Shown piece by piece: positions 1-64,000 of a stretch of DNA of 64,000 nt. A program made the position numbers and the translations under genes. Position 1 is the stretch's first letter, and each line of letters starts with the position of its first letter. The notes beneath the pieces are model-generated. The model made no database searches. It was not told the DNA's origin and saw only the letters and a list, made by a program, of their open reading frames with translations. This DNA is from Betaproteobacteria bacterium Ga0077523 (GTDB lineage: Bacteria; Pseudomonadota; Gammaproteobacteria; Burkholderiales; Ga0077523): the NCBI GenBank assembly GCA_001464695.1, contig LNDQ01000081.1, positions 1-64,000 of the forward strand. Reading direction: 5' to 3'.

Positions 1-39
1 GCGCACCTCACGCGCGATACCGCGCTGCGGCTGGCGTGA
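1..39 (+). CDS. 3' end of a second, inverted aldo/keto reductase copy (partial)
   Basis: Read on the + strand from base 1, the codons give AHLTRDTALRLA and then TGA. These are exactly the last 12 residues of the aldo/keto reductase encoded on the opposite strand at 183-1382. The rest of this copy would lie left of the window. It belongs to a perfect 54-bp inverted repeat. It could be a genuine convergent duplication or an assembly fold-back; the sequence here cannot decide. Confidence 0.6.
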   Translation, partial: AHLTRDTALRLA

Positions 40-62
40 CGATGTTTGGCCGAGTCGGTACT

Positions 63-150
63 GCTTCCCTCACCCTCTGTCCCTCTCCCGGAGGGAGAGG
101 GAAGGCAACCCCCTTCTCCCTCCGGGAGAAGGGATGGGGATGAGGGAAGC
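63..150. repeat. Dispersed palindromic intergenic element, variant copy
   Basis: The outer arms gcttccctca (63-72) and tgagggaagc (141-150) enclose two internal hairpins built on ccctctcccggagggagaggg-type and cttctccctccgggagaag-type sequences. The layout (outer arms plus two C/G-rich hairpins) matches the other dispersed elements in this window, but the sequence is a divergent subtype. Confidence 0.7.
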
Positions 151-182
151 AGCGCCACGCTGCACGGCTCGGCCAAACATCG

Positions 183-1382
183 TCACGCCAGCCGCAGCGC
201 GGTATCGCGCGTGAGGTGCGCGATGGGGATCCCTGCAGGACAAGCGCCCAGGCATGCACGGTGACTGCAGGTGATGCAGGCTGACGCGGCGCCGTCGAGC
301 ATGCCGTACTCGCTGCGCGCGAGCACCTCGTCGCGGTAGTCCACGGCGTACATGCGCGTGCGCAGCACTTCGGAGATCGCGACCTTCTCGGGGCAACTCT
401 CCTGGCAGGCATTGCAGCCGGGCAGGCAGTAGTTGCCTGCCTGCAATTCGGCGTAGCGCTCCAGCAGTTCGAAGTCCGATCGACCCACCTTCGGGTTGCC
501 CGAGGCGGCCACGTACTCATCGATCAGATCACGGCTGGTCATGGAGATGACCAGCGCGTCGGCGTTCGGATTGGACAACACCCAGCGGAACGCCGCCTGC
601 GAGAATGTGCCGCCAGAGCGCTCGTAGGGCCGCATGTCGTTCAGCTTGCCGCCCATCAGCGTCTTCATCGCGACCACACCGACGTCCTTCTGCTTGGCCT
701 TCGCCAGGACGCGGGGGAGCTCGGGCTGGATCGCGGCCCAGTGGAAGGTGTGCCGCAGCTTGTCCACGAACTTCGGGTCGTGCCCGAAGCTGAAGGCGAC
801 CAGGATCACGTCCACCAGGTTCTGGTCGATGGCGTAGTCGAGGCACTGCACGAGTTCGCCGCCATGGCCGGAGATACCGCGAAAGCGGATCTTGCCCTGC
901 TTCTTCGCCGCCTCGGTGAACTCGAGCCACTCCGGGTTCTTCAGCCGATCGACGTCGTTGACCGCATGATTGAAGTAGATGTCGACGTGGTCGGTCTGCA
1001 GACGCTTCAGGCTGTTGTCCAGTGCCTTCATCATGTCGGCACGTGTGTCCGAGGCGCCGGCCTTGCTCTTGGTGGACAGCACGACCTTGTCGCGCTTGCC
1101 CTTCAACGCCTCGCCGATCGCCTCCTCCGCGTTGCCCCAGCGGTAGCTCTCGGCGGTGTCGAAGTAGTTCACGCCGCGATCGAGCGCGTAGCGGACGAGA
1201 TCCGCCTCCGAAGTGCTCGCCGACCCGAACGAGATGTCGGAAACCTTCAACTCGGTCCGGCCGAGGCGAACGTAGCGCTGGATCGAAGGCGTCCGTGCCT
1301 TCGACTGGGCCAGGGCATCGGCGGCTGCCAGGCCCACCGCGGCGCCGGCGGCTTGCTGCAAGAATCGTCGTCGGTCGTTCAT
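183..1382 (-). CDS. Tat-exported aldo/keto reductase with C-terminal Fe-S cysteine clusters
   Basis: A 399-residue protein. The N-terminus MNDRRRFLQQAAGAAVGLAA is a twin-arginine signal, so export to the periplasm in folded form is expected. An aldo/keto reductase barrel follows; the catalytic tetrad is visible as Asp and Tyr in YFDTAESYRWG, Lys in LSTKSK and His in YFNHAV. The last ~80 residues hold two cysteine groups, CLPGCNACQESCP and CITCSHRACLGACP, typical of the 4Fe-4S tail in this AKR subgroup. The start at 1382 was chosen because the Tat motif begins there; the frame stays open nine codons upstream. The substrate is unknown. The gene is divergent from the FAD oxidase gene at 1622. 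Confidence 0.85.
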   Translation of the reverse strand: MNDRRRFLQQAAGAAVGLAAADALAQSKARTPSIQRYVRLGRTELKVSDISFGSASTSEADLVRYALDRGVNYFDTAESYRWGNAEEAIGEALKGKRDKVVLSTKSKAGASDTRADMMKALDNSLKRLQTDHVDIYFNHAVNDVDRLKNPEWLEFTEAAKKQGKIRFRGISGHGGELVQCLDYAIDQNLVDVILVAFSFGHDPKFVDKLRHTFHWAAIQPELPRVLAKAKQKDVGVVAMKTLMGGKLNDMRPYERSGGTFSQAAFRWVLSNPNADALVISMTSRDLIDEYVAASGNPKVGRSDFELLERYAELQAGNYCLPGCNACQESCPEKVAISEVLRTRMYAVDYRDEVLARSEYGMLDGAASACITCSHRACLGACPAGIPIAHLTRDTALRLA

Positions 1383-1621
1383 GGTCGCTACTCCCTGATC
1401 GGTGGGCACAGGCGCTGGGACGATGTTCGCACGGGAAGCGTTCCCCGGATATCGCGGACTTTCTTCGGGGCGACCGGCTTATCGTCCTGAATCAAGGACC
1501 TTTGCGCACGAATGGGACGGCGCGTGCCCCTGCCGGGCGCAACCGACCGGACTTGCACCCCCGCCCAGGAAGCCGGACCATTGCACTCCTGCCCGACTCA
1601 CCTGTTTCCCAGAGATCCGCC

Positions 1622-3025
1622 ATGCAACCAGCCAGCGTCACCCCGATCAGCCAGACCGCCGTCCAGACCGCCATCGACGAACTCACGGCGTTGCTGGGCG
1701 ATCGGCTCTCCACCAGCACCGGCGTGCGCGACCACCACAGCAAGGACGAGTCGTGGCACATCCCGCATCGTCCGGACGCGGTCGCCTTCCCCAAGACCAC
1801 CGAAGAAGTCTCCGCCATCGTGCAGGTCTGCGCCCGACATCGGATTCCGGTCGTGGCCTACGGCACCGGCACCTCGCTCGAAGGCGCGGTGATCCCCGAG
1901 TTCGGGGGCGTCGTGATCGACCTCCTCAATTTCGACCAGGTGCTCAAGGTCAACGCCGAAGACCTCGACGTGACCGTGCAGGCGCGCGTCACGCGCAAGC
2001 AGCTGAACGACTACATCCGCGATCAGGGCCTGTTCTTCCCGATCGACCCGGGTGCCGATGCTTCGCTGGGCGGCATGGCCGCGACCCGGGCGTCGGGTAC
2101 CAACGCCGTGCGCTACGGAACGATGCGCGAGAACGTGCTGGGGCTGACGGTCGTCATGGCCGACGGCCGCATCATCCGCACGTCGCGCCGCTCTCGGAAA
2201 TCCGCCGCAGGCTATGACCTCACCCGTTTGTTCGTCGGCAGCGAGGGCACGCTCGGCATCATCACCGAAGTCACGCTGCGCCTCTATGGCATTCCGGAAG
2301 CGATGGCGGCGGCGGTGTGCTCCTTCGATTCGCTCGAAGGCGCCATCAACACCGTCATCCAGACCATCCAGCTCGGCGTGCCCATCGCCCGCATCGAACT
2401 GCTCGACGACGTGCAGATGGATGCCGTCAACAAGTTCTCGAATCTCTCCTATGCGGTGAAGGACACGCTGTTCGTCGAGTTCCACGGCACCGAGGCCGGC
2501 GTGAAAGAACAGGCCGAGATCGTCCAATCCATCGCGGCGGACTTCGGTGGCGGCGAGTTCAAGTGGGCCACGAAGCCCGAAGAACGCAGCCATCTGTGGA
2601 CTGCGCGCCACGACGTCACCTACGCCAACAAGGCACTGCGCCCCGGTTGCGAGATCTGGGCGACCGACGTGTGCGTGCCGATCTCGCGCCTGGCGGAGTG
2701 CATCCTCGAGACCAAGAAGGATCTGAAGGAGAGCTTCCTGATCGCGCCGCTCGTGGGCCACGTCGGCGATGGCAATTTCCACCTGGGCTTCCTCATCAAC
2801 CGCGAAGACCCGAAGGAACTCGCGGAAGCCGAACGCCTGAACGAACGGCTGGTGATGCGCGCGCTCGCGATGGACGGCACCTGCACCGGGGAACACGGCA
2901 TCGGGCTCGGGAAGATGAAGTTCCTGGTGGCCGAGCATGGCGAGGCAGTAAGCGTGATGCGCGAAGTGAAAAAGGCGCTCGATCCGCTGGGGATCATGAA
3001 TCCCGGGAAGATCTTCTCGATGTAA
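1622..3025 (+). CDS. FAD-linked oxidase, GlcD / D-lactate dehydrogenase (cytochrome) family
   Basis: A 467-residue flavoprotein likely oxidising a 2-hydroxy acid such as D-lactate or glycolate and passing electrons to the respiratory chain. The N-terminal FAD-binding (PCMH) domain shows VVAYGTGTSLEGAVIPE and GADASLGGMAATRASGTNAV. The C-terminal FAD-oxidase domain carries HVGDGNFH and TGEHGIG, which supply metal and flavin contacts in this family. The length fits single-chain D-lactate dehydrogenases. No GlcE or GlcF partner is adjacent, which favours the DLD type over three-subunit glycolate oxidase. The ATG at 1622 gives the family's usual N-terminus; upstream in-frame sequence overlaps the divergent promoter region. 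Confidence 0.85.
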   Translation: MQPASVTPISQTAVQTAIDELTALLGDRLSTSTGVRDHHSKDESWHIPHRPDAVAFPKTTEEVSAIVQVCARHRIPVVAYGTGTSLEGAVIPEFGGVVIDLLNFDQVLKVNAEDLDVTVQARVTRKQLNDYIRDQGLFFPIDPGADASLGGMAATRASGTNAVRYGTMRENVLGLTVVMADGRIIRTSRRSRKSAAGYDLTRLFVGSEGTLGIITEVTLRLYGIPEAMAAAVCSFDSLEGAINTVIQTIQLGVPIARIELLDDVQMDAVNKFSNLSYAVKDTLFVEFHGTEAGVKEQAEIVQSIAADFGGGEFKWATKPEERSHLWTARHDVTYANKALRPGCEIWATDVCVPISRLAECILETKKDLKESFLIAPLVGHVGDGNFHLGFLINREDPKELAEAERLNERLVMRALAMDGTCTGEHGIGLGKMKFLVAEHGEAVSVMREVKKALDPLGIMNPGKIFSM

Positions 3026-3031
3026 GGCAGG

Positions 3032-3128
3032 GCTGCCCCCACCCCAGCCCTCCCCCGGCAAAGCCGAGGGAGGGGGTTGTACACCCCTTCCCCCACCGTT
3101 GGTGGGGGAAGGCTGGGATGGGGGCAGC
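3032..3128. repeat. Dispersed palindromic intergenic element
   Basis: Outer arms gctgccccca and tgggggcagc bound two internal hairpins (ccctcccccggcaaagccgagggaggg and ccttcccccaccgttggtgggggaagg). It fills the gap between the convergent FAD oxidase and PEP-CTERM genes, where it could also act as a bidirectional terminator. Confidence 0.85.
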
Positions 3129-3145
3129 GATGAACCTCGCCGCGA

Positions 3146-3808
3146 CTACGCGCGCGCCGCGCGCCGACGCGCAGCGACGCCTAGCATTGCCAGACCGGCA
3201 ATCATCAGCGCATAGGTTTCTGGCTCCGGCACCGGTTGCAGAGTGGTGAAGCCGGGGCTGCCGACATGGCCGAGCGTCGAAGTCGTGGCTCCATCGACGC
3301 CGGAGACCGAGAACACCCATTGCGTCACGGTGTTGGCACCCACCACCGAAGGCGAATTGGGAACGCCGCTGGTTCCCTGAGTGCGCGGTCCGCCGATCGT
3401 GTTGTCGCCATAGGTCAGGCGATCCACGAGGTTCCCCGCGGCGTCGTAGATGTTGATCTCATCCGAGCGTCCGAGGTTCTGCTCATTGCCGCCGATGATC
3501 TTCACGGTCGCATCCAGCCCCCAGCGAGTGCGGAACTCGTCGGCGGAAGCCTCCGACAGAATGACGCTCTCCCCGGAACCAACCAGGCCGAACGCCGAGA
3601 GGTCCACGCGAAGCAGGGGGTCGGGATTGCGGTCGATGTCATCGTAGGTCCAATCCTCGAAGTTCACGGCGGTCGCCCCAAGGTTGGTGAACTCGATCAA
3701 CTCGTCCTCGTTGTACATCCACTCGGTGATGCGAACGCCTTGTGCATGGGCGGCACAGGCACCCATTCCGATGGCGGCGGCGACGAAAGCGTTGACGATA
3801 CGTTTCAT
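3146..3808 (-). CDS. PEP-CTERM sorted protein with lamin-tail-like domain
   Basis: A 220-residue exported protein. A signal peptide (MKRIVNAFVAAAIGMGACAAHA) precedes a compact beta-rich domain whose pattern (ITEWMYNEDELIEFTNLG, VNFEDWTYDD, and INIYDAAGNLVDRLTYGD) matches the lamin-tail (LTD) fold found in secreted bacterial proteins. The C-terminus is a textbook exosortase signal: VPEPETYALMIAGLAMLG, then a basic tail RRRAARA. The protein is therefore expected to be processed by exosortase and delivered to the surface or extracellular matrix. The downstream neighbour on this strand, 30 bp upstream in transcription order, is another PEP-CTERM gene, so the two may form one unit. The exosortase itself is not in the window. 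Confidence 0.85.
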   Translation of the reverse strand: MKRIVNAFVAAAIGMGACAAHAQGVRITEWMYNEDELIEFTNLGATAVNFEDWTYDDIDRNPDPLLRVDLSAFGLVGSGESVILSEASADEFRTRWGLDATVKIIGGNEQNLGRSDEINIYDAAGNLVDRLTYGDNTIGGPRTQGTSGVPNSPSVVGANTVTQWVFSVSGVDGATTSTLGHVGSPGFTTLQPVPEPETYALMIAGLAMLGVAARRRAARA

Positions 3809-3838
3809 GGTTATGGTCTCCAGTAGTGAAGGAAGCTG

Positions 3839-4729
3839 TTACGAACGGGCGCGCCGGCGCGCGCGGGAAAGCCAACCGAGGCCGCCGAGTCCGACGGCCA
3901 TCAGTGCGTAGGTGCCGGGCTCCGGGACGGGCCTCAGGACATAGAGGTTGGGCGTCTCATCGACGATGTAGATGACGCCATCGGCATCGATGGTCACGCC
4001 CTCGGCCGAATCGGCGAACGCCGCGAAGTCGAACGTGCTGCGCACGACGCCGTCACGGCCCACCTCATACAGCTTGGCCGACTCCTGGCTGTAGATCAGC
4101 AAGCCGTCGCCGTCCGCTGTGCCGACCAGCGAAGCAACGTTGGAAAGCACCGTGATGTCGGACAGATCGGTCGCCCCGAGCGACCCCGGGGCGAAGACTT
4201 CGGCGGGCATCACGGAGGTCACCGCACCGAAGTCGAGCCCCGTCTGATACACGGCCTGCGGCGTCTTCTCCTTGACGGCGAAGAAGCTGTCGGTGGACCG
4301 CTCGTAGGCGATGCCTTCGAGGCCGATGTTGCCCACCGTGCCACCCAGGGAGATGGACGACAGACTGCCGCGTGTGACCGCCCCCCCGGCCGTGTAGGTC
4401 AACAGGTAGGCATCCTGCAGACGTTCCTCCACCAGGACGAAGCGGCCGGCGCCGATGTAGGCGAGACCCTCGGTGTCGTCGAACCCGCTCAATGACATCT
4501 GGCTCACGAACGCGCCGGTCTTCGTCACCTCGACCAGCGCATCGCCTTCGTCGCCGAGCACGAACAGATTGCCGTTGTCCCAGTTCCACGTGACCGCCGA
4601 AGCTTCGCTGGCCGCCGGGGACGGTAGCGCATGCGTTGCCGACAACGTGTAGTTGCCAAGATCGAGCGACGTGATGGCCGCAAAGGAAGGCGTTGCCACG
4701 AGAGCAAGCCCGACGAGAAGTGATCGCAT
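3839..4729 (-). CDS. PEP-CTERM sorted SdiA-regulated-like beta-propeller protein
   Basis: A 296-residue exported protein. The signal peptide MRSLLVGLALVATPSFA is followed by repeated beta-blades (GNLFVLGDEGDALVEVTKTG, FDDTEGLAYIGAGRFVLVEER, NIGLEGIAYERSTDSFFAVKE, SAEGVTIDADGVIYIVDE) typical of the SdiA-regulated/esterase-like phytase propeller group. It ends in an exosortase signal (VPEPGTYALMAVGLGGLG) and a basic tail. It lies 30 bp from the other PEP-CTERM gene in the same direction and is probably co-transcribed with it. The propeller assignment is by sequence pattern; the biochemical role is unknown. Confidence 0.8.
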   Translation of the reverse strand: MRSLLVGLALVATPSFAAITSLDLGNYTLSATHALPSPAASEASAVTWNWDNGNLFVLGDEGDALVEVTKTGAFVSQMSLSGFDDTEGLAYIGAGRFVLVEERLQDAYLLTYTAGGAVTRGSLSSISLGGTVGNIGLEGIAYERSTDSFFAVKEKTPQAVYQTGLDFGAVTSVMPAEVFAPGSLGATDLSDITVLSNVASLVGTADGDGLLIYSQESAKLYEVGRDGVVRSTFDFAAFADSAEGVTIDADGVIYIVDETPNLYVLRPVPEPGTYALMAVGLGGLGWLSRARRRARS

Positions 4730-4859
4730 CGCGTTCTCCGGAAGTCGATTGGAACCCGGGAGACTGTGCGATTCGAATGACGCCCGTATGTCAGATGCGT
4801 TTCGGTTTCCGACCTCCTTCCTGATCCAAATGGGTGATTGGCGTTACCAACCGTCTACC

Positions 4860-6062
4860 ATGGCAGTCTGTCCGCCGATACCTTCCGTCATGCGTCTGCC
4901 ACGCGCCATCTGGGCCCTGGGGCTCGCGTCGATGTTCATGGACGCCTCGTCCGAACTGATCCATGCGCTGCTCCCGGTGTTCATGACCACCGTTCTCGGC
5001 GTGAGCATCGTCGCCGTCGGTGTGATCGAGGGCGTCGCCGAAGCCACGGCCGCGGTCGTGAAGGTGTTCTCCGGGGCGCTGTCCGACTGGATCGGCCGGC
5101 GCAAACCGCTGGTGGTGCTCGGCTACGGGCTCGCAGCGGTCACCAAGCCGCTGTTTCCGCTGGCGAGCGGCATCGGTGTGATCGTGACTGCGCGCTTCGT
5201 CGATCGCATCGGCAAGGGCATCCGCGGTGCGCCGCGTGATGCGTTGATCGCCGACGTCACTGCGCCCGGCCAACGTGGCGCGGCTTACGGCTTGCGCCAA
5301 TCGCTCGACACGATCGGTGCGTTCGTCGGCCCGCTGCTGGCCCTGGCGCTGATGGCGGCATTTGCCGGCAATATGCGCACGGTGTTCTGGATTGCGGTGA
5401 TCCCTGCGATGCTGTCGGTCGCCTGCATCGTGGTGTTCGTGCGCGAGCCGGAGGGGTCGCAGCGCGACGGGCGGCGCCGAATACCGCTCGCTCCCGCGGA
5501 ACTGGCGCGACTGCCGAAGCACTACTGGTTGGTGCTGGTGTTTGCCTCGGTGCTGACACTCGCGCGCTTCAGCGAAGCGTTTCTCGTGCTGCGAGCCCAC
5601 GATGTGGGCCTAGCACTCGCATGGGTTCCTGTGGTGATGGTCGTGATGAACGTCGTCTACGCGGTCGCGGCGGCGCCGGCCGGCATCGCCGCGGATCGGA
5701 TGAGTCGGCGATCGCTCCTCTTGTGGGGCCTGGGCGTGCTGGTCGTCGCCGATCTGGTGCTGGCACGCGCGACGGGACCGCTCGCCACGTTCGTCGGAGC
5801 AGCACTGTGGGGCCTGCACATGGGCCTCACCCAAGGGTTGCTGTCGGCGCTTGTCGCCGATGCCGCTCCGGAGGATTTGCGCGGAACTGCCTTCGGCGTG
5901 TTCCATCTGGCGAGCGGCGTGTTTCTGCTGATCGCGAGTTCGCTGGCGGGACTGTTGTGGACGGTGTACGGGCCCGCATTGACGTTCGTGGCGGGGGCGG
6001 TGTTCACGGGGGTGGCAGCGGTTGGTTTGGTGCTGAGTCCACGGACGGTGAGCCGTGGATGA
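4860..6062 (+). CDS. Major facilitator superfamily transporter
   Basis: About 400 residues with some 12 hydrophobic segments. The loop between helices 2 and 3 has the MFS signature GALSDWIGRRKPLVVLGYG, and a related motif (AGIAADRMSRRSLLLWG) recurs at the start of the second half, as expected for a six-plus-six transporter. The substrate cannot be inferred; it resembles uncharacterised drug or metabolite exporters. The ATG at 4860 gives a normal MFS length; ATG at 4890 is an alternative and neither has a clear Shine-Dalgarno. The reading frame is open further upstream into the divergent PEP-CTERM promoter region, which is unlikely to be coding. Confidence 0.8.
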   Translation: MAVCPPIPSVMRLPRAIWALGLASMFMDASSELIHALLPVFMTTVLGVSIVAVGVIEGVAEATAAVVKVFSGALSDWIGRRKPLVVLGYGLAAVTKPLFPLASGIGVIVTARFVDRIGKGIRGAPRDALIADVTAPGQRGAAYGLRQSLDTIGAFVGPLLALALMAAFAGNMRTVFWIAVIPAMLSVACIVVFVREPEGSQRDGRRRIPLAPAELARLPKHYWLVLVFASVLTLARFSEAFLVLRAHDVGLALAWVPVVMVVMNVVYAVAAAPAGIAADRMSRRSLLLWGLGVLVVADLVLARATGPLATFVGAALWGLHMGLTQGLLSALVADAAPEDLRGTAFGVFHLASGVFLLIASSLAGLLWTVYGPALTFVAGAVFTGVAAVGLVLSPRTVSRG

Positions 6063-6092
6063 TGATTCTCTGCGTGAGTCGCGCGGTGTGTT

Positions 6093-6212
6093 GCCCCCAT
6101 CCCAACCTTCCCCCACGACTGCGTCGCGGGGGAAGGAGTGCCTGTTGCCGCGTCGCGCGAACCAGTTGCACTCCTTCCCCCGTCGCAGACGGGGGAAGGT
6201 TGGGATGGGGGC
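6093..6212. repeat. Dispersed palindromic intergenic element
   Basis: The best-preserved copy in the window. The left arm gcccccatcccaaccttccc and its exact reverse complement at the right end bound a pair of hairpins (ccccacgactgcgtcgcgggg and ccccgtcgcagacgggg), separated by a variable spacer flanked by ggagtgc/gcactcc. Confidence 0.9.
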
Positions 6213-6235
6213 CAGACTCACAATAAACTCGCACC

Positions 6236-7177
6236 ATGCGCACCCTCCTCCTCACCTTGTTCTGCTTCCTCCTCGACAGCCAGACCTTCGCCGCCGAAGG
6301 TGTCCGCCTCTGCCTCAACTGGGCACCCGGCGCGGACCACGCGCCGATCTATTTCGCGCGGCAGCAGGGCTGGTATGCGGACGCCAACGTAGCGGTCGAC
6401 CTGCTGCCCGGCGGCGGCTCCGGTGAAGCCCTGAAGAAGCTCGCGGCCGGCGAATGCGAAGCGGCCATCGCCGACCTGAGCGCGGTGCGCGCCGATCGCG
6501 CATCGGGCAAGGACGTCGTCGCCGTCATGGCGATCTTCACCGACTCGCCGCTCGCTTTCTACTCGCTTGCCGACAAGCCAGTCCTCGTCCCGACCGACCT
6601 GGCGGGCAAGCGCATCGCCGGCTACGCGACCGATCCGCCCCGACGCCTGTGGGCCGCCTTCGCGCAGCGTCATGGTCTCGCGGAAGAGCTCGTCTCGTGG
6701 ATCGATATGCCGAACAACGCCAAGGTCGCGGCCCTCGCACGAAACGAAATCGAGGTCGCCGCCAACGGTTTCTATCACCACCATGTGGAGTATCTGGACG
6801 CCTTCGGTGATCGCCTGCGCGTCCTGTGGTGGCGCGACATCGGACCGAACCCGGTCGGCAACGTGCTGGTGCTGTCCCGTGCATGGATCACCGACCACAC
6901 CGGCCCGGCGCGAGCTTTCGTGCAGAGCACCCAGCGTGGGTATGCAAGCTGCGCGAACGCCCCCGAAGCCTGTGTCGCTGCACTCACCGCCGCCAACCCT
7001 CATCTCGACACCGTGCGCGAGCACGCCAAATGGGCTGCCGCACGGCCTCTCATCGCACCGCCGCGACGAGCGGGCATGACCCTGGGTGCCTTTGATCCGA
7101 CACAGGTCGGCGCCGATTGCGCGGGGGATGCCTGTACCAACGAGTTGCTCGATGCGGCGGTGACTTCACCGCGTTGA
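6236..7177 (+). CDS. NMT1/THI5-like periplasmic substrate-binding protein (orphan)
   Basis: A 313-residue secreted protein with a signal peptide (MRTLLLTLFCFLLDSQTFAA). The mature start VRLCLNWAPGADHAPIYFAR and QQGWYADANVAVDLLPGGGS fit the NMT1/THI5 (ThiY, SsuA) family, which binds pyrimidine, sulfonate or related small molecules for ABC importers. Two cysteines near the C-terminus (GADCAGDACTN) could form a disulfide. No ABC permease or ATPase gene is next to it, so it is an orphan binding protein here. It sits just upstream of the glycine riboswitch and its stop codon overlaps the -35 of the predicted gcv promoter. The ligand is unknown. Confidence 0.8.
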   Translation: MRTLLLTLFCFLLDSQTFAAEGVRLCLNWAPGADHAPIYFARQQGWYADANVAVDLLPGGGSGEALKKLAAGECEAAIADLSAVRADRASGKDVVAVMAIFTDSPLAFYSLADKPVLVPTDLAGKRIAGYATDPPRRLWAAFAQRHGLAEELVSWIDMPNNAKVAALARNEIEVAANGFYHHHVEYLDAFGDRLRVLWWRDIGPNPVGNVLVLSRAWITDHTGPARAFVQSTQRGYASCANAPEACVAALTAANPHLDTVREHAKWAAARPLIAPPRRAGMTLGAFDPTQVGADCAGDACTNELLDAAVTSPR

Positions 7178-7203
7178 TATACTGCCCGACGTTGCGCTAT
7201 GCT
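7174..7203 (+). promoter_or_regulatory. Predicted sigma70 promoter of the gcv operon
   Basis: A -35 TTGATA (7174-7179), 18-bp spacer and -10 TATGCT (7198-7203) lie just upstream of the glycine riboswitch. Transcription would begin near 7210 and include both aptamers. The -35 overlaps the stop codon of the preceding gene. Confidence 0.5.
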
Positions 7204-7220
7204 GCCGTAGCTGCAACACA

Positions 7221-7419
7221 GCGGGAGAGAGCGGGTCGCCAAGCACGATCTGCCGCCGAAGGCGCAACCACCCGGAATCGCTCAGGCTTCCCATACCGCC
7301 GTGGCGGGGCGCGCAAGCGCTCCGGTGGCGACTCTGGAGAGACCGGCAACCACGCCGGCGCCGAAGGGGCAGGCGATCCGAGCGGATAGGCCGAACTCTC
7401 AGGCAAACGGACAGAGGGG
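7221..7419 (+). promoter_or_regulatory. Tandem glycine riboswitch
   Basis: Two consecutive aptamers are visible. The first begins gcgggagagagc and contains gccgccgaaggcgcaa and cgctcaggc. The second begins ctctggagagacc and contains gcgccgaaggggcagg and aactctcaggcaaacgg, ending in gacagaggg. Conserved GGAGAG, CCGAAGG and CTCAGGC blocks in both units are the hallmark of this class. The leader precedes gcvT by 66 bases; in proteobacteria such tandem switches turn on glycine cleavage genes when glycine is high. No clear intrinsic terminator lies after the second aptamer, so control of translation initiation is possible. Confidence 0.95.
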
Positions 7420-7485
7420 TGATCGTCAGGTGGGCGCGCGCGCCGGTTGACGGTCTATACCGATCCTCGTCCAACCGGAGCCGCG

Positions 7486-8583
7486 ATGCCACTGCGCACA
7501 CCCTTGTTCGACACGCACTTGTCCAGCGGGGCCAAGCTCGTGGACTTCGGCGGGTGGGAGATGCCGCTCCACTACGGCTCCCAGGTGGACGAACACCATC
7601 AGGTACGCAAGGCGGCCGGCATGTTCGACGTGTCGCACATGCTCGGAGTCGACGTCACCGGGCCGGACGCGCTCCCGTACTTGCGCACGCTACTCGCCAA
7701 CGACGTCGCGAAACTCGATGCGCCGGGTCGTGCGCTCTACTCCTGCATGCTCAACGAGCAAGGCGGCGTCGTGGACGATCTCATCGTCACGCTGCTGGCG
7801 TCGCAACGATTTCGCACGGTCGTGAACGCATCCACCGCCGACAAGGATGTTGCGTGGATGAATGCACGCATCGCGGCCGCCGCTGCGGACGTGGTGCTCA
7901 CACCCCGTCGCGATCTCGCGATGATCGCGATCCAGGGCCCCGCAGCCCGTGCCGCCGTGTGGTCGGCATGGCCCGAGTCTCGTCCAGCGACGGAGAACCT
8001 GAAGCCGTTCCACGCCGCCGAAGTCGGCGCACGGCTCGTCTCGCGCACCGGCTACACCGGCGAAGACGGTTTCGAGATCGCTCTGCCCGCAGGCGGCGCA
8101 GCAGCATTCTGGAAAGCGCTGCGCGATGCCGGCGTTGCACCGTGCGGGCTCGGTGCCCGCGACACGTTGCGCCTGGAGGCCGCGATGAATCTGTACGGCA
8201 ACGATATGGACGAGTCCACGTCGCCGTTGGAAAGCGGTCTGACGTGGACTGTCGATCTCAAGGACACCGCTCGCGAATTCGTCGGACGCCGTGCGCTCGT
8301 TGCGGCGCCGCCGCAGCGCGCCCTGGTGGGGCTCAAGTTCCTCGATCGCGGCGTACTGCGCGCCCACATGCGGGTGGCCACGTCCATGGGCGACGGCGAG
8401 ATCACGAGTGGCACGTTCGCGCCGACGCTCGGCTTCTCCATCGCGCTCGCCCGTCTTCCCAGAAAGGACGGCGCGGACCCCCAACCCGGATCCGAGGTCG
8501 AGGTCGACGTGCGCGGCAAGCTGCTCCCCGCCCGCATCGTCAAGGTTCCCTTCGTGCGCCACGGCAAGGCGCTCATCTCATGA
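7486..8583 (+). CDS. gcvT: Aminomethyltransferase, T protein of the glycine cleavage system
   Basis: A 365-residue enzyme that transfers the aminomethyl carbon from lipoyl-H protein to tetrahydrofolate, releasing ammonia. The N-terminus [20 protein letters not shown] and the downstream [18 protein letters not shown] and GMFDVSHM are family signatures, as are [14 protein letters not shown] and the [20 protein letters not shown] segment. The ATG at 7486 has a GGAG ribosome site about 6 bases upstream and gives the standard length; a TTG 39 bases earlier is not needed. It is the first gene of a gcvT-gcvH-gcvP operon under the glycine riboswitch, 7 bp ahead of gcvH. Confidence 0.97.
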
Positions 8584-8590
8584 GGTCAAG

Positions 8591-8968
8591 ATGAATCTTC
8601 CCGCAGAACTCAAGTACGCGAAAACCCATGAATGGGTCCGTTCCGAAAGCGACGGCACCCTCACCATCGGCATCACCGACACGGCGCAGGAGATGCTGGG
8701 CGACATCGTCTTCGTCGGTGACGTGAAGGTCGGCGCAACACTCGCCGCCGGCGAGACCGCAGGCGTGGTCGAGTCGGTCAAGGCCGCATCCGATATCTAC
8801 GCGCCGGTCACCGGCGAGGTCCTCGCATTCAACGCCTCGCTCGACGACTCGCCGCAGCAGATCAACGAGCGGCCGTACGAAGCCTGGATCTTCAAGTTGA
8901 AACCTGCCAAGCCCGGCGACCTTGCGGGATTGCTCGACGCCGCGGGTTACGCAGCGGCACAGGAGTAG
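8591..8968 (+). CDS. gcvH: Glycine cleavage system H protein (lipoyl carrier)
   Basis: A 125-residue carrier protein. The lipoylation site is Lys64 in [10 protein letters not shown], at the tip of the conserved hairpin. The surrounding [20 protein letters not shown] and [15 protein letters not shown] segments are typical of GcvH. It shuttles the aminomethyl group from P protein to T protein. It starts 7 bp after gcvT. Its last codons and stop (caggagtag) also supply the AGGAG ribosome site of gcvP, indicating translational coupling. Confidence 0.98.
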
Positions 8969-8972
8969 CGTC

Positions 8973-11837
8973 ATGGACCTCGCGGCGCTGGAATCGCGCG
9001 ACGAGTTCATCGGGCGGCACATCGGCCCGGATGAACAGTCGATCGCCGACATGCTGCGCACGGTGGGTGCGGCCACGCTCGACGAGCTGATCGGCGAAAT
9101 CGTTCCCGAGCGCATCCTCGCGCGGGGCGATCTGGCTCTGCCCGGCCCCCGCACCGAGGCCGAAGTGCTCGGCGCGCTGAAGCGGATCGCCGCCCGCAAT
9201 CGAGTGTTCCGCAGTTTCATCGGGCAGGGATACCACGGCACCCGCACGCCGGGCGTGATCCTGCGCAACGTCCTGGAGAACCCCGCCTGGTACACGGCCT
9301 ACACCCCGTACCAGCCCGAGATCTCGCAGGGTCGCCTCGAAGCACTGCTCAACTTCCAGACCATGATCGCGGACTTGACCGGGTTGCCGATCTCGAACGC
9401 TTCGTTGCTCGACGAAGCCACCGCCGCGGCCGAAGCCATGGCCCTGGCCCGGCGTCATGCGAGATCGAAGAGCGGCACGATCATCGTCGCGGGCGACTGC
9501 CACCCCCAGACCATCGCGGTCGTGAAGTTGCGCGCCGAGCCGCTCGGCATCGACGTGCGGGTCGGCTTCGCGCCGGAGCTCATGCAGCAGAGTGACTACT
9601 TTGCAGTGCTGGCCCAGTATCCCGCGACTTCCGGCCAGATCCACGACATGCGCCCGCAGGCGGAAGAGGCCCACGCCAAAGGGGCACTCTTTCTCGTGGC
9701 CGCCGATCCGCTGGCGCTCGCGCTGCTGGAAGCTCCGGGCGCATGGGGCGCGGATGTCGTGGTCGGCAGTTCGCAACGCTTCGGCGTGCCGATGGGATAT
9801 GGAGGTCCGCATGCGGCGTTCATGGCGTGCCGCGACGAGTTCAAGCGCTCCTTGCCCGGTCGCCTGGTGGGCGTCTCGGTGGATGCCCACGGCAACCGCG
9901 CACTGCGCCTCGCGCTGCAGACGCGCGAGCAGCACATCCGCCGCGAGAAGGCGACGTCGAACATCTGTACCGCCCAGGTGTTGCTCGCCGTGATGGCGGG
10001 TTTGTACGCGGCCTATCACGGTCCCGAAGGTCTGAAGCGCATCGCACGGCGCGTGCACGCACTGGCCTGCGTGTTCGCGGAGGGGCTGCGCAAGATCGGG
10101 TTCGCGCCGATGGCCTCGCAATTCTTCGATACGCTCACGGTGCAGGTCGGTGACCGCAAGGAACCGCTGCTGGCGCTCGCCCGCAGTCGCGGCATCAACC
10201 TGCGCGACTTCGGCACGTGGCCGGCTGTCGGCATCGCCTTCGACGAGACCCACGGCACCGAGGATGTGACAGCGCTGCTTGCCCTCTTCGCCGATATCGC
10301 GGACAAGCCTGCGCCGGACGTTCGCGACTGCGAGCGCGACGCTCGCAGTGCCCTCCCGCCGGCGCTAGCGCGCTCGACGCCGTTCCTCACGCATCCGATC
10401 TTCAACACGCTGCACTCCGAGACCGAGATGCTGCGCTACCTGCGCCGGCTCGCCGACAAGGATCTCGCGCTCGATCGGACCATGATTCCGCTCGGCTCGT
10501 GCACCATGAAGCTCAACGCCACCACCGAGATGATCCCGGTCACCTGGCCCGAGTTCGGTGCGTTGCATCCCTACGCTCCCGCCGACCAGGCCGAAGGCTA
10601 TGCCGAACTGATCGGGGGCCTCGAGTCGGCACTCTGCGAGATCACCGGCTATGACGCGGTGAGCATGCAACCGAACTCCGGCGCCCAGGGCGAGTTCGCC
10701 GGCCTGCTGGCGATCCGCGCGTATCACCGGGCTCGCGGCGATAGTCATCGCGACGTGTGCCTGATACCGTCGTCCGCCCACGGCACCAATCCGGCCTCGG
10801 CGCACATGGCCGGCATGGAAGTGGTGGTGGTCGATTGCGATGAGCACGGCAACGTCGATGTCGCCGACCTGCGCGCCAAGGTGGAGGCACACGCCGGACG
10901 TCTCGCCGCCTTGATGGTGACCTATCCTTCGACCCATGGGGTGTTCGAAGGCACGATCACCGACATCTGCGACATCGTCCATGCTCACGGCGGACAGGTT
11001 TATCTGGACGGTGCCAATCTCAATGCGCTGGTCGGCGTGGCTCGTCCGGGCAAATTCGGCGCCGACGTGTCGCATCTCAACCTGCACAAGACGTTCTGCA
11101 TTCCCCACGGTGGCGGCGGTCCGGGGGTGGGCCCGGTCGCGGTACGCGCGCATCTGGCACCGTACCTGCCCGGAAATCCGGTGAGCAGTACCGGAACTGT
11201 CGGCCCGGTCAGCGCGGCGCCGTTCGGCTCCGCTGGCATCCTGCCGATCTCATGGGCGTACATCGCGCTCATGGGCGCCACCGGCCTCAAGCGCGCCACG
11301 CAAGTCGCCATCCTCAATGCCAACTACATCGCGACCCGCCTCGCCTCGCACTACCCAGTGCTCTATTCGGGCCGCGGCGGCCGCGTGGCCCACGAGTGCA
11401 TTCTCGACATCCGCCCGATCAAGGACGCGATCGGCATCAGCAACGAGGATATCGCGAAGCGTCTCATCGACTACGGGTTCCACGCGCCCACCATGAGCTT
11501 TCCGGTCGCGGGCACGCTGATGATCGAACCGACGGAGAGCGAATCGAAGGTGGAACTCGATCGCTTCATCGACGCGATGATCGCCATCCGCGAAGAGATC
11601 CGCGCGGTCGAGCGCGGCGAGCTCGACGGCGACGACAATCCGCTGCGCAACGCACCGCACACGGCGCGCATGTGCCTGACGGACGACTGGGCCCATGACT
11701 ACTCGCGGGAGCGCGCGGCTTATCCCCTGCCCTCGCTGCATGCGACCAAGTACTGGGTGCCCGTCGCCCGCGTGGACAACGTGCATGGCGATCGCAATCT
11801 CGTGTGTTCGTGTCCGCCGGTGACGGAGTATGCATAG
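8973..11837 (+). CDS. gcvP: Glycine dehydrogenase (decarboxylating), P protein
   Basis: A 954-residue single-chain P protein of the long (fused) type. It decarboxylates glycine with PLP and loads the aminomethyl group on lipoyl-H protein. The N-terminus has [20 protein letters not shown]; the PLP lysine is about residue 706 in [18 protein letters not shown], followed by the glycine-rich loop. The ATG at 8973 lies 4 bp after the gcvH stop with a strong AGGAG. It is the last gene of the operon; a dispersed palindromic element follows and no other gcv gene is nearby. The lipoamide dehydrogenase needed for the cycle is not in the window. Confidence 0.98.
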
Positions 11838-11862
11838 GACAGTCGGCTGACGGGTACTGCGA

Positions 11863-11988
11863 GCCCCCATCCCAGCCTTCCCCCGGCTCGCACCGGGGGA
11901 AGGAGTGCCTGCGCTGCACAGCGCCGAGGCTCATTGACCAGATGCACTCCTTCCCCCACCTCCGGTGGGGGAAGGTCGGGATGGGGGC
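11863..11988. repeat. Dispersed palindromic intergenic element
   Basis: Begins gcccccatcccagccttccc and ends with the near-complementary ggggaaggtcgggatggggg. It has two hairpins (ccccggctcgcaccgggg and ccccacctccggtgggg) and the ggagtgc/gcactcc spacer borders seen in the 6093 copy. It lies after gcvP. Confidence 0.9.
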
Positions 11989-12000
11989 CGTCCTAGCCTC

Positions 12001-12076
12001 CGACGATCAGACTCACTGATCGTCGCGTTCCTCTCCTTCCCCCAGCAGCGCTGGGGGAAGGTCGGGATGGGGGCAG
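12001..12076. repeat. Short palindrome followed by a half-copy of the dispersed element
   Basis: A 10-bp perfect stem, cgacgatcag/ctgatcgtcg with loop actca (12001-12025), is followed by a half element (12033-12076: ctccttcccccagcagcgct and its partner gggggaaggtcgggatgggg). The palindrome has no T-run on either strand, so a classical terminator is not evident. Together with the full copy at 11863 it fills the gap between gcvP and the convergent amidase gene. Confidence 0.75.
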
Positions 12077-12099
12077 CGCCTACCCCATCACCACCATCA

Positions 12100-13617
12100 T
12101 CACATCTTCTTCCAATCCCCCGCCGCCTCGAACGCGGCCGCCGCGCGATAGATCGTCGCCTCGTCGTAATGCTTGCCGACCAGCATCATGCCGATCGGCA
12201 GGCCGTCCACCAGACCGCAGGGCAAGGTCATGGCCGGGTGATGCGTGATGTCGAACGGGCAGGTGTTGTTCAGCATCTCCAGCGCGCGCTTCACGTAGAG
12301 TTCGCGGCTCGCGTCCGGCGGCGGCAACGGTGTCGGCTTGAGCGGCATGGTCGGCATGACCAGCAAGTCGTGCTCGGCGAGCACGGCATCGTAGGCCGCC
12401 GTCACGCGCCGTCCCAGATTCACGGCCTTCCCGTAGTAGCGGCTACCGTGATGCTTCCGGATGTATACGCCCAACACGGTGAGGAGCTTCGTGGTCTCGG
12501 ACAATTCGTTCGCGCGCAACTGCCAACCGTGGAGCTTGTCCATGAGGCTGGTCACGTAGAGGTCCTGGCGCGAAAGGCCATAGCCATCGCCGAACATCAT
12601 GGTCTGGGTGATGCCCTCGGCCCCGATGGGGACCCAGAGTGCCGGGCCGAGCAGATGCTCGGGGATCGAGACCTCGGTCACTTTCGCACCGAGTTTCTTC
12701 AACAGTGCGATCCCTTGCTGCACCTTGGCGTCGGAATCGGCCTCCGATTCCGGGCGCGCGAACCCTTCCTTCACGACGGCGATCTTCAAGTCCTTCACGC
12801 CACCGTCGAGCAGCTTCGAGTACTTCACTTTCTTCGTCGGGCCGTACTGCCGCGGATCGTAGCCGTCGTGCCCGGCCATCGCCTCCAGCATGAGAGCGTT
12901 GTCCGCCACCGAAGCGGTCATCGGACCGGTGTGATCGAGGTAGACCTCGATCGGCATGATGCCGGTGTAGGGCACCAGCCCGTGCGTCGGTTTCATGCCG
13001 TAGATGCCGCACCACGCCGAGGGCATGCGGATCGAGCCGCCCTGGTCACCCCCGATGGCCATGTCCGCCTCACCGAGAGCGACCACCACCCCACTGCCCG
13101 AAGACGACCCGCCGGCCGAATAACCCATCCGATGCGGGTTGTGCACCGGGCCCTTGGCGCCCGTGTGGCTGCCGCCGGAGATACAGTAGGACTCGCAGTG
13201 CGTCTTGCCGACGATCTCGGCGCCGGCGTCGAGCAGCCGCGTGATGATGGTGGCGTCGACTTCCGGCACGTAGCCCTCGAGGATCGCATTGCCGTTCATC
13301 ATCGGGACACCGGCCAGCATCACGTTGTCCTTGACCGCGACGCGCTTGCCCTTGAGCGGACCGCTCGCCGCACCCTTGATCGAGGTCCGCACGTACCAGG
13401 CGTTGTGCGTGTTCTCCGCGGGCGTCGGGAATCGGCCCGGAGTGCGAGGATATTTGACGGTGGGCAGGTTGTCGGGCAGCGCGTCGACCACGTTGTACGC
13501 ATCGATGTTGCCTTTCAAGAGACCCTGGTAGGACGCGATGTCAGCGTCGGAGAGCGCGAGGCCGACTTCGTCGGCGGCTTCCAGCAGTTGTTCGGCAGTC
13601 GGCATCTGCACAGCCAT
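12100..13617 (-). CDS. Amidase signature family protein
   Basis: A 505-residue amidase-signature enzyme. The Ser-cisSer-Lys triad is in place: Lys in VAVKDNVMLAGVPMMNG, and both serines in the Gly/Ser-rich block SAGGSSSGSGVVVALGEAD with GGDQGGSIRMPSAWCGIYG downstream. Unusually for the family there is a helical N-terminal extension of about 60 residues, typical of the AtzF/2-amino-amide or aryl-amidase subgroup, so the exact substrate is open. The ATG at 13617 has a clear AGGAG (caggagaccacc) ribosome site. It is divergent from the CDGSH protein gene. No signal peptide is seen; it should be cytoplasmic. Confidence 0.88.
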   Translation of the reverse strand: MAVQMPTAEQLLEAADEVGLALSDADIASYQGLLKGNIDAYNVVDALPDNLPTVKYPRTPGRFPTPAENTHNAWYVRTSIKGAASGPLKGKRVAVKDNVMLAGVPMMNGNAILEGYVPEVDATIITRLLDAGAEIVGKTHCESYCISGGSHTGAKGPVHNPHRMGYSAGGSSSGSGVVVALGEADMAIGGDQGGSIRMPSAWCGIYGMKPTHGLVPYTGIMPIEVYLDHTGPMTASVADNALMLEAMAGHDGYDPRQYGPTKKVKYSKLLDGGVKDLKIAVVKEGFARPESEADSDAKVQQGIALLKKLGAKVTEVSIPEHLLGPALWVPIGAEGITQTMMFGDGYGLSRQDLYVTSLMDKLHGWQLRANELSETTKLLTVLGVYIRKHHGSRYYGKAVNLGRRVTAAYDAVLAEHDLLVMPTMPLKPTPLPPPDASRELYVKRALEMLNNTCPFDITHHPAMTLPCGLVDGLPIGMMLVGKHYDEATIYRAAAAFEAAGDWKKM

Positions 13618-13901
13618 GGTGGTCTCCTGTTGTTGGCAAAGTGGGACGCTGGAAGGGCGCCGAAAGGATCGGCCCGCACGCTGCGAGGCGGCGGCATCTT
13701 CGGTGCTCACGAATATCGCCGCAGTCGCACGTCCCCGCAATAGTGCCTTTCGAACCGTCGCACCGCCACGTCGAGAGTTGCGGTCCATTTACATTTGTAC
13801 GCATCTACACGATCCGGCGGCGTCGCCCGATGATCCGTCAGTGGTTGAGGCCTGCGGCCGCTTCGCGGATACTGCACGACTGGCAGTCGAGGAGCGTTCT
13901 C

Positions 13902-14564
13902 TTGGGTTCCCGTATTCACGTCTACAAAGGCACCACGATCACCGTCACCTGGGACGCCGCCATCTGCATCCACGCGGCCGAGTGCGTGCGCGGGCTGCCC
14001 AAGGTGTTCGACACCTCGCGCAAGCCCTGGGTGGACGCAAACGCCGCCAGCGCGACGGCGATCATGGGTGTGATCGAGCGGTGCCCGTCGGGCGCACTCA
14101 AGTACCAGTTCGGGAACGGGGCGAAATCCGAGCGGCCCGCCAAGTCCAACGCGATCACCGTCACGGGTGACGGTCCGTTGCACGTGCGTGGCGAGATCGA
14201 GATCGTGCGCGGATCCGATGGCGGGGCCGTCGCCAAGGACACGCGTGTGGCGCTGTGCCGCTGCGGGCAATCGGCCAACAAGCCGTTCTGCGACCGATCG
14301 CATGCGAAGACCGGCTTCTCCGATCTGGGCGTGGTCGCCGGGCCCACCGACGCCAAGCCGGCGAATGCGCCGGCCGGGGCCGGACTCAAGGTGACGTTGC
14401 GCCCGAACGGCCCGCTGCGGCTCGATGGCGAGATGCAGATCTTCGATGCCGGTGGCCGGCTCGCCTGGCAGGGGCAGGAGACGGCCCTCTGTCGCTGCGG
14501 TGCATCGAAGAACAAGCCCTTCTGCGACGGCAGTCACCGCGAAGCGGGGTTCGTCGCAGAATAG
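13902..14564 (+). CDS. Ferredoxin-like (Fer4_19) plus double CDGSH iron-sulfur protein
   Basis: A 220-residue protein with three small Fe-S modules. Residues ~1-70 match the divergent 4Fe-4S domain Fer4_19 (ICIHAAECVRGLPKVFD and VIERCPSGALKYQ). Two CDGSH zinc-finger-like domains follow, each with the CxC...PFCDxSH pattern: CRCGQSANKPFCDRSH and CRCGASKNKPFCDGSH, which bind 2Fe-2S with three Cys and one His. The best start is TTG at 13902, seven bases after AGGAG (13890-13894); the frame is open upstream but without a better site. Cytoplasmic; probably electron transfer or Fe-S/redox sensing. The partner is unknown. Confidence 0.85.
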   Translation: MGSRIHVYKGTTITVTWDAAICIHAAECVRGLPKVFDTSRKPWVDANAASATAIMGVIERCPSGALKYQFGNGAKSERPAKSNAITVTGDGPLHVRGEIEIVRGSDGGAVAKDTRVALCRCGQSANKPFCDRSHAKTGFSDLGVVAGPTDAKPANAPAGAGLKVTLRPNGPLRLDGEMQIFDAGGRLAWQGQETALCRCGASKNKPFCDGSHREAGFVAE

Positions 14565-14666
14565 GTTGTTACACCCGTCACCGCCCCACCCGTTGACGCG
14601 GTTGTATTCGGCACGCTGCTTGGCTACCGTACCGGCAAGGCCGGACATAACAACGAGGAGCCCGCA

Positions 14667-16115
14667 GTGAGGATCTCGATGTCACCGAAAACCCGCCGTT
14701 GGACCGTGGTGGTCGCCCTCGGGACCCTCGCTTGTGCCGGCGTCGCCATGGGCGTGGATCCGACCGGCGCATTGGAAGAAGAGGAGTTGTCGGCCGGCGC
14801 GCTCACCGTCGCGAAGTTCGACGAGCATGCGTTCGACCAGGCGCCAGCCGGCATGGGCTATCAGCCGCTGCAGAAGTTCATGCGCGGCCGCCACCACTTC
14901 AACCAGCGCTGGGTGCAGTTCCCGTCCATCGGCGGGGACTGGGGCCTGGGCCCCACGTTCATCACCAACAAGTGCGTGACCTGCCACGTGCGCGCCGGCC
15001 GCGGCGCCCCGCCGGAGAAGCCGGACGAGCAGGTCATGGCCGTGTTGGTGCGCCTCAGCATTCCTGGTGAAACCGAGCACGGAGGTCCGAAACCGCATCC
15101 CGCCTACGGCGACCAGATCCAGAACCAGGGGCTGATGGGCCAGGACCGCGACGACACCTTCCTGGGCGAACGCGTGACGCCTGAAGCCGAGGTGTTCCTC
15201 GACTGGGAGACCAGCACAGTCACGCTGGCGGACGGCGAACAGGTGGAGCTGCGCAAGCCGAAGGTGCGCTGGGGCAAGCTGTGGTTCGGTCCGCTCGGTG
15301 ACGACACCATGATCTCGCTGCGCATGGCGCAACCGATCCAGGGCCTGGGACTGCTCGAAGCGGTGCCGGAGGAAACCATCCTCAGGCTCGCCGAAGAGCA
15401 GAAGGCACTGGGCTTCAACGGCCGGCCGAACTGGGTGCGCGACGACATCAACAAGAAGACCTCCCTCGGCAGGTTCGGCTGGAAAGCCAACCAACCGAGC
15501 GTGGGCCAGCAGATCGCGAGCGCCTATGCCGGCGATCTGGGCGTGACATCGGACCTCTACCCGGAGCAGAACTGCCCGGGCCCGCAGACCGACTGCGCCT
15601 ATCAGCCGCCGGGCAACCAGCCGGAGTTGATCGAGAGCGACTGGAACGAGATCACGTTCTGGGAACAGGGCCTCGCAGTGCCCGCGCGACGCAACGTGAA
15701 GGATCCGAAGTTCAAGCAGGGTGAGAAGCTGTTCGTCGAGGCGAAGTGCTCGGTATGCCACGTGCCGGAGCTACGGACCGCGGCCAAGGTGCCGCACTTC
15801 AAGATGCTCGAGGACCAGAAGGTGCGCGCCTATACCGACCTGTTGCTTCACGACATGGGTGAAGGGCTGGCGGACAACCGGCCGGACTTCAAGGCGGGAG
15901 GGCGCGATTGGCGCACGCAGCCGCTGTGGGGATTGGGGCTCGCGAAGGTCGTGCTGGGGACAGGCGCCACACCGATGTTGCACGACGGACGGGCACGGAA
16001 TGCGACGGAGGCGATCCTTTGGCACGGCGGGGAGGCCGAGGTGTCGAAGGAGACTTTCAGGAAAATGCCGAAAGCGGATCGGGACGCCTTGTTGTTCTAT
16101 CTCGAATCGATTTGA
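14667..16115 (+). CDS. Di-haem oxidoreductase family protein (DHOR, DUF1111), copy 1
   Basis: A 482-residue exported c-type cytochrome. A signal or anchor segment (WTVVVALGTLACAGVAMGV) is followed by two haem-binding sites, CVTCH (residues 103-107) and CSVCH (361-365, in AKCSVCHVPELRTAAKVP). The family is often called thiol oxidoreductase but its substrate is not established. The start GTG at 14667 lies six bases after GAGGAG; an ATG 12 bases later is a weaker option. A clear paralogue lies at 19889-21295, with the same order of motifs (RRHFNQRW/GHFHRRW-like, GDWGLGPTF, FGWKANQPS). Monocistronic by spacing. Confidence 0.88.
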   Translation: MRISMSPKTRRWTVVVALGTLACAGVAMGVDPTGALEEEELSAGALTVAKFDEHAFDQAPAGMGYQPLQKFMRGRHHFNQRWVQFPSIGGDWGLGPTFITNKCVTCHVRAGRGAPPEKPDEQVMAVLVRLSIPGETEHGGPKPHPAYGDQIQNQGLMGQDRDDTFLGERVTPEAEVFLDWETSTVTLADGEQVELRKPKVRWGKLWFGPLGDDTMISLRMAQPIQGLGLLEAVPEETILRLAEEQKALGFNGRPNWVRDDINKKTSLGRFGWKANQPSVGQQIASAYAGDLGVTSDLYPEQNCPGPQTDCAYQPPGNQPELIESDWNEITFWEQGLAVPARRNVKDPKFKQGEKLFVEAKCSVCHVPELRTAAKVPHFKMLEDQKVRAYTDLLLHDMGEGLADNRPDFKAGGRDWRTQPLWGLGLAKVVLGTGATPMLHDGRARNATEAILWHGGEAEVSKETFRKMPKADRDALLFYLESI

Positions 16116-16259
16116 ACCAGATTCTCGGGCCGGAATTCGAGCGAGCGGTTGATCAGATGATCCGGTAGTTTCCGCAATCCAACGTTGGTGACCGGAGCGC
16201 ACAGCCGGCAGGCAGCCAACCGATCAACCGCACGCGGCGAAAGTCTTGAGGTCACCCCG

Positions 16260-17273
16260 ATGATGAACGCCAACCTCGTCGGCGACACACCCGCAACGCC
16301 CGGCAGGAGACGGTACGTCTGGGTTGCAGTCGCCCTTGCATTGCTCGCCTCGCCGACCTTCGGCATGCTGTACCTCGGGCGAGGACAACGAGCCCTGGCG
16401 TACCTTGCTCTGACGATTCTTGCGATCGTCGCGCCGCTAGTGCTGGCCGCGATGGGGTGGTGGCCGCAAGGACTACCCTGGTCGCTCCTCTACTGGGCGC
16501 CGATGATCGTCGGCGCCATCGACTCGTTCCGAATCGCCCGGCGCATGCGGGAAGGATTCTCGGGTGCCTGGTACTCGCGGTGGTACGGCATCGGGGGCTT
16601 GATGGTCCTGTCCATCGTGCTCATCCTCGGCAACCGCGCATTTCTCTTCGAACCGTTTCGCATCCCGTCCGGGGCCATGACTCCTACGCTCAAGATGGGC
16701 GACTTCATCGTCGCGAACAAGTTCACCTACGGCGTCCGGGTCCCCGGTTCCGATGTGGAGCTTGTTCCCGTGAACGAACCCAGAAGGGGCGAGGTCATGG
16801 TGTTCCGATTTCCGGGGAATCCTGAATTGCTGTACGTGAAGCGCGTGGTCGGACTTCCCGGGGATGAGGTCTCATATCGGGACAAGCGACTGACCATCGA
16901 CGGGAAACCGGTTCAGACGGAAAGTGCATCGGACTACTGGTACTCGTACGATAGACAGAACACGGTACAGGTGGAACGGCGCACCGAAACCTTGGGCGGG
17001 CACGCGCACTCGATCCTGATCGACCCGAACGCACCGCCAGTTCAACTGGCGGGTGTGCGCCCGTTCCCCCACAGGGACAATTGCAGTTACGACGAGACAG
17101 GATTCAGCTGCAAGGTCCCGTCCGGTCACCTGTTCGTCATGGGCGACAACCGCGACTACAGCAGCGACAGCCGTTACTGGGGCTTCGTGCCGCGGAGCAA
17201 CGTCGTGGGCAAGGCCGCCATGATCTGGTGGAGTACGGACGAACCCGGCCGAGTCGGAATGCGTGTGAGGTAG
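16260..17273 (+). CDS. Signal peptidase I homologue with Ala at the nucleophile position
   Basis: A 337-residue membrane protein with an N-terminal block of about four hydrophobic segments (roughly 20-40, 44-64, 72-88, 110-125) and a peptidase S26 domain. The lysine of the Ser/Lys dyad is present (Lys194 in YVKRVVGLPGDEV) and so is the GDNRDYSSDSRYWGFVP box. But the catalytic box reads RIPSGAMTPTLKMGDF: the residue equivalent to E. coli Ser90 is Ala139 (codon gcc), while Ser88's equivalent (Ser137) is kept. Either a related residue serves as nucleophile, or the protein is not a standard peptidase. It is not next to lepA or rnc, so it is unlikely to be the housekeeping lepB. Start ATG at 16260 follows GAGG. 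Confidence 0.85.
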   Translation: MMNANLVGDTPATPGRRRYVWVAVALALLASPTFGMLYLGRGQRALAYLALTILAIVAPLVLAAMGWWPQGLPWSLLYWAPMIVGAIDSFRIARRMREGFSGAWYSRWYGIGGLMVLSIVLILGNRAFLFEPFRIPSGAMTPTLKMGDFIVANKFTYGVRVPGSDVELVPVNEPRRGEVMVFRFPGNPELLYVKRVVGLPGDEVSYRDKRLTIDGKPVQTESASDYWYSYDRQNTVQVERRTETLGGHAHSILIDPNAPPVQLAGVRPFPHRDNCSYDETGFSCKVPSGHLFVMGDNRDYSSDSRYWGFVPRSNVVGKAAMIWWSTDEPGRVGMRVR

Positions 17274-17435
17274 GCGGGCACACGTTCGTACCATGTTCTG
17301 CGCGGACTGCAAGGCGAGCTTCATCTGCATAAGGATTGCTGACGCAAGCCGCGCTCTGCAGGGCGATCCACTCCGATGATCAGCACTGCTTCCGGCAGCC
17401 GATCTACAGGAGGATTCACGACGGCGGACGCTTCT

Positions 17436-17525
17436 GCCCCCATCCCTGCCTTCCCCCACCAAAGGTGGGGGAAGGGGTGTACACCCCCTCCCCCGGCATT
17501 GCCGGGGGAGGGTTGGGGTGGGGGC
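17436..17525. repeat. Dispersed palindromic intergenic element in a 350-bp gap
   Basis: Left end gcccccatccctgccttccc, right end gggggagggttggggtgggg; inner hairpins ccccaccaaaggtgggg and ccccggcattgccgggg around ggtgtacacc. The remaining gap (17274-17435 and 17526-17623) shows no convincing gene or RNA. Confidence 0.85.
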
Positions 17526-17623
17526 GGCGGTAGGTCTCAACGCAACACCGGCTTGTCCGTGCCATGACGTGTAAGACGGCATCTTCCCGCACGATGGCGT
17601 CGCGGGGGATGGAGTCGAAACTG

Positions 17624-19252
17624 CTAGCAATTCTGCGGTGCTGTCAGCCGCTTCACGCCCTTCACGAACCGCTCCAGCGTCTGCGACAGCACGCCGCGCG
17701 GGATCATGATCTCGATCAACTGGAACTGGCCGCGTCGCGCGTACGCCCGGTCGATCGCGGTCTTGAGTTCCTGTCGAGTGTTGACTCGAACACCCTTGCC
17801 GCCGAGGCCCGCCGCCATCTGAGCGAACCCCCACGTGTCGAGATTGTTGAACCGGGATTCGGGCTGGAAGGTACGCAACATCTCCCAGCTCGCGTTGTTG
17901 AAGAGCAGCACGATCGGGTCCCACCCGTAGCGCCGGCAATTGCCCAGCTCCCAGCCGGTCATCTGGAACGCGCCGTCACCGACGAGGATCAACGGCCTCT
18001 GTCCCGTCGTGGCCTGCAGGCCGAGGCCGGCGGGTACGCCGAAGCCCATCGTGGCGTAGTAGCCGGGCGCCACGAGTGCCGTGTGCTCGATGTCCATCGC
18101 AGTGAAGAGGCAGTCGCCGACATCGGAGGCGATCGGCATCTTGCCGTGTTCGGCCATCAGGTCGTTCACGGCGATGGCGATGTCGTTGGGCGTGATCTCG
18201 GCGTCGTCCGCAACCAGCCCACGCGGATAGGTGGTGCGCGCGACGGCGTGCGGCCGTGCTCGCGGTTGCGTCCGCTCCAGCAACGCATCCACCAGCGCCG
18301 CGAGCGGCATGTCCGGATAGACGTGATAGCCCAGACGCACCTCGCCGTCGCAGGCGACGATGGACTTGCGGATGTCGATCTTCTTTTCCGACACCGCGAA
18401 GTTGGTGTCGGAGAGGATCACGCCGAGCAGGATCAACCCGTCGGAGTTCTCCACGAGCTGCGTGACCTCGGGCAGACCGGCCACGCCCATGTAGGTGCCG
18501 ACCAGCGACGCGTCGGAATCCGCGAGCAGGCCACGACCCATGAAACACGTGACCACGGGCAACGACAGTCGCAGCGCCAGCTCGGCGACTTTCTCCTCGA
18601 GACCGAAGCGACGCACTTCGACATCCACCACCAGCACCGGGTGCGACGCGCTGCGGATCCGCGCCAGGACTTCCTCCGCGCAAGCGCCGAGCGCATCGGG
18701 ATCGGTCGGTACCGGCTGCACCGCCGGAACGACACCACACGGGACGCCCACCATGTCGCGCGGGATCTCGATGTAGACCGGGCGTGAATGCCGCAGGCAA
18801 TTGCCGAGCACCCGCGCGATGTCTGCGGGCGCCCGCCCGGCATCGTCCAGGCGTACGCGGTCGCAGGTGATCTCCTCGTAGATGCGGAACTGGGAATCGA
18901 GAGTCTTGGCCTGGTGATGCAACAGCAGGCCCGAGCTCGATTCGCTCTTGCCCGGTCCGCCGGAGAGCACGACCACAGGCGACTTCTCCGCGTAGGCTGC
19001 CGCTACGGCGTTGATCATGTTGAGCGCCCCCGCGCCGTACGTGACGGCGGCAACGCCGAGGGAACGGTTGACGCGCGCCGCGGCATCGGCAGCGAAACCC
19101 ACGCCGGGTTCGTGCGAGAGAGTATGGAGGGGCAGGATCCCGGACTCCTCGATGATGCGGAAATACGGCAACGCGAAATCACCGGGAATCCCGAAGATCT
19201 GGCGCGCGCCGTTTGCCTTCAACGCATGCAGAAGCGATTCGGTGAGGTTCAT
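17624..19252 (-). CDS. Indolepyruvate/phenylpyruvate decarboxylase (ThDP enzyme)
   Basis: A 542-residue thiamine diphosphate enzyme of the pyruvate-decarboxylase type. The N-terminal domain has FGIPGDFALPYF and the cofactor-activating Glu in TLSHEPGVGF; the central domain has GKSESSSGLLLHHQAK. The C-terminal ThDP/Mg motif starts GDGAFQMTGWELGN and ends LLFNNASWE. The overall pattern resembles the Azospirillum ipdC/ppdC group, which decarboxylates indole-3-pyruvate or phenylpyruvate to the aldehydes. Start ATG 19252 is preceded by AGGGAAGG. It is divergent from an Lrp/AsnC regulator gene 122 bp away, as in aromatic amino-acid-responsive ipdC loci, so that regulator is its likely controller. 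Confidence 0.85.
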   Translation of the reverse strand: MNLTESLLHALKANGARQIFGIPGDFALPYFRIIEESGILPLHTLSHEPGVGFAADAAARVNRSLGVAAVTYGAGALNMINAVAAAYAEKSPVVVLSGGPGKSESSSGLLLHHQAKTLDSQFRIYEEITCDRVRLDDAGRAPADIARVLGNCLRHSRPVYIEIPRDMVGVPCGVVPAVQPVPTDPDALGACAEEVLARIRSASHPVLVVDVEVRRFGLEEKVAELALRLSLPVVTCFMGRGLLADSDASLVGTYMGVAGLPEVTQLVENSDGLILLGVILSDTNFAVSEKKIDIRKSIVACDGEVRLGYHVYPDMPLAALVDALLERTQPRARPHAVARTTYPRGLVADDAEITPNDIAIAVNDLMAEHGKMPIASDVGDCLFTAMDIEHTALVAPGYYATMGFGVPAGLGLQATTGQRPLILVGDGAFQMTGWELGNCRRYGWDPIVLLFNNASWEMLRTFQPESRFNNLDTWGFAQMAAGLGGKGVRVNTRQELKTAIDRAYARRGQFQLIEIMIPRGVLSQTLERFVKGVKRLTAPQNC

Positions 19253-19373
19253 GGCGCCGGCCCTTCCCTGGAAGCGATGCACGGATTATTGCGCGCATCG
19301 CCCGCACGAAGCGTTCGAAGTAAGGCGCCAGGATGCTAATCTGCACACGTTTCGTGCACCCGAGACCCGGATC

Positions 19374-19889
19374 GTGAACGACATCAGCATCGACCGATAC
19401 GACCTGCAACTCCTGGCCGCGCTTCAGCGGGATGGGCACGCCACCAACGCGACGCTGGGCGAGCACGCGAATCTGTCGGCATCGCAGGTCAGCCGGCGCA
19501 TCCAGCGGCTGGAGGAAGCGCAGGTCGTGACGGGCTATGCCGCACTGCTGGACCCGCAGGCTCTGGGCCTGGGCGTCACGGCCTATGCGCAGATCGTGCT
19601 CGAGCGGCATGACAAGAATCTCGCCTCTGATTTCGAGCGTGCGGTCGTCTCCATGCCCGAAGTTCTCGAATGCTTCGCCGTGACGGGCGAGGCCGACTAT
19701 GTTCTGCGGATCGTTGCGCCGGACCTGGCAACGTTCTCCGACATGATGATGCAGCGGCTGCTGACACTGCCCGGCGTCGCGCAGGTGAAGACCAACATCG
19801 CGCTGTCGAAAGTGAAACAGACCCACGAGCTGCCGCTCGATCACGTGGCACGCCCCAAACCGCAACGGCGACGCGTGACGTACACCGGA
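19374..19889 (+). CDS. Lrp/AsnC family transcriptional regulator
   Basis: About 172 residues. An N-terminal winged helix-turn-helix (IDRYDLQLLAALQRDGHATN, then ASQVSRRIQRLEEAQVVTGY) leads to an AsnC-type ligand-binding domain (residues ~70-150) ending in the usual MPEVLECFAVTGEADYVLRI core. It is expected to bind an amino acid, plausibly an aromatic one, and to control the divergent decarboxylase gene and itself. Start GTG at 19374. Its stop codon (TGA 19890-19892) overlaps the ATG of the downstream di-haem oxidoreductase (ATGA), implying translational coupling. The coordinates given end at the last sense codon. Confidence 0.85.
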
Positions 19890-21295
19890 TGATGCGGACC
19901 ATCCTCGCTCTGGCGGTATTGCTCGCGCCGCCGCTGCTGTCGGCCGATGCCGACCGCATTCCCGACGAGGCGTTGTCGGCAGGCACGTTCACCATCGCCC
20001 GCACCGACGAGAGCGCGTACGCCGAACCGGCGACGGTGCTCGACTACAAGCAGCGCAAGTCCTTCGACATGGGACGTGGTCACTTCCATCGGCGCTGGGT
20101 GGTCTTTGCCGGCGTGAACGGCGATTGGGGACTCGGTCCGACATTCGTTGCCGACCGATGCGATGTCTGCCATGCGCGCGCGGGCCGCGGTGCGCCACCT
20201 GCGGCCGCCGATCGGCAGCTGCGCTCGATGATCGTGCGCCTGAGCGTGCCGGGGACGGACGAGCGCGGCACGCCGCGGCCCGATCCGAACTACGGCGACC
20301 AGTTCCAGAACGATTCGCTGCAAGGGCGCACGGCAGACGACGCTTACAGCACCGAGCCGGTCCCGCCCGAGGCGGACCTGTACCTAGAGTGGAAGTCGCG
20401 CACGATAGCCTTTGCCGACGGCGACACCGTCGAGCTGCGCGAACCGCGGCTGCGCATCGAGAAGCTGCGCTTCGGTCCGCTCGGCCCGGGTGCCATGACG
20501 TCCGTGCGCAACGCGCAGCCGCTGATCGGGCTCGGTCTGCTTGAAGCGATCCCCGAAGAGACCCTGCTCGCGATCGCGCAGCAGCAGGTCGAGGAGGGCA
20601 TCCGCGGCCGGCCGAACCGCGTGTGGGATGCCGTGCACGGGCGCCAGGCGCTCGGCCGCTTCGGTTGGAAAGCGAACCAACCAAGCCTCAAGCAACAGAT
20701 TGCCGCGGCAGCCATCGGCGACATGGGCGTCACGTCGGAGCTGTTTCCGGAGCAGAACTGCCCGCCGGTGCAGGCACTCTGCCTGGACGAAACCCCCGGT
20801 GCGCCGCGTGAGCTGATCGACAACGACTGGGTCGAGATGGAGTTCTGGTTGCAGGGCCTGGCCGTGCCCGCGCGCCGTGCCACGGCCGATCCGCGATTCG
20901 TGCGCGGGGCCGCGGTGTTCGTGGAAGCAAAGTGCGCCGTGTGCCATGTCCCCGAGCTGAGGACCGCGGCGCGCGTGCCGCACCTGCCGCAACTCGCGAA
21001 CCAGACGATCCGCGCGTATACAGATCTCCTGTTGCACGACATGGGCGACGAACTCGCCGACGGCCGACCCGAGTTCGCAGCCGGTCCGCGCGATTGGCGC
21101 ACGCCGCCGCTCTGGGGGCTCGGGTTATCGCGAACTGTCAATGGCAGCACAGCGCTGTTGCACGACGGCCGCGCCCGCACGATAGTGGAAGCGATCCTGT
21201 GGCACGGCGGGGAGGCGACTCCGGCGCGGGAGCGGTTTCGCAGCCTGCCGAAGTCCGATCGGGACAATCTGTTGTTCTATCTGGAGTCCATCTGA
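19889..21295 (+). CDS. Di-haem oxidoreductase family protein (DHOR, DUF1111), copy 2
   Basis: A 468-residue exported cytochrome, paralogous to the protein at 14667-16115 over its whole length. The signal peptide (MRTILALAVLLAPPLLSADA) is followed by haem sites CDVCH (about residues 91-95) and CAVCH (about 349-353). Shared blocks include NGDWGLGPTFV, ARAGRGAPP, GRFGWKANQPS and AVCHVPELRTAARVP. The ATG at 19889 overlaps the Lrp gene stop; an ATG three bases on is equally possible. Coupling to an Lrp regulator divergent from a keto-acid decarboxylase suggests a role in periplasmic oxidation linked to amino-acid breakdown, but that is inference. Confidence 0.88.
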   Translation: MMRTILALAVLLAPPLLSADADRIPDEALSAGTFTIARTDESAYAEPATVLDYKQRKSFDMGRGHFHRRWVVFAGVNGDWGLGPTFVADRCDVCHARAGRGAPPAAADRQLRSMIVRLSVPGTDERGTPRPDPNYGDQFQNDSLQGRTADDAYSTEPVPPEADLYLEWKSRTIAFADGDTVELREPRLRIEKLRFGPLGPGAMTSVRNAQPLIGLGLLEAIPEETLLAIAQQQVEEGIRGRPNRVWDAVHGRQALGRFGWKANQPSLKQQIAAAAIGDMGVTSELFPEQNCPPVQALCLDETPGAPRELIDNDWVEMEFWLQGLAVPARRATADPRFVRGAAVFVEAKCAVCHVPELRTAARVPHLPQLANQTIRAYTDLLLHDMGDELADGRPEFAAGPRDWRTPPLWGLGLSRTVNGSTALLHDGRARTIVEAILWHGGEATPARERFRSLPKSDRDNLLFYLESI

Positions 21296-21348
21296 GCCGA
21301 AGCGGGCACGCCCGGCACAGTGGCACCGCTTCACGGCAGGAGGCAGAC

Positions 21349-21714
21349 ATGCTCGACAAGCTGAAGGACATCGGCGATCAGATCAGTTCCCTGGCGTCCG
21401 ATACGGTGCAAGGCGCCACGGCCTCGGTCAAGGAAGGTGCCGACAAGGTCGCCTCGGCGACCGGTAGCGTCGCAGCCGTCGTCACCGACAAGGCTGTGCG
21501 CACGGCTGTTACCCGTCTGCGCGAGATCGTGCGCATCGCGACCGAAGAACTCCTGCGGGAACCGCCGTCGGAGCGGCCTTCGACTCTCACCGCAACGGTC
21601 ACCGTCGGCATCACATCGCTCGAGCTGACGGTGGAGCTACCCGGCGGGCCGCCGGCCGCGAAGGCGGAGGCACCGGCGCAGATCGCCGCTGCAGCAGACA
21701 CCGCGATCGAATAG
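21349..21714 (+). CDS. Small amphipathic helical protein, phasin-like, unknown function
   Basis: A 121-residue protein with a strong AGGAGG ribosome site (21338-21343). The first ~60 residues are Ala/Ser/Lys/Val-rich amphipathic helix without signal peptide (LKDIGDQISSLASDTVQGAT, KEGADKVASATGSVAAVVTD), reminiscent of phasin or stress-related helical proteins. The second half has a strand-like segment TLTATVTVGITSLELTVELP and an Ala/Pro-rich tail. It follows the di-haem oxidoreductase by 53 bp in the same direction, so it may be the last gene of that operon. I do not recognise a family with confidence. Confidence 0.75.
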   Translation: MLDKLKDIGDQISSLASDTVQGATASVKEGADKVASATGSVAAVVTDKAVRTAVTRLREIVRIATEELLREPPSERPSTLTATVTVGITSLELTVELPGGPPAAKAEAPAQIAAAADTAIE

Positions 21715-21851
21715 GTCGACAAGGGTGCGACGGGCCGGTCGCTAGCCTGCGATCGGGCGCGCCCACGGGGCTCGACTTGCGGTCAGCCACACGAGCTACA
21801 TCGGCACCGACCCGAGGCCCCACGCTTTCTTCTGACCGCCGCCGGAAACAA

Positions 21852-21876
21852 GGACGCCGGCTCGAGGCCGGCGTCC
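21852..21876 (-). terminator. Hairpin terminator candidate after the permease gene
   Basis: A perfect 10-bp stem GGACGCCGGC/GCCGGCGTCC with loop ctcga. On the - strand it is 22 bases past the permease stop and is followed by TTGTTTCC, a weak T-run. Confidence 0.5.
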
Positions 21877-21897
21877 ATGCTGGCGCGACAATGCGCC

Positions 21898-23478
21898 TTA
21901 GCCTGCGGGCGCCGCTACCGCCCCGCCGTGCTCGTGATGCTCGACCGGCTTCGGCGAAGCCGTCGCGTACTTGCACGCGAACAGCACGAAGGCCACCAGC
22001 AGATAGCTCAAGGCCACGGTGGGCGACTGGGCGAACCCGATGTGCTCGCCGTGCATGAAACCGAAGAACGTCATGACGGCACCCACCAGGGCGAACGACG
22101 ACGCCTTGACGTACTCGCGCTCGATCAGGAACACGGCGACGGAGCCGAGCACGAGACTGGTCAGGATGGCACCACCGCCCAGCACTTCGAGCCCGTGGTA
22201 CAGGATGCCCACCTGCCCCAGCTTGTCGAAGCCAACCGCGGCAGCACTCGTTCCGGCCGCGCCGAGCGCATTGTCGATCTGCAACTTGCCCCAGGCAGCC
22301 ACGTGCGGCACGAGCGTCAGAATGACAGCCGGCGCATGGCTCTTCGGCGTTTCCTGGAAGGCCTGCGCTCCGATCAGCATACCGATGTAGAGCAGGATCG
22401 GCGCGATGGCCACCACGGGGATGAGCGACATCATCACCGCGATGATGCCCAGCCACGACAACAGGATGACCATGATGCCGGTGGCGGCCGAGTACCCGAT
22501 GCGGCCTCCGATCGACTTCCAGCCCGGGTGACCGATGTACACCGCGAGGATGAACGGGTTGCCCATCAGGCAGCCGATGAGGCTGATGAACCCGTCTGCG
22601 GTCAACACACGCGTGGTCGGGAAACTGTCGCCGGCAGCGGAGGCGCTCTCGACGTTGTCGATGGCCTCGACCAGATCGTAGATGCCGAACGGGATGGCGG
22701 TGACCAGGATGATGGCGAGGAACTCGAAGCCCGAGAACACATGGCCGATGGCCGGGATCGGCAGCGAGAAGCCGAAACTCGAGAACGATCCCGCCAGCTT
22801 GTCGAGGCTCATGCCGCCGTAGCTGAATCCCAGGAACGTGGAGCCCCAGGCGACGACCATGCCCACAGCGATCGCCACCAGTCCGGCGGGAATGCCCTTG
22901 TAGTAGCGAACACCGCCGAACCAGCTCGCGATGATGATCGCGAAACACAGGACACCGATGACGGGTGACATGTACATCTCCAGGGCGGGGCGCATGGAGA
23001 TGAAAGCGATCGAAACACCGGCGAGCGTGCCCAGCAGTGCGGCGCGCGGCGTGATCTTGCGGATGTACGGGGCGATGAATCCGCCGGCCATCAGCACGAA
23101 GCTCTGGATGAACACCCACGCAAGTCCCGCCTCCCAGCCCTTGATGGGATCCCCTGTCTTCAGGCTGATCGGCAGGATGATGACGAAGACCACCACGAAC
23201 ATGTGCGGAACGCTGGTGCCCGAGGGCAGCGCGCAGACATCGGACCGCCCCGTGGACTGCGCGAGCTTGTATGCGAGATACGCGTAGTACATCGTGCTCA
23301 TGAAGAGCATCAGTCCACATGCGGGCAGGATGCGTCCGAACACGATGTCGTCGGGCATCTGCACCACGTAGCGGAGCAGCCCCGTCAGCACCAGCATGTT
23401 GACGAGGATGTTGGTGCCGAAACCGAAGAACGCGTTCCAGTCTCCGGGCACCCAGATTGCCGGTTTTGCCGTTGTCAT
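21898..23478 (-). CDS. NCS2-like (uracil/xanthine permease-type) membrane transporter
   Basis: A 526-residue protein with about 12-14 transmembrane segments. The pattern GRSDVCALPSGTSVPHMFVV, followed by repeated hydrophobic spans and GIYDLVEAIDNVESASAAGD, fits the NCS2/AzgA superfamily of nucleobase and xanthine permeases; the group is often annotated just as permease or regulator and the substrate is not secure. The C-terminus ends in a short His/Glu-rich tail (VEHHEHGG). Transcription runs leftwards from a 480-bp gap that holds a palindromic leader (23521-23551). ATG at 23478. No catabolic gene for purines lies next to it. Confidence 0.8.
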   Translation of the reverse strand: MTTAKPAIWVPGDWNAFFGFGTNILVNMLVLTGLLRYVVQMPDDIVFGRILPACGLMLFMSTMYYAYLAYKLAQSTGRSDVCALPSGTSVPHMFVVVFVIILPISLKTGDPIKGWEAGLAWVFIQSFVLMAGGFIAPYIRKITPRAALLGTLAGVSIAFISMRPALEMYMSPVIGVLCFAIIIASWFGGVRYYKGIPAGLVAIAVGMVVAWGSTFLGFSYGGMSLDKLAGSFSSFGFSLPIPAIGHVFSGFEFLAIILVTAIPFGIYDLVEAIDNVESASAAGDSFPTTRVLTADGFISLIGCLMGNPFILAVYIGHPGWKSIGGRIGYSAATGIMVILLSWLGIIAVMMSLIPVVAIAPILLYIGMLIGAQAFQETPKSHAPAVILTLVPHVAAWGKLQIDNALGAAGTSAAAVGFDKLGQVGILYHGLEVLGGGAILTSLVLGSVAVFLIEREYVKASSFALVGAVMTFFGFMHGEHIGFAQSPTVALSYLLVAFVLFACKYATASPKPVEHHEHGGAVAAPAG

Positions 23479-23961
23479 GCGTCGTCTCCCCAGTGGTTGG
23501 CCATGCAGAAGATCATCGGCCGAGGCGTCCGGGCGGCGATTCGCCGCCTCGAGCCAAGGGGTGGAACGGCAATAAGCAGACCACGGGTGTCCGCGCTGCC
23601 CGCAGTTCTGACGCGCTTAGGATTCAGAGGGTTGGCGTGATTGATCCGGCTTCCTCGCCGCCGGCGCGCACTGTTTCAGCGTTCGGCGCCCCGGAGTGGT
23701 GCGCCACCACCGGGGGGCTCCTCGGTCCTCCGGTCCATAGGCCGGTCGGCCGTGGACAACCCCTCCCCACTTGGGACTGCGCTAAACTTCCTCAGCCCCG
23801 CTTCGCACGGGAAGCCGCGGGCGATTCAACAGGGTCGAGACCTATCCCGCCACAGGAATACAAGATGGACGCCGTTCATCCATCCGTGTTTGCAGCAGCA
23901 GTCTGTCGTGCGGCCTGGACCCGGGCCAGTCCAAATCGTAGTCAAACACTATAGGTTGTCC
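23479..23961. other. Intergenic gap with a structured leader palindrome
   Basis: A 483-bp stretch between two divergent genes. On the permease side a nested palindrome lies at 23521-23551: outer cgaggc/gcctcg, inner ggcggcga-t-tcgccgcc, so the permease mRNA leader would fold strongly 43 bases before its start. No known riboswitch class is assigned by eye. The remainder (23560-23960), which includes the HTH gene's upstream region, shows no convincing gene. Open frames across it lack coding character. Confidence 0.5.
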
Positions 23962-24432
23962 ATGCCAAACATCGGCACCATCCTCAAGCAGGAAATCACA
24001 CGTTTGGCGCGGCGCGAGTTGCGCGCCGAACTCCTCGCCACCAAGAAGGCCTCCGCCCAGTACCGCCACGCAATCGCCGCGCTCAAGACCAAGGTGGCGA
24101 GCCTGGAAAAACAGATCGCGCAGTTCCAGCGTCGCACCAGCAAGGGTGCGCCAGCAGCACCAGCGGCTGAAGCCGCGTCGGGAACGCCGGTCCGATTCGG
24201 CACCAAGGGGCTCAAGGCGCTGCGTGGCCGCCTCGGCTTGTCCGCCGCGCAGCTTGGCAAGATTCTGGGCGTCACTGGCCAGTCGGTCTACAACTGGGAA
24301 CTTGGAAACGCGCGTCCGCGCGCCGAGCAGATCCAGAAGATCGTGGCCCTGCGGTCGGTGGGCAAGCGCGACGTGAAGCAATATCTCGAGAACCTCGGCA
24401 TTCAGCCGAAGGCCCGGCGCCGCAAGAGCTGA
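23962..24432 (+). CDS. Helix-turn-helix (XRE-like) DNA-binding protein with N-terminal coiled coil
   Basis: A 156-residue basic protein. Residues ~5-60 form a charged helix with heptad-like spacing (RLARRELRAELLATKKASAQ, then ALKTKVASLEKQIAQFQ), probably a coiled coil. A linker rich in Ala/Pro leads to a C-terminal HTH (residues ~80-128): RGRLGLSAAQLGKILGVTG, then QSVYNWELGNARPR, a clear XRE/Cro-type recognition helix. It ends in a basic tail KARRRKS. Likely a small regulator or nucleoid protein; the target is unknown. A 22-bp hairpin follows 16 bases downstream. Confidence 0.75.
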   Translation: MPNIGTILKQEITRLARRELRAELLATKKASAQYRHAIAALKTKVASLEKQIAQFQRRTSKGAPAAPAAEAASGTPVRFGTKGLKALRGRLGLSAAQLGKILGVTGQSVYNWELGNARPRAEQIQKIVALRSVGKRDVKQYLENLGIQPKARRRKS

Positions 24433-24447
24433 CACGAAAGACCGTCC

Positions 24448-24469
24448 CGGGACAGACCGTGCTGTCCCG
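24448..24469 (+). terminator. Hairpin after the HTH gene
   Basis: Perfect 8-bp stem CGGGACAG/CTGTCCCG with loop accgtg. No T-run follows, so it is either a weak terminator or a 3' processing hairpin. Confidence 0.35.
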
Positions 24470-24687
24470 AGCGGGCTGGCGCCATGCTCGAGCTTTGGTT
24501 CGGATCCTCGATCGCACGCCGGTAGTCTCGATCCAATCGGTGTGTGATTCGTAAGCGTGTCCGATCCACTATCGGTACCGCAGTGAGGCCAGCGCATGCC
24601 CGTTCCCGGCCGCCTGGCGGCAACGGAAAGTGTGCTTGCCGATGACTTTCCAGATCGAACTTCGCCACCCCGACGATCGAGGCGTCC

Positions 24688-25479
24688 GTGCCACGAGCTC
24701 TTGCATCCAAGTGCGATTCCGCATGGAGCATCCTGCAATCGCTGGTGGCCGGGTTCGTCGTGGTCCTCGCATTCGCGGGTCTGCCTGCAGACGGGCCGCC
24801 GCGCGGAGCTTCTTTCCGCAGCGAAGCGAGGTGCGCGGATGCAGCGTCGCATCCGGCCCGCAATCGGCTGCCCCTCGGGACCGTGCGGGCGACGGAGCTC
24901 GGGATGGCGCTGTCGCCGTCGGAGCAGGACCTCATCGCCCGCTATGCCGCTGCGGTGCGCGACAACCCAACGTTCTGGATGAAGGTCTCCGAGCATGACC
25001 GGGCCGCAGGCCTGCCGCCCTACGATCCCGACATGGGCCTGTCTTCCGACGACCATGCCGAGTTGGTGCGCCTGACGCCGCGACTGCGCATGGCGCCACG
25101 GAAGGAAGCACCGCTCAGCTTCGTTCTCGAGACCGAGGATCGATTCGAGGTCGACGGGGGAACGGACCTGGCGAGCCTGTCGGGCATCGTCATCGACCTC
25201 GCGAAGGACGAAATCACATGGCCCGGGGGTCGTTGCGCCAGGCACGTCGCGTTTTCCGCTTCGGAGTACTACACGGTGAGCGGGCCCTGGGAGGGCGTGC
25301 TCTGGGCCTGCGAATACCTGGATGAGCCCGCGACGACAGGGAGCAAGGTCTACTTCGCCCTGGGGTGGTCGCCCGATACCGGCCGCACGATCCTGCACTA
25401 CGGCGCAAAACAGATGATCGATGGAGAACTGCGTTTGAGCATTGCGCAGTTGGTCGTGTTCGAGAACCCGGATCGCTAG
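24688..25479 (+). CDS. Hypothetical protein, possibly exported
   Basis: 263 residues. An N-terminal hydrophobic segment (SILQSLVAGFVVVLAFAGLP) suggests a signal or anchor. The body has an acidic, mixed alpha/beta pattern (MALSPSEQDLIARYAAAVRD, LSSDDHAELVRLTPRLRM, LSFVLETEDRFEVDGGTDLA). I do not recognise a family. The chosen start is GTG at 24688, five bases after GAGG (24679-24682). If transcription begins later, ATG at 24903 would give a cytoplasmic version. Low GC-skewed context upstream is not seen; codon use looks native. Monocistronic. Confidence 0.5.
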   Translation: MPRALASKCDSAWSILQSLVAGFVVVLAFAGLPADGPPRGASFRSEARCADAASHPARNRLPLGTVRATELGMALSPSEQDLIARYAAAVRDNPTFWMKVSEHDRAAGLPPYDPDMGLSSDDHAELVRLTPRLRMAPRKEAPLSFVLETEDRFEVDGGTDLASLSGIVIDLAKDEITWPGGRCARHVAFSASEYYTVSGPWEGVLWACEYLDEPATTGSKVYFALGWSPDTGRTILHYGAKQMIDGELRLSIAQLVVFENPDR

Positions 25480-25684
25480 CAGACTTGGTCCGTCCTCGCC
25501 GCTGGGCCGCCCGACGGCGCCGGCGCGATCGTGGATTGAATCGACGGTCCGCCACGGCACGTGCAGTTGGGGTAGCCTTCTGCATCCATCCTGGAGGGAG
25601 GTAGCCGGATGTCCGAGGTCAGGCCCACCATCGCCGGTTCTTGCCTGCCGCCTTGCCCGCACGGGGTGCCATGTTGTCGCGACC

Positions 25685-26857
25685 ATGGCTGAGATGAACG
25701 ATCTGCCGCGGCGCCGTTTTCTCGGGCAGATCGCCGCGACTGCGGCGCTCGGCATACCATTGCCGGCCATGAGCGCAACGCCAGACCCCTCGTCCGAATC
25801 CTCGTCCCTGGTCCATCTCGAACAGGATGGACTTTCGTTGACCCCGGCGGAAGCGGCTGCCGAGCTCGCCCGGCTGAGCGCGTCCCAGTCGCCCTCGCCG
25901 GACATCTACGGCCTTGGCGGTGTGGTGGAGGAAGTGGAAGCCTACTTCGCCCGCTTGCTCGGGAAGGAACGCGCGCTGTTCATGCCCACGGGCACGCTCG
26001 CCAACCAGCTCGCGTTGCGCGCGCTGGCGGGCAATCGCCGCCGCGTCCTGGTGCAGGACGTGAGCCACGTCTACAACGACACGGGGGATGCCAGTCAGGC
26101 TCTGAGCGGGCTCACGTTGCTGCCGCTCGCACCCGATCGCGCGACGTTCGCATGGGCCGAGGTGGAGCGCACGCTCGGCCGAACCGCATCCGGACGGGTC
26201 GCGACGTCGGTCGGGGCGATCTCGATCGAATCGCCGGTACGCCGCCGTTACGGCGAACTGTTCGATCGCAGCGAGATGGGGCGCATATGCACGGAAGCGC
26301 GCCGCCGCGGTATCGGGCTGCATCTCGACGGCGCGCGGATGTTCATCGCCTCGGCCTACACGGGCATCGCGCCGGCGGAGTACGCCGCCCCCTTCGACAC
26401 CGTCTACGTGTCGTTGTGGAAGTGCTTCAACTCCCTGAACGGTGCGATCCTTGCCGGGCCTGCTGCGCTGCTGGAGGGTATGGTGCATACGCGCCGGATG
26501 TTCGGCGGCGCCCTGTTCAACGCCTGGCCGTCCGCGATACTGGCTCGGCGCTATGCCGAGGGCTTCGTCGGTCGGTTCGCGTCGGCCATTGCGGTGTTCG
26601 ATCAGTTCCAGCGTGCTCTCGCCGGCAGCACGGTCAGGATCGACAAGGTCACGAACGGCACCAACGTGTTTCGTATGAACGTCAACGACGCGAAGGCCGA
26701 GCAGTTGCCGGAGCGGATGCGGGCGCAGGGCGTCGCGATGCCGGCACCGATCCGCGGGAACGATGGGGCCGTATTCGTGCTCAACGTCAACGAGACCTGG
26801 AACCGTACCACGGGAAGCCGCCTGGCCGACCAGATCCGCCGCAGTCTGGCGGGCTGA
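25685..26857 (+). CDS. Tat-exported PLP enzyme of the threonine-aldolase (beta-eliminating lyase) fold
   Basis: A 390-residue protein. It begins with a twin-arginine signal, RRRFLGQIAATAALGIPLPA, then residues ~75-385 resemble low-specificity L-threonine aldolases: PTGTLANQLALRALAG, DGARMFIASAYTG (the HLDGAR motif), and the PLP lysine in DTVYVSLWKCFNSLNGA. Such enzymes split beta-hydroxy amino acids into glycine and an aldehyde. Export would be unusual, because PLP enzymes are usually cytoplasmic; cofactor would have to be bound before Tat transport. Start ATG at 25685 or 25694. A small GNAT protein gene starts 12 bp downstream, suggesting co-transcription. Confidence 0.8.
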   Translation: MAEMNDLPRRRFLGQIAATAALGIPLPAMSATPDPSSESSSLVHLEQDGLSLTPAEAAAELARLSASQSPSPDIYGLGGVVEEVEAYFARLLGKERALFMPTGTLANQLALRALAGNRRRVLVQDVSHVYNDTGDASQALSGLTLLPLAPDRATFAWAEVERTLGRTASGRVATSVGAISIESPVRRRYGELFDRSEMGRICTEARRRGIGLHLDGARMFIASAYTGIAPAEYAAPFDTVYVSLWKCFNSLNGAILAGPAALLEGMVHTRRMFGGALFNAWPSAILARRYAEGFVGRFASAIAVFDQFQRALAGSTVRIDKVTNGTNVFRMNVNDAKAEQLPERMRAQGVAMPAPIRGNDGAVFVLNVNETWNRTTGSRLADQIRRSLAG

Positions 26858-26868
26858 AGGATTGCACC

Positions 26869-27171
26869 ATGCTGACTCTCGGCAACAACGATCCGCTCCA
26901 CCGCTATGAAGCCTTCGACGACGGCGTGCTCGTCGGCTTCTCGGAGTACAACCTGCTCTCCGACAGCGTGATGTTCACCCACACCGAAGTCCTGCCCGAG
27001 CATGGAGGCAAGGGCGTGGGCGGCTTCATCGCTGCCGCGGTGCTCGACGATGCGCGCAAGCAGGGCAAGCACGTGATCCCCGCCTGCCCGTTCATCGCCG
27101 CGTACCTGCGCAAGCATCCCGAGTACCTCGACCTGGTGAAGCCGGAGATCCGGCGCGCGTTCAAGGTCTAG
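26869..27171 (+). CDS. Small GNAT-type N-acetyltransferase (YidJ/YjdJ-like)
   Basis: A 100-residue single-domain protein of the compact GNAT group (COG2388). FTHTEVLPEHGGKGVGGFIAAAVLDD contains the acetyl-CoA binding loop (Gly-rich GGKGVGG), followed by KHVIPACPFIAAYLRKHPEY, whose Cys-Pro-Phe segment is characteristic of these small proteins. Acceptor unknown. Starts 12 bp after the PLP enzyme gene and 54 bp ahead of the SDR gene; all three may share one transcript. Confidence 0.85.
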   Translation: MLTLGNNDPLHRYEAFDDGVLVGFSEYNLLSDSVMFTHTEVLPEHGGKGVGGFIAAAVLDDARKQGKHVIPACPFIAAYLRKHPEYLDLVKPEIRRAFKV

Positions 27172-27225
27172 GGTTCGATCCCGCCGTCGCATCGCGGCGG
27201 CGCTCCTCCACTGCCGCGTCACGCC

Positions 27226-27909
27226 ATGCCGCCTATCGATCTCTCCCACTGCCGCATCCTCCTCACGCAGGCCGACCAGTTCATGGGGCCTGCCCTGCGG
27301 ACGACTCTTGCCGAATGCGGCGCAGACGTCGTAGCGGACACCCGGGCACTGGATGCACCCGAGGCGGCGGCCGCGGCCGTGACGGCCGCAGGGGATATCG
27401 ACGTCCTCCTGGCCAACCTCGCGGTGCCCGCACCATCGACCCCAGCCGCCGACGTCACCGACGCGGAATGGCGGCACGTCTTTGCGCACATGGTCGACCC
27501 GTTGCCGCGCCTGCTGAAAGCCGTGCTGCCGCAGATGCAGGCGCGCGGCCGTGGCCGGTTCCTCGTCATGGGCAGCGCCTCGGCTTTGCGCGGCATGAAA
27601 CGGACGTCCTCATACAGCGCCGCACGGGGAGCGCAGCTCGCCTGGGTGCAGGCAGTCGGCGTCGAGCTGGCGCCGCTCGGCATCCGCGTCAACGCCATCG
27701 CCCAGAATTTTGTCGAGAATCCCACGTACTTTCCGCCCGAGGTGCAGGCGAAGCCTGCGTTCCAGGAACGGCTGAAGCGCGAAGTACCGCTCGGCCGACT
27801 GGTATCCGCACGCGAGGATGCCTTGTTCGCTGCGTACCTGTGCAGCGATGCCGCGGACTGTTTCGTGGGCCAGGCGTTTCCGATCAGCGGCGGTTGGGCC
27901 GTGCGCTGA
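27226..27909 (+). CDS. Halohydrin dehalogenase-like SDR protein
   Basis: A 227-residue short-chain dehydrogenase fold that lacks the cofactor glycine motif TGxxxGxG. In its place it has T14-x4-F19-x-G21 (LTQADQFMG), and the catalytic residues are S117-x12-Y130-x3-R134 (GSASALRGMKRTSSYSAAR). These are the two motifs used to recognise halohydrin dehalogenases (known HheC residues T7/F12/G14 and S132/Y145/R149), in which Arg replaces Lys and the NAD(P) pocket becomes the halide/nucleophile site. The C-terminal half (NPTYFPPEV, then PLGRLV and FVGQAFPISGGW) also lines up with HheC. The predicted reaction is reversible epoxide formation from vicinal halohydrins. No dehalogenation genes are adjacent. 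Confidence 0.85.
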   Translation: MPPIDLSHCRILLTQADQFMGPALRTTLAECGADVVADTRALDAPEAAAAAVTAAGDIDVLLANLAVPAPSTPAADVTDAEWRHVFAHMVDPLPRLLKAVLPQMQARGRGRFLVMGSASALRGMKRTSSYSAARGAQLAWVQAVGVELAPLGIRVNAIAQNFVENPTYFPPEVQAKPAFQERLKREVPLGRLVSAREDALFAAYLCSDAADCFVGQAFPISGGWAVR

Positions 27910-27985
27910 GAGCAGCGGTCGCTGCCTCGGGCATTTCCCCGCGAGCCGGTGTTCGAATCATCGGTGGTCGCGTGGTGGGGCGTTG

Positions 27986-28113
27986 GCTGCCCCCTCCCTA
28001 TCCCTCCCCCGGCACAGCCGGGGGAGGGAATGTACTGCGTGTGAATCTCGCGCCGCCAGCATCCCAAGGCACTCCTTCCCCCGGCAACGCCGGGGGAAGG
28101 TTGGGATGGGGGC
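27986..28113. repeat. Dispersed palindromic intergenic element
   Basis: Left arm begins gctgccccctccctatccct; right end is ggggaaggttgggatggggg. Two near-perfect hairpins, ccctcccccggcacagccgggggaggg type and ccttcccccggcaacgccgggggaagg type, flank a 50-bp spacer. It fills most of the gap before the antiporter gene; the rest (28114-28291) shows no gene. Confidence 0.85.
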
Positions 28114-28291
28114 AAACATCCTCCGCGCTGACGCCGGCGCCGACCTCGTGGTCCCGCGCAGGAAATCCACCGCAACGGTGCGCTCCAGCGCGAACTTGTG
28201 AATGCCATCGTCGTCTCTACTCTGCCCGCGTGCGCGAACCGCGTGGTACATAGTCCCTGCCCGATCAACCTCCCGCCCGCCACGAAGCCCC

Positions 28292-30040
28292 TTGCCCCAC
28301 GAAATCACCCTCATCACCACGATCGCGGCCGCGCTCGGTCTCGCGCTCGTCCTCGGCTTCATCGCCGTCCGCCTCAAACTCCCGGCGCTCGTCGGCTACC
28401 TGGTCGCCGGCATCCTGATCGGCCCGGCCACGCCGGGCTTCGTGGCCGACGTGGAGCTCGCGACTCAGCTCGCCGAGATCGGCGTCATGCTGCTCATGTT
28501 CGGGGTCGGCCTGCATTTTTCGCTGAACGATCTGCTGGCGGTGCGCAAGATCGCGGTGCCTGGGGCCATCGTGCAGATTGCAGTGGCGACCCTGATGGGC
28601 GGCGCCGTCGCGCACTTCTGGGGCTGGAGTCTGGGCGCGAGTCTGGTGTTCGGCCTGGCGCTCTCGGTGGCGAGTACCGTCGTGTTGCTGCGGGCGCTGG
28701 AAAGCCGTGGCGTGCTCGACTCGATCAACGGGCGCATCGCGGTGGGTTGGCTGGTGGTCGAGGACCTCGCCATGGTGCTGGTGCTGGTGCTGCTGCCGCC
28801 GCTCGCGGGATGGCTGGGCGGCGACACAGGCCAACCCGTTGCGCCGGAGCGCAGCCTCACCACCATGCTGCTCATCACGCTCGGCCAGGTCGCCGCGTTC
28901 ATCGCTCTCATGCTGGTCGTCGGCCGACGGGTGTTTCCGTGGGTCCTGTGGCAGGTGGCGCGCACCGGATCGCGCGAGCTCTTCACGTTGTGCGTGATCT
29001 CCGCCGCGGTGGGCATCGCGTTCGGTTCCGGCAAGCTGTTCGGCGTTTCGTTCGCGCTCGGCGCGTTCTTCGCGGGCATGGTGATGCGCGAATCGGCGCT
29101 CAGCCATCGGGCGGCCGACGAATCGTTGCCGCTGCGCGATGCGTTCGCGGTGCTCTTCTTCGTCTCGGTCGGCATGCTGTTCGACCCGGCGATGCTGTTG
29201 CAGGAACCCCTCAAGGTCCTCGCCGTGGTAGCCATCATCGTGATCGGCAAGACACTCGCCGCCTTCCTCATCGTGCTGGCCTTTCGCTACCCGCTCAACA
29301 CGGCACTCACCGTGTCGGCGAGCCTCGCGCAGATCGGCGAGTTCTCGTTCATCCTGGCGGGCCTCGGCGTGGCGATGAAACTGCTGCCGACCGAGGGCCA
29401 GAGCCTGATCCTCGCGGGGGCGCTGATCTCGATCGCGCTCAATCCGCTGTTGTTCAATGCAGTGGAGCCGCTGCAGCGCTGGATACGGTCGCGTTCGAAA
29501 CTCGCCCGCGCCATGGAGCGATCGGACGACCCGCTTGCGGAACTGCCCATGAGCGTGGACCAGAGCCGGCTCACGGAGCACGTGCTGATCGTGGGCTATG
29601 GCCGCGTGGGGCGTCGCATCGGCGAGGCACTCATCGAGCGCGGCGTGCCGATCGTCGTGGCGGAACAGAACCGCGAGGTCGTCGAACAGCTGCGCAGCCG
29701 GGGCATCCCGGCCGTGTCCGGGGACGCGTCCGATCCTGCCGTACTGATCCAGGCGCACGTGCATCGCGCCCACATGCTCGTCATCGCCACGCCCGACGCC
29801 TTCCGGGCCCGCAAGATGATCGACATCGCCCGCACGCTGAAGCCGGACGTGGAGACGCTAGTACGTACTCACAGCGATGAGGAAGCCGAGTTGCTGCGGA
29901 CGGAAAAGGCAGGCATGGTGTTCATCGGGGAACACGAACTGGCGCTCAGCATGACGCGCCACGTGTTGGAGCGGATGGCTGCAGCCCACGAGCACCAGCC
30001 GGGCCAGCAGACGGTGCTCGCAGCAGCGCACAACGGCTGA
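28292..30040 (+). CDS. ybaL: Monovalent cation:proton antiporter-2, YbaL/KefB-type with TrkA-N domain
   Basis: 582 residues: about 12 transmembrane helices, then a cytoplasmic Rossmann TrkA-N domain. The membrane part closely follows E. coli YbaL: GYLVAGILIGPATPGFVAD, EIGVMLLMFGVGLHFSLNDL, SVASTVVLLRALESRGVLDS, FALGAFFAGMVMRESALSHR and FAVLFFVSVGMLFDP. The TrkA-N part has HVLIVGYGRVGRRIGEAL, the NAD(H)-binding glycine motif. Likely K+/H+ exchange gated by nucleotide or glutathione adducts. The start TTG at 28292 aligns with the YbaL N-terminus (LPHEITLITT); the ATG at 28202 would add 30 non-homologous residues. Confidence 0.85.
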   Translation: MPHEITLITTIAAALGLALVLGFIAVRLKLPALVGYLVAGILIGPATPGFVADVELATQLAEIGVMLLMFGVGLHFSLNDLLAVRKIAVPGAIVQIAVATLMGGAVAHFWGWSLGASLVFGLALSVASTVVLLRALESRGVLDSINGRIAVGWLVVEDLAMVLVLVLLPPLAGWLGGDTGQPVAPERSLTTMLLITLGQVAAFIALMLVVGRRVFPWVLWQVARTGSRELFTLCVISAAVGIAFGSGKLFGVSFALGAFFAGMVMRESALSHRAADESLPLRDAFAVLFFVSVGMLFDPAMLLQEPLKVLAVVAIIVIGKTLAAFLIVLAFRYPLNTALTVSASLAQIGEFSFILAGLGVAMKLLPTEGQSLILAGALISIALNPLLFNAVEPLQRWIRSRSKLARAMERSDDPLAELPMSVDQSRLTEHVLIVGYGRVGRRIGEALIERGVPIVVAEQNREVVEQLRSRGIPAVSGDASDPAVLIQAHVHRAHMLVIATPDAFRARKMIDIARTLKPDVETLVRTHSDEEAELLRTEKAGMVFIGEHELALSMTRHVLERMAAAHEHQPGQQTVLAAAHNG

Positions 30041-30048
30041 TGTGACTA

Positions 30049-30130
30049 TCCCCCGATAGGACTTGCGGCCTCTCCCACGGGGGGCCAGCCCTCTTGGGGC
30101 GGCCCGGCGAGGGCTGAGAGCCGAGCCGCG
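30049..30130. repeat. Intergenic repeat related to the element at 53847
   Basis: Starts tcccccgataggacttgcgg and includes ggggggccagccctc with a partner gagggctgag, forming a stem around ttggggcggcccggc. It shares the tcccccgat-gg-tgc-gcc opening and the ggggccagcc block with the repeat after the DUF1499 gene. It sits right after the antiporter stop. Confidence 0.6.
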
Positions 30131-30276
30131 CCAAAATTCTCCCGAATCGCCAGGATCCGCTTGCCCATCGACGATTCCTTGTTATAGTCGCCACACGGTG
30201 GCGAATACGATTCCATTGTCATGGGAATCCATTGGCACCCACTGCCCGGCTGTGGTTCGAACCCAAGGGAATCGTC

Positions 30277-30978
30277 ATGCGTCCTGCTCGCCACACCCGC
30301 CCCGCCTGCGCCGCCCTCGCGGCTGGCCTCTTCGCGCTCGCTGCGTCGCCCTCCGTCCAGGCCATAGTGCTGTTCTCGGAGACGCCGTTCTACACGGTCA
30401 CAGTGTCCCAGCCGGATTCGGATTTCGGAATCGTGCTCAACAACGCGCAGACGACCAGGTTCTCGACGGAAACGCCGTTCCTCCTGGAAGTCGGGGCCTC
30501 GCAGAGCAATTCCGTCACCCTGCACACCAGTGCACGGTTCGATGCCAAGCCCGGCTACATCCTCACGGGCATGACGGTCAGCGGCGCCGCCCCCTCGGAG
30601 GCCTGGGAGGGCGGCTACAGCGTGGGAGGCACCTGGGTCGCCATCAACCCCGGGCCAGCCGCCGATGCGAGCGGCACTTTTCCCACCATTTTCAACGTCA
30701 CCTGGAATCAGAATACCGAGGGTGCGTTTCCACCCGCCACAGTCGGACTGCTCTCTCCGACATTGTTCTTCAGTGCCGACCTCGTCCTGGGTGTGAGCGG
30801 TGCTGCAGATTGCGGCCGCACTGTCTGTGCCCGCACTGGGGACCCGCACGTACGGGTCGACCTGACGTGGGCTGCGGCGCCCATCCCCGAACCCGGCGCA
30901 TGGGCACTGATGTCCGGTGGTCTGGTGCTTCTGGCCGGCATCGGGCTACGGCGATCGCGGGATATCGGCCGCACCTGA
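30277..30978 (+). CDS. PEP-CTERM sorted exported protein of unknown function
   Basis: A 233-residue protein. A signal peptide (ACAALAAGLFALAASPSVQA) is followed by a beta-rich domain without a recognised family (SETPFYTVTVSQPDSDFG, FDAKPGYILTGMTVSGAAP). Two Cys occur close together (ADCGRTVCARTG). The C-terminus is an exosortase signal IPEPGAWALMSGGLVLLAG and a basic stretch LRRSRD. The ATG at 30277 places the signal peptide at the N-terminus; the frame upstream is open but not signal-like. This is the third PEP-CTERM protein in the window. Confidence 0.8.
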   Translation: MRPARHTRPACAALAAGLFALAASPSVQAIVLFSETPFYTVTVSQPDSDFGIVLNNAQTTRFSTETPFLLEVGASQSNSVTLHTSARFDAKPGYILTGMTVSGAAPSEAWEGGYSVGGTWVAINPGPAADASGTFPTIFNVTWNQNTEGAFPPATVGLLSPTLFFSADLVLGVSGAADCGRTVCARTGDPHVRVDLTWAAAPIPEPGAWALMSGGLVLLAGIGLRRSRDIGRT

Positions 30979-31005
30979 CGTAGGCGATCGCAGCTCGAAG
31001 CGGCT

Positions 31006-31983
31006 CTACCGCGGCGCGTCTGCCTTCAGGAAATCCACCACGGCATCGAAGAATGCATGCCGCCCGGCCTGCAAATGCAGCATGTGCCCGGCACGGGGAA
31101 TGACGACATAGCGCTTGTCGGGGTTCGGCAAGCGCGCGAAGAAGGGCAACAGCCCGGTCGTGTCGGCAACATCGTCGTATTGCCCGTGGATCATCAGCAT
31201 CGGCACTGTGATGCGGGCCGGATCCACCATGGGCAGGCCTGTCACCATATCGAGTTGCGGACCGGTGGAAGTGCGCGTTTCGATCGCCGCAGCGGCATCG
31301 GCATACGCTTCGATCGTCTCGAGTTCGGTAACGTCCGCCGGCGTCCGGGACCGGAAGCGAGCCTTCCAGCCGTCGCGCGGCACGACGATCCACGGCCGGC
31401 TCCGATACAACTCGACATCCGCACGACGGCGCACGATGTCGGGGCTGTCCGCGTGCATCTGCGCGTAACTCACGTAGCGGTCGATCTTGTCGCCGTGGGC
31501 CGAAGCGAAGAGTCCCGCGTACTGCGTGGCCCAGGACCAGGCGAGCACATGGACACGCGCCACGCCGCGCTCGCGCCGCACGGCATCGACGACGGCATCG
31601 AGGTCCTCCGCGGCACCATCGGTGGTGACGTGGCCCTCGGGATGCGTCGAGCGCCCGAAGCCGTGCACATCCAGCGCGAACACGTCGAAGCCCGCACGCG
31701 CGAGGCGGTCCATGAGGCTGTAGTCGCTCCGCCCCGGTACCTCGAGATCGAAACTCTCCTTGCCCGCCGTCGCCGAACCGTGAGCGAGGATCACCACGGG
31801 TTTGTCCGCCGGTGAACCGACGAACTTCTCCCACACATGCAGCCGCAGATCGCCGCGCGCAACCCAATGCGTCGCCGCGAGGACTGCCGCATCCTGGTCG
31901 TCCGCAGCGGCGGCAGCAGTGCACGACAGCATCACGGCGAACAGCAACGCCCACTCGCGGGCCGCCAGCCTGTGGATCATCAT
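31006..31983 (-). CDS. Exported alpha/beta hydrolase with an unusual nucleophile elbow
   Basis: 325 residues: signal peptide (MIHRLAAREWALLFAVMLSC, with TAAAAA cleavage region), then an alpha/beta hydrolase fold. The oxyanion region is VVILAHGSAT; the nucleophile Ser lies in VLAWSWATQYAG, where the usual GxSxG glycines are Ala. The acid is likely in MIHGQYDDVAD and the His in PRAGHMLHLQAG. Substrate unknown; esterase or lysophospholipase-like. MM at 31983/31980 starts the protein; GGGGG precedes. Divergent from the PAS histidine kinase gene, with 133 bp between starts. Confidence 0.8.
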   Translation of the reverse strand: MMIHRLAAREWALLFAVMLSCTAAAAADDQDAAVLAATHWVARGDLRLHVWEKFVGSPADKPVVILAHGSATAGKESFDLEVPGRSDYSLMDRLARAGFDVFALDVHGFGRSTHPEGHVTTDGAAEDLDAVVDAVRRERGVARVHVLAWSWATQYAGLFASAHGDKIDRYVSYAQMHADSPDIVRRRADVELYRSRPWIVVPRDGWKARFRSRTPADVTELETIEAYADAAAAIETRTSTGPQLDMVTGLPMVDPARITVPMLMIHGQYDDVADTTGLLPFFARLPNPDKRYVVIPRAGHMLHLQAGRHAFFDAVVDFLKADAPR

Positions 31984-32116
31984 TCGAAGCAATCCCCCGG
32001 AGTCTCGGTGAAGGGCGCCGGCACCCTGGCGGTCCGCGACCGGCCGCCGCAGGTCCGGCACGACGGGAGGATAATGCGGCTCCCCGCCGCCCGGACCGAC
32101 AGCACCTCTCCCCGCC

Positions 32117-34102
32117 GTGGACCTCGACCAGCTCGATCTCGACCTGTACGCGACCGTGTTCGACGTCGCGCGCATCGGCATCTGCGTGATCGACGAGCAG
32201 GGCAGGTTCGTGCGCGTGAACCCGTTCTTCTGCGAGCTGGTACGCCATCGACCGGAGGACCTGGTCGGCCGCCACTATTCGATGGCTGCCCCGCCCGCGG
32301 TGGTCGCGGTGAAGGAGAAGTTCCTGGCGGCACTGCTCGCCGACTCGTCGAAGGTACCGCTCGAATGGGGCATCCGCCGCAGCGACGGCAGCATCTTCGA
32401 CTCGCTGGTGAGCTTCCGGCCGATCACGCGCGCGGACGGGCGCAAGTTCGCGGTGGTGACGTTCTCCGACATCAGCGAAAGCAAGCGCAGCAAACTGGAA
32501 ATCGAGGCCCTCAATCGCGATCTGGAGCAGCGCATCGCCGAGCGCACCTCCGAACTGACGCAGAAGCTCGCCGAACTGACCGAAGCCGACGAGGCGCTGC
32601 GGCACAGCGAGGAGCGGCTGCAGGCGGCGCTCGCGGAGAAGACCGCGATCCTCGAGCATTCGGTGGTAGGCATCGGGCTGCTGCGCGATCGCCGTCTGGA
32701 ATGGTGCAACCGCATGCTCGAAGAGCAGCTCTTCGGCTATCCGCGCGGCTCGCTGACCGGCAAGAACACCGCGATGCTCTATCCGTCGCGCGACGACTAC
32801 GAACGGCTCGGCGCCGAAGCCTATCCGCTGCTCACGCAAGGCCGCATCTACGAGACGCGCGCCCGCATGAAGCGCAGCGACGGATCGCTCTTCTGGTGTT
32901 TCATCAGCGGCCGTGCGATCCGGCCCGACGATCCGGCCCACGGCAGCATCTGGGTGCTGATGGACATCACCTCGCGGCGCAAGCTCGAGGAGGACCTGCG
33001 CCGCACGCTCTCCGAACGCGAGGCGATCCTGCAGTCGTCCGTCATGGGCCTGGCACTCGTGCGCCATCGCGAATACGTGTGGGTGAACAAGCATTTCGAG
33101 TGCGATCTGCTGGGCTACGAAGAAGGCGAACTCGTGGGTCAGTCGGTGCGGCACACCTACGGTTCAGAGCAGGCGTACGACGAACTCGGACCGCTGATCA
33201 ACCGCCAGCTGGTGGACAAGGGGTTCTTCCAGACCGAAGGTCGCGTGCGGCGCAAGGACGGTTCCACCTTCTGGTGCCTGGTGAGCGGTTGCGCGATCGA
33301 TCGCCGCGACCTCACCGTCGGCACCATCTGGACAGTGGTCGACCTGACCCGGCGCAAGGCCGCAGAAGCCGAACTGGTGGACGCACTCGCGCGCGAGAAG
33401 GAGTTGAACGAGATCAAGTCGCGCTTCGTATCGATGACCTCGCACGAGTTTCGAACGCCGCTCGCGACCATCCTGTCCTCCACCGAGCTGCTGGCCGACT
33501 ACGGCGAGCGCCTCTCGGTACACGAGCGCGCCGACCTGATCGGCGGCATCAAGTCAGCGGTGCAGCGGATGACGCGCATGCTGGAGGACATTCTGCTCAT
33601 CGGCCGCTCGGAGGCCGGGCGGCTCGAGTTTCGTCCCCGGCTGCTCGATCTGCGCGGCCTGTGCGTACGCATCGTCGACGAGACACGCGCGGCCGCCCAT
33701 GCGCAGCAGCAAGTACGCCTGCAGTTCGAAGGTGGTGCCGCCGAGCACGTCGTCGACGAGGAGTTGCTGCAGCACATTCTCGGCAACCTGCTCAGCAATG
33801 CCATCAAGTACTCGTCCCCCGAGTCGGCGATCGACGTCCGCGTGGTCTGCGACGGCGGCGCGATCAGGCTCGAGGTGGAGGACAACGGCATCGGCATCCC
33901 GGTGGAGGACCAGGCGCGACTCTTCGAGACGTTCCATCGCGGCCGCAACGTCAATCACATTGCCGGTGCCGGGCTCGGTCTCGCGATCGTGCGCAAGTCG
34001 GTGGAACTGCACGGCGGACGCATCGCGGTGCGCAGCGTGCCGCGCGCAGGTTCCACGTTCACCGTGGTCATTCCCGAGATCGGCGGCGGGTCGCGTGCAT
34101 AA
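32117..34102 (+). CDS. Soluble PAS-domain sensor histidine kinase
   Basis: 661 residues without transmembrane segments. Three PAS domains follow one another (about 8-120, 172-288, 298-412), with PAC-like ends such as VLMDITSRRKLEE and TVVDLTRRKAAEAE; a coiled-coil linker lies near 125-165. The HisKA phosphoacceptor is His443 in SMTSHEFRTPLAT. The HATPase domain shows NLLSNAIKY, EDNGIGIPVEDQARLFETFH and GAGLGLAIVRKSVELHGG. Start GTG at 32117. It overlaps the next gene by 8 bases, so kinase and receiver are translationally coupled. The signal is unknown; a cytosolic redox or small-molecule cue would fit soluble PAS domains. Confidence 0.9.
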   Translation: MDLDQLDLDLYATVFDVARIGICVIDEQGRFVRVNPFFCELVRHRPEDLVGRHYSMAAPPAVVAVKEKFLAALLADSSKVPLEWGIRRSDGSIFDSLVSFRPITRADGRKFAVVTFSDISESKRSKLEIEALNRDLEQRIAERTSELTQKLAELTEADEALRHSEERLQAALAEKTAILEHSVVGIGLLRDRRLEWCNRMLEEQLFGYPRGSLTGKNTAMLYPSRDDYERLGAEAYPLLTQGRIYETRARMKRSDGSLFWCFISGRAIRPDDPAHGSIWVLMDITSRRKLEEDLRRTLSEREAILQSSVMGLALVRHREYVWVNKHFECDLLGYEEGELVGQSVRHTYGSEQAYDELGPLINRQLVDKGFFQTEGRVRRKDGSTFWCLVSGCAIDRRDLTVGTIWTVVDLTRRKAAEAELVDALAREKELNEIKSRFVSMTSHEFRTPLATILSSTELLADYGERLSVHERADLIGGIKSAVQRMTRMLEDILLIGRSEAGRLEFRPRLLDLRGLCVRIVDETRAAAHAQQQVRLQFEGGAAEHVVDEELLQHILGNLLSNAIKYSSPESAIDVRVVCDGGAIRLEVEDNGIGIPVEDQARLFETFHRGRNVNHIAGAGLGLAIVRKSVELHGGRIAVRSVPRAGSTFTVVIPEIGGGSRA

Positions 34103-34468
34103 GATCCTGCTGATCGAGAACGACTCGTCGATCCTGGCGAACTACGCCCGGGTGCTCACGCTCGAGGGCTTCGAGGTGCTGACCGCCATCAACGGCATCG
34201 ACGGCCTGCGGCTCGCCCGGACCCGCGAACCGGATCTCATCCTGTGCGACCTGCGCATGCCTGAAATGGACGGCGACGCCGTGCTCGCCGCCTTGCGCGC
34301 CGACCCGCGCACCGTACGCATGCCTTTCATCTTCATGACCGCCAGCGCCGACCACTCGGAGCGCGCGGCCCGCCTCGCGCAGGGTGCGAACGACTATCTC
34401 GTGAAGCCGATCGAGTTCCGTGTGCTCCTCGAGGCGATTGCCCGCCAGCTCGGCGGTGCCGGCACGTC

Positions 34469-34472
<4 letters not shown>
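34095..34472 (+). CDS. CheY-like single-domain response regulator
   Basis: 125 residues, one receiver domain. The phosphoacceptor is Asp52 in [14 protein letters not shown]; the acidic pair is at ENDSS near the N-terminus; the Thr and Lys switch residues are in [10 protein letters not shown] and [10 protein letters not shown]. There is no output domain, so it probably passes phosphate on or acts by protein contact between the kinase and the downstream activator. GTG start at 34095 overlaps the kinase stop; its own TGA overlaps the GTG of the sigma54 activator (GTGA). Confidence 0.9.
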
Positions 34473-35836
<1,364 letters not shown>

Positions 35837-35841
35837 ATCGA

Positions 35842-35863
35842 CTTGTTGGGCGAGCCCAACAAG
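35842..35863. promoter_or_regulatory. Palindrome 1, candidate GlrR-like activator site
   Basis: CTTGTTGGGC-GA-GCCCAACAAG, a perfect 10-bp-arm inverted repeat. It contains TGTT-N10-AACA, the same geometry as the E. coli GlrR site TGTC-N10-GACA. It is about 150 bp upstream of the sigma54 promoter. It begins only 6 bases after the glrR stop, so a terminator role is the alternative; no T-run follows. Confidence 0.5.
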
Positions 35864-35911
35864 CGAGTATCGCGCGCCGACAAGGACTTGGCCCATGCGG
35901 CCGGCATGGCG

Positions 35912-35929
35912 TGTTGGGCCAGCCCAACG
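35912..35929. promoter_or_regulatory. Palindrome 2, candidate GlrR-like activator site
   Basis: TGTTGGGC-CA-GCCCAACG, the same core as palindrome 1 with one outer mismatch. Centre-to-centre distance to palindrome 1 is 68 bp. It lies about 80 bp upstream of the -24/-12 element, a typical position for a sigma54 enhancer site. Confidence 0.5.
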
Positions 35930-35993
35930 AATCGCCGCGGAGTCGTTCTCGGCGATTCCGGGCAACTGATTGATCGATCTCACGATTCTCGAC

Positions 35994-36009
35994 TGGCACG
36001 CCCGGTGCA
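35994..36009 (+). promoter_or_regulatory. Predicted sigma54 promoter
   Basis: TGGCACG-cccg-GTGCA. The -24 block is a perfect TGGCACG; the -12 block is GTGC with one deviation from TTGC; exactly 10 bases separate the invariant GG and GC. It is 72 bp upstream of the small secreted protein gene and just downstream of the GlrR-like gene with its two palindromes. Confidence 0.7.
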
Positions 36010-36080
36010 ACAGGAGGTGCACCGACGGCGCACCGCCCTCGAGAACACCGCCAACCGAGAATCGACCACAGGGGATCACC

Positions 36081-36371
36081 ATGAACCGCTTCCTTCTTGC
36101 AGCCACTCTTGTTTCCGCCTTTGCAGCCGCGACCGCTCAGGCCGCCGAAACCGGCAAGCTCAACCAGGCTGGCGTGTACGAGCAGACGATGCGCTTCTAC
36201 CTGCATCCGGCCCATGGGTTCTCGCGTGACGTGAACAACAATGGCGATCACCCCGCCGTGATCGTGTTCCGCCGCGACACGACCGGCGCCGAGCCTGCCG
36301 TGGTGACCATTCACACGCATCCGGCGATCGAGCCGCGCGGTGCGCAATCGATTCTCGCCTCGCACCTGTAG
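36081..36371 (+). CDS. Small secreted protein of unknown function, predicted sigma54 target
   Basis: 96 residues. A clear signal peptide (MNRFLLAATLVSAFAAATAQ, cleaved after AAAQA-like Ala) leaves a mature domain of ~75 residues rich in His, Asn and aromatic residues: NQAGVYEQTMRFYLHPAHGF, SRDVNNNGDHPAVIVFRRD, VVTIHTHPAIEPRG. The several histidines could bind metal. No family is recognised. It has its own sigma54 promoter (35994) and a strong terminator (36389), so it is a single-gene unit next to the phosphorelay that probably controls it. Confidence 0.75.
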   Translation: MNRFLLAATLVSAFAAATAQAAETGKLNQAGVYEQTMRFYLHPAHGFSRDVNNNGDHPAVIVFRRDTTGAEPAVVTIHTHPAIEPRGAQSILASHL

Positions 36372-36388
36372 ACCCCGACTCCCAAGAT

Positions 36389-36428
36389 CCGGCCGTCGCG
36401 GGTGACATCGCGGCGGCCGGTGTTTTTT
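36389..36428 (+). terminator. Rho-independent terminator of the small secreted protein gene
   Basis: A 13-bp stem ccggccgtcgcgg/tcgcggcggccgg with two G-U pairs, loop gtgaca, followed by TGTTTTTTT. One of the strongest terminators in the window. Confidence 0.9.
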
Positions 36429-36488
36429 TGGCCCGACGCCCCCGCGGTAACATGCACCCCGAACCCTTCCCGGCAGTCGACACGGACC

Positions 36489-37916
36489 TTGAGCGGCAGC
36501 ATCAGCGTTCCGCTGTGGTTCTTTCTCGTGCTGTGCGCCCTGGCAGCGCTCGCGGCGCTCGACCTGCTGGTGCGGCCGACCGCACGCTGGTACGTGCAGC
36601 GCAAGGTCAACACGGTGCTGCAGGATCTGGGCTCGAAGCTGCAGGTCGAGATCCCGCCGTTCAAGATCACCCGGCGCCAGGTGCTGATCGACCGGCTGTT
36701 CCACGACGACGTGGTGCAGGCGGCGGCGGAGCGGCAGTCACGGGAAAGCGGCGAATCTCTGCTAGCGGTGCGCCGGCGCGTGGAACGCTACGCGCGCGAG
36801 ATCGTGCCTTCGTTCAACGCATACCTGTATTTCCGGATCGGTTACTGGCTCGCGAAAGCGATCGCGCGCGCGCTCTATCGCGTGCGCCTGGGCTACGTCG
36901 ACGAACCCGGCCTCGCGGGCGTGCAGCGCCAGTCGACGCTGGTGTTCGTCATGAACCACCGATCGAATTTCGACTACATCCTGGTTGCCTTTCTCGCAGC
37001 GGAACGCGCCGCGCTGTCCTACGCGGTCGGCGAATGGGCGCGGGTGTGGCCCCTGCAGGCGCTGGTGAAGGCGATGGGCGCCTACTTCGTGCGCCGCAAC
37101 TCCGGCGATCCGCTCTACCGGTTGGTGCTGCAGCGCTATGTGCGGATGGCAACGGAGGCCGGTGTCACGCAGGCGGTGTTTCCGGAAGGCGGCTTGAGCC
37201 TCGACGGCAAGCTGCGCTCACCGAAACTGGGGCTGATCGACTACATGGTGCGCGGCTTCGACGCCGCGGGCGTGCGGGATCTCGTATTCATCCCCGTGGG
37301 CATCAACTACGACAGGGTGCTCGAGGATCGGACCCTGCTGCGCAAGCTCGATCCCGCCGCGCGACGGCGCGGTATCGCCGGCGCCGGACTCACGACCGCA
37401 GGCTTCGTCGGGCGCAACGTGCTGCAGTTCCTGACCGGTCGCTGGTATCGCTACGGCTACGCCTGCGTCAACTTCGGCACACCGCTGTCGATGCGCGCCT
37501 GGTGTCGCGATCGCGGCATCGCATTCCGGTCGATGCCGGAACCCGAACGCCATGCGGCCGTGGAGACTCTCGGCCGCGAACTCATGGACCGGCTTGAGGA
37601 CGTCATTCCCGTGTTGCCCGTTTCCCTGGTCGCCTCGATCATGCTCGAGGCGGGCGGACAACCCTTGAGCCTGCTGGAACTCAAGGCGCGCGCCCAGGCG
37701 CGCACCGAGGAACTGGAACAGCGCGGCGCTCGCATCTACGTGCCGCGCAAGGACCGTGACTATGCAATCGAGGTGGGGCTGCGCATGCTGGTGCTGCGCC
37801 ACCTCGTCTTCGAAGAGGATGGCCTGCTGCGCGCCAACCCCGACGAGACCGAACTGCTCGCCTACTACGCCAACGCGATCGCGCACCTGAACCGTCGGGC
37901 GCGCGATCCGACGTAG
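36489..37916 (+). CDS. PlsB-like glycerol-3-phosphate acyltransferase
   Basis: 475 residues. An N-terminal hydrophobic anchor (VPLWFFLVLCALAALAALDL) precedes the acyltransferase domain. Motif I is NHRSNFD (His157 to Asp162, HX4D); motif III is FPEGGLSLDG, which in the family binds the phosphate of the acceptor; a further block PVGINYDRVLED matches motif IV. The size and C-terminal domain (RHLVFEEDGLLRANPDETEL) fit PlsB-type enzymes, shorter than the 800-residue enterobacterial form. Acts at the inner membrane in phospholipid synthesis. No ATG lies in frame near the anchor; TTG at 36489 is the best start. Directly after the terminator, so separately transcribed. Confidence 0.82.
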   Translation: MSGSISVPLWFFLVLCALAALAALDLLVRPTARWYVQRKVNTVLQDLGSKLQVEIPPFKITRRQVLIDRLFHDDVVQAAAERQSRESGESLLAVRRRVERYAREIVPSFNAYLYFRIGYWLAKAIARALYRVRLGYVDEPGLAGVQRQSTLVFVMNHRSNFDYILVAFLAAERAALSYAVGEWARVWPLQALVKAMGAYFVRRNSGDPLYRLVLQRYVRMATEAGVTQAVFPEGGLSLDGKLRSPKLGLIDYMVRGFDAAGVRDLVFIPVGINYDRVLEDRTLLRKLDPAARRRGIAGAGLTTAGFVGRNVLQFLTGRWYRYGYACVNFGTPLSMRAWCRDRGIAFRSMPEPERHAAVETLGRELMDRLEDVIPVLPVSLVASIMLEAGGQPLSLLELKARAQARTEELEQRGARIYVPRKDRDYAIEVGLRMLVLRHLVFEEDGLLRANPDETELLAYYANAIAHLNRRARDPT

Positions 37917-38699
37917 CTATTGAGCGACCCAACCCCCGTCGATCGGCAGCGCGGCGCCGGTGATCCCGGCAGCCCCTTCGCTGCACAGGAACAGGACGAG
38001 GGCTGCAACCTCGTCGATGCCGACGAACCGCTTCGACGGCTGGCGCTCGAGGAGGATGCGTTCGATCACTTCGTCGCGCGGGATGTTGTGCGCCTTGGCC
38101 TGGTCGTCGATCTGCTTTTCCACCAGCGGCGTGCGCACGTAACCGGGACAGACGGCGTTGCAGGTGATGGCGAGCTTCGCCGTCTCCAGCGCAACGGTCT
38201 TGGTGAGTCCGACCACCCCGTGCTTGGCTGCGATGTAGGCCGACTTGAACGGCGAGGCGACCAGGCCGTGGGCCGAGGCGATGTTCACGATGCGCCCCCA
38301 GCCGCGCTTCTTCATGTGCGGCAGCGCCGCGCGGATGGTGTGGAACGAAGCGGTCAGGTTGATCGCGATGATCTGGTCCCACTTGTCGAGCGGAAACTCG
38401 TCCACGGGCGCCACGTGCTGAATGCCGGCGTTGTTGACGAGGATGTCGATGCCGCCCCACTGGCTCGCGGCCTCCGCCACCATGGTCTGTATTTCTGCCG
38501 GCCGGCTCATGTCGGCGCCCGAGTAGATCACCTTGACGCCGTGCTCGGACTCCATGCGGGTTGCGAGCTTCTTGATCTCCGGCACGTTGCCGAAACCGTT
38601 CAGCAGCACGTTCGCCCCCTGCGCCGCGAGCACCTGAGCGATCCCGAGACCGATGCCGCTGGTACTGCCGGTGACGATCGCTGCCCTGCCTTTCAGCAT
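37917..38699 (-). CDS. bdhA: 3-Hydroxybutyrate dehydrogenase (SDR family)
   Basis: 260 residues. Classical SDR: cofactor motif TGSTSGIGLGIA, NNAG (VNNAGIQHVAPVDEFP), catalytic Ser and YIAAK (NIASAHGLVASPFKSAYIAAKH), and PGYVRTPLVEKQ. The start LKGRAAIVTGSTSGIGLGIA and the QHVAPVDEFPLDKW block are characteristic of D-3-hydroxybutyrate dehydrogenases, which interconvert hydroxybutyrate and acetoacetate in PHB/ketone-body metabolism. ATG at 38699 is chosen; a GTG six bases upstream is possible. It is convergent with the acyltransferase gene, whose stop is adjacent. Confidence 0.92.
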   Translation of the reverse strand: MLKGRAAIVTGSTSGIGLGIAQVLAAQGANVLLNGFGNVPEIKKLATRMESEHGVKVIYSGADMSRPAEIQTMVAEAASQWGGIDILVNNAGIQHVAPVDEFPLDKWDQIIAINLTASFHTIRAALPHMKKRGWGRIVNIASAHGLVASPFKSAYIAAKHGVVGLTKTVALETAKLAITCNAVCPGYVRTPLVEKQIDDQAKAHNIPRDEVIERILLERQPSKRFVGIDEVAALVLFLCSEGAAGITGAALPIDGGWVAQ

Positions 38700-39012
38700 G
38701 CCCACACCCGTCTTGCTTGTTGCGTTGCAGCAAGTCTAGCAGAACCATGCCGCAACCCGGGACGTCGGCGAACCTGTCGCCCCAATCCGTAACCCATCAG
38801 TAAGGGGGTGTCGGGCACAGTGCTAACCGACGTCGCACCGTTCTTCGCACCGCGCCGCCTATCCGGCCCGGGCGCGATGCGGCGCGGCGTTCGAGCACTG
38901 CTTCACCATCTCCCGCTGCAACTTCAGGGGCGGCGCACACTCGGGTCTCCTAACGTGTGCCGCCCTCTTTTCTCGCTTGCGCCCGCATGCATGGGCCAAC
39001 GAGAATTGACGC
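38700..39012. other. Intergenic gap with an internal terminator
   Basis: A 313-bp stretch between divergent bdhA and eda. It contains an intrinsic terminator in + orientation at 38928-38973, 40 bases before the eda start. No protein gene with a ribosome site is convincing upstream of it, though short frames exist. See the terminator entry. Confidence 0.5.
38928..38973 (+). terminator. Terminator or attenuator ahead of eda
   Basis: Stem gggcggcgcacac/gtgtgccgccc (a two-base bulge on the left arm), followed by TCTTTTCT. It sits 40 bases upstream of eda on the same strand, so it either ends a short leader or small RNA, or attenuates eda-kdgK. Confidence 0.55.
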
Positions 39013-39657
39013 ATGCAACGCGAACCCATGCACCCGGTGGCAGCCCGGCTGCTCACGACTTCGGTCATTCCTGTGCTGCGCCTCAAGAGCGCCGCGCTCG
39101 CCGCCCAGGCCATCGACTGTCTCGTGGCGGCGGGATTCGGCACCGTCGAACTCACCCTCACCACGCCGGATGCGATCGCGCTGATCCGCGACCTGCGCAG
39201 CCGCATGGCATCCGGGTTTCTGGTGGGGGCCGGTACCGTGCTCGACGTCGAGACGGCGCGCGCCTGCATCGATGCCGGTGCCGACTATCTCGTGTCGCCC
39301 TGCCTCGTCCCCGGCATGGGCGTGCTCGCCCATGAGCATGGCCGCGCCTGTCTCATGGGCGGGTTCACGCCGGGCGAAGTACTCGCCGCGTGGCGCCAGG
39401 GGTCGGACATCGTGAAGGTCTTTCCCGCTGGCACCGGCGGACCGGCGCATCTCGCTGCGCTGCACGCGGTGTTCCCCGACATGCCGCTGTGTCCGACCGG
39501 TGGCGTGTCGCTCGACAACATGGAGGCCTATCGTCGCGCCGGCGCCGTGGTGGTCGGCGTCGGCAACAACATCGTGGACCTGCCCGCGCTCGAAGCCGGG
39601 AATCGGGCGGCCGTGATCGAGCACGCCGGACGCTATCTCGGCAAAGTGCAGGCGTGA
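39013..39657 (+). CDS. eda: 2-Dehydro-3-deoxy-phosphogluconate (KDPG) aldolase
   Basis: 214 residues, a (beta/alpha)8 class I aldolase that splits KDPG to pyruvate and glyceraldehyde 3-phosphate. The Schiff-base Lys is Lys135 in DIVKVFPAG; Glu46 (VELTLTTPDA) is the general acid/base; the phosphate-binding segment is GGVSLDNMEAYRRAGA. It is followed 22 bp later by a PfkB-type KDG kinase, so the pair converts 2-keto-3-deoxygluconate to central metabolites, as in hexuronate or Entner-Doudoroff branches. No edd gene is adjacent. ATG at 39013; a second Met follows five residues on. Confidence 0.93.
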   Translation: MQREPMHPVAARLLTTSVIPVLRLKSAALAAQAIDCLVAAGFGTVELTLTTPDAIALIRDLRSRMASGFLVGAGTVLDVETARACIDAGADYLVSPCLVPGMGVLAHEHGRACLMGGFTPGEVLAAWRQGSDIVKVFPAGTGGPAHLAALHAVFPDMPLCPTGGVSLDNMEAYRRAGAVVVGVGNNIVDLPALEAGNRAAVIEHAGRYLGKVQA

Positions 39658-39679
39658 CGGCCCGCCCGATCATCGCCCG

Positions 39680-40612
39680 ATGAGTGCCGCCGCGCTCGAC
39701 GTCGTTTCGGTCGGCGAACCGATGGTGGAGTTCAACCAGGTACCCGGCGATCCGCGTCGCTACCTGCAAGGCTTCGGTGGCGACACGATGAACGCGATGA
39801 TCGCGGCGGCCCGTCAGGGCGCCCGCGCCGGTTACGTGACGCGGCTCGGCGACGACGACTTCGGCAAGCTGTTCCTCGACCTGTGGCGCGATGAAGGCCT
39901 GGACATCTCCGGGGTTGCGATCGATACCGATGCGCCCACAGCCGTCTACTTCGTCACCCACGGCCCGAACGGTCATGCGTTCAGCTATCGCCGGGCAGGT
40001 TCGGCCGCAAGCCGGCTTGCCCCTGCCAACCTGCCGCTCGACGTGGTGCGGCGTGCGCGGTTCCTCCACACCTCCGGCATCACGCAGGGCATCAGTACCA
40101 GCGCCTGCGACGCAGCGTTCACGGCCATCGACGCTGCCCGGGCAGCGGGTGCGAAGATCGCATACGACTCCAACCTGCGGCTCAAGCTGTGGCCGCTGGC
40201 GCGAGCGCGCGCCGTGATCAACGCCACCATCGGGCTCGCCGACTACTTCCTGCCGAGTCTCGACGATGTGCGCGTGCTTTCGGGTCGTGACGATCCGGAT
40301 GCGATCGTCGACTGGGCGCACGCCCTCGGCGCGAAGTTCGTCGCGCTCAAACTCGGCGGGGACGGCGTGATGGCCTCGGACGGCCACCAACGCGAACGCA
40401 TCGCGCCGCATCGCGTTCAGGCGGTCGACGCCACGGGCGCCGGGGATTGCTTCGCGGGTAGCTTCCTCGCCCGCCTCAGCACGGGCGACGATTTCTTCCG
40501 GGCCGTGCGCTACGCCAACGCCGCGGCGGCACTCACCTGCACCGGCTATGGTGCGGTGGCGCCGCTGCCGAAACCGGACGCCGTTCTGCGTCTGCTGAAC
40601 GGAATCACCTAG
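39680..40612 (+). CDS. kdgK: 2-Keto-3-deoxygluconate kinase, PfkB family
   Basis: 310 residues. PfkB fold: N-terminal EPMVEFNQVPGDPRRYLQGF with FGGDTMNAMIAAARQGARAG, and C-terminal ATP/anion-hole motif DATGAGDCFAGSFLARLSTG with catalytic Asp. The N-terminal substrate motif and the neighbouring KDPG aldolase make KDG the likely substrate, giving KDPG. It is co-transcribed with eda by spacing (22 bp). A 220-bp gap follows before the formamidase-like gene. Confidence 0.9.
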   Translation: MSAAALDVVSVGEPMVEFNQVPGDPRRYLQGFGGDTMNAMIAAARQGARAGYVTRLGDDDFGKLFLDLWRDEGLDISGVAIDTDAPTAVYFVTHGPNGHAFSYRRAGSAASRLAPANLPLDVVRRARFLHTSGITQGISTSACDAAFTAIDAARAAGAKIAYDSNLRLKLWPLARARAVINATIGLADYFLPSLDDVRVLSGRDDPDAIVDWAHALGAKFVALKLGGDGVMASDGHQRERIAPHRVQAVDATGAGDCFAGSFLARLSTGDDFFRAVRYANAAAALTCTGYGAVAPLPKPDAVLRLLNGIT

Positions 40613-40753
40613 GGGTCGTGCGCTGCCGTGAGGCCGGTGCGGCACCCGCCGCACTGCGCCGGTGCGTTCGTGGTCCGGCGTGCTCGCGCTGCGACGCGGA
40701 CAACTCCCTGAATCGGTAGCGAGAACCGCAATCGGTGCGCGGTGCATCGCGCA

Positions 40754-40769
40754 TGGTCCCGCTCTTGCA
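40754..40769 (+). promoter_or_regulatory. Possible sigma54 promoter of the formamidase-like gene
   Basis: TGGtccc-gctc-TTGCA: the -24 has TGG with partial TGGCACG agreement, the -12 is a perfect TTGCA, and GG to GC spacing is the required 10 bases. A 6-bp inverted repeat TGCGCG-N6-CGCGCA lies just upstream (40736-40753). About 64 bp before the gene start. Confidence 0.4.
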
Positions 40770-40832
40770 CAAAGGCGCGTCGGGAATTCGCATTCCCATC
40801 GCATGCATTCGCCTACCGGGGAGACACCATTC

Positions 40833-42299
40833 ATGAGCGAGCATCACAACGGCTGCTGCAGTGACCCGAACCACCACCACGACGTCCCGCTGGATACGTC
40901 GTCGCTGGATCTGCCGAAGCCCGCGGACGCCTCGCGCCGCAGCTTCCTGCAGGGTGCGTTGACGAGCGGCGCCGCGGCCGCAGCACTCGGCGGGCTCGGC
41001 ACCTCGTCGCTCGCGCTCGCCAAGACCGAAATGAAGCGCAGCACCATCTCGCACTTCGCGATTCCGGCCACCGCGGACACGGTGCACTGGGGCTACTTCA
41101 GCAAGTCGCTCAAGCCGCTGGTGGAAGTGCAGTCCGGCGACTTCGTCACCATCGAAACCCTCACGCACCACGCGAACGACGACAACGCGCGCATGGTGAA
41201 GGGCGACCCGGGCGCCGAGAGCGTCTACTTCTGGGACAAGAAGAAGAAAGGCGTGGACCGTCGCGGCGCCGGCCCCATGGACGCATCGCTCTTCGGACGC
41301 GGCGCGGGCGAAGGCCTCGGCGTGCACATCTGCACCGGACCGATCGCCGTGGCGGGCGCCGAGGAGGGCGACATCCTGGAGGTGCGCATCCTCGACGTGA
41401 AGCCGCGCCCCAGCGCCAACCCCGAGTTCAAGGGCAAGAGCTTCGGCAGCAACGCGGCCGCGTGGTGGGGCTTTCACTTCAACGACCTCATCGAGGAGCC
41501 GAAGAAGCGCGAAGTCATCACCATCTATGAGATCGACGCGAGCGGCGAACGCGACTGGGCCAAGGCGCTCTACAACTTCCGCTGGACGCCGCAGACCGAC
41601 CCGTTCGGCGTGGTGCACAAGATCATCGACTACCCCGGCGTGCCGGTGGACCACAGCACGATCAAGGAAAACTGGGGTGTGCTGAAGAACGTGCGTGTCC
41701 CGATCCGCCCGCATTTCGGCGTGATGGGTCTCGCTCCGAAGGAAGCCGACATGGTCGACTCGATTCCGCCGAGCTACACCGGCGGCAACATCGACAACTG
41801 GCGCATCGGCAAGGGTGCGACGCTGTACTACCCGGTGTCCGTGCCCGGGGCCTTGCTGTCAGTCGGCGATCCGCACGCTTCACAGGGTGACTCGGAACTG
41901 TGTGGCACCGCGATCGAGTGCTCGCTCACCGGCACCTTCCAGCTGATCCTGCACAAGAAGGCGACGCTGGCCGGCACGCCGCTCGAGAAGCTCGGCTTCC
42001 CGCTGCTCGAGACGCAGACCGATTTCCTGGTGCACGGGTTCAGCTATCCCAACTACCTGGCCGATCTCGGCGCGAAGGCGCAGTCGGAGATCTACGGGAA
42101 ATCGTCGGTGGACCTCGCGCTGAAGGACGCGTTCCGCAAGATGCGCCACTTTCTGATGACGACCCAGGGCCTCACCGAAGACGAAGCGGTCTCGCTGATG
42201 TCGGTGGCCGTCGACTTCGGCGTCACCCAGGTGGTCGACGGCAACTGGGGCGTGCACGCCATTGTCAAGAAGAACATCTTCGTGGGTGAGGGGGCTTAG
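40833..42299 (+). CDS. Tat-exported acetamidase/formamidase family protein
   Basis: 488 residues. The N-terminal ~35 residues are His/Cys/Asp-rich (SEHHNGCCSDPNHHHDVPLD), then a Tat-like signal SRRSFLQGALTSGAAAAALG. The body matches FmdA/AmdA-type enzymes: HFAIPATADTVHWGYFSKSL, GAGEGLGVHICTGPIAVAGA, and the PHFGVMGLAPKEADMVDSIP and GDPHASQGDSELCGTAIECS blocks. The known members hydrolyse formamide or acetamide to ammonia; here the enzyme would act in the periplasm. ATG at 40833. A candidate sigma54 promoter upstream would suit nitrogen control. It is downstream of eda-kdgK but separated by 220 bp. Confidence 0.82.
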   Translation: MSEHHNGCCSDPNHHHDVPLDTSSLDLPKPADASRRSFLQGALTSGAAAAALGGLGTSSLALAKTEMKRSTISHFAIPATADTVHWGYFSKSLKPLVEVQSGDFVTIETLTHHANDDNARMVKGDPGAESVYFWDKKKKGVDRRGAGPMDASLFGRGAGEGLGVHICTGPIAVAGAEEGDILEVRILDVKPRPSANPEFKGKSFGSNAAAWWGFHFNDLIEEPKKREVITIYEIDASGERDWAKALYNFRWTPQTDPFGVVHKIIDYPGVPVDHSTIKENWGVLKNVRVPIRPHFGVMGLAPKEADMVDSIPPSYTGGNIDNWRIGKGATLYYPVSVPGALLSVGDPHASQGDSELCGTAIECSLTGTFQLILHKKATLAGTPLEKLGFPLLETQTDFLVHGFSYPNYLADLGAKAQSEIYGKSSVDLALKDAFRKMRHFLMTTQGLTEDEAVSLMSVAVDFGVTQVVDGNWGVHAIVKKNIFVGEGA

Positions 42300-42320
42300 G
42301 GGCACTGGCGGGCGTTCGGC

Positions 42321-42398
42321 TCCCATCGAAACCTTCCCCCGGCGCAGCCGGGGGAAGGGGCGTACGACTCCCTCCCTCCGCTTTACCTGGGAAGGGGC
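42321..42398. repeat. Degenerate dispersed palindromic element
   Basis: One intact hairpin (ccttcccccggcgcagccgggggaagg type, 42332-42358) and a decayed second half ctccctccgctttacctggg. It separates the convergent formamidase-like and cupin genes. Confidence 0.7.
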
Positions 42399-42416
42399 GC
42401 GCCGACCGCAGAAACG

Positions 42417-42899
42417 TCAATACATCGTCCCATCCTTGCGTCGGAACTCCCACCCGCCGTCGTCCCGCTTGATCGCCTGCAGATCGTCGTCCGGATAACT
42501 CCCCACGTCGCCGACCGTCCGGTCGCCGACCTCGAGGTACCAGACGTCCTCGTCGCCACGATTGACGAGATGATGGGCATTCCCCGTTCCGGCGGGGAAC
42601 CCAGTGCACATGCCCGCCGCGAGCAGCGTTTCGCCTTCATCGGTGATCAGAGTCGGCGTCCCGGCGAGCACGTACACGAACTCGTCCTGTCGGCTGTGCG
42701 CGTGGCGCAGCGCCGACGCCGCGCCCGGTGCCAGGCGCGTCAGGTTGACGCCGAAGTTCTTCAGTCCGAACAGATCACCGAGCGGGCGTTTGTCACGACC
42801 ATCGAATCGCTTCGCATAAATGTCCGGATAGTTCGAAGCCCTGGCACGAAGCGGCGCTTGCTTCGCGACGACGGTACGCGGTCGTTCCGGTGCAGCCAC
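42417..42899 (-). CDS. Cupin domain protein
   Basis: 160 residues. Cupin beta-barrel with metal-ligand-like motifs: HAHSRQDEFVYVLAGTPTLI (His/His/Glu of motif 1) and AGTGNAHHLVNRGDEDVWYL (His of motif 2). A short charged C-terminus follows (DDDLQAIKRDDGGWEFRRKD). GTG start at 42899 with GGGAG upstream. Function is unknown; many such proteins are sugar or small-molecule isomerases, or bind metabolites. It is divergently spaced 35 bp from the GNAT gene stop on the same strand, so both are probably on one leftward transcript. Confidence 0.8.
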   Translation of the reverse strand: MAAPERPRTVVAKQAPLRARASNYPDIYAKRFDGRDKRPLGDLFGLKNFGVNLTRLAPGAASALRHAHSRQDEFVYVLAGTPTLITDEGETLLAAGMCTGFPAGTGNAHHLVNRGDEDVWYLEVGDRTVGDVGSYPDDDLQAIKRDDGGWEFRRKDGTMY

Positions 42900-42934
42900 G
42901 GTGCAATCTCCCGAATGCTACGTGAGCATTCTGA

Positions 42935-43501
42935 CTAGAACTCGAAGGCGGCGCGCACCAGCAGCATGTCCTCCGGGTGCGATCGCACCCGGCCGCCCAG
43001 ACTCTCCACCAGTCCGATCATCGCCGCATTGCCGCGCAGCACGTCACCGCATAATCGCCGCAATCCGCTGCGCTGGGCGTGCCGGCCCAGCCGCACCAGC
43101 AGTTCCCGCCCGAGACCGATGCCCTGCCAGTCGTCCGCCACCGCGATGGCGAACTCCGCGTCGGTCGCGTCGTCGAGCACCACGTAGCGCGCATCGGCCA
43201 CCATCAACGGCAGAGCACCATCGTTGCTTGCGGCGATCAGTGCTACGTGTGCGCGATAGTCGATATGGGTGAAGGCCTCCAGCATCGAATCTGACAACGA
43301 TGCAATCCCCAGGTGGAAGCGCCGCCGCCGCGACTCCGGCGACAGGTCGGCGACGAAGCGACGCTCCGCCTCCATGTCCGTCGGCAGCACCGGCCGCACG
43401 GCCACGGTACGACCGTCGGCGAGCAGGACGCGATCGACCAATCCGTACGGATAGCCGCGGAGGCCGCGGGTGAAGGGGTGAATCGCCGTCAACTTGTTCA
43501 T
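42935..43501 (-). CDS. GNAT family N-acetyltransferase
   Basis: 188 residues. GNAT core: RFVADLSPESRRRRFHLGIA, then the acetyl-CoA loop in FAIAVADDWQGIGLGRELLVRLG (Gln/Arg-x-x-Gly-x-Gly/Ala type) and RLCGDVLRGNAAMIGLVESL. The N-terminal segment YPYGLVDRVLLADGRTVAVR and the layout resemble the C-terminal acetyltransferase domains of acetyl-CoA synthetase-like protein acetylases (Pat type), here as a stand-alone domain. ATG at 43501 begins the conserved part. Divergent from a LysR gene, 131 bp apart. Confidence 0.85.
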   Translation of the reverse strand: MNKLTAIHPFTRGLRGYPYGLVDRVLLADGRTVAVRPVLPTDMEAERRFVADLSPESRRRRFHLGIASLSDSMLEAFTHIDYRAHVALIAASNDGALPLMVADARYVVLDDATDAEFAIAVADDWQGIGLGRELLVRLGRHAQRSGLRRLCGDVLRGNAAMIGLVESLGGRVRSHPEDMLLVRAAFEF

Positions 43502-43632
43502 GCACGTCTCCCGCCTTGCATGCTTTCCCGGCATGCGATGGACTTGACCCGACCTTGCGGGTGATCGAATACTCTCCCCAAGCACGCTCGGATTCAAACG
43601 AAACCTCGGAATGCCAGGCATTCCTCACACGC

Positions 43633-44589
43633 ATGCGAAAACCCGCCACCCGCCTGCCCCCGCTGGAACTCCTCGTGGAGTTCGAAGCGGCCGCGCGCCA
43701 TCTGTCCTTCACCAAAGCGGCCGCCGAGCGCTTCGTGACGCAGTCCGCGATGAGCCGGCGCATCAAGACGCTCGAGGACGATCTCGGCGTGGCACTGTTC
43801 CGGCGTCGCCATCGCGCCCTCGTGCTGACCGACGAAGGGCAGCGTCTGTTCGAGACCTGCACGACCTTGCTCGCGGAACTGCGAACGACGGTGGCGCGCA
43901 TCCGCCAGCCCACCCAGCGTCAGGTGCTCGCCCTCACCACGACGCCGGGACTCGCCTCGCTCTGGCTGATTCCGCGCCTGCCGGCATTCACGCAGGCCCA
44001 TCCCGGCATCGACGTGCGCATCGACGCGAGCTTCCGGCGCCGCGATCTGCGCGGTGAAGGTATCGACGTGGCGATCCGCTACGCCCCCGCCGGTTCCATT
44101 GACGGCACGCAACTGTTCGCGGAAACGGTGCTGCCCGTTTGTTCACCGCAACTGTTGAAGCGCACCGGGCACCCCTTGCGCTCGGCGGCAGACCTACACC
44201 GCTTCCCCCTGCTGCAGATGATGCTGCCGGCAGACGCCGGCATGCCCACGGACTGGGATCCCTGGCTGAAGGCCGTGAACCTGCCCGATCTGGAACCTGC
44301 GGCGACGCTCAGCTTCAACAACTACGACGAGGTCATCGTTGCCGCCGTGGCCGGCCAGGGCATCGCACTGGGCCGCACGCCGTTGATCGACCGCTTGCTC
44401 GAGGAACGCAAGCTGGTCGCGCCGCTCCAGGGCAGTTTCGCCTCACCGCGCGCCTACTTCCTGGTCATCGAACCCGCGGCACGCAACCGGCCCGCGGTGC
44501 GGGCGCTGGAGCAATGGTTGCAGGACGAAGCGGCCCGGCCCGCCGTGTCCGTCAGCCGTCGACCCCGCCGCTCGCGGGCCCCTGGGTGA
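43633..44589 (+). CDS. LysR family transcriptional regulator, GcvA-like
   Basis: 318 residues. N-terminal winged HTH: LSFTKAAAERFVTQSAMSRRI with TLEDDLGVALFRRRHRALVL; C-terminal periplasmic-binding-like effector domain containing LWLIPRLPAFTQAHPGIDVR and VAGQGIALGRTP. The layout matches GcvA-type regulators. Its divergent neighbour is the GNAT gene and the cupin gene beyond, which it may control. Its 3' end overlaps the convergent thrombospondin-repeat protein gene by 38 bp. Confidence 0.9.
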   Translation: MRKPATRLPPLELLVEFEAAARHLSFTKAAAERFVTQSAMSRRIKTLEDDLGVALFRRRHRALVLTDEGQRLFETCTTLLAELRTTVARIRQPTQRQVLALTTTPGLASLWLIPRLPAFTQAHPGIDVRIDASFRRRDLRGEGIDVAIRYAPAGSIDGTQLFAETVLPVCSPQLLKRTGHPLRSAADLHRFPLLQMMLPADAGMPTDWDPWLKAVNLPDLEPAATLSFNNYDEVIVAAVAGQGIALGRTPLIDRLLEERKLVAPLQGSFASPRAYFLVIEPAARNRPAVRALEQWLQDEAARPAVSVSRRPRRSRAPG

Positions 44590-45544
44590 CGAACGAACTC
44601 CAGGGCGAAGTCTGATTCGCGCCGTTGACCGCTCGCACGCGCCAGCTCGCTCTGAAGTACTCCCGAAGGAATGCCTCGCGGACCGCGGCGCGTCCGGTCG
44701 AGAGCACGGCCGGTGCCACCGGCAGGCCGAAAACCGCTCGGACCGAATCGGTCAGCAAGTCCTCCGACTGGCTGAACACCACCGTCACGACCTTTGCTGC
44801 CGGCAGCGCCGGATTGCCCGGGTTCGGATCGATGAAACGGAACTGGATCTCGTAGAAGACCTCACAGCCGTCGGGCTGTCCGTCGATCTTCGCCACCGCG
44901 ACATTGAAGCCCACGGTACCGTGCTTCGTCTGGTTACCTCGCCCCCATTCGAGCGGCGACGGAATGTCGGGCCGTGGCGCGCCTGCGCACGAGCGGTTGA
45001 ACAAGGTGCGCGACGCCGCCAGCGTGGCTCGCAACCGGCGTTCGTCACCTGCGTCGTTGGCTCCGGGACGCACCGGTATCGGACAGCCGCGCGCATCGGT
45101 GGGCACGCCGGCAGCCGTCTTGGGGCACCGGTCCTCCGCATCCGGTACGAGATCGCCGTCGGCGTCGCCGTGCATGAGTGCCGCCTGCGCTGCGGGATCG
45201 GCGGCCAGCACGGCCAGCTTGCGCGATCGATCCTTGCGCGCCGCGCGATAGGCGGTCAGCGACAGCTTGCCGGTGATGAACTGGTGGGCCAGCCGCGCGC
45301 GGTCCGCGTGCACGGTGCCGATCGCGTGAGCCGCTTCGGGCGTCACCGTGGGGTCGAAGCAACTCGCCGCGTCGATCTCGAGTTGCAGGCGTGCGTTGTC
45401 CTGGGAGCCGCTCTTGAGAAACAGGTCGGTCGCGCGGGCACGCGCTTGCTCGAGGCAGGTGTCGATATCCTCGTTCGACGGTGCGGCGCGCACGGTCTGC
45501 GCGCACAGCGCAGCAAGCAGGCCCGCCACGATCAGGAGCTTCAT
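44552..45544 (-). CDS. Exported protein with a thrombospondin type 3 repeat
   Basis: 330 residues. Signal peptide MKLLIVAGLLAALCAQTVRA. Near residue 125 a calcium-binding thrombospondin type 3 unit stands out: DADGDLVPDAEDRCPKTAAG with TDARGCP. N-terminal Cys pair (IDTCLEQARARA, AASCFDPT). The rest is not recognised; the C-terminal half looks like a beta sandwich (FNVAVAKIDGQPDGCEVFYE). Its ATG overlaps the stop of the upstream zinc-hydrolase-like gene (ATGA), so the two are co-translated. Probably secreted to the periplasm or beyond. Confidence 0.75.
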   Translation of the reverse strand: MKLLIVAGLLAALCAQTVRAAPSNEDIDTCLEQARARATDLFLKSGSQDNARLQLEIDAASCFDPTVTPEAAHAIGTVHADRARLAHQFITGKLSLTAYRAARKDRSRKLAVLAADPAAQAALMHGDADGDLVPDAEDRCPKTAAGVPTDARGCPIPVRPGANDAGDERRLRATLAASRTLFNRSCAGAPRPDIPSPLEWGRGNQTKHGTVGFNVAVAKIDGQPDGCEVFYEIQFRFIDPNPGNPALPAAKVVTVVFSQSEDLLTDSVRAVFGLPVAPAVLSTGRAAVREAFLREYFRASWRVRAVNGANQTSPWSSFVTQGPASGGVDG

Positions 45545-47175
45545 GGCGCCACCTCCGTCACCGCCATGAGAAACGCCATCTCCGCGGCGATACCCTCGAT
45601 CAATAGGTCGCGCTGGATCGCCGCCATGGTCGCATTGTCGTAGGCCGAGATCGCCGCATCCTGATCGGCAATGTAGATGACAGATTGCAGGGCCTGGAAC
45701 ACCGCCGGCTGGGCGGTAGCCTTGGTGCGCGCCTCTGCCGCCACGGCCGTGATCAGGTCGCGCACCGGAACTTCGGTCGTGCCATGAGCGGCACGCCAGC
45801 TCTGAATGAATTTACGCCATTTGAAGGCGCGCTTGACCACCTCGCCCACCGTGACCACGGATGCCGCCACGGTAGCCGAGCCTACGAGGTTGTCGTACAC
45901 CATTTCGACGCTGTCCTCGTAGGGCCGGTGCCCGTAACCGGACGCGCCCACGGCGTGCATCGGCACCGAGGCGTCACCCAACGCGTGCAACGGCCAGCCA
46001 ATGCGCTTCGCTTCGAGCGCGGTGCCTCGATTTGCCTTCGCCTCCTGGTAGCCGAACATGCCGAGGTTGTCGACTGCAGTGAGCTGGAGACCGGGAATGG
46101 TCGACGTCTCCCATTGCGCCGCAGTGCGGGTGATCGAATTGCGATGGAAATCGTCACCCGTCGTCCCGCTCGCACCGAGCACGATCTCGTAGTTCTTCGG
46201 CGCCTGCGACTCGGCGTGGTTGACGTGGATGCCGCCCAGGTCGAACAGGAGGATGACGAGATCCTCGGTGACGTCTGTGACACCGCTAGGGCCGGCGCGC
46301 TCCATCAGCTTGGCGGGCTTTTCGTCGAAGGCAGGCGGAAACGCCGGCGTCGGCTTCATGTCGATGAAATGGCCGAACCCGACATAGTCCTCGCTCTCCA
46401 GCGAATCGGCATCGATGCTGGTGATCTCGTCGATGACGATCCCGCCCGCGCCCACGCCCAGGAACGGACAGGCCGCACAGGCGGGCGGAAACAGACTGCA
46501 CGCGAGCAGGCAGACCGAGGCCACCGCCACCGATGTCGCCACGGCAATCTGGCTCAGGATGACCGGATTCTGCAGCGTCTCGAGCGTCGTCGAGCGCAGG
46601 ATCCAGTCCTTCGTCTCCTTGTCGGGTGACGCGGCCCAATAGCCCAGCGTGTTGCCGGTGTAGTCGCGCCCGGTGAATCCACCGGTGTTCACCGACGCCA
46701 GCACTCCGCTCGAGGAGTAGGCAGCGTTGATCGCGCAGACGGGTACGCCGTACCCATAGTGAATGCCGACGGGCAAGCGCACGCCGCCCATGGCCATCTC
46801 CTCGAGCGTGAGCGGGGCTAGCAGCTTCCAGTTGGGCAACGGGCCGCCCATCTCGGCGATGAGGAACGAATCGATGCACGGTGTCGCGTCGTTCGGCAGC
46901 CCCGACTTGAGCGCGCGCAGTCTCGGCACCGCCACGGCAGCGTCGGCAAAGAACGTCTTGAGCGCCGGATCGGCTTTCTCGAGTTGTTCCAGCATCGAAT
47001 GCAGGCGCCCCGACATGCGCTGGCCCTTCGAGAACTTCGACCCCGCCAGCAGCACGTGATAGGCGTAGTCGGTCATGCGTTGATGGACCGATTCGTTGTG
47101 CGCGTACGCCGTCCATGGCGCCGCCAACGTCACGCTCAAGGTCGCAGCGATGAGTCTCGAGAGTCTGCGCGGCAC
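45541..47175 (-). CDS. Exported zinc-dependent phospholipase C / S1-P1 nuclease-like protein
   Basis: 544 residues. Signal peptide RLSRLIAATLSVTLAAPWTA, then AHNESVHQRMTDYAYHVL at the new N-terminus and later DLGGIHVNHAESQAP and PLHALGDASVPMHAVGASGY: the spaced His/Asp pattern of the trinuclear-zinc phospholipase C/S1-P1 fold, although with long insertions (one strongly hydrophobic, AVATSVAVASVCLLACSLFP). Such enzymes cut phospholipids or nucleic acids. The GTG at 47175 has a GGAGG site eight bases upstream. Forms an operon with the thrombospondin-repeat protein gene. Assignment is by motif and is less sure than the fold-level call. Confidence 0.6.
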   Translation of the reverse strand: MPRRLSRLIAATLSVTLAAPWTAYAHNESVHQRMTDYAYHVLLAGSKFSKGQRMSGRLHSMLEQLEKADPALKTFFADAAVAVPRLRALKSGLPNDATPCIDSFLIAEMGGPLPNWKLLAPLTLEEMAMGGVRLPVGIHYGYGVPVCAINAAYSSSGVLASVNTGGFTGRDYTGNTLGYWAASPDKETKDWILRSTTLETLQNPVILSQIAVATSVAVASVCLLACSLFPPACAACPFLGVGAGGIVIDEITSIDADSLESEDYVGFGHFIDMKPTPAFPPAFDEKPAKLMERAGPSGVTDVTEDLVILLFDLGGIHVNHAESQAPKNYEIVLGASGTTGDDFHRNSITRTAAQWETSTIPGLQLTAVDNLGMFGYQEAKANRGTALEAKRIGWPLHALGDASVPMHAVGASGYGHRPYEDSVEMVYDNLVGSATVAASVVTVGEVVKRAFKWRKFIQSWRAAHGTTEVPVRDLITAVAAEARTKATAQPAVFQALQSVIYIADQDAAISAYDNATMAAIQRDLLIEGIAAEMAFLMAVTEVAP

Positions 47176-47438
47176 GATGGTCCCCTCCGTTGGGTACGGG
47201 CGCCAGGATCGATGCCGAAGGGTCGTGGGACCTGAGACGGATCCGTGGCGGCTACCTGCCCGGATCCAATCGCTGCTTGTAAAGAGCGCCGCGCGAATTC
47301 CGGTCGTGCCCGCGCGCCTTGCGATCTGCAAGCAAGCTACGCTTGCGCAGTGCCCCGGTCAAGACGACGCACGCCGGGAATGCTTTCCGGCATGCCGAGT
47401 GCGATCTGCGCGCGGCAATGCAATGCCGACCGAGGTCC

Positions 47439-48425
47439 CTATCCCCGCCTGGCTTCCGCTTCGGCTTCGGCCTCGCGCTGCTTGTAGTCGATCGGCGGCT
47501 CGTGCAGCGCCTGTCTCCGGCTCTTCTCGAGACCCTTCACGACCGCGACGATTGTTTCGTTGTACGGCACCGACAACCCGAGAGCGTGCGCTTCGCGGAC
47601 CAGCGCACCGTTGATCGCTTCGATTTCGGTACGCCGGCCCTGCTCGATGTGCTGCATCATCGACGGCTTGTTGTAGCGGATGCGGCAGTGCTCCTTGATC
47701 TTCTTGCGCGGATCGGGCTCGGCGAGCTTGACGCCCTTGCGCTCGATCACGAGCAGGATCTCGTCGATCACGCGGTCCTGCAGCGCATTCACTTCCGGCG
47801 TGCGGTACATCTCGCCGCTGCGGAGCCCGGTCACCGCGGTCAACGCATTGATGCCGCAGTTCAGCACGAACTTGCTCCAGACGTAGCTCATCGGATCGGA
47901 GATGATCTCGGTCTCGATGCCGGCGGCGTTCAGCATGCGCGCCACTTCACGGATGCGCGGCGTGTCGCGGCCGTCGAGTTCGCCGATCGAAGTCATCCCG
48001 GCATTGGTGTAGGCCGAGCGGCCCGGCGCGGGATTGGCGGCGCTGTTCATGCTGACGCCCGCGACCACGCGCTGGTACCCGAGGGTATCGACCAGCGCTT
48101 CGACGTTGCCGATGCCGTTCTGCAGCGTCATGGCGAAGCCCTCCCGCTTGAGAATGCGCGCCGCGATGGCGGCCGCATCTTTCGTCGCGTTGGCGTCCGT
48201 GAACACGATGGCGAGATCGAACGACGGCAGTCTGTCGGCGTTCGCGTGGGCGTCGATCGCGATGACATGCTCGCCGCGCACCCCTTCCACTTTCAACCCG
48301 TCGCGGCGAATCGCGTCGAGATGGTCCTTGCGCACGTCCAACAGCGTGACGTCGAACCCGGCGCGCAACAGCAGCCCGCCGTAGACGCCGCCCATGGCGC
48401 CGGCGCCGATCATGCAGATCTTCAT
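47439..48425 (-). CDS. 2-Dehydropantoate 2-reductase family protein
   Basis: 328 residues. N-terminal Rossmann motif KICMIGAGAMGGVYGGLLL, then TLQNGIGNVEAL and the catalytic-Lys segment SKFVLNCGINALTAVTGLR. The C-terminal domain has RRTEIEAINGALVREAHALG, LSVPYNETIVAVVKGLE. This is the ApbA/PanE fold; known members reduce ketopantoate to pantoate in coenzyme A synthesis, but the family also includes paralogues with other substrates, and no pan genes are adjacent. ATG 48425. Divergent from the repeat protein gene. Confidence 0.85.
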   Translation of the reverse strand: MKICMIGAGAMGGVYGGLLLRAGFDVTLLDVRKDHLDAIRRDGLKVEGVRGEHVIAIDAHANADRLPSFDLAIVFTDANATKDAAAIAARILKREGFAMTLQNGIGNVEALVDTLGYQRVVAGVSMNSAANPAPGRSAYTNAGMTSIGELDGRDTPRIREVARMLNAAGIETEIISDPMSYVWSKFVLNCGINALTAVTGLRSGEMYRTPEVNALQDRVIDEILLVIERKGVKLAEPDPRKKIKEHCRIRYNKPSMMQHIEQGRRTEIEAINGALVREAHALGLSVPYNETIVAVVKGLEKSRRQALHEPPIDYKQREAEAEAEARRG

Positions 48426-48604
48426 GAAGTTCTCCCCGTTGCGAAGGTCGCCATGATGCCGCATCGGCGGCATGCCGGCGGCGGGACCGAAATGTGATCT
48501 TTTGCGCACCGTTTCGATCAACCCGGGGCGTAGTGTCCATGCCGCAGGCGCCACTTTCGCGGGTGGCACGAATGCACATACCGTTGAACCATGGAGAATC
48601 GAAA

Positions 48605-48913
48605 ATGCGCAACTCTCTCATCGCATCGCTGTTGGTCGCATCCGCCTTCTCGCTCGGCGCCGTGAGCGGTTTCGCGGCCGAGGGCAGCGTCGTCAAGACC
48701 GGCAAGAAAGCCGAGTTCGGCCGCGCCGCCGAAGGCGAAACCATCAAGTCCGGCCGGAAGGCCGAGTTCGGCCGCGCTGCCGAAGGCGACACCATCAAGG
48801 TCGGCAAGAAGCGCGAGTTCGGCCGGGAAGCCGAGGGCGACACGATCCGCTCGGGCAAGCGGGCCGAATTCGGTCGCGCCGCCGACGCCGGCAGCGCGAC
48901 CACCACGAAGTAG
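48605..48913 (+). CDS. Small secreted protein of four 17-residue repeats
   Basis: 102 residues. Signal peptide 1-24 (MRNSLIASLLVASAFSLGAV, then SGFA). Residues 25-92 are four direct 17-residue repeats of consensus AEGDTIKSGKKAEFGRA, all in register, then a short AGSATTTK tail. The mature protein is strongly basic, with no Cys. The DNA repeat is 51 bp (48677-48880). No family is recognised. It has its own terminator (48934). A structural or nucleic-acid/polyanion-binding role in the periplasm is conceivable but unproven. Confidence 0.8.
   Translation: MRNSLIASLLVASAFSLGAVSGFAAEGSVVKTGKKAEFGRAAEGETIKSGRKAEFGRAAEGDTIKVGKKREFGREAEGDTIRSGKRAEFGRAADAGSATTTK
48677..48880 (+). repeat. Four 51-bp in-frame tandem repeats
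   Basis: Encodes residues 25-92 of the secreted repeat protein. The copies differ at a few third-codon and a few replacement positions, so they are not a recent slippage product. Confidence 0.85.
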
Positions 48914-48933
48914 CGGCAGGCCTCCCCTGAAAC

Positions 48934-48972
48934 GGCGGCGGGGCGACGGGAAGCTCCGTCGCCGTCGTTTTT
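48934..48972 (+). terminator. Rho-independent terminator of the repeat protein gene
   Basis: Stem GGCGACGG/CCGTCGCC (48942-48963) with loop gaagct, extended by weaker pairs, then gtcgTTTTTA. 20 bases past the stop codon. Confidence 0.8.
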
Positions 48973-49100
48973 ACCTCCCGTTGCCCGCTGCCGGGAAATC
49001 GGTGCGCACGACGTTGCATGCTGCGCGTCGTCACCGCCACAATGCGCGCTGTCGCGGAGCCACGCTCCGCCCGCATCCGTCATCGTCCACCGGTTCCCCC

Positions 49101-50597
49101 ATGCGCATCGCCATCGGCGGCTTTCAGCACGAGACCAATACCTTCGCCCCCAGCAAGGCCGACTACGACGCCTTCGCGCGCGGCGGCGGATGGCCGCCAT
49201 TGCTCCAGGGTGGCGACCTCTTCGATGGCGTCGCGGGCATCAACCTGCCGATCGCGGGCTTCATCGAAGCAATGAAGACGCGCCACACGCTGATTCCGAC
49301 CGCCTGGGCCGCTGCCAGCCCCTCCGCGCACGTGACGGAGGACGCCTACGAGCGCATCGCCGAGCTGATCGTCGGTGGCATCAAACGCGCGCAAGGAGTC
49401 GACGCGGTCTACCTCGATCTGCACGGCGCGATGGTCACCGAACACCTGGACGATGGCGAAGGCGAACTGCTGGCCCGCGTCCGCAAGATCGTGGGCCCGA
49501 GCGTGCCGGTGGTCGCAAGCCTCGACCTGCACGCGAATGTCACGCAGCGCATGGTGGAACACGCCGAAGCCCTGGTGGCGTACCGCACCTACCCTCACGT
49601 GGACATGGCCGAAACCGGCGCGCGGGTCGCCGCGCTGCTGCAGCGCCGTTTCGATGGCGCCTCGAAGCCGCACGTCGCGGTAAAGCGCGTGCCGTTCCTC
49701 ATCCCCCTCGGTTCCCAATGCACGATGCTGGAACCTACGCAGTCGCTGTATCGCGAGCTGCCGCGATTCGAAGGCAGCGGCGTAACCTCGGCATCGTTCA
49801 CGCCCGGCTTTCCGGCAGCGGACTTCCCCGAATGCGGACCGGTGGTTTTCGCCTACGGCGACGATGCCGGCGGCGTCGCCTGCGCGGCGCAACGGCTCTG
49901 CGAAGCCGTGGAAGCGCGCGAATCCGATTTCGCCCTCGAAGTGCTGTCGCCGGAGGAAGGCGTACGTCGTGCGATGGCCGTGGCTGGACGAGCGGCACGC
50001 CCCGTGGTAATCGCCGACACCCAGGACAATCCTGGTGCCGGCGGCAATTCGGACACCACCGGCATGCTGCGCGCGCTCGTCGGCGCCAATGCGCAGCGCG
50101 CCGCCATGGGGCTTATCGTCGATCCCGAAGCGGCCCGCGCGGCGCATGCCGTCGGCATCGGTGCGAGCCTGGAGATCGCGCTCGGCGGCAAGTCGCGCAT
50201 CCCCGGCGACGCCCCCTTCCAAGGACGCTTCACGGTGGAGCGTCTGTCCGACGGCCGCTTCACCTGCACCGGGCCGTTCTACCGCGGTGCGCGCATGACG
50301 CTGGGGCCTTCCGCCTGCCTGCGCATCGGCGGCGTGCGCGTCGTGGTGGCGTGCGAGAAGCCGCAGATGGCCGATCAGGAGATGTATCGCTTCGTCGGCA
50401 TCGAACCAACGCGCGAGGGTATCCTCGTCAACAAGAGTTCGGTGCATTTCCGCGCCGACTTTACCCCCATCGCCGAGGAGATCCTGGTGTGCAAGGCGCC
50501 GGGACCGATGCTGGCGGACCCGGCGGACTTTCCGTGGAAGCGATTGGCGCCGGGAATCCGGACGAAACCGAACGGAATCGCTTTTGCGGGCGGCTGA
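49101..50597 (+). CDS. M81 family metallopeptidase (MlrC-like)
   Basis: 498 residues. N-terminus MRIAIGGFQHETNTFAPSKA is the family signature; metal-ligand-like residues lie in YLDLHGAMVTEHLDDGEGEL and ASLDLHANVTQRMVEHAEAL. Further blocks: YRTYPHVDMAETGARVAALL and DNPGAGGNSDTTGMLRALVG. MlrC (microcystinase C) degrades linear microcystin products, but most homologues sit in non-toxin bacteria and act on other peptides or amides. No mlrABD genes are near. ATG 49101. Convergent with the rhomboid gene 10 bp away. Confidence 0.87.
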   Translation: MRIAIGGFQHETNTFAPSKADYDAFARGGGWPPLLQGGDLFDGVAGINLPIAGFIEAMKTRHTLIPTAWAAASPSAHVTEDAYERIAELIVGGIKRAQGVDAVYLDLHGAMVTEHLDDGEGELLARVRKIVGPSVPVVASLDLHANVTQRMVEHAEALVAYRTYPHVDMAETGARVAALLQRRFDGASKPHVAVKRVPFLIPLGSQCTMLEPTQSLYRELPRFEGSGVTSASFTPGFPAADFPECGPVVFAYGDDAGGVACAAQRLCEAVEARESDFALEVLSPEEGVRRAMAVAGRAARPVVIADTQDNPGAGGNSDTTGMLRALVGANAQRAAMGLIVDPEAARAAHAVGIGASLEIALGGKSRIPGDAPFQGRFTVERLSDGRFTCTGPFYRGARMTLGPSACLRIGGVRVVVACEKPQMADQEMYRFVGIEPTREGILVNKSSVHFRADFTPIAEEILVCKAPGPMLADPADFPWKRLAPGIRTKPNGIAFAGG

Positions 50598-50607
50598 GGA
50601 ACACCCT

Positions 50608-51210
50608 TCACCGCGAGAACGGCCACCGCCGCCGCCAATACTGCAGCAGGAAGAAGCCCCCCGCGAGCCCTCCGAGGTGCGCGAAATGCGCAACCCCGGA
50701 CTGCGTCCCGGTGACGCCGAGGAACAGTTCGATCAGCCCGTAGATGATCACGAACCAGCGCGCCGGCAGCGGAATCGGCGGGATCAGCAGCATGACGATG
50801 CGGCGCGGAAACAACATGCCGAAGGCAAGCAGCACGCCGAACACGCCACCGGAGGCGCCGACGGTTGGGTACGGCGGTGCGTTCGTGAGACTCATCACGG
50901 CCAGTTGCGCGAGCGCGGCCGTGACGACGCACGAGAGGTAGTACTGAAGATAGCGGCGGGAACCCAGGGCGCGCTCCACGTCGCGACCGAGCATCCAGAG
51001 CCCCAGCATGTTGAAGGCGAGATGCCAGATGTTGCCGTGCAGGAAGCCGTAGGTCAGTACCTGCCACAGCTCGAAGTGCGGAATCTGCGGATGGTTGATC
51101 TGCGCCGGCGGCCACAGGGCAAACGCAGCTTCGAGGCCGAAGCCGAACATGCCCTGCAGCGCGAAGGCGATGATGTTGAGCCCGAGCAGGGCCTGGGTAA
51201 CGGGTGGCAC
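50608..51210 (-). CDS. Rhomboid family intramembrane serine protease
   Basis: 200 residues, about six transmembrane segments. Active site: Ser in PTVGASGGVFGVLLAFGMLF (GASGG) and His in SGVAHFAHLGGLAGGFFLLQ. The HGNIWHLAFNMLGLWMLGRD motif (HxxxHxxxN) in helix 2 is conserved. Cleaves membrane helices within the bilayer. Start GTG at 51210 with AAGGAA upstream; the frame extends further but into non-homologous sequence. A possible role in trimming PEP-CTERM or other exported proteins is only a guess. Divergent from the amidohydrolase gene. Confidence 0.88.
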   Translation of the reverse strand: MPPVTQALLGLNIIAFALQGMFGFGLEAAFALWPPAQINHPQIPHFELWQVLTYGFLHGNIWHLAFNMLGLWMLGRDVERALGSRRYLQYYLSCVVTAALAQLAVMSLTNAPPYPTVGASGGVFGVLLAFGMLFPRRIVMLLIPPIPLPARWFVIIYGLIELFLGVTGTQSGVAHFAHLGGLAGGFFLLQYWRRRWPFSR

Positions 51211-51358
51211 TACGATTCCTTCGAAGACGGGAGCGAAGCGTGGCGGGACGGGCGTGGCCTCGTGCAGGTGGTGCGCGAAAACATCGAATTCAAGACGAAG
51301 GGGCGATGATACCCGGCGCCGCTGGACCGCCGTCCCAGGCAGTGGCACGCTGACGCCC

Positions 51359-52606
51359 ATGAACGAACCGACCCGACCGGAACGGCGCGCATTCCTGCGC
51401 CGAGGCAGCGTGCTGGCGGCAGCGAGCCTGACCGCGTTCGCCGACGAGAAGTTCGACCTGGTGATCCGCGGCGGCGAGGTGATCGACCCCGCTGCATCCG
51501 TGCGCGGCCGGCGCGACGTCGGCATCCGCTGGGGTCGGATCGCTGCGGTCGAGCCGTCGATCGACCCCGGCCGCGCGCTGCAGGCCATCGACGCGAGCGG
51601 GCATCTGGTGGTCCCGGGCCTGGTGGACCTGCATGCCCACGTGTATGCGCAAGGCTCCGCTATCGGGCTGCCGGCCGACGAACTCGCACCGTTCACGGCG
51701 ACGACAACCTACGTGTCTGCCGGTGACGCCGGGGCGGGCAACTTCTCCGCCCTGCGGCACTACATCATCGCGCAGACGCGCTCGCGCATCTTCGCGTTCG
51801 TGCACATCTCGCGCATCGGACTCGCCGGCTTTCCCGTGGGGGAAACGCTCAACATCGACTACGCCGACGTCGACGCGGCCGCAAAGACGGTCGCCGAGAA
51901 CGCCGACGTGGCCCTGGGCGTGAAGGTGCGGATGTCGAAGAACGTCGTGGGCGCGCACGGCCTCGAGCCGCTCGTTCGCGCCATCGCCGCAGCAGAGCGT
52001 GCGGGGCCCGGCTTCCGCGTGCAATGCCACATCGGCGATGCCCCGGGTGAGCTCGCGGCCGTGCTCGATCTGCTGCGCCCCGGCGACATCCTCACCCACG
52101 CCTACAGCGGCGCCGGCAACAACATCGTTCAGGACGGCAGGCTGCTGCCCGCGGCACTCGCCGCGAAGCAGCGCGGCGTCATCATCGACGTCGGACACGG
52201 CGGCGGCAGCTTCGACTACACGGTGGCCGAACCGGCCATGGCCCAGGGGCTCGTTCCCGACACGATCAGCAGCGACATCCACGCGGTCAGCGGCAATACC
52301 CCGGGGCAGCCTTACCTGCCGTGGGTGATGAGCAAGTTCCTCAACCTGGGCGTCACTCTCGAACAGGTCATCGCCATGGCCACCGTCAATCCCGCCCGCG
52401 TGATCGGCCGCGTGGACAAGCTCGGCACGCTCGAAGTCGGCGCACCTGCGGACGTGTCGATCCTGCAGCTCGTCGAAGAACCGGTCACGTTCGTCGACAC
52501 GCGCGGCAATCGTCGCGACGGGAACCGCTGGCTGAAGCCGATCCAGGCGATACGTGCCGGGCGCCCGTTCGGGCGACCCTATCCGATGCCGTTCGCGTAT
52601 CCGTGA
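51359..52606 (+). CDS. Tat-exported amidohydrolase (dihydroorotase-like deacetylase)
   Basis: 415 residues. Tat signal RRAFLRRGSVLAAASLTAFA, then an amidohydrolase barrel: DLVIRGGEVIDPAASVRGRR, metal-binding VVPGLVDLHAHVYAQGS, HIGDAP later, SSDIHAVSGN, and MATVNPARVIGRVDKLGTLE near the end. The group is often annotated as amidohydrolase/deacetylase metallohydrolase (EF_0837/TIGR03583-like). Substrate unknown. ATG 51359. Followed 45 bp later by a glutathione transferase gene in the same direction, possibly one transcript. Confidence 0.83.
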   Translation: MNEPTRPERRAFLRRGSVLAAASLTAFADEKFDLVIRGGEVIDPAASVRGRRDVGIRWGRIAAVEPSIDPGRALQAIDASGHLVVPGLVDLHAHVYAQGSAIGLPADELAPFTATTTYVSAGDAGAGNFSALRHYIIAQTRSRIFAFVHISRIGLAGFPVGETLNIDYADVDAAAKTVAENADVALGVKVRMSKNVVGAHGLEPLVRAIAAAERAGPGFRVQCHIGDAPGELAAVLDLLRPGDILTHAYSGAGNNIVQDGRLLPAALAAKQRGVIIDVGHGGGSFDYTVAEPAMAQGLVPDTISSDIHAVSGNTPGQPYLPWVMSKFLNLGVTLEQVIAMATVNPARVIGRVDKLGTLEVGAPADVSILQLVEEPVTFVDTRGNRRDGNRWLKPIQAIRAGRPFGRPYPMPFAYP

Positions 52607-52650
52607 CCGCGGGCGCGCTGTAGACTCGCGTCAACGATGCAGGAGTAAAG

Positions 52651-53268
52651 ATGATCGACTTGTACTTCGGGCCGACTGCCAACGGCTATCGGGCCACGCT
52701 GGCCATGGAAGAATGCGGCCTGCCCTATCGCCTGCACAAGCTGGACCTCGCGAAAGGGGAGAGCCACTCCCCCGAGTATCTCAAAGTGAATCCGGCGGGA
52801 ATGATTCCGGCGATCGTCGATGACGACGGCCCGGGCGGCAAGCCGTTCACGCTGACGCAATCGGCCGCGATCATCCTGTACGCCGCCGAGAAGACCGGGC
52901 GTTTCATGCCAATGGATCCTGTGATCCGATACGTGGCGGTGCAGTGGCTGATGCAGGCGACGAGCGACGTGGCCGGGACCAGCGGGGCGCTGTTCCGGAT
53001 CGACAACTCGATTCCCGACAAGACACCGGGCAATTCGGAGTACTTCCAGAAGCGGTTGGTGAATTTCTTCCGCGACTGCGACCGGCAGCTCGAGGGGCGC
53101 GAGTTCCTCGCAGGCGAGATCAGCGTCGCCGACCTGATGCTCTATCCGGGCTTCGTGGCGCGCAAGGCGCTGCTCGACTCGGCTGGAGGCTTCGCCAACC
53201 TGCAGCGTTGGGCTGCGACCATGGCCGCGCGGCCTGCGGTGCAGCGCGGCATGAACCCGGGGAACTGA
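52651..53268 (+). CDS. Glutathione S-transferase family protein
   Basis: 205 residues. Thioredoxin-like N-domain with LYFGPTANGYRATLAMEECG and the cis-Pro/SNAIL-like turn NPAGMIPAIVDDD, QSAAIILYAAEKTG; helical C-domain with YFQKRLVNFFRDCDRQLEGR and the N-capping box EISVADLMLYP. Resembles the YfcG/Nu-class group that reduces disulfide bonds or conjugates glutathione. ATG 52651. A tandem GC-rich repeat (53279) follows. Confidence 0.88.
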   Translation: MIDLYFGPTANGYRATLAMEECGLPYRLHKLDLAKGESHSPEYLKVNPAGMIPAIVDDDGPGGKPFTLTQSAAIILYAAEKTGRFMPMDPVIRYVAVQWLMQATSDVAGTSGALFRIDNSIPDKTPGNSEYFQKRLVNFFRDCDRQLEGREFLAGEISVADLMLYPGFVARKALLDSAGGFANLQRWAATMAARPAVQRGMNPGN

Positions 53269-53278
53269 GATGAGATTG

Positions 53279-53430
53279 CCCCCACGCTACTTTTGGTCGC
53301 TGCCCTCCGGAGAGGCGCGTCGGTGCCTTCGGGCGGCCCGGCGGCACTCGAACGAACAACCCCCACGCTCCCTACGGTCGCTGCCCCCCGGGGGGGCGCG
53401 TCAGTGCCTTGGGGCGGCCCGGCGGCACTG
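53279..53430. repeat. Two tandem copies of an ~81-bp GC-rich intergenic repeat
   Basis: Copy 1 at 53279-53349 and copy 2 at 53360-53430 share cccccacgct, ggtcgctgcc, the gggggcgcgtc/aggcgcgtc block and gggcggcccggcggcactga. The type is common between genes of beta-proteobacteria. Copy 2 ends four bases before the DUF1499 start, so it may carry its promoter or ribosome site. Confidence 0.75.
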
Positions 53431-53433
53431 ACA

Positions 53434-53838
53434 ATGGGCCTGCTGAGCGGCAAGCGCCCCACCGACCTCGGCGTGCGAGACGGCAAGTTGAAGCCCGCGC
53501 CGAGTTCCCCCAACTGCGTCAGCAGCCAGGCGCCGGATTCGACGCACTCGATCCCGCCGCTCACTTACAAGACCACCCCGGAAGCAGCGCTCAAGGCGAT
53601 CGCCGAGATCGTTCGCGCCACCCCGCGCACGCGCATCGTTTCCCAGACCAACGACTACCTCTATGCCGAGTACGAATCCGCGTTGATGGGTTTCGTCGAC
53701 GATGTGGAATTCTGGCTGCCGAGCGGCGCCAGGATCGTGCACGTGCGCTCGGCATCCCGCGTGGGCCACAGCGACTTCGGCGTCAACCGCAAGCGCGTCG
53801 AAGACGTGCGCTCTCGGTTGGACGCGACCGGCGCCTGA
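53434..53838 (+). CDS. DUF1499 family protein
   Basis: 134 residues, no signal peptide seen. Family motif KPAPSSPNCVSSQAPDSTHS near the N-terminus, then KAIAEIVRATPRTRIVSQTN and DYLYAEYESALMGFVDDVEF, with SRVGHSDFGVNRKRVEDVRS near the end. Function is unknown; homologues are small, often membrane-associated and conserved in proteobacteria. ATG 53434, only four bases after the tandem repeat; no good Shine-Dalgarno is visible. Confidence 0.8.
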   Translation: MGLLSGKRPTDLGVRDGKLKPAPSSPNCVSSQAPDSTHSIPPLTYKTTPEAALKAIAEIVRATPRTRIVSQTNDYLYAEYESALMGFVDDVEFWLPSGARIVHVRSASRVGHSDFGVNRKRVEDVRSRLDATGA

Positions 53839-53846
53839 GTTGATCT

Positions 53847-53952
53847 TCCCCCGATGGGTTTGCTGCCCTTTCCCCCGGAGGGGCCAGCCTTCTCGTAGGC
53901 TGAGGCCGGGCACAGACAATCCCTGCGGACTGTCTGTGCCTGACGAAGGCTG
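53847..53952. repeat. Nested palindromic repeat after the DUF1499 gene
   Basis: Outer arms CAGCCTTC (53885-53892) and GAAGGCTG (53945-53952) enclose inner arms GGCACAGAC (53909-53917) and GTCTGTGCC (53932-53940). The upstream part tcccccgatgggtttgctgc and ggaggggccagcc match the repeat at 30049. It lies between two convergent genes. Confidence 0.75.
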
Positions 53953-53960
53953 AGCAGCCG

Positions 53961-54275
53961 TCAGAGGGGTGCAGGCCGCAGCAGCAGGCTGGAACCCAGC
54001 TTGCGCGCGATCGAGTGCATGATCCGCGCAGTGAGGGTCGGCTTCGGTTCCCCCACCGACAAGGTGGTCGGCTCGAGCGCGGTGACCAGGGTCAGGCCGG
54101 CATAGTCGATGGTGTGCGTCTCGCCCGGACCGACGATGAAGTCCTGCACGTAGTTGTCCTGCGTGATCCAGAGCGCACCCTTGACGCAGCCGATGCGCAC
54201 TCCCCGCGCGTCGCGGATGGCGATCATGCCGTCGCGCGCCAGGACGATGTTGGAAGCCTGCAGTTCGATGTTCAT
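53961..54275 (-). CDS. DUF2917 domain protein
   Basis: 104 residues, a compact beta-rich single domain: MIAIRDARGVRIGCVKGALW, ITQDNYVQDFIVGPGETHTI, YAGLTLVTALEPTTLSV. This domain is common in beta-proteobacteria, often divergent from a GcvA-like LysR gene, exactly as here (next gene starts 139 bp away on the + strand). The function is unknown; regulation by that LysR protein is likely. Confidence 0.85.
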   Translation of the reverse strand: MNIELQASNIVLARDGMIAIRDARGVRIGCVKGALWITQDNYVQDFIVGPGETHTIDYAGLTLVTALEPTTLSVGEPKPTLTARIMHSIARKLGSSLLLRPAPL

Positions 54276-54413
54276 GGCATCTCCTTTGCCCCGCTCGCCG
54301 CGCGGTCCGGTTGACCGTAGCGGCATTCGCGAGAATCATTGCAGCCTGGATTCTCCGCGGCACTCTCTCCAGGGACAAACGAGAAATGGGAATGCTTGCC
54401 ATGAGTGTGGCGC

Positions 54414-55379
54414 ATGGCTGAATCGATCCGTCGCCTGCCTTCGCTGGACCTGCTGAAGGGCTTCGAATCGGCCGCGAGGCATCTCAACTTCACCCACGCC
54501 GCGGATGAGCTCTATCTCACGCAGTCCGCCGTGAGCCGGCAGATCCAGACGCTCGAGGACCAGCTCGGCGTGAAGCTCTTCGTGCGCCAGCGACGCGGCC
54601 TGGCGCTGACGGTGGAGGGCATTCGATTGCGCGAAGCGGTCCAGGCGGCGCTCGGGCAGGTGCGCGAAGCGATCGAGGCACTCGCGCCGCGCAACGTGCC
54701 GCACGGCATCACCATGACCTCGACGATGGCCTTCTCGTCGTTGTGGTTGATTCCGCGGCTGGGCAAATTCCAGCAGATGCATCCCGACGTCGACGTGCGA
54801 GTTGCCGCCAACGATCGCGTACTCGATCTCGATCGGGAGCACATCGACGTGTCCGTGCGCTATGCGCCCGATGCCGATCCGCCTGCGGAGGCGCGCTGGC
54901 TGTTCCGCGAAGAGTTCATGCCGATCTGCTCGCCCGAACTGCTGGAGCGCACGGGGAAACCCTTGAAGTGCCCGGAGGATCTGCGCCACCACGTCCTGCT
55001 GCGCCTGGAGGATCCGGTGAATCCGGCGCTGTGGCTGTCCTGGGATCGATGGTTCGAGGCCGCCGGGGTGCGGCGGGTGAAGCCGGCGGGATCGATCGCC
55101 TTCAACTACTTCGACCAGCTGATGCGCGCTGCGCTGGCCGGGCACGGTGTCGCACTGGGGCGCGTGCCGCTGATCCAGGAGTTCCTGGACGAGGGCAGCG
55201 TCATCGCGCCGTTCGACGCTCGCGTCGCCTCGCAGCGGTCCTACTGGCTACTTATTGCGCCGACGGCGCGGCGGCGCCCCGAAGTCCAGAAGTTCGCCGA
55301 GTGGCTGCTGACGGAAGCAGTCGTGAACAGCTCGGACCCACCGCAACCGCCTCGCCCCGGGAAGCGACGGCGGGGTTGA
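54414..55379 (+). CDS. LysR family transcriptional regulator, GcvA-like
   Basis: 321 residues. HTH: LNFTHAADELYLTQSAVSRQ with TLEDQLGVKLFVRQRRGLAL; effector domain with SSLWLIPRLGKFQQMHPDVD and AALAGHGVALGRVPLIQEFL. Paralogous in layout to the LysR protein at 43633. The ATG at 54414 fits; a GTG nine bases upstream is possible. It is divergent from the DUF2917 gene and likely regulates it. Confidence 0.9.
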   Translation: MAESIRRLPSLDLLKGFESAARHLNFTHAADELYLTQSAVSRQIQTLEDQLGVKLFVRQRRGLALTVEGIRLREAVQAALGQVREAIEALAPRNVPHGITMTSTMAFSSLWLIPRLGKFQQMHPDVDVRVAANDRVLDLDREHIDVSVRYAPDADPPAEARWLFREEFMPICSPELLERTGKPLKCPEDLRHHVLLRLEDPVNPALWLSWDRWFEAAGVRRVKPAGSIAFNYFDQLMRAALAGHGVALGRVPLIQEFLDEGSVIAPFDARVASQRSYWLLIAPTARRRPEVQKFAEWLLTEAVVNSSDPPQPPRPGKRRRG

Positions 55380-55395
55380 ACTCATCCCCGACCGC

Positions 55396-55590
55396 CTACT
55401 CCTCTTCGATCAGCTCCTGCCCGGCTGCCGTGACCGCGAGCTGCACGTCCGGATCGTAGTCGCCGTCCAGCTCGGGGAGCACATCGTCGTCCTCGAAGGA
55501 CCAGTGCTCGGCACCTTCGTCGCCGAGGATGCGGCTGCGCTGCGCCAGCGCGACGGAGAACGCTCTTTCCAACGTCTGCCTTGCCATCAT
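55396..55590 (-). CDS. Small acidic hypothetical protein
   Basis: 64 residues, very acidic in the second half (HWSFEDDDVLPELDGDYDPD). ATG 55590 with a strong AGGAGAGGA upstream supports real translation. No domain recognised. It lies between the LysR gene stop and the HTH gene, on the opposite strand. Confidence 0.6.
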   Translation of the reverse strand: MMARQTLERAFSVALAQRSRILGDEGAEHWSFEDDDVLPELDGDYDPDVQLAVTAAGQELIEEE

Positions 55591-55745
55591 GATGTTCCTC
55601 TCCTTGAGTGGAGGTGCTCCGGATCGGGCACGCGAGGCGATCCTGCGCGCGTGCCCGCCGAGGTCGCGCGGCCCCGGGGACGGGTTGCCGAATGCATAGC
55701 TCTTGGTACCATCCAGCGATACCGACTCCAACAACGGGGGGATCC

Positions 55746-56540
55746 ATGGCCGAAGTCGCCGTCCTGACCGAAGCGCTCAAGCGGGCGCTGAAGCAGCGCC
55801 GCCTCAACTACGAGCACGTGGCCAAGGAGCTCGGCCTGAGCCAGGCAAGCGTCAAGCGCCTGTTTTCCAAGGGGGGATTCACCCTGGAGCGGTTCGAGCA
55901 GGTCTGTGCCCTGGCCGGCACCACCCTGGGCGGCCTGGCCCGCGAAACCGTCCGGGGCAACGACGTCGTGTCCCAGCTCGAGCCCGAGCAGGAGCGGGCC
56001 ATCATGAGCGACCGCAAGCTGTTGCTGATGGCCGTCTGCGTGCTCAATCACCTCACGCTGGACGACATCGTCCGCGGCTACGAGATCACCAAGGCCGAGG
56101 GTATCAAGCTGCTGCTGCGGCTGGAAAAGATCCGCTTCCTCGAACTGCTGCCCGAGAACCGCATCCGGCTGCTGGTCACCCACACGTTCTCATGGCTGCC
56201 GAACGGACCGATCCAGCAGTACTTCAAGGCGCGCGCCCAGAACGAGTTCTTCCGGGCCCGCTTCGATCGCGAGAACGAGGTGATGCTGCTGGTGAACGGC
56301 CTGCTCTCGGCCGGTACGCAGTCGACGCTGGTGTCGAAGCTGAAGCGCATGGCGAACGAGTTCGGCGAACAGCACGAGGACGAAAAGCACCTGCCGCTGG
56401 GCGATCGGCGTCCCATCACCCTGCTGCTCGCCATGCGGCCCTGGGAACTGGACGAATTCCGCGAACTGCGCCGGCCGAAACCGCCCGAACCCGCCACGCC
56501 GCCGCGGTCTCAGGGCGTGCTGGTCTCACGGCGCAAGTAG
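55746..56540 (+). CDS. Helix-turn-helix (XRE-like) regulator with C-terminal ligand-type domain
   Basis: 264 residues. N-terminal XRE HTH: LKQRRLNYEHVAKELGLSQA with SVKRLFSKGGFTLERFEQVC. The rest (residues ~80-225) is an alpha/beta domain with LTLDDIVRGYEITKAEGIKL and NEFFRARFDRENEVMLLVNG; it ends in a basic, Pro-rich tail. This layout is seen in a family of uncharacterised proteobacterial XRE proteins. ATG 55746. Whether it regulates the small acidic protein gene opposite is unknown. Confidence 0.82.
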   Translation: MAEVAVLTEALKRALKQRRLNYEHVAKELGLSQASVKRLFSKGGFTLERFEQVCALAGTTLGGLARETVRGNDVVSQLEPEQERAIMSDRKLLLMAVCVLNHLTLDDIVRGYEITKAEGIKLLLRLEKIRFLELLPENRIRLLVTHTFSWLPNGPIQQYFKARAQNEFFRARFDRENEVMLLVNGLLSAGTQSTLVSKLKRMANEFGEQHEDEKHLPLGDRRPITLLLAMRPWELDEFRELRRPKPPEPATPPRSQGVLVSRRK

Positions 56541-56632
56541 GCGGTGCGATCTGCGGGGCCGGCAGCGCCGGCCGAAGTCCCTGGTCGGCACACGTACCTG
56601 GTAATCGGATGCGTCACGCCCACCGGCAGAGG

Positions 56633-57337
<705 letters not shown>

Positions 57338-57499
57338 GGCGATGGCCCGGGTCGGTGGACTGCACGCGCGCTGTCTGGTCCAGGACGTGCGGGTTCCGGG
57401 GCGGCGACTATACAACCTTTCCCGCACCGTCGGCCCGGCGTGCCGCCCCTATTCCACGCATTGCGGGCGCCGGCGGCGAGCGGTCATACTCCCGCCACC

Positions 57500-59308
57500 A
57501 TGCCTGACCCGACGACCCTCGCCCGCGCCACCGAAATCCTGCGCGACGTGTTCGGCTATCCGGCGTTTCGCGGTCTCCAGGCCGAGGTCGTGCAGGCGGT
57601 CGTCGAAGGCAACGACGCACTGGTGTTGATGCCCACGGGCGGCGGCAAGTCGCTCTGCTACCAGATTCCGTCGCTGTTGCGGCCCGGCGTGGGGGTCGTG
57701 ATCTCGCCGCTGATCGCGCTCATGCAAGATCAGGTGGCGGCCCTCCGGCAGGCCGGGGTGCGCGCGGCATTCCTCAATTCGACTCTCGATGCAGCCGAGA
57801 CTCGCGCCGTCGAGCAGGCACTGGCAGCGGGAGAACTCGATCTCGTCTACTTCGCGCCCGAGCGCCTGGCGCTGCCGCGCACCCTCGATCTGCTGGGGCG
57901 CACGCCCCTCGCACTGTTCGCGATCGACGAGGCCCACTGCGTATCGCAGTGGGGTCATGACTTCCGTCCCGAGTACCTGCAGCTCTCGGTGCTGCACGAG
58001 CGCTTCCCGGATGTTCCGCGCATCGCCCTCACCGCCACGGCAGACCCGCAGACGCGCACCGAGATCATCGACCGCCTGGCACTCGGCGACGCGCGCGTGT
58101 TCGTCTCGAGCTTCGATCGGCCGAACATCCGCTACACCATCGTCGACAAGGCCGATCCGCGGTCGCAGCTGTTGCGCTTCATCCGCGACGAACACGCCGG
58201 CGAATCGGGCATCGTGTATTGCCTGTCGCGCCGCAAGGTGGATGAAACGGCGGCGTGGCTGGTCGCTCAGGGTGTCGACGCCTTGCCCTATCACGCAGGG
58301 ATGGACGCCGCCACGCGTGCGGAACACCAGACCCGTTTCCAGCGCGACGAAGGCATCGTGATGGTCGCCACCATTGCGTTCGGCATGGGCATCGACAAGC
58401 CCGACGTGCGCTTCGTCGCCCATCTCGATCTGCCGAAGAGCATCGAGGGCTACTACCAGGAGACTGGCCGTGCCGGCCGCGACGGCCTGCCGGCCGATGC
58501 CTGGATGACCTACGGCCTGGCCGACGTCGTGCAACAACGGCGCCTGATCGATCTGTCGGAGGCCAACGCCGAGTTCAAGCGCGTCGCCACGGCGAAGCTC
58601 GATGCTCTGCTCGGATTATGCGAGACCGCCGGGTGCCGGCGCGTCCGCCTGCTGTCCTACTTCGGCGAGACGTCCGAACCGTGCGGCAATTGCGACACCT
58701 GCCTCGAGCCGCCGGAAACCTGGGATGCGACGGAAGCCGCCCGCAAGGCCTTGTCCGCCATCTATCGCACCGGGCAGCGCTTCGGCGCCGTGCACCTCAT
58801 CGACGTGCTGCGCGGCAAGCCCGGCGAGCGCATCGCCCGCTGGGGCCACGACCAGCTCGGCGTATTCGGCGTCGGCGCCGACGTGGACGAGCCCGTCTGG
58901 CGCAGCGTGTTCCGGCAGCTCGCGGCACTCGATCTGGTCCACGTCGATCACGAGGCCCACGGCGCGCTCAAGCTGACCGAGGCGAGCCGTGCCGTTCTCA
59001 AGGGCGAACAGCGCGTGGAACTGCGCCGCGTGCGCGCAGCGACGGGGACACGCCGAAGCCGGCGTGTCGCGCCGAGTAGTCTGCCCCCCGCCGACATGGC
59101 GCTGATGGACCGTCTGCGCGCGTGGCGACTGGACCTCGCGCGGTCCCAGGCCGTCCCACCCTACGTGATCTTCCACGACAAGACACTCGCCGAGATCGCG
59201 AGAGTGCGGCCACGCGATCTCAACGCGCTCGGCGATATCGGTGGCGTCGGCACGAAGAAGCTGGAGCGCTACGGCGACGAGTTGCTGGCGCTACTGGCTT
59301 CGGCCTGA
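57500..59308 (+). CDS. recQ: ATP-dependent DNA helicase RecQ
   Basis: 602 residues, full RecQ architecture. Helicase core: Walker A LMPTGGGKSLCYQIPSLL (Lys ~50), DEAH as FAIDEAHCVSQWGHDFRPEY, TATADPQTRTEII, and QETGRAGRDGLPADAWM. The Zn-binding region has RLLSYFGETSEPCGNCDTCL (four Cys with GCRRVR upstream); RQC and HRDC domains follow (ending PRDLNALGDIGGVGTKKLER). Unwinds DNA 3' to 5' in recombination and fork repair. ATG 57500. Divergent from the YecA-like gene; monocistronic apart from a small ORF after it. Confidence 0.97.
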   Translation: MPDPTTLARATEILRDVFGYPAFRGLQAEVVQAVVEGNDALVLMPTGGGKSLCYQIPSLLRPGVGVVISPLIALMQDQVAALRQAGVRAAFLNSTLDAAETRAVEQALAAGELDLVYFAPERLALPRTLDLLGRTPLALFAIDEAHCVSQWGHDFRPEYLQLSVLHERFPDVPRIALTATADPQTRTEIIDRLALGDARVFVSSFDRPNIRYTIVDKADPRSQLLRFIRDEHAGESGIVYCLSRRKVDETAAWLVAQGVDALPYHAGMDAATRAEHQTRFQRDEGIVMVATIAFGMGIDKPDVRFVAHLDLPKSIEGYYQETGRAGRDGLPADAWMTYGLADVVQQRRLIDLSEANAEFKRVATAKLDALLGLCETAGCRRVRLLSYFGETSEPCGNCDTCLEPPETWDATEAARKALSAIYRTGQRFGAVHLIDVLRGKPGERIARWGHDQLGVFGVGADVDEPVWRSVFRQLAALDLVHVDHEAHGALKLTEASRAVLKGEQRVELRRVRAATGTRRSRRVAPSSLPPADMALMDRLRAWRLDLARSQAVPPYVIFHDKTLAEIARVRPRDLNALGDIGGVGTKKLERYGDELLALLASA

Positions 59309-59350
59309 ACCTTGATGGAGCATGCCGTGCACGAAACTGCGAGCTGGACC

Positions 59351-59671
59351 ATGACGACGATCCATCGTTGGCTGTGGCTCGGTTGCGCTGCCGCGTTGCT
59401 GCATGCAGCGTCATGCCACGCCGCAGATTCCGCCGAAATCGTCGAGCGCTGCATCTACGAGATCGGCGAGTTCGGCGCCGACGCGATCGACATCTGCGTG
59501 AAGCAGGATCAGGCAGCCGAGAAGGCGTTACGCAATTATCCGCCCGAGGCCGCCGCCCTCATCGAGGCGTGCACCAAGCGCATGAAGGGTGGAGGCTGGG
59601 TCATGATCCAGCGGTGCGTCGATCGACGACTCGCCCCCTCGCCGGAGATCAACGAGACGCCGCATCAGTAG
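59351..59671 (+). CDS. Small secreted cysteine-containing protein, unknown
   Basis: About 106 residues. Signal peptide IHRWLWLGCAAALLHAASCH; mature part has CIYEIGEFGADAIDICVKQD, IEACTKRMKG and IQRCVDRR, giving four well-spaced Cys that could form two disulfides. No known domain. The ATG at 59351 places the signal at the start; ATGs at 59312 and 59315 are alternatives and the ribosome site is not decisive. Its last 7 bases overlap the convergent ThDP enzyme gene. Confidence 0.6.
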   Translation: MTTIHRWLWLGCAAALLHAASCHAADSAEIVERCIYEIGEFGADAIDICVKQDQAAEKALRNYPPEAAALIEACTKRMKGGGWVMIQRCVDRRLAPSPEINETPHQ

Positions 59672-61308
59672 AGTTTCTCCACGGCATCGTCGAGGCGCAC
59701 GTCGATCAGGCACGGCGCACTGGAAGCGAACGCCGTGCGCAGCGCCCGCTCGGCATCGGCGGTTCGATCGACACATTCGGCCGCGCAGCCGAACCCACGA
59801 GCGAGGGCGACGAAATCCACACCCGCCACATCGTGGCCCGGCGCACCGGGAATACCCAGCATGGCTCCGAAGGACCGCAACGCGCCGTATCCGCCGTTGT
59901 TGAAGATCACGACCGCGATCGGCAACTTGCACTCCATCGCGGTCCAGAGAGACTGGATCGAATACAGGCTCGATCCGTCACCCACGAGGCAGATCACCTT
60001 GCGGCCGAGCTCGGCCAGTGCCACGCCGACGGCCGCCGGCACCGCCCAGCCGAGGCCGCCGCTCGCGGCTGCGTAGAACGCACCGCTGCGACGAATCGGC
60101 AGGAAATCACGCAGCGCGCCGCGATGGGTGGGAGCCTCTTCGACGATCGCCGCATCGGGCGGCATCAGCCGTCCGACGGCGTGCATCAACCAGGCGCCGG
60201 AGGGGCGATCGCGCGCAGGGGGCGGCGGCAGCGGCGTTCTCCCCTGGGCTCGGGGCCGCTGCTGCGATGTGTCGAGCGACCCGAGCAGCTGGGTAATACC
60301 CACTCGCAGCGAACAGCGCACGCTCGCCCCCACGGGGGAGCGCGCGGCGATCTCGGCATCGTCCGTGAGCTGCCACAGCGCCGCGCCGTCGGGCACGAAC
60401 TCGCCCGGCGTGTGCACGTGATAGGTGAACACCGGGGCGCCGAGCACCAGGATCAGATCGTGTCCTGCGAGTTTCGCGGCCACTTGGGCGCGCACGGGCG
60501 GCAGATGTCCCGCGAACAGGCGGTGGTCCTCGGGAAAACTCGCACGCCCCGACATGGGGCTGGACCACACCGGCGCCTCCAGGCGTTCGGCCAACTGCAC
60601 GGCAACTCCCCAGGCGCCGTCCTGATCGACCGCTGCGCCGGCGACGATCACCGGCTTGCGGCTCGCGCCCAAGGCCGCCGCAAGCGCAGCGAGCGCTTCC
60701 GGTTCGGGCGCCATGTCGAAGGCCACGCGACGTTCGGGCAAGGGGTCGGTGGCCGCATCCCAGTCGTCCTCCGGAATCGACACGAATGTCGGGCCGCAGG
60801 GTTTCTGCATCGCGAGGTAGTACGCGCGCGCAATGGCGGCAGGAACATCCGCGGCCCGGGCAGGCTCGACACTGAACTTCACGTAGGGATAGGGAAACTC
60901 CGCCGCACGCGACGCATACAGGTATGGATCGGTGGGGAACATGGCGCGCGTCTGCTGGCCCGCCGTGATCACCAGCGGGGTCTGGTTGCGAAATGCGGTG
61001 AACACGCTGCCCAGCGCATGCCCGACACCAGCGGCCGAATGCAGATTGACGAAGGCCGCCCGGCGCGTCGCCTGCGCGTAACCGTCGGCCATCGCCACAC
61101 AGCAGGACTCCTGCAAACCGAGCACATAGCGGAAGTCCGCCGGCCAGTCGCGGAAGAACCGGAGTTCGGTGGAACCCGGGTTGCCGAACACCGTGGTCAT
61201 GTCCTGCGCGCGCAGGAACGCGTGCACGGACTCGCGTACCGAACCAGCCGTACTCGTCACAGGCTCCAGCGCCCGTCTCTTGGTTTCGTCCAAGGGGATC
61301 TCCCTCAT
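59665..61308 (-). CDS. mdlC: Benzoylformate decarboxylase-like ThDP enzyme
   Basis: 547 residues. ThDP enzyme with the benzoylformate-decarboxylase pattern: SVRESVHAFLRAQDMTTVFG, FGNPGSTELRFFRDWP, VLGLQESCCVAMADGYAQAT (cofactor Glu and neighbouring residues), HSAAGVGHALGSVFTAFRNQ, and the ThDP motif ICLVGDGSSLYSIQSLWTA, ending IFNNGGYGALRSF. Converts arylglyoxylates to aldehydes in mandelate-type catabolism. ATG 61308 has GAGGAG upstream. It stands alone here, without mdlA/mdlB, so substrate range is uncertain. A second keto-acid decarboxylase, of the ipdC type, is at 17624. Confidence 0.85.
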   Translation of the reverse strand: MREIPLDETKRRALEPVTSTAGSVRESVHAFLRAQDMTTVFGNPGSTELRFFRDWPADFRYVLGLQESCCVAMADGYAQATRRAAFVNLHSAAGVGHALGSVFTAFRNQTPLVITAGQQTRAMFPTDPYLYASRAAEFPYPYVKFSVEPARAADVPAAIARAYYLAMQKPCGPTFVSIPEDDWDAATDPLPERRVAFDMAPEPEALAALAAALGASRKPVIVAGAAVDQDGAWGVAVQLAERLEAPVWSSPMSGRASFPEDHRLFAGHLPPVRAQVAAKLAGHDLILVLGAPVFTYHVHTPGEFVPDGAALWQLTDDAEIAARSPVGASVRCSLRVGITQLLGSLDTSQQRPRAQGRTPLPPPPARDRPSGAWLMHAVGRLMPPDAAIVEEAPTHRGALRDFLPIRRSGAFYAAASGGLGWAVPAAVGVALAELGRKVICLVGDGSSLYSIQSLWTAMECKLPIAVVIFNNGGYGALRSFGAMLGIPGAPGHDVAGVDFVALARGFGCAAECVDRTADAERALRTAFASSAPCLIDVRLDDAVEKLY

Positions 61309-61372
61309 GCTCCTCGTCACGAGAGTGTACGGCGAGAGACTCTCCGACAGGGCTGTGGTAAAAATAGCCGCC

Positions 61373-61765
61373 ATGTTCTCCGTACCAGAAGCGCAGCTGA
61401 AGTGGATTGCAGTGCACATCGCGACGCTCGGCGTCCTGCTAGCCGCGACGATCCATGCGTCCGAGTCGACGGAGGCACAGTTCCGCGGCTGCGACTCCGG
61501 CGGGTGGTGTCGCTTCCGGGTCGAACCGTCGCTCCCGGGTGAAGAGTCGCTGATTCGAGTCCGCCCCGACGGCGTGACCGGCTTTGCGGGGGCTGGCGCG
61601 GCTGCGAAGCGCGACCGGCTCAATGCCCTGCTGGCCAGCATGATCCATCAGCACAAGCAGATCCGGCTCGAATCGCTGCGCACATTGAACGACGGCACGT
61701 TCGCCGCCACCGTGATCGTCAACGGTGCGGATGTCGCGGCGGATCCGCAACTGTCACCGCGGTAG
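61373..61765 (+). CDS. Small exported hypothetical protein
   Basis: 130 residues. Signal peptide or anchor (WIAVHIATLGVLLAATIHAS), then a domain starting EAQFRGCDSGGWCRFRVEPS with two Cys and later VRPDGVTGFAGAG, LRTLNDGTFAATVIVNGADV. No family recognised. ATG 61373. It is divergent from the ThDP enzyme gene (64 bp apart) and convergent with the propeller gene across a large palindrome. Confidence 0.6.
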   Translation: MFSVPEAQLKWIAVHIATLGVLLAATIHASESTEAQFRGCDSGGWCRFRVEPSLPGEESLIRVRPDGVTGFAGAGAAAKRDRLNALLASMIHQHKQIRLESLRTLNDGTFAATVIVNGADVAADPQLSPR

Positions 61766-61780
61766 CGAGCGCAGAGACAA

Positions 61781-61878
61781 GCGCCAAACGCGGAGGACGC
61801 GGAGGACGCGGGGTAAGTCAGAACCAAGCTTTGCTCTTGGTTTGCCCCCGCGTCCTCCGCGTCCTCCGCGTTGAGCGC
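61781..61878. repeat. 98-bp palindrome with a 27-bp perfect stem
   Basis: Arms 61787-61813 and 61846-61872 pair perfectly over 27 bases; each arm contains two direct copies of gcggaggacgcggaggacgc. Outer GCGC/GCGC (61781-61784, 61875-61878) extend it, and the loop has its own inner stem AACCAAG/CTTGGTT. It lies between two convergent genes and could serve as a bidirectional terminator or be a mobile palindromic unit. Confidence 0.9.
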
Positions 61879-61932
61879 TTTGCTGCACCCGGCGGTTCGA
61901 AGACCGCCGGGGATGCCATCACACCGTAAGGA

Positions 61933-63594
61933 TCACTCCTTGATGATCTTCCACACGACCGCCGACTTGGGCGTCGTGTAGAACGGCGATTCCATCTGGT
62001 AGTTCACGTACAGCTCGCCGTAGTCGGCGACGTACATGGTCTTGCCGTCCATGCTGAACTCGACGTCGTTGGTCCGCTCGAATCCGCCCCGGTTCTCCTT
62101 CTTCTGGTAGGCGTTGGGACCCGGATCGATGTTCTCCGCGAAGATGGACCACTTCACCCCGGTCGGGTTGAGGAACTCGACACGGACGACGGCGGGCCAC
62201 ATCGGACGCAGGCTTTCCGGGCCGTTGTCGATGATGCCGAACACCGCGGTGTAGAGCACGTCACCCGGCTTGCCTTCGAACCCGGGGTTCGACCATGCCA
62301 GGCCGTCCATGGGGTTGTTCGTGTCCCATTCCAGCACCGGGTTGATGTAACCGTTCGGGTTCGGGTTGGCCACGATCAGCGGCGTACCGCGCACACCGAT
62401 CGAGTGATCGATGAAGCGATAGGGCGGCAAGGTCGGCACGAAGGGCTTGTCCCCGATGTACAGCTGGGGATTGGGCCGAGTCGGGTCGAACTTGTTGCCA
62501 CGGTAGGTATCCGGGCCCGAGCGCTTGATGTTGACGAAGTTGTCGCCGTCCTTGTCCGGGAAGCCCGCGTCCTGGCCCTTCTCGGTGAAGACGAACAGAC
62601 GCTCGGCAGCATTGGCCACGCGACGGTTGCCCTTGTCGTTGTGACCGTTGTCGCTCACGGCAAGCGCCTTCTCGAAGCGCGAGCCCTTCGGTCCGAAGGC
62701 GACACCCGACGAATTGCGCAGACCCATCGCGTAGACTTCCCAGTCATCCCGCGTGTAGCTGCTGTCGGCCTTCAGCTTGGCGCGGTGAATGGCGCCGCCG
62801 CAGGGCTTCTGTGCCTTGATGACCTGACCCGGCTTCGACGGCGTGCCCTTGGGCAGGTAAGCGCCCGTGAGGTTGCCTTCGGTGTCGCGGATGTTGAGGC
62901 CCGTCAGCACGATGTCACGGCAGGGCGGGTCACGAGGCAGCGCCGGCATCCCGTCGGTGGTGCGCTTTTCCCAGTATGGGTCGATCGCATCGGTCCAGCC
63001 ATGGATGTTGGGGTCGGAGAATCCGGAGTTGCTGGGCGCGCCCACGGCGTAGTACAGCCAGCCATCGCGGCAGGTGATACCGCCGAGCGCGTGGTCGCCG
63101 ATCGGGACCTCGTTCATGATCAGCTTGGGCGTACCGTTGACGCCGTCGACTTCCCAGATGCCGTAGCTGTAGTCGCCCACGTACATGCGACCGTTTTCCG
63201 GGCAATAGCCGATTTCGTTCAAGGCGAAGGACTTGAACGTCCCCAGACCGACCTTGTCCTTGATGAGCTTGCCGTTCTTGTCGAAGATCTTCACGTGCGG
63301 CTTGTCGATGCCTTCGGGCGGAAAACCGAAGGTGTTGCCGGAAATGGCAACCCATACGTTGTCGTCCTTGTCGACCGCGATCGACGTGATCGTGTCGAGG
63401 CCGGCGGCGAACACCTGCACCTTGTAGCCCTTCGCGATCTTGATCTTGCTCGGATCCGGCGTAACCGGCGTGCGCGTGGACCATTTGCCGGCAGGACCGC
63501 CCGGCTCCGCCTTGGCGCGATCGTCCGCTGCCGCAGGCCCTGCAACGGACCCCATCACCAGCGCGAGCGCTGTTGCATAGATTGGTATTCTCAT
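61933..63594 (-). CDS. Exported beta-propeller protein, sorbosone dehydrogenase-like
   Basis: 553 residues. Signal peptide IPIYATALALVMGSVAGPAA. Repeated blades follow, e.g. GLDTITSIAVDKDDNVWVAI, FALNEIGYCPENGRMYVGDY, GITCRDGWLYYAVGAPSNSG and WEVYAMGLRNSSGVAFGPKG; SVRG-like GVRGTPLIVANPNP, and GGFERTNDVEFSMDGKTMYV near the end. The pattern fits glucose/sorbosone dehydrogenase-like propellers, some PQQ-dependent. A cytochrome c gene lies 99 bp upstream on the same strand, so a periplasmic electron-transfer pair is likely. ATG 63594. Confidence 0.75.
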   Translation of the reverse strand: MRIPIYATALALVMGSVAGPAAADDRAKAEPGGPAGKWSTRTPVTPDPSKIKIAKGYKVQVFAAGLDTITSIAVDKDDNVWVAISGNTFGFPPEGIDKPHVKIFDKNGKLIKDKVGLGTFKSFALNEIGYCPENGRMYVGDYSYGIWEVDGVNGTPKLIMNEVPIGDHALGGITCRDGWLYYAVGAPSNSGFSDPNIHGWTDAIDPYWEKRTTDGMPALPRDPPCRDIVLTGLNIRDTEGNLTGAYLPKGTPSKPGQVIKAQKPCGGAIHRAKLKADSSYTRDDWEVYAMGLRNSSGVAFGPKGSRFEKALAVSDNGHNDKGNRRVANAAERLFVFTEKGQDAGFPDKDGDNFVNIKRSGPDTYRGNKFDPTRPNPQLYIGDKPFVPTLPPYRFIDHSIGVRGTPLIVANPNPNGYINPVLEWDTNNPMDGLAWSNPGFEGKPGDVLYTAVFGIIDNGPESLRPMWPAVVRVEFLNPTGVKWSIFAENIDPGPNAYQKKENRGGFERTNDVEFSMDGKTMYVADYGELYVNYQMESPFYTTPKSAVVWKIIKE

Positions 63595-63693
63595 TCTCGC
63601 CTCCTCCTCCTCGGTTGAAGTTCGACTTCAGCTACCGTGCTACTCGGGCTTTGCCCTTTCTGTTCCTGACGCCGTTCGTGATCTCCCCGTGCC

Positions 63694-64000
63694 TCAGTGC
63701 TCTGCGGGCGCGAAAGAGCGGATGTGCTTGACGAGAGCGTTGACCTGCTCTTCGGTGAACTTGTTTTCCCAGGCCGGCATGGTGGCGATCTTGCCCATGG
63801 CCGCGCCGCCTTTCTTGATGATCATGGCGAGGTACTCGTCGGGCACCGAGGCCATGTACGCCTTGTTGGCGAGCGTGCCGATGTGCGGGCTGAAGCCGCC
63901 TCGATGGCCTTCGCCGCCGTCGCCCTGAAAGCCGTGGCAGCCGGCACACATCTGATCGTAGATCTGCTTGGCTTCCTGCGGGCTGGTCTCGGCCGTGGCC
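63694..64000 (-). CDS. Cytochrome c, partial at the window edge
   Basis: The visible part is the C-terminal ~101 residues of a class I cytochrome c; the N-terminus lies right of the window. Haem site CAGCH in QMCAGCHGFQGDGGEG; the axial Met is likely in IATMPAWENKFTEEQVNALV; QIYDQ precedes the haem site. It reads into the beta-propeller gene (99 bp between), suggesting an operon for a periplasmic oxidation system. Confidence 0.85.
   Translation of the reverse strand, partial: ATAETSPQEAKQIYDQMCAGCHGFQGDGGEGHRGGFSPHIGTLANKAYMASVPDEYLAMIIKKGGAAMGKIATMPAWENKFTEEQVNALVKHIRSFAPAEH

Follow-up and report, generated by a model that had tools for sequence, protein, structure and literature searches.

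A probable D-type halohydrin dehalogenase gene from an uncultured Burkholderiales genus

In this study, we analyzed a 64,000-nucleotide stretch of DNA (the window, on contig C81 of its assembly), and homology indicates that one of its genes in all likelihood encodes a D-type halohydrin dehalogenase (HHDH). The predicted enzyme, from an uncultured Burkholderiales genus, is 67% identical to a crystallised one, and is very probably one more member of a known and fairly common HHDH subtype, useful as an addition to a biocatalysis panel. The gene and its two diagnostic motifs are located as follows:

27226..27909, + strand: hheD-like gene for a predicted D-type HHDH of 227 aa, assigned from sequence, motifs, tree and fold ranking
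27265..27288, + strand: motif 1, T14-x4-F19-x-G21 (codons 14-21), predicted nucleophile (halide) pocket replacing the Rossmann glycine motif
27574..27627, + strand: motif 2, S117-x12-Y130-x3-R134 (codons 117-134), predicted catalytic triad

The reading frame begins with ATG at 27226 and runs uninterrupted to a stop codon ending at 27909. Both motifs that define HHDHs according to PMC4989007 and PMC11976700 were found in the protein, T-X4-F/Y-X-G as T14, F19 and G21, and S-X12-Y-X3-R as S117, Y130 and R134; residue positions and alignment with known HHDHs confirmed the placement of these six residues in the initial annotation. The same alignment columns hold T, F, G, S, Y and R in HheD2, 8xxb, HheB, 6a41, HheC and HheA2, the single exception being Tyr for Phe in HheB, and T, G, G, S, Y and K in three short-chain dehydrogenases/reductases (SDRs) of the same genome. 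The protein departs from the classical SDR pattern (T-G-X3-G-X-G together with S-Y-X3-K), having Phe at the middle glycine and Arg at the lysine. When the 40 SDR-like loci in this genome were read in all six frames, the motif pair turned up at the proper spacing only once, in the window gene. The motif pair is real and not a chance occurrence. Furthermore, all six residues were unchanged in 81 of 81 loci (the window plus the best 80 of 154 relatives), a set picked by similarity to the query, so that this conservation holds within the D-type group and not across all dehalogenases. Differences between the window gene and its two nearest relatives, L009 and L010, numbered 11/4/77 and 12/8/92 at codon positions 1/2/3 (227 codons), and this excess at third positions fits a protein under purifying selection.

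The suggestion that the gene was hidden among ordinary SDR genes is borne out in the sense that Pfam assigned only adh_short families to the protein and that no NCBIfam family reached its cut-off among the 25 of 181 matches listed. In a phmmer search against PDB, the leading entries were 7b73 (3.6e-94), 8xxb (5.1e-83), HheB (4e-49) and 6a41, named 'dehalogenase' (3.3e-29), and the best plain SDR (2zat, 2e-20) ranked behind the HheD2, HheD8, HheB and 6a41 entries. HheA and HheG scored on a par with plain SDRs, and HheC was absent among the 60 matches listed. Entry 7b73 was deposited under the name 'Short-chain dehydrogenase/reductase SDR' and is described in PMC9629495 as HheD2, a crystallised HHDH. 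According to its title, 8xxb is a triple mutant of HheD8 with chloride; a search of the open-licence literature found no paper for it. Identity to the window protein reached 67.4% for HheD2 and 62.4% for 8xxb (221 residues each), and high identity to verified D-type enzymes of this kind is what marks the D subtype. It was 45.6% for HheB over 217 residues, 33.6% for 6a41, 30.5% for HheA2 and 28.8% for HheC. A review (PMC4989007) states that HHDH subtypes share less than 30% identity with each other, and the value for HheB thus places the B and D types nearer to one another than this rule says. The same review, in its section 5, reports that all 19 selected motif-positive enzymes were active.

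HheD2 shares all six motif residues with the window protein and is its best fold match, whereas about one third of the residues and the host organism differ. The HheD2 structure is reportedly due to Wessel et al. in 2021. HheD8 likewise has the motifs in common, although, as the title of the entry specifies, the solved chain was engineered at three positions. The triad of HheB (PDB 4zd6) is identical to that of the window protein, but the central position of motif 1 is Tyr in the former and Phe in the latter. HheC (PDB 1pwx) also shares both motifs, but its extended C-terminus is missing in the window protein. The alignment by eye with HheC that had been proposed is true but weak, at 28.8% identity over 184 residues, and HheD and HheB are the near kin.

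Phylogenetic analysis was based on a midpoint-rooted tree of 25 sequences, including 19 HHDHs and their kin and six SDRs from the same genome. The 19 HHDH-related sequences were separated from the six SDRs at 100/100, with the window protein on the HHDH side, a result that covers the tree as sampled, with E-, F- and G-type sequences left out. Within it, the window protein grouped among the D- and B-type sequences (98/94 and 99/95), adjoining L009; the tree program flagged several long branches, including HheA2, HheC and HheB. A 40% identical protein from another family of the same order (L099 / L142, genome G029), with a T-x4-Y-x-G form of motif 1, fell outside the D- and B-type sequences and possibly represents a deeper HHDH lineage.

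A monomer model of the window protein, built from 46 aligned sequences, had a mean pLDDT of 84.3, with low confidence at residues 161-170 and 211-227 and hence a poor C-terminus. Foldseek ranked HheD2 and HheD8 at positions 1-5, HheB at 6-9 and dehalogenase 6a41 at 10, followed by FabG-type SDRs. The TM-scores were 0.87-0.89 for HheD2 (2.9-3.0 A), 0.87 for HheB (about 2.2 A) and 0.82-0.84 for FabG enzymes, and since the latter lie just below the HHDH values, the fold alone does not discriminate strongly and leaves the function unsettled. Thus, the model supports an SDR scaffold and its Foldseek ranking supports HheD. Taken together, sequence, tree and fold ranking support halohydrin dehalogenase as the enzyme class. 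It might be argued that parallel loss of the cofactor site and of the triad lysine has instead turned an SDR into a pseudoenzyme or binding protein and not into an active dehalogenase, given that Pfam and NCBIfam yield SDR families only and that dehalogenase activity is a prediction. However, the identity to HheD2, the invariance of the six motif residues over the 81 loci and the dominance of third-position differences all speak against such a loss, which we consider highly improbable.

In HheC-type catalysis, Tyr takes the hydroxyl proton of the halohydrin. By homology with HheC, HheB and HheD2, the window HHDH would be a cofactor-free homotetramer in which Ser117 holds the vicinal halohydrin and Tyr130, its pKa lowered by Arg134, accepts that proton. 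The resulting alkoxide would displace the halide to form an epoxide, and Thr14, Phe19 and Gly21 would line the pocket into which the halide departs; in the reverse reaction, an epoxide could be opened with halide, azide, cyanide or nitrite. The roles of the motif residues follow PMC11976700 and PMC4989007, with motif 1 residues lining the halide pocket, Ser and Tyr holding the substrate oxygen and Arg tuning Tyr.

The genes surrounding the predicted HHDH gene are listed below:

25667-26857, + strand: PLP enzyme belonging to the beta-eliminating lyases (Pfam PF01212, 1e-34), with a Tat-like RRRFLGQ signal recognized by eye
upstream of the HHDH gene, 54 bases away, same strand: GNAT-type acetyltransferase (PF14542; Pfam)
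downstream of the HHDH gene: Na/H-exchanger plus TrkA-N protein
31006-32181, downstream of the HHDH gene: alpha/beta hydrolase with a Trp-Ser-Trp nucleophile elbow by eye
downstream of the HHDH gene: PAS histidine kinase

The PLP enzyme noted as a neighbor in the initial annotation is real, and an exported member of PF01212 is, to our knowledge, unusual; its best NCBIfam matches (GntG-family aldolase and low-specificity threonine aldolase) were far under their cut-offs. A functional link between the two genes is not supported by our data. One could imagine that the HHDH acts in one pathway with the PLP lyase and the acetyltransferase, as the genes lie on the same strand and the acetyltransferase frame ends so close to the HHDH frame. 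However, the gene order was kept in only two of nine other loci of the genus (G008 and G009), about 2.5 kb separate the acetyltransferase and HHDH genes in G009, and an operon with the PLP enzyme was rejected on these grounds; a shared pathway has very little chance of being correct. Among the seven loci in which the order was not kept, the flanking sequence is short or present on one side only in three (G004, G011 and G007).

Across the 81 loci, neighborhood frames were called by conservation without a gene finder, and community clustering placed the most widespread neighbor in at most 15 loci. Since the clustering settings had broken the dehalogenase family itself up into singletons and might have obscured another family of very wide occurrence, neighbors were recounted directly: a neighboring protein was matched in at most 12 of the 81 loci when the whole locus was considered, and in at most seven within 3 kb. 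These counts are lower bounds because flanks of 3 kb or longer on both sides are available for just 57 loci. No conserved neighbor of HheD was found in this set, and no pathway can be read from the context of the window gene. Further upstream, a 526-aa protein with many hydrophobic stretches (21898-23478, - strand) was 98% identical in G008 and 95% identical in G009, and had no Pfam or NCBIfam match at 0.001.

We also analyzed the occurrence of epoxide hydrolases, which would be linked to the HHDH gene in a haloalcohol degradation operon. The genome (87% complete) contains one EHN-type enzyme, on contig C32 and thus unlinked to the HHDH gene, and no match to the LEH type. Used as a protein query against the 81 loci, the EHN-type enzyme gave two weak matches only (28-29%, E 1e-5 and 7e-4). 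The alpha/beta hydrolase in the window was considered as a candidate and rejected, its nucleophile being Ser by eye and not Asp. EHN was present in all 12 genomes of the genus, including the two in which HheD was not detected, vs 10 of 12 for HheD; hence, their co-occurrence is uninformative.

The most likely role of the window HHDH in the cell, tentatively proposed here, would be that of a stand-alone enzyme scavenging or detoxifying small halohydrins or epoxides, whose epoxide product the unlinked epoxide hydrolase could take further. A different possibility, which we regard as the less likely course but by no means a negligible one, is that a D-type scaffold performs another job, such as a reaction on an epoxide or vicinal leaving group (nitrite, cyanate and metabolite epoxides being examples), and that dehalogenation is a side activity. 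The review allows other physiological functions for HHDHs and states that just two HHDH genes share an operon with an epoxide hydrolase (PMC4989007). Moreover, no dehalogenation cluster was recognized around the 81 loci, and the HheD gene is near-universal in the genus. On the other hand, detoxifying genes usually lack a linked cluster as well, and no positive evidence points to any particular alternative substrate. It is conceivable, albeit doubtful, that D-type HHDHs, as widespread lone genes in Burkholderiales and relatives that most genomes of the genus keep without a fixed neighbor, have a general task in the cell, for instance the removal of endogenous halohydrins or epoxides, and do not act in pollutant degradation. 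A search of the open-licence literature found no paper on the window gene or on the natural role of D-type enzymes.

With regard to distribution, matches at 1e-40 occurred in 12 of 41 genomes, 10 of the 12 within the genus and two of the 29 outside it. In a scan of species genomes, 154 of 278 pattern matches encode a relative, and the best 80 were retained. The relatives belonged largely to MAGs and isolates of Burkholderiales, Rhodocyclales and other proteobacteria, and several strains of Noviherbaspirillum, which is in culture, were among the carriers. The gene had originally been presented as rare and, in this kind of genome, as new sequence space. Neither view is supported by our data: at least 154 relatives came from a single scan, most genomes of the genus carry HheD, and the D type is an already described subtype, with members named up to HheD38 in the 2016 review (PMC4989007). 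HheD19-38 are given there as 57-95% identical to verified D-type enzymes, and the window protein lies within this span and would thus belong to the known family. The frequency of HheD within the genus, combined with the lack of fixed neighbors, bears on what D-type enzymes do in nature.

Finally, a GC-rich palindrome, CCCCCGGC-NNN-GCCGGGGG, was observed at 28001-28100 (+ strand) and again at 17490, 42336 and 3052. Two copies between the HHDH and exchanger genes form the arms of a larger inverted repeat. Allowing up to two mismatches, the window contains seven matches vs 0.23 expected, and the palindrome resembles a dispersed element of the REP/BIME kind.
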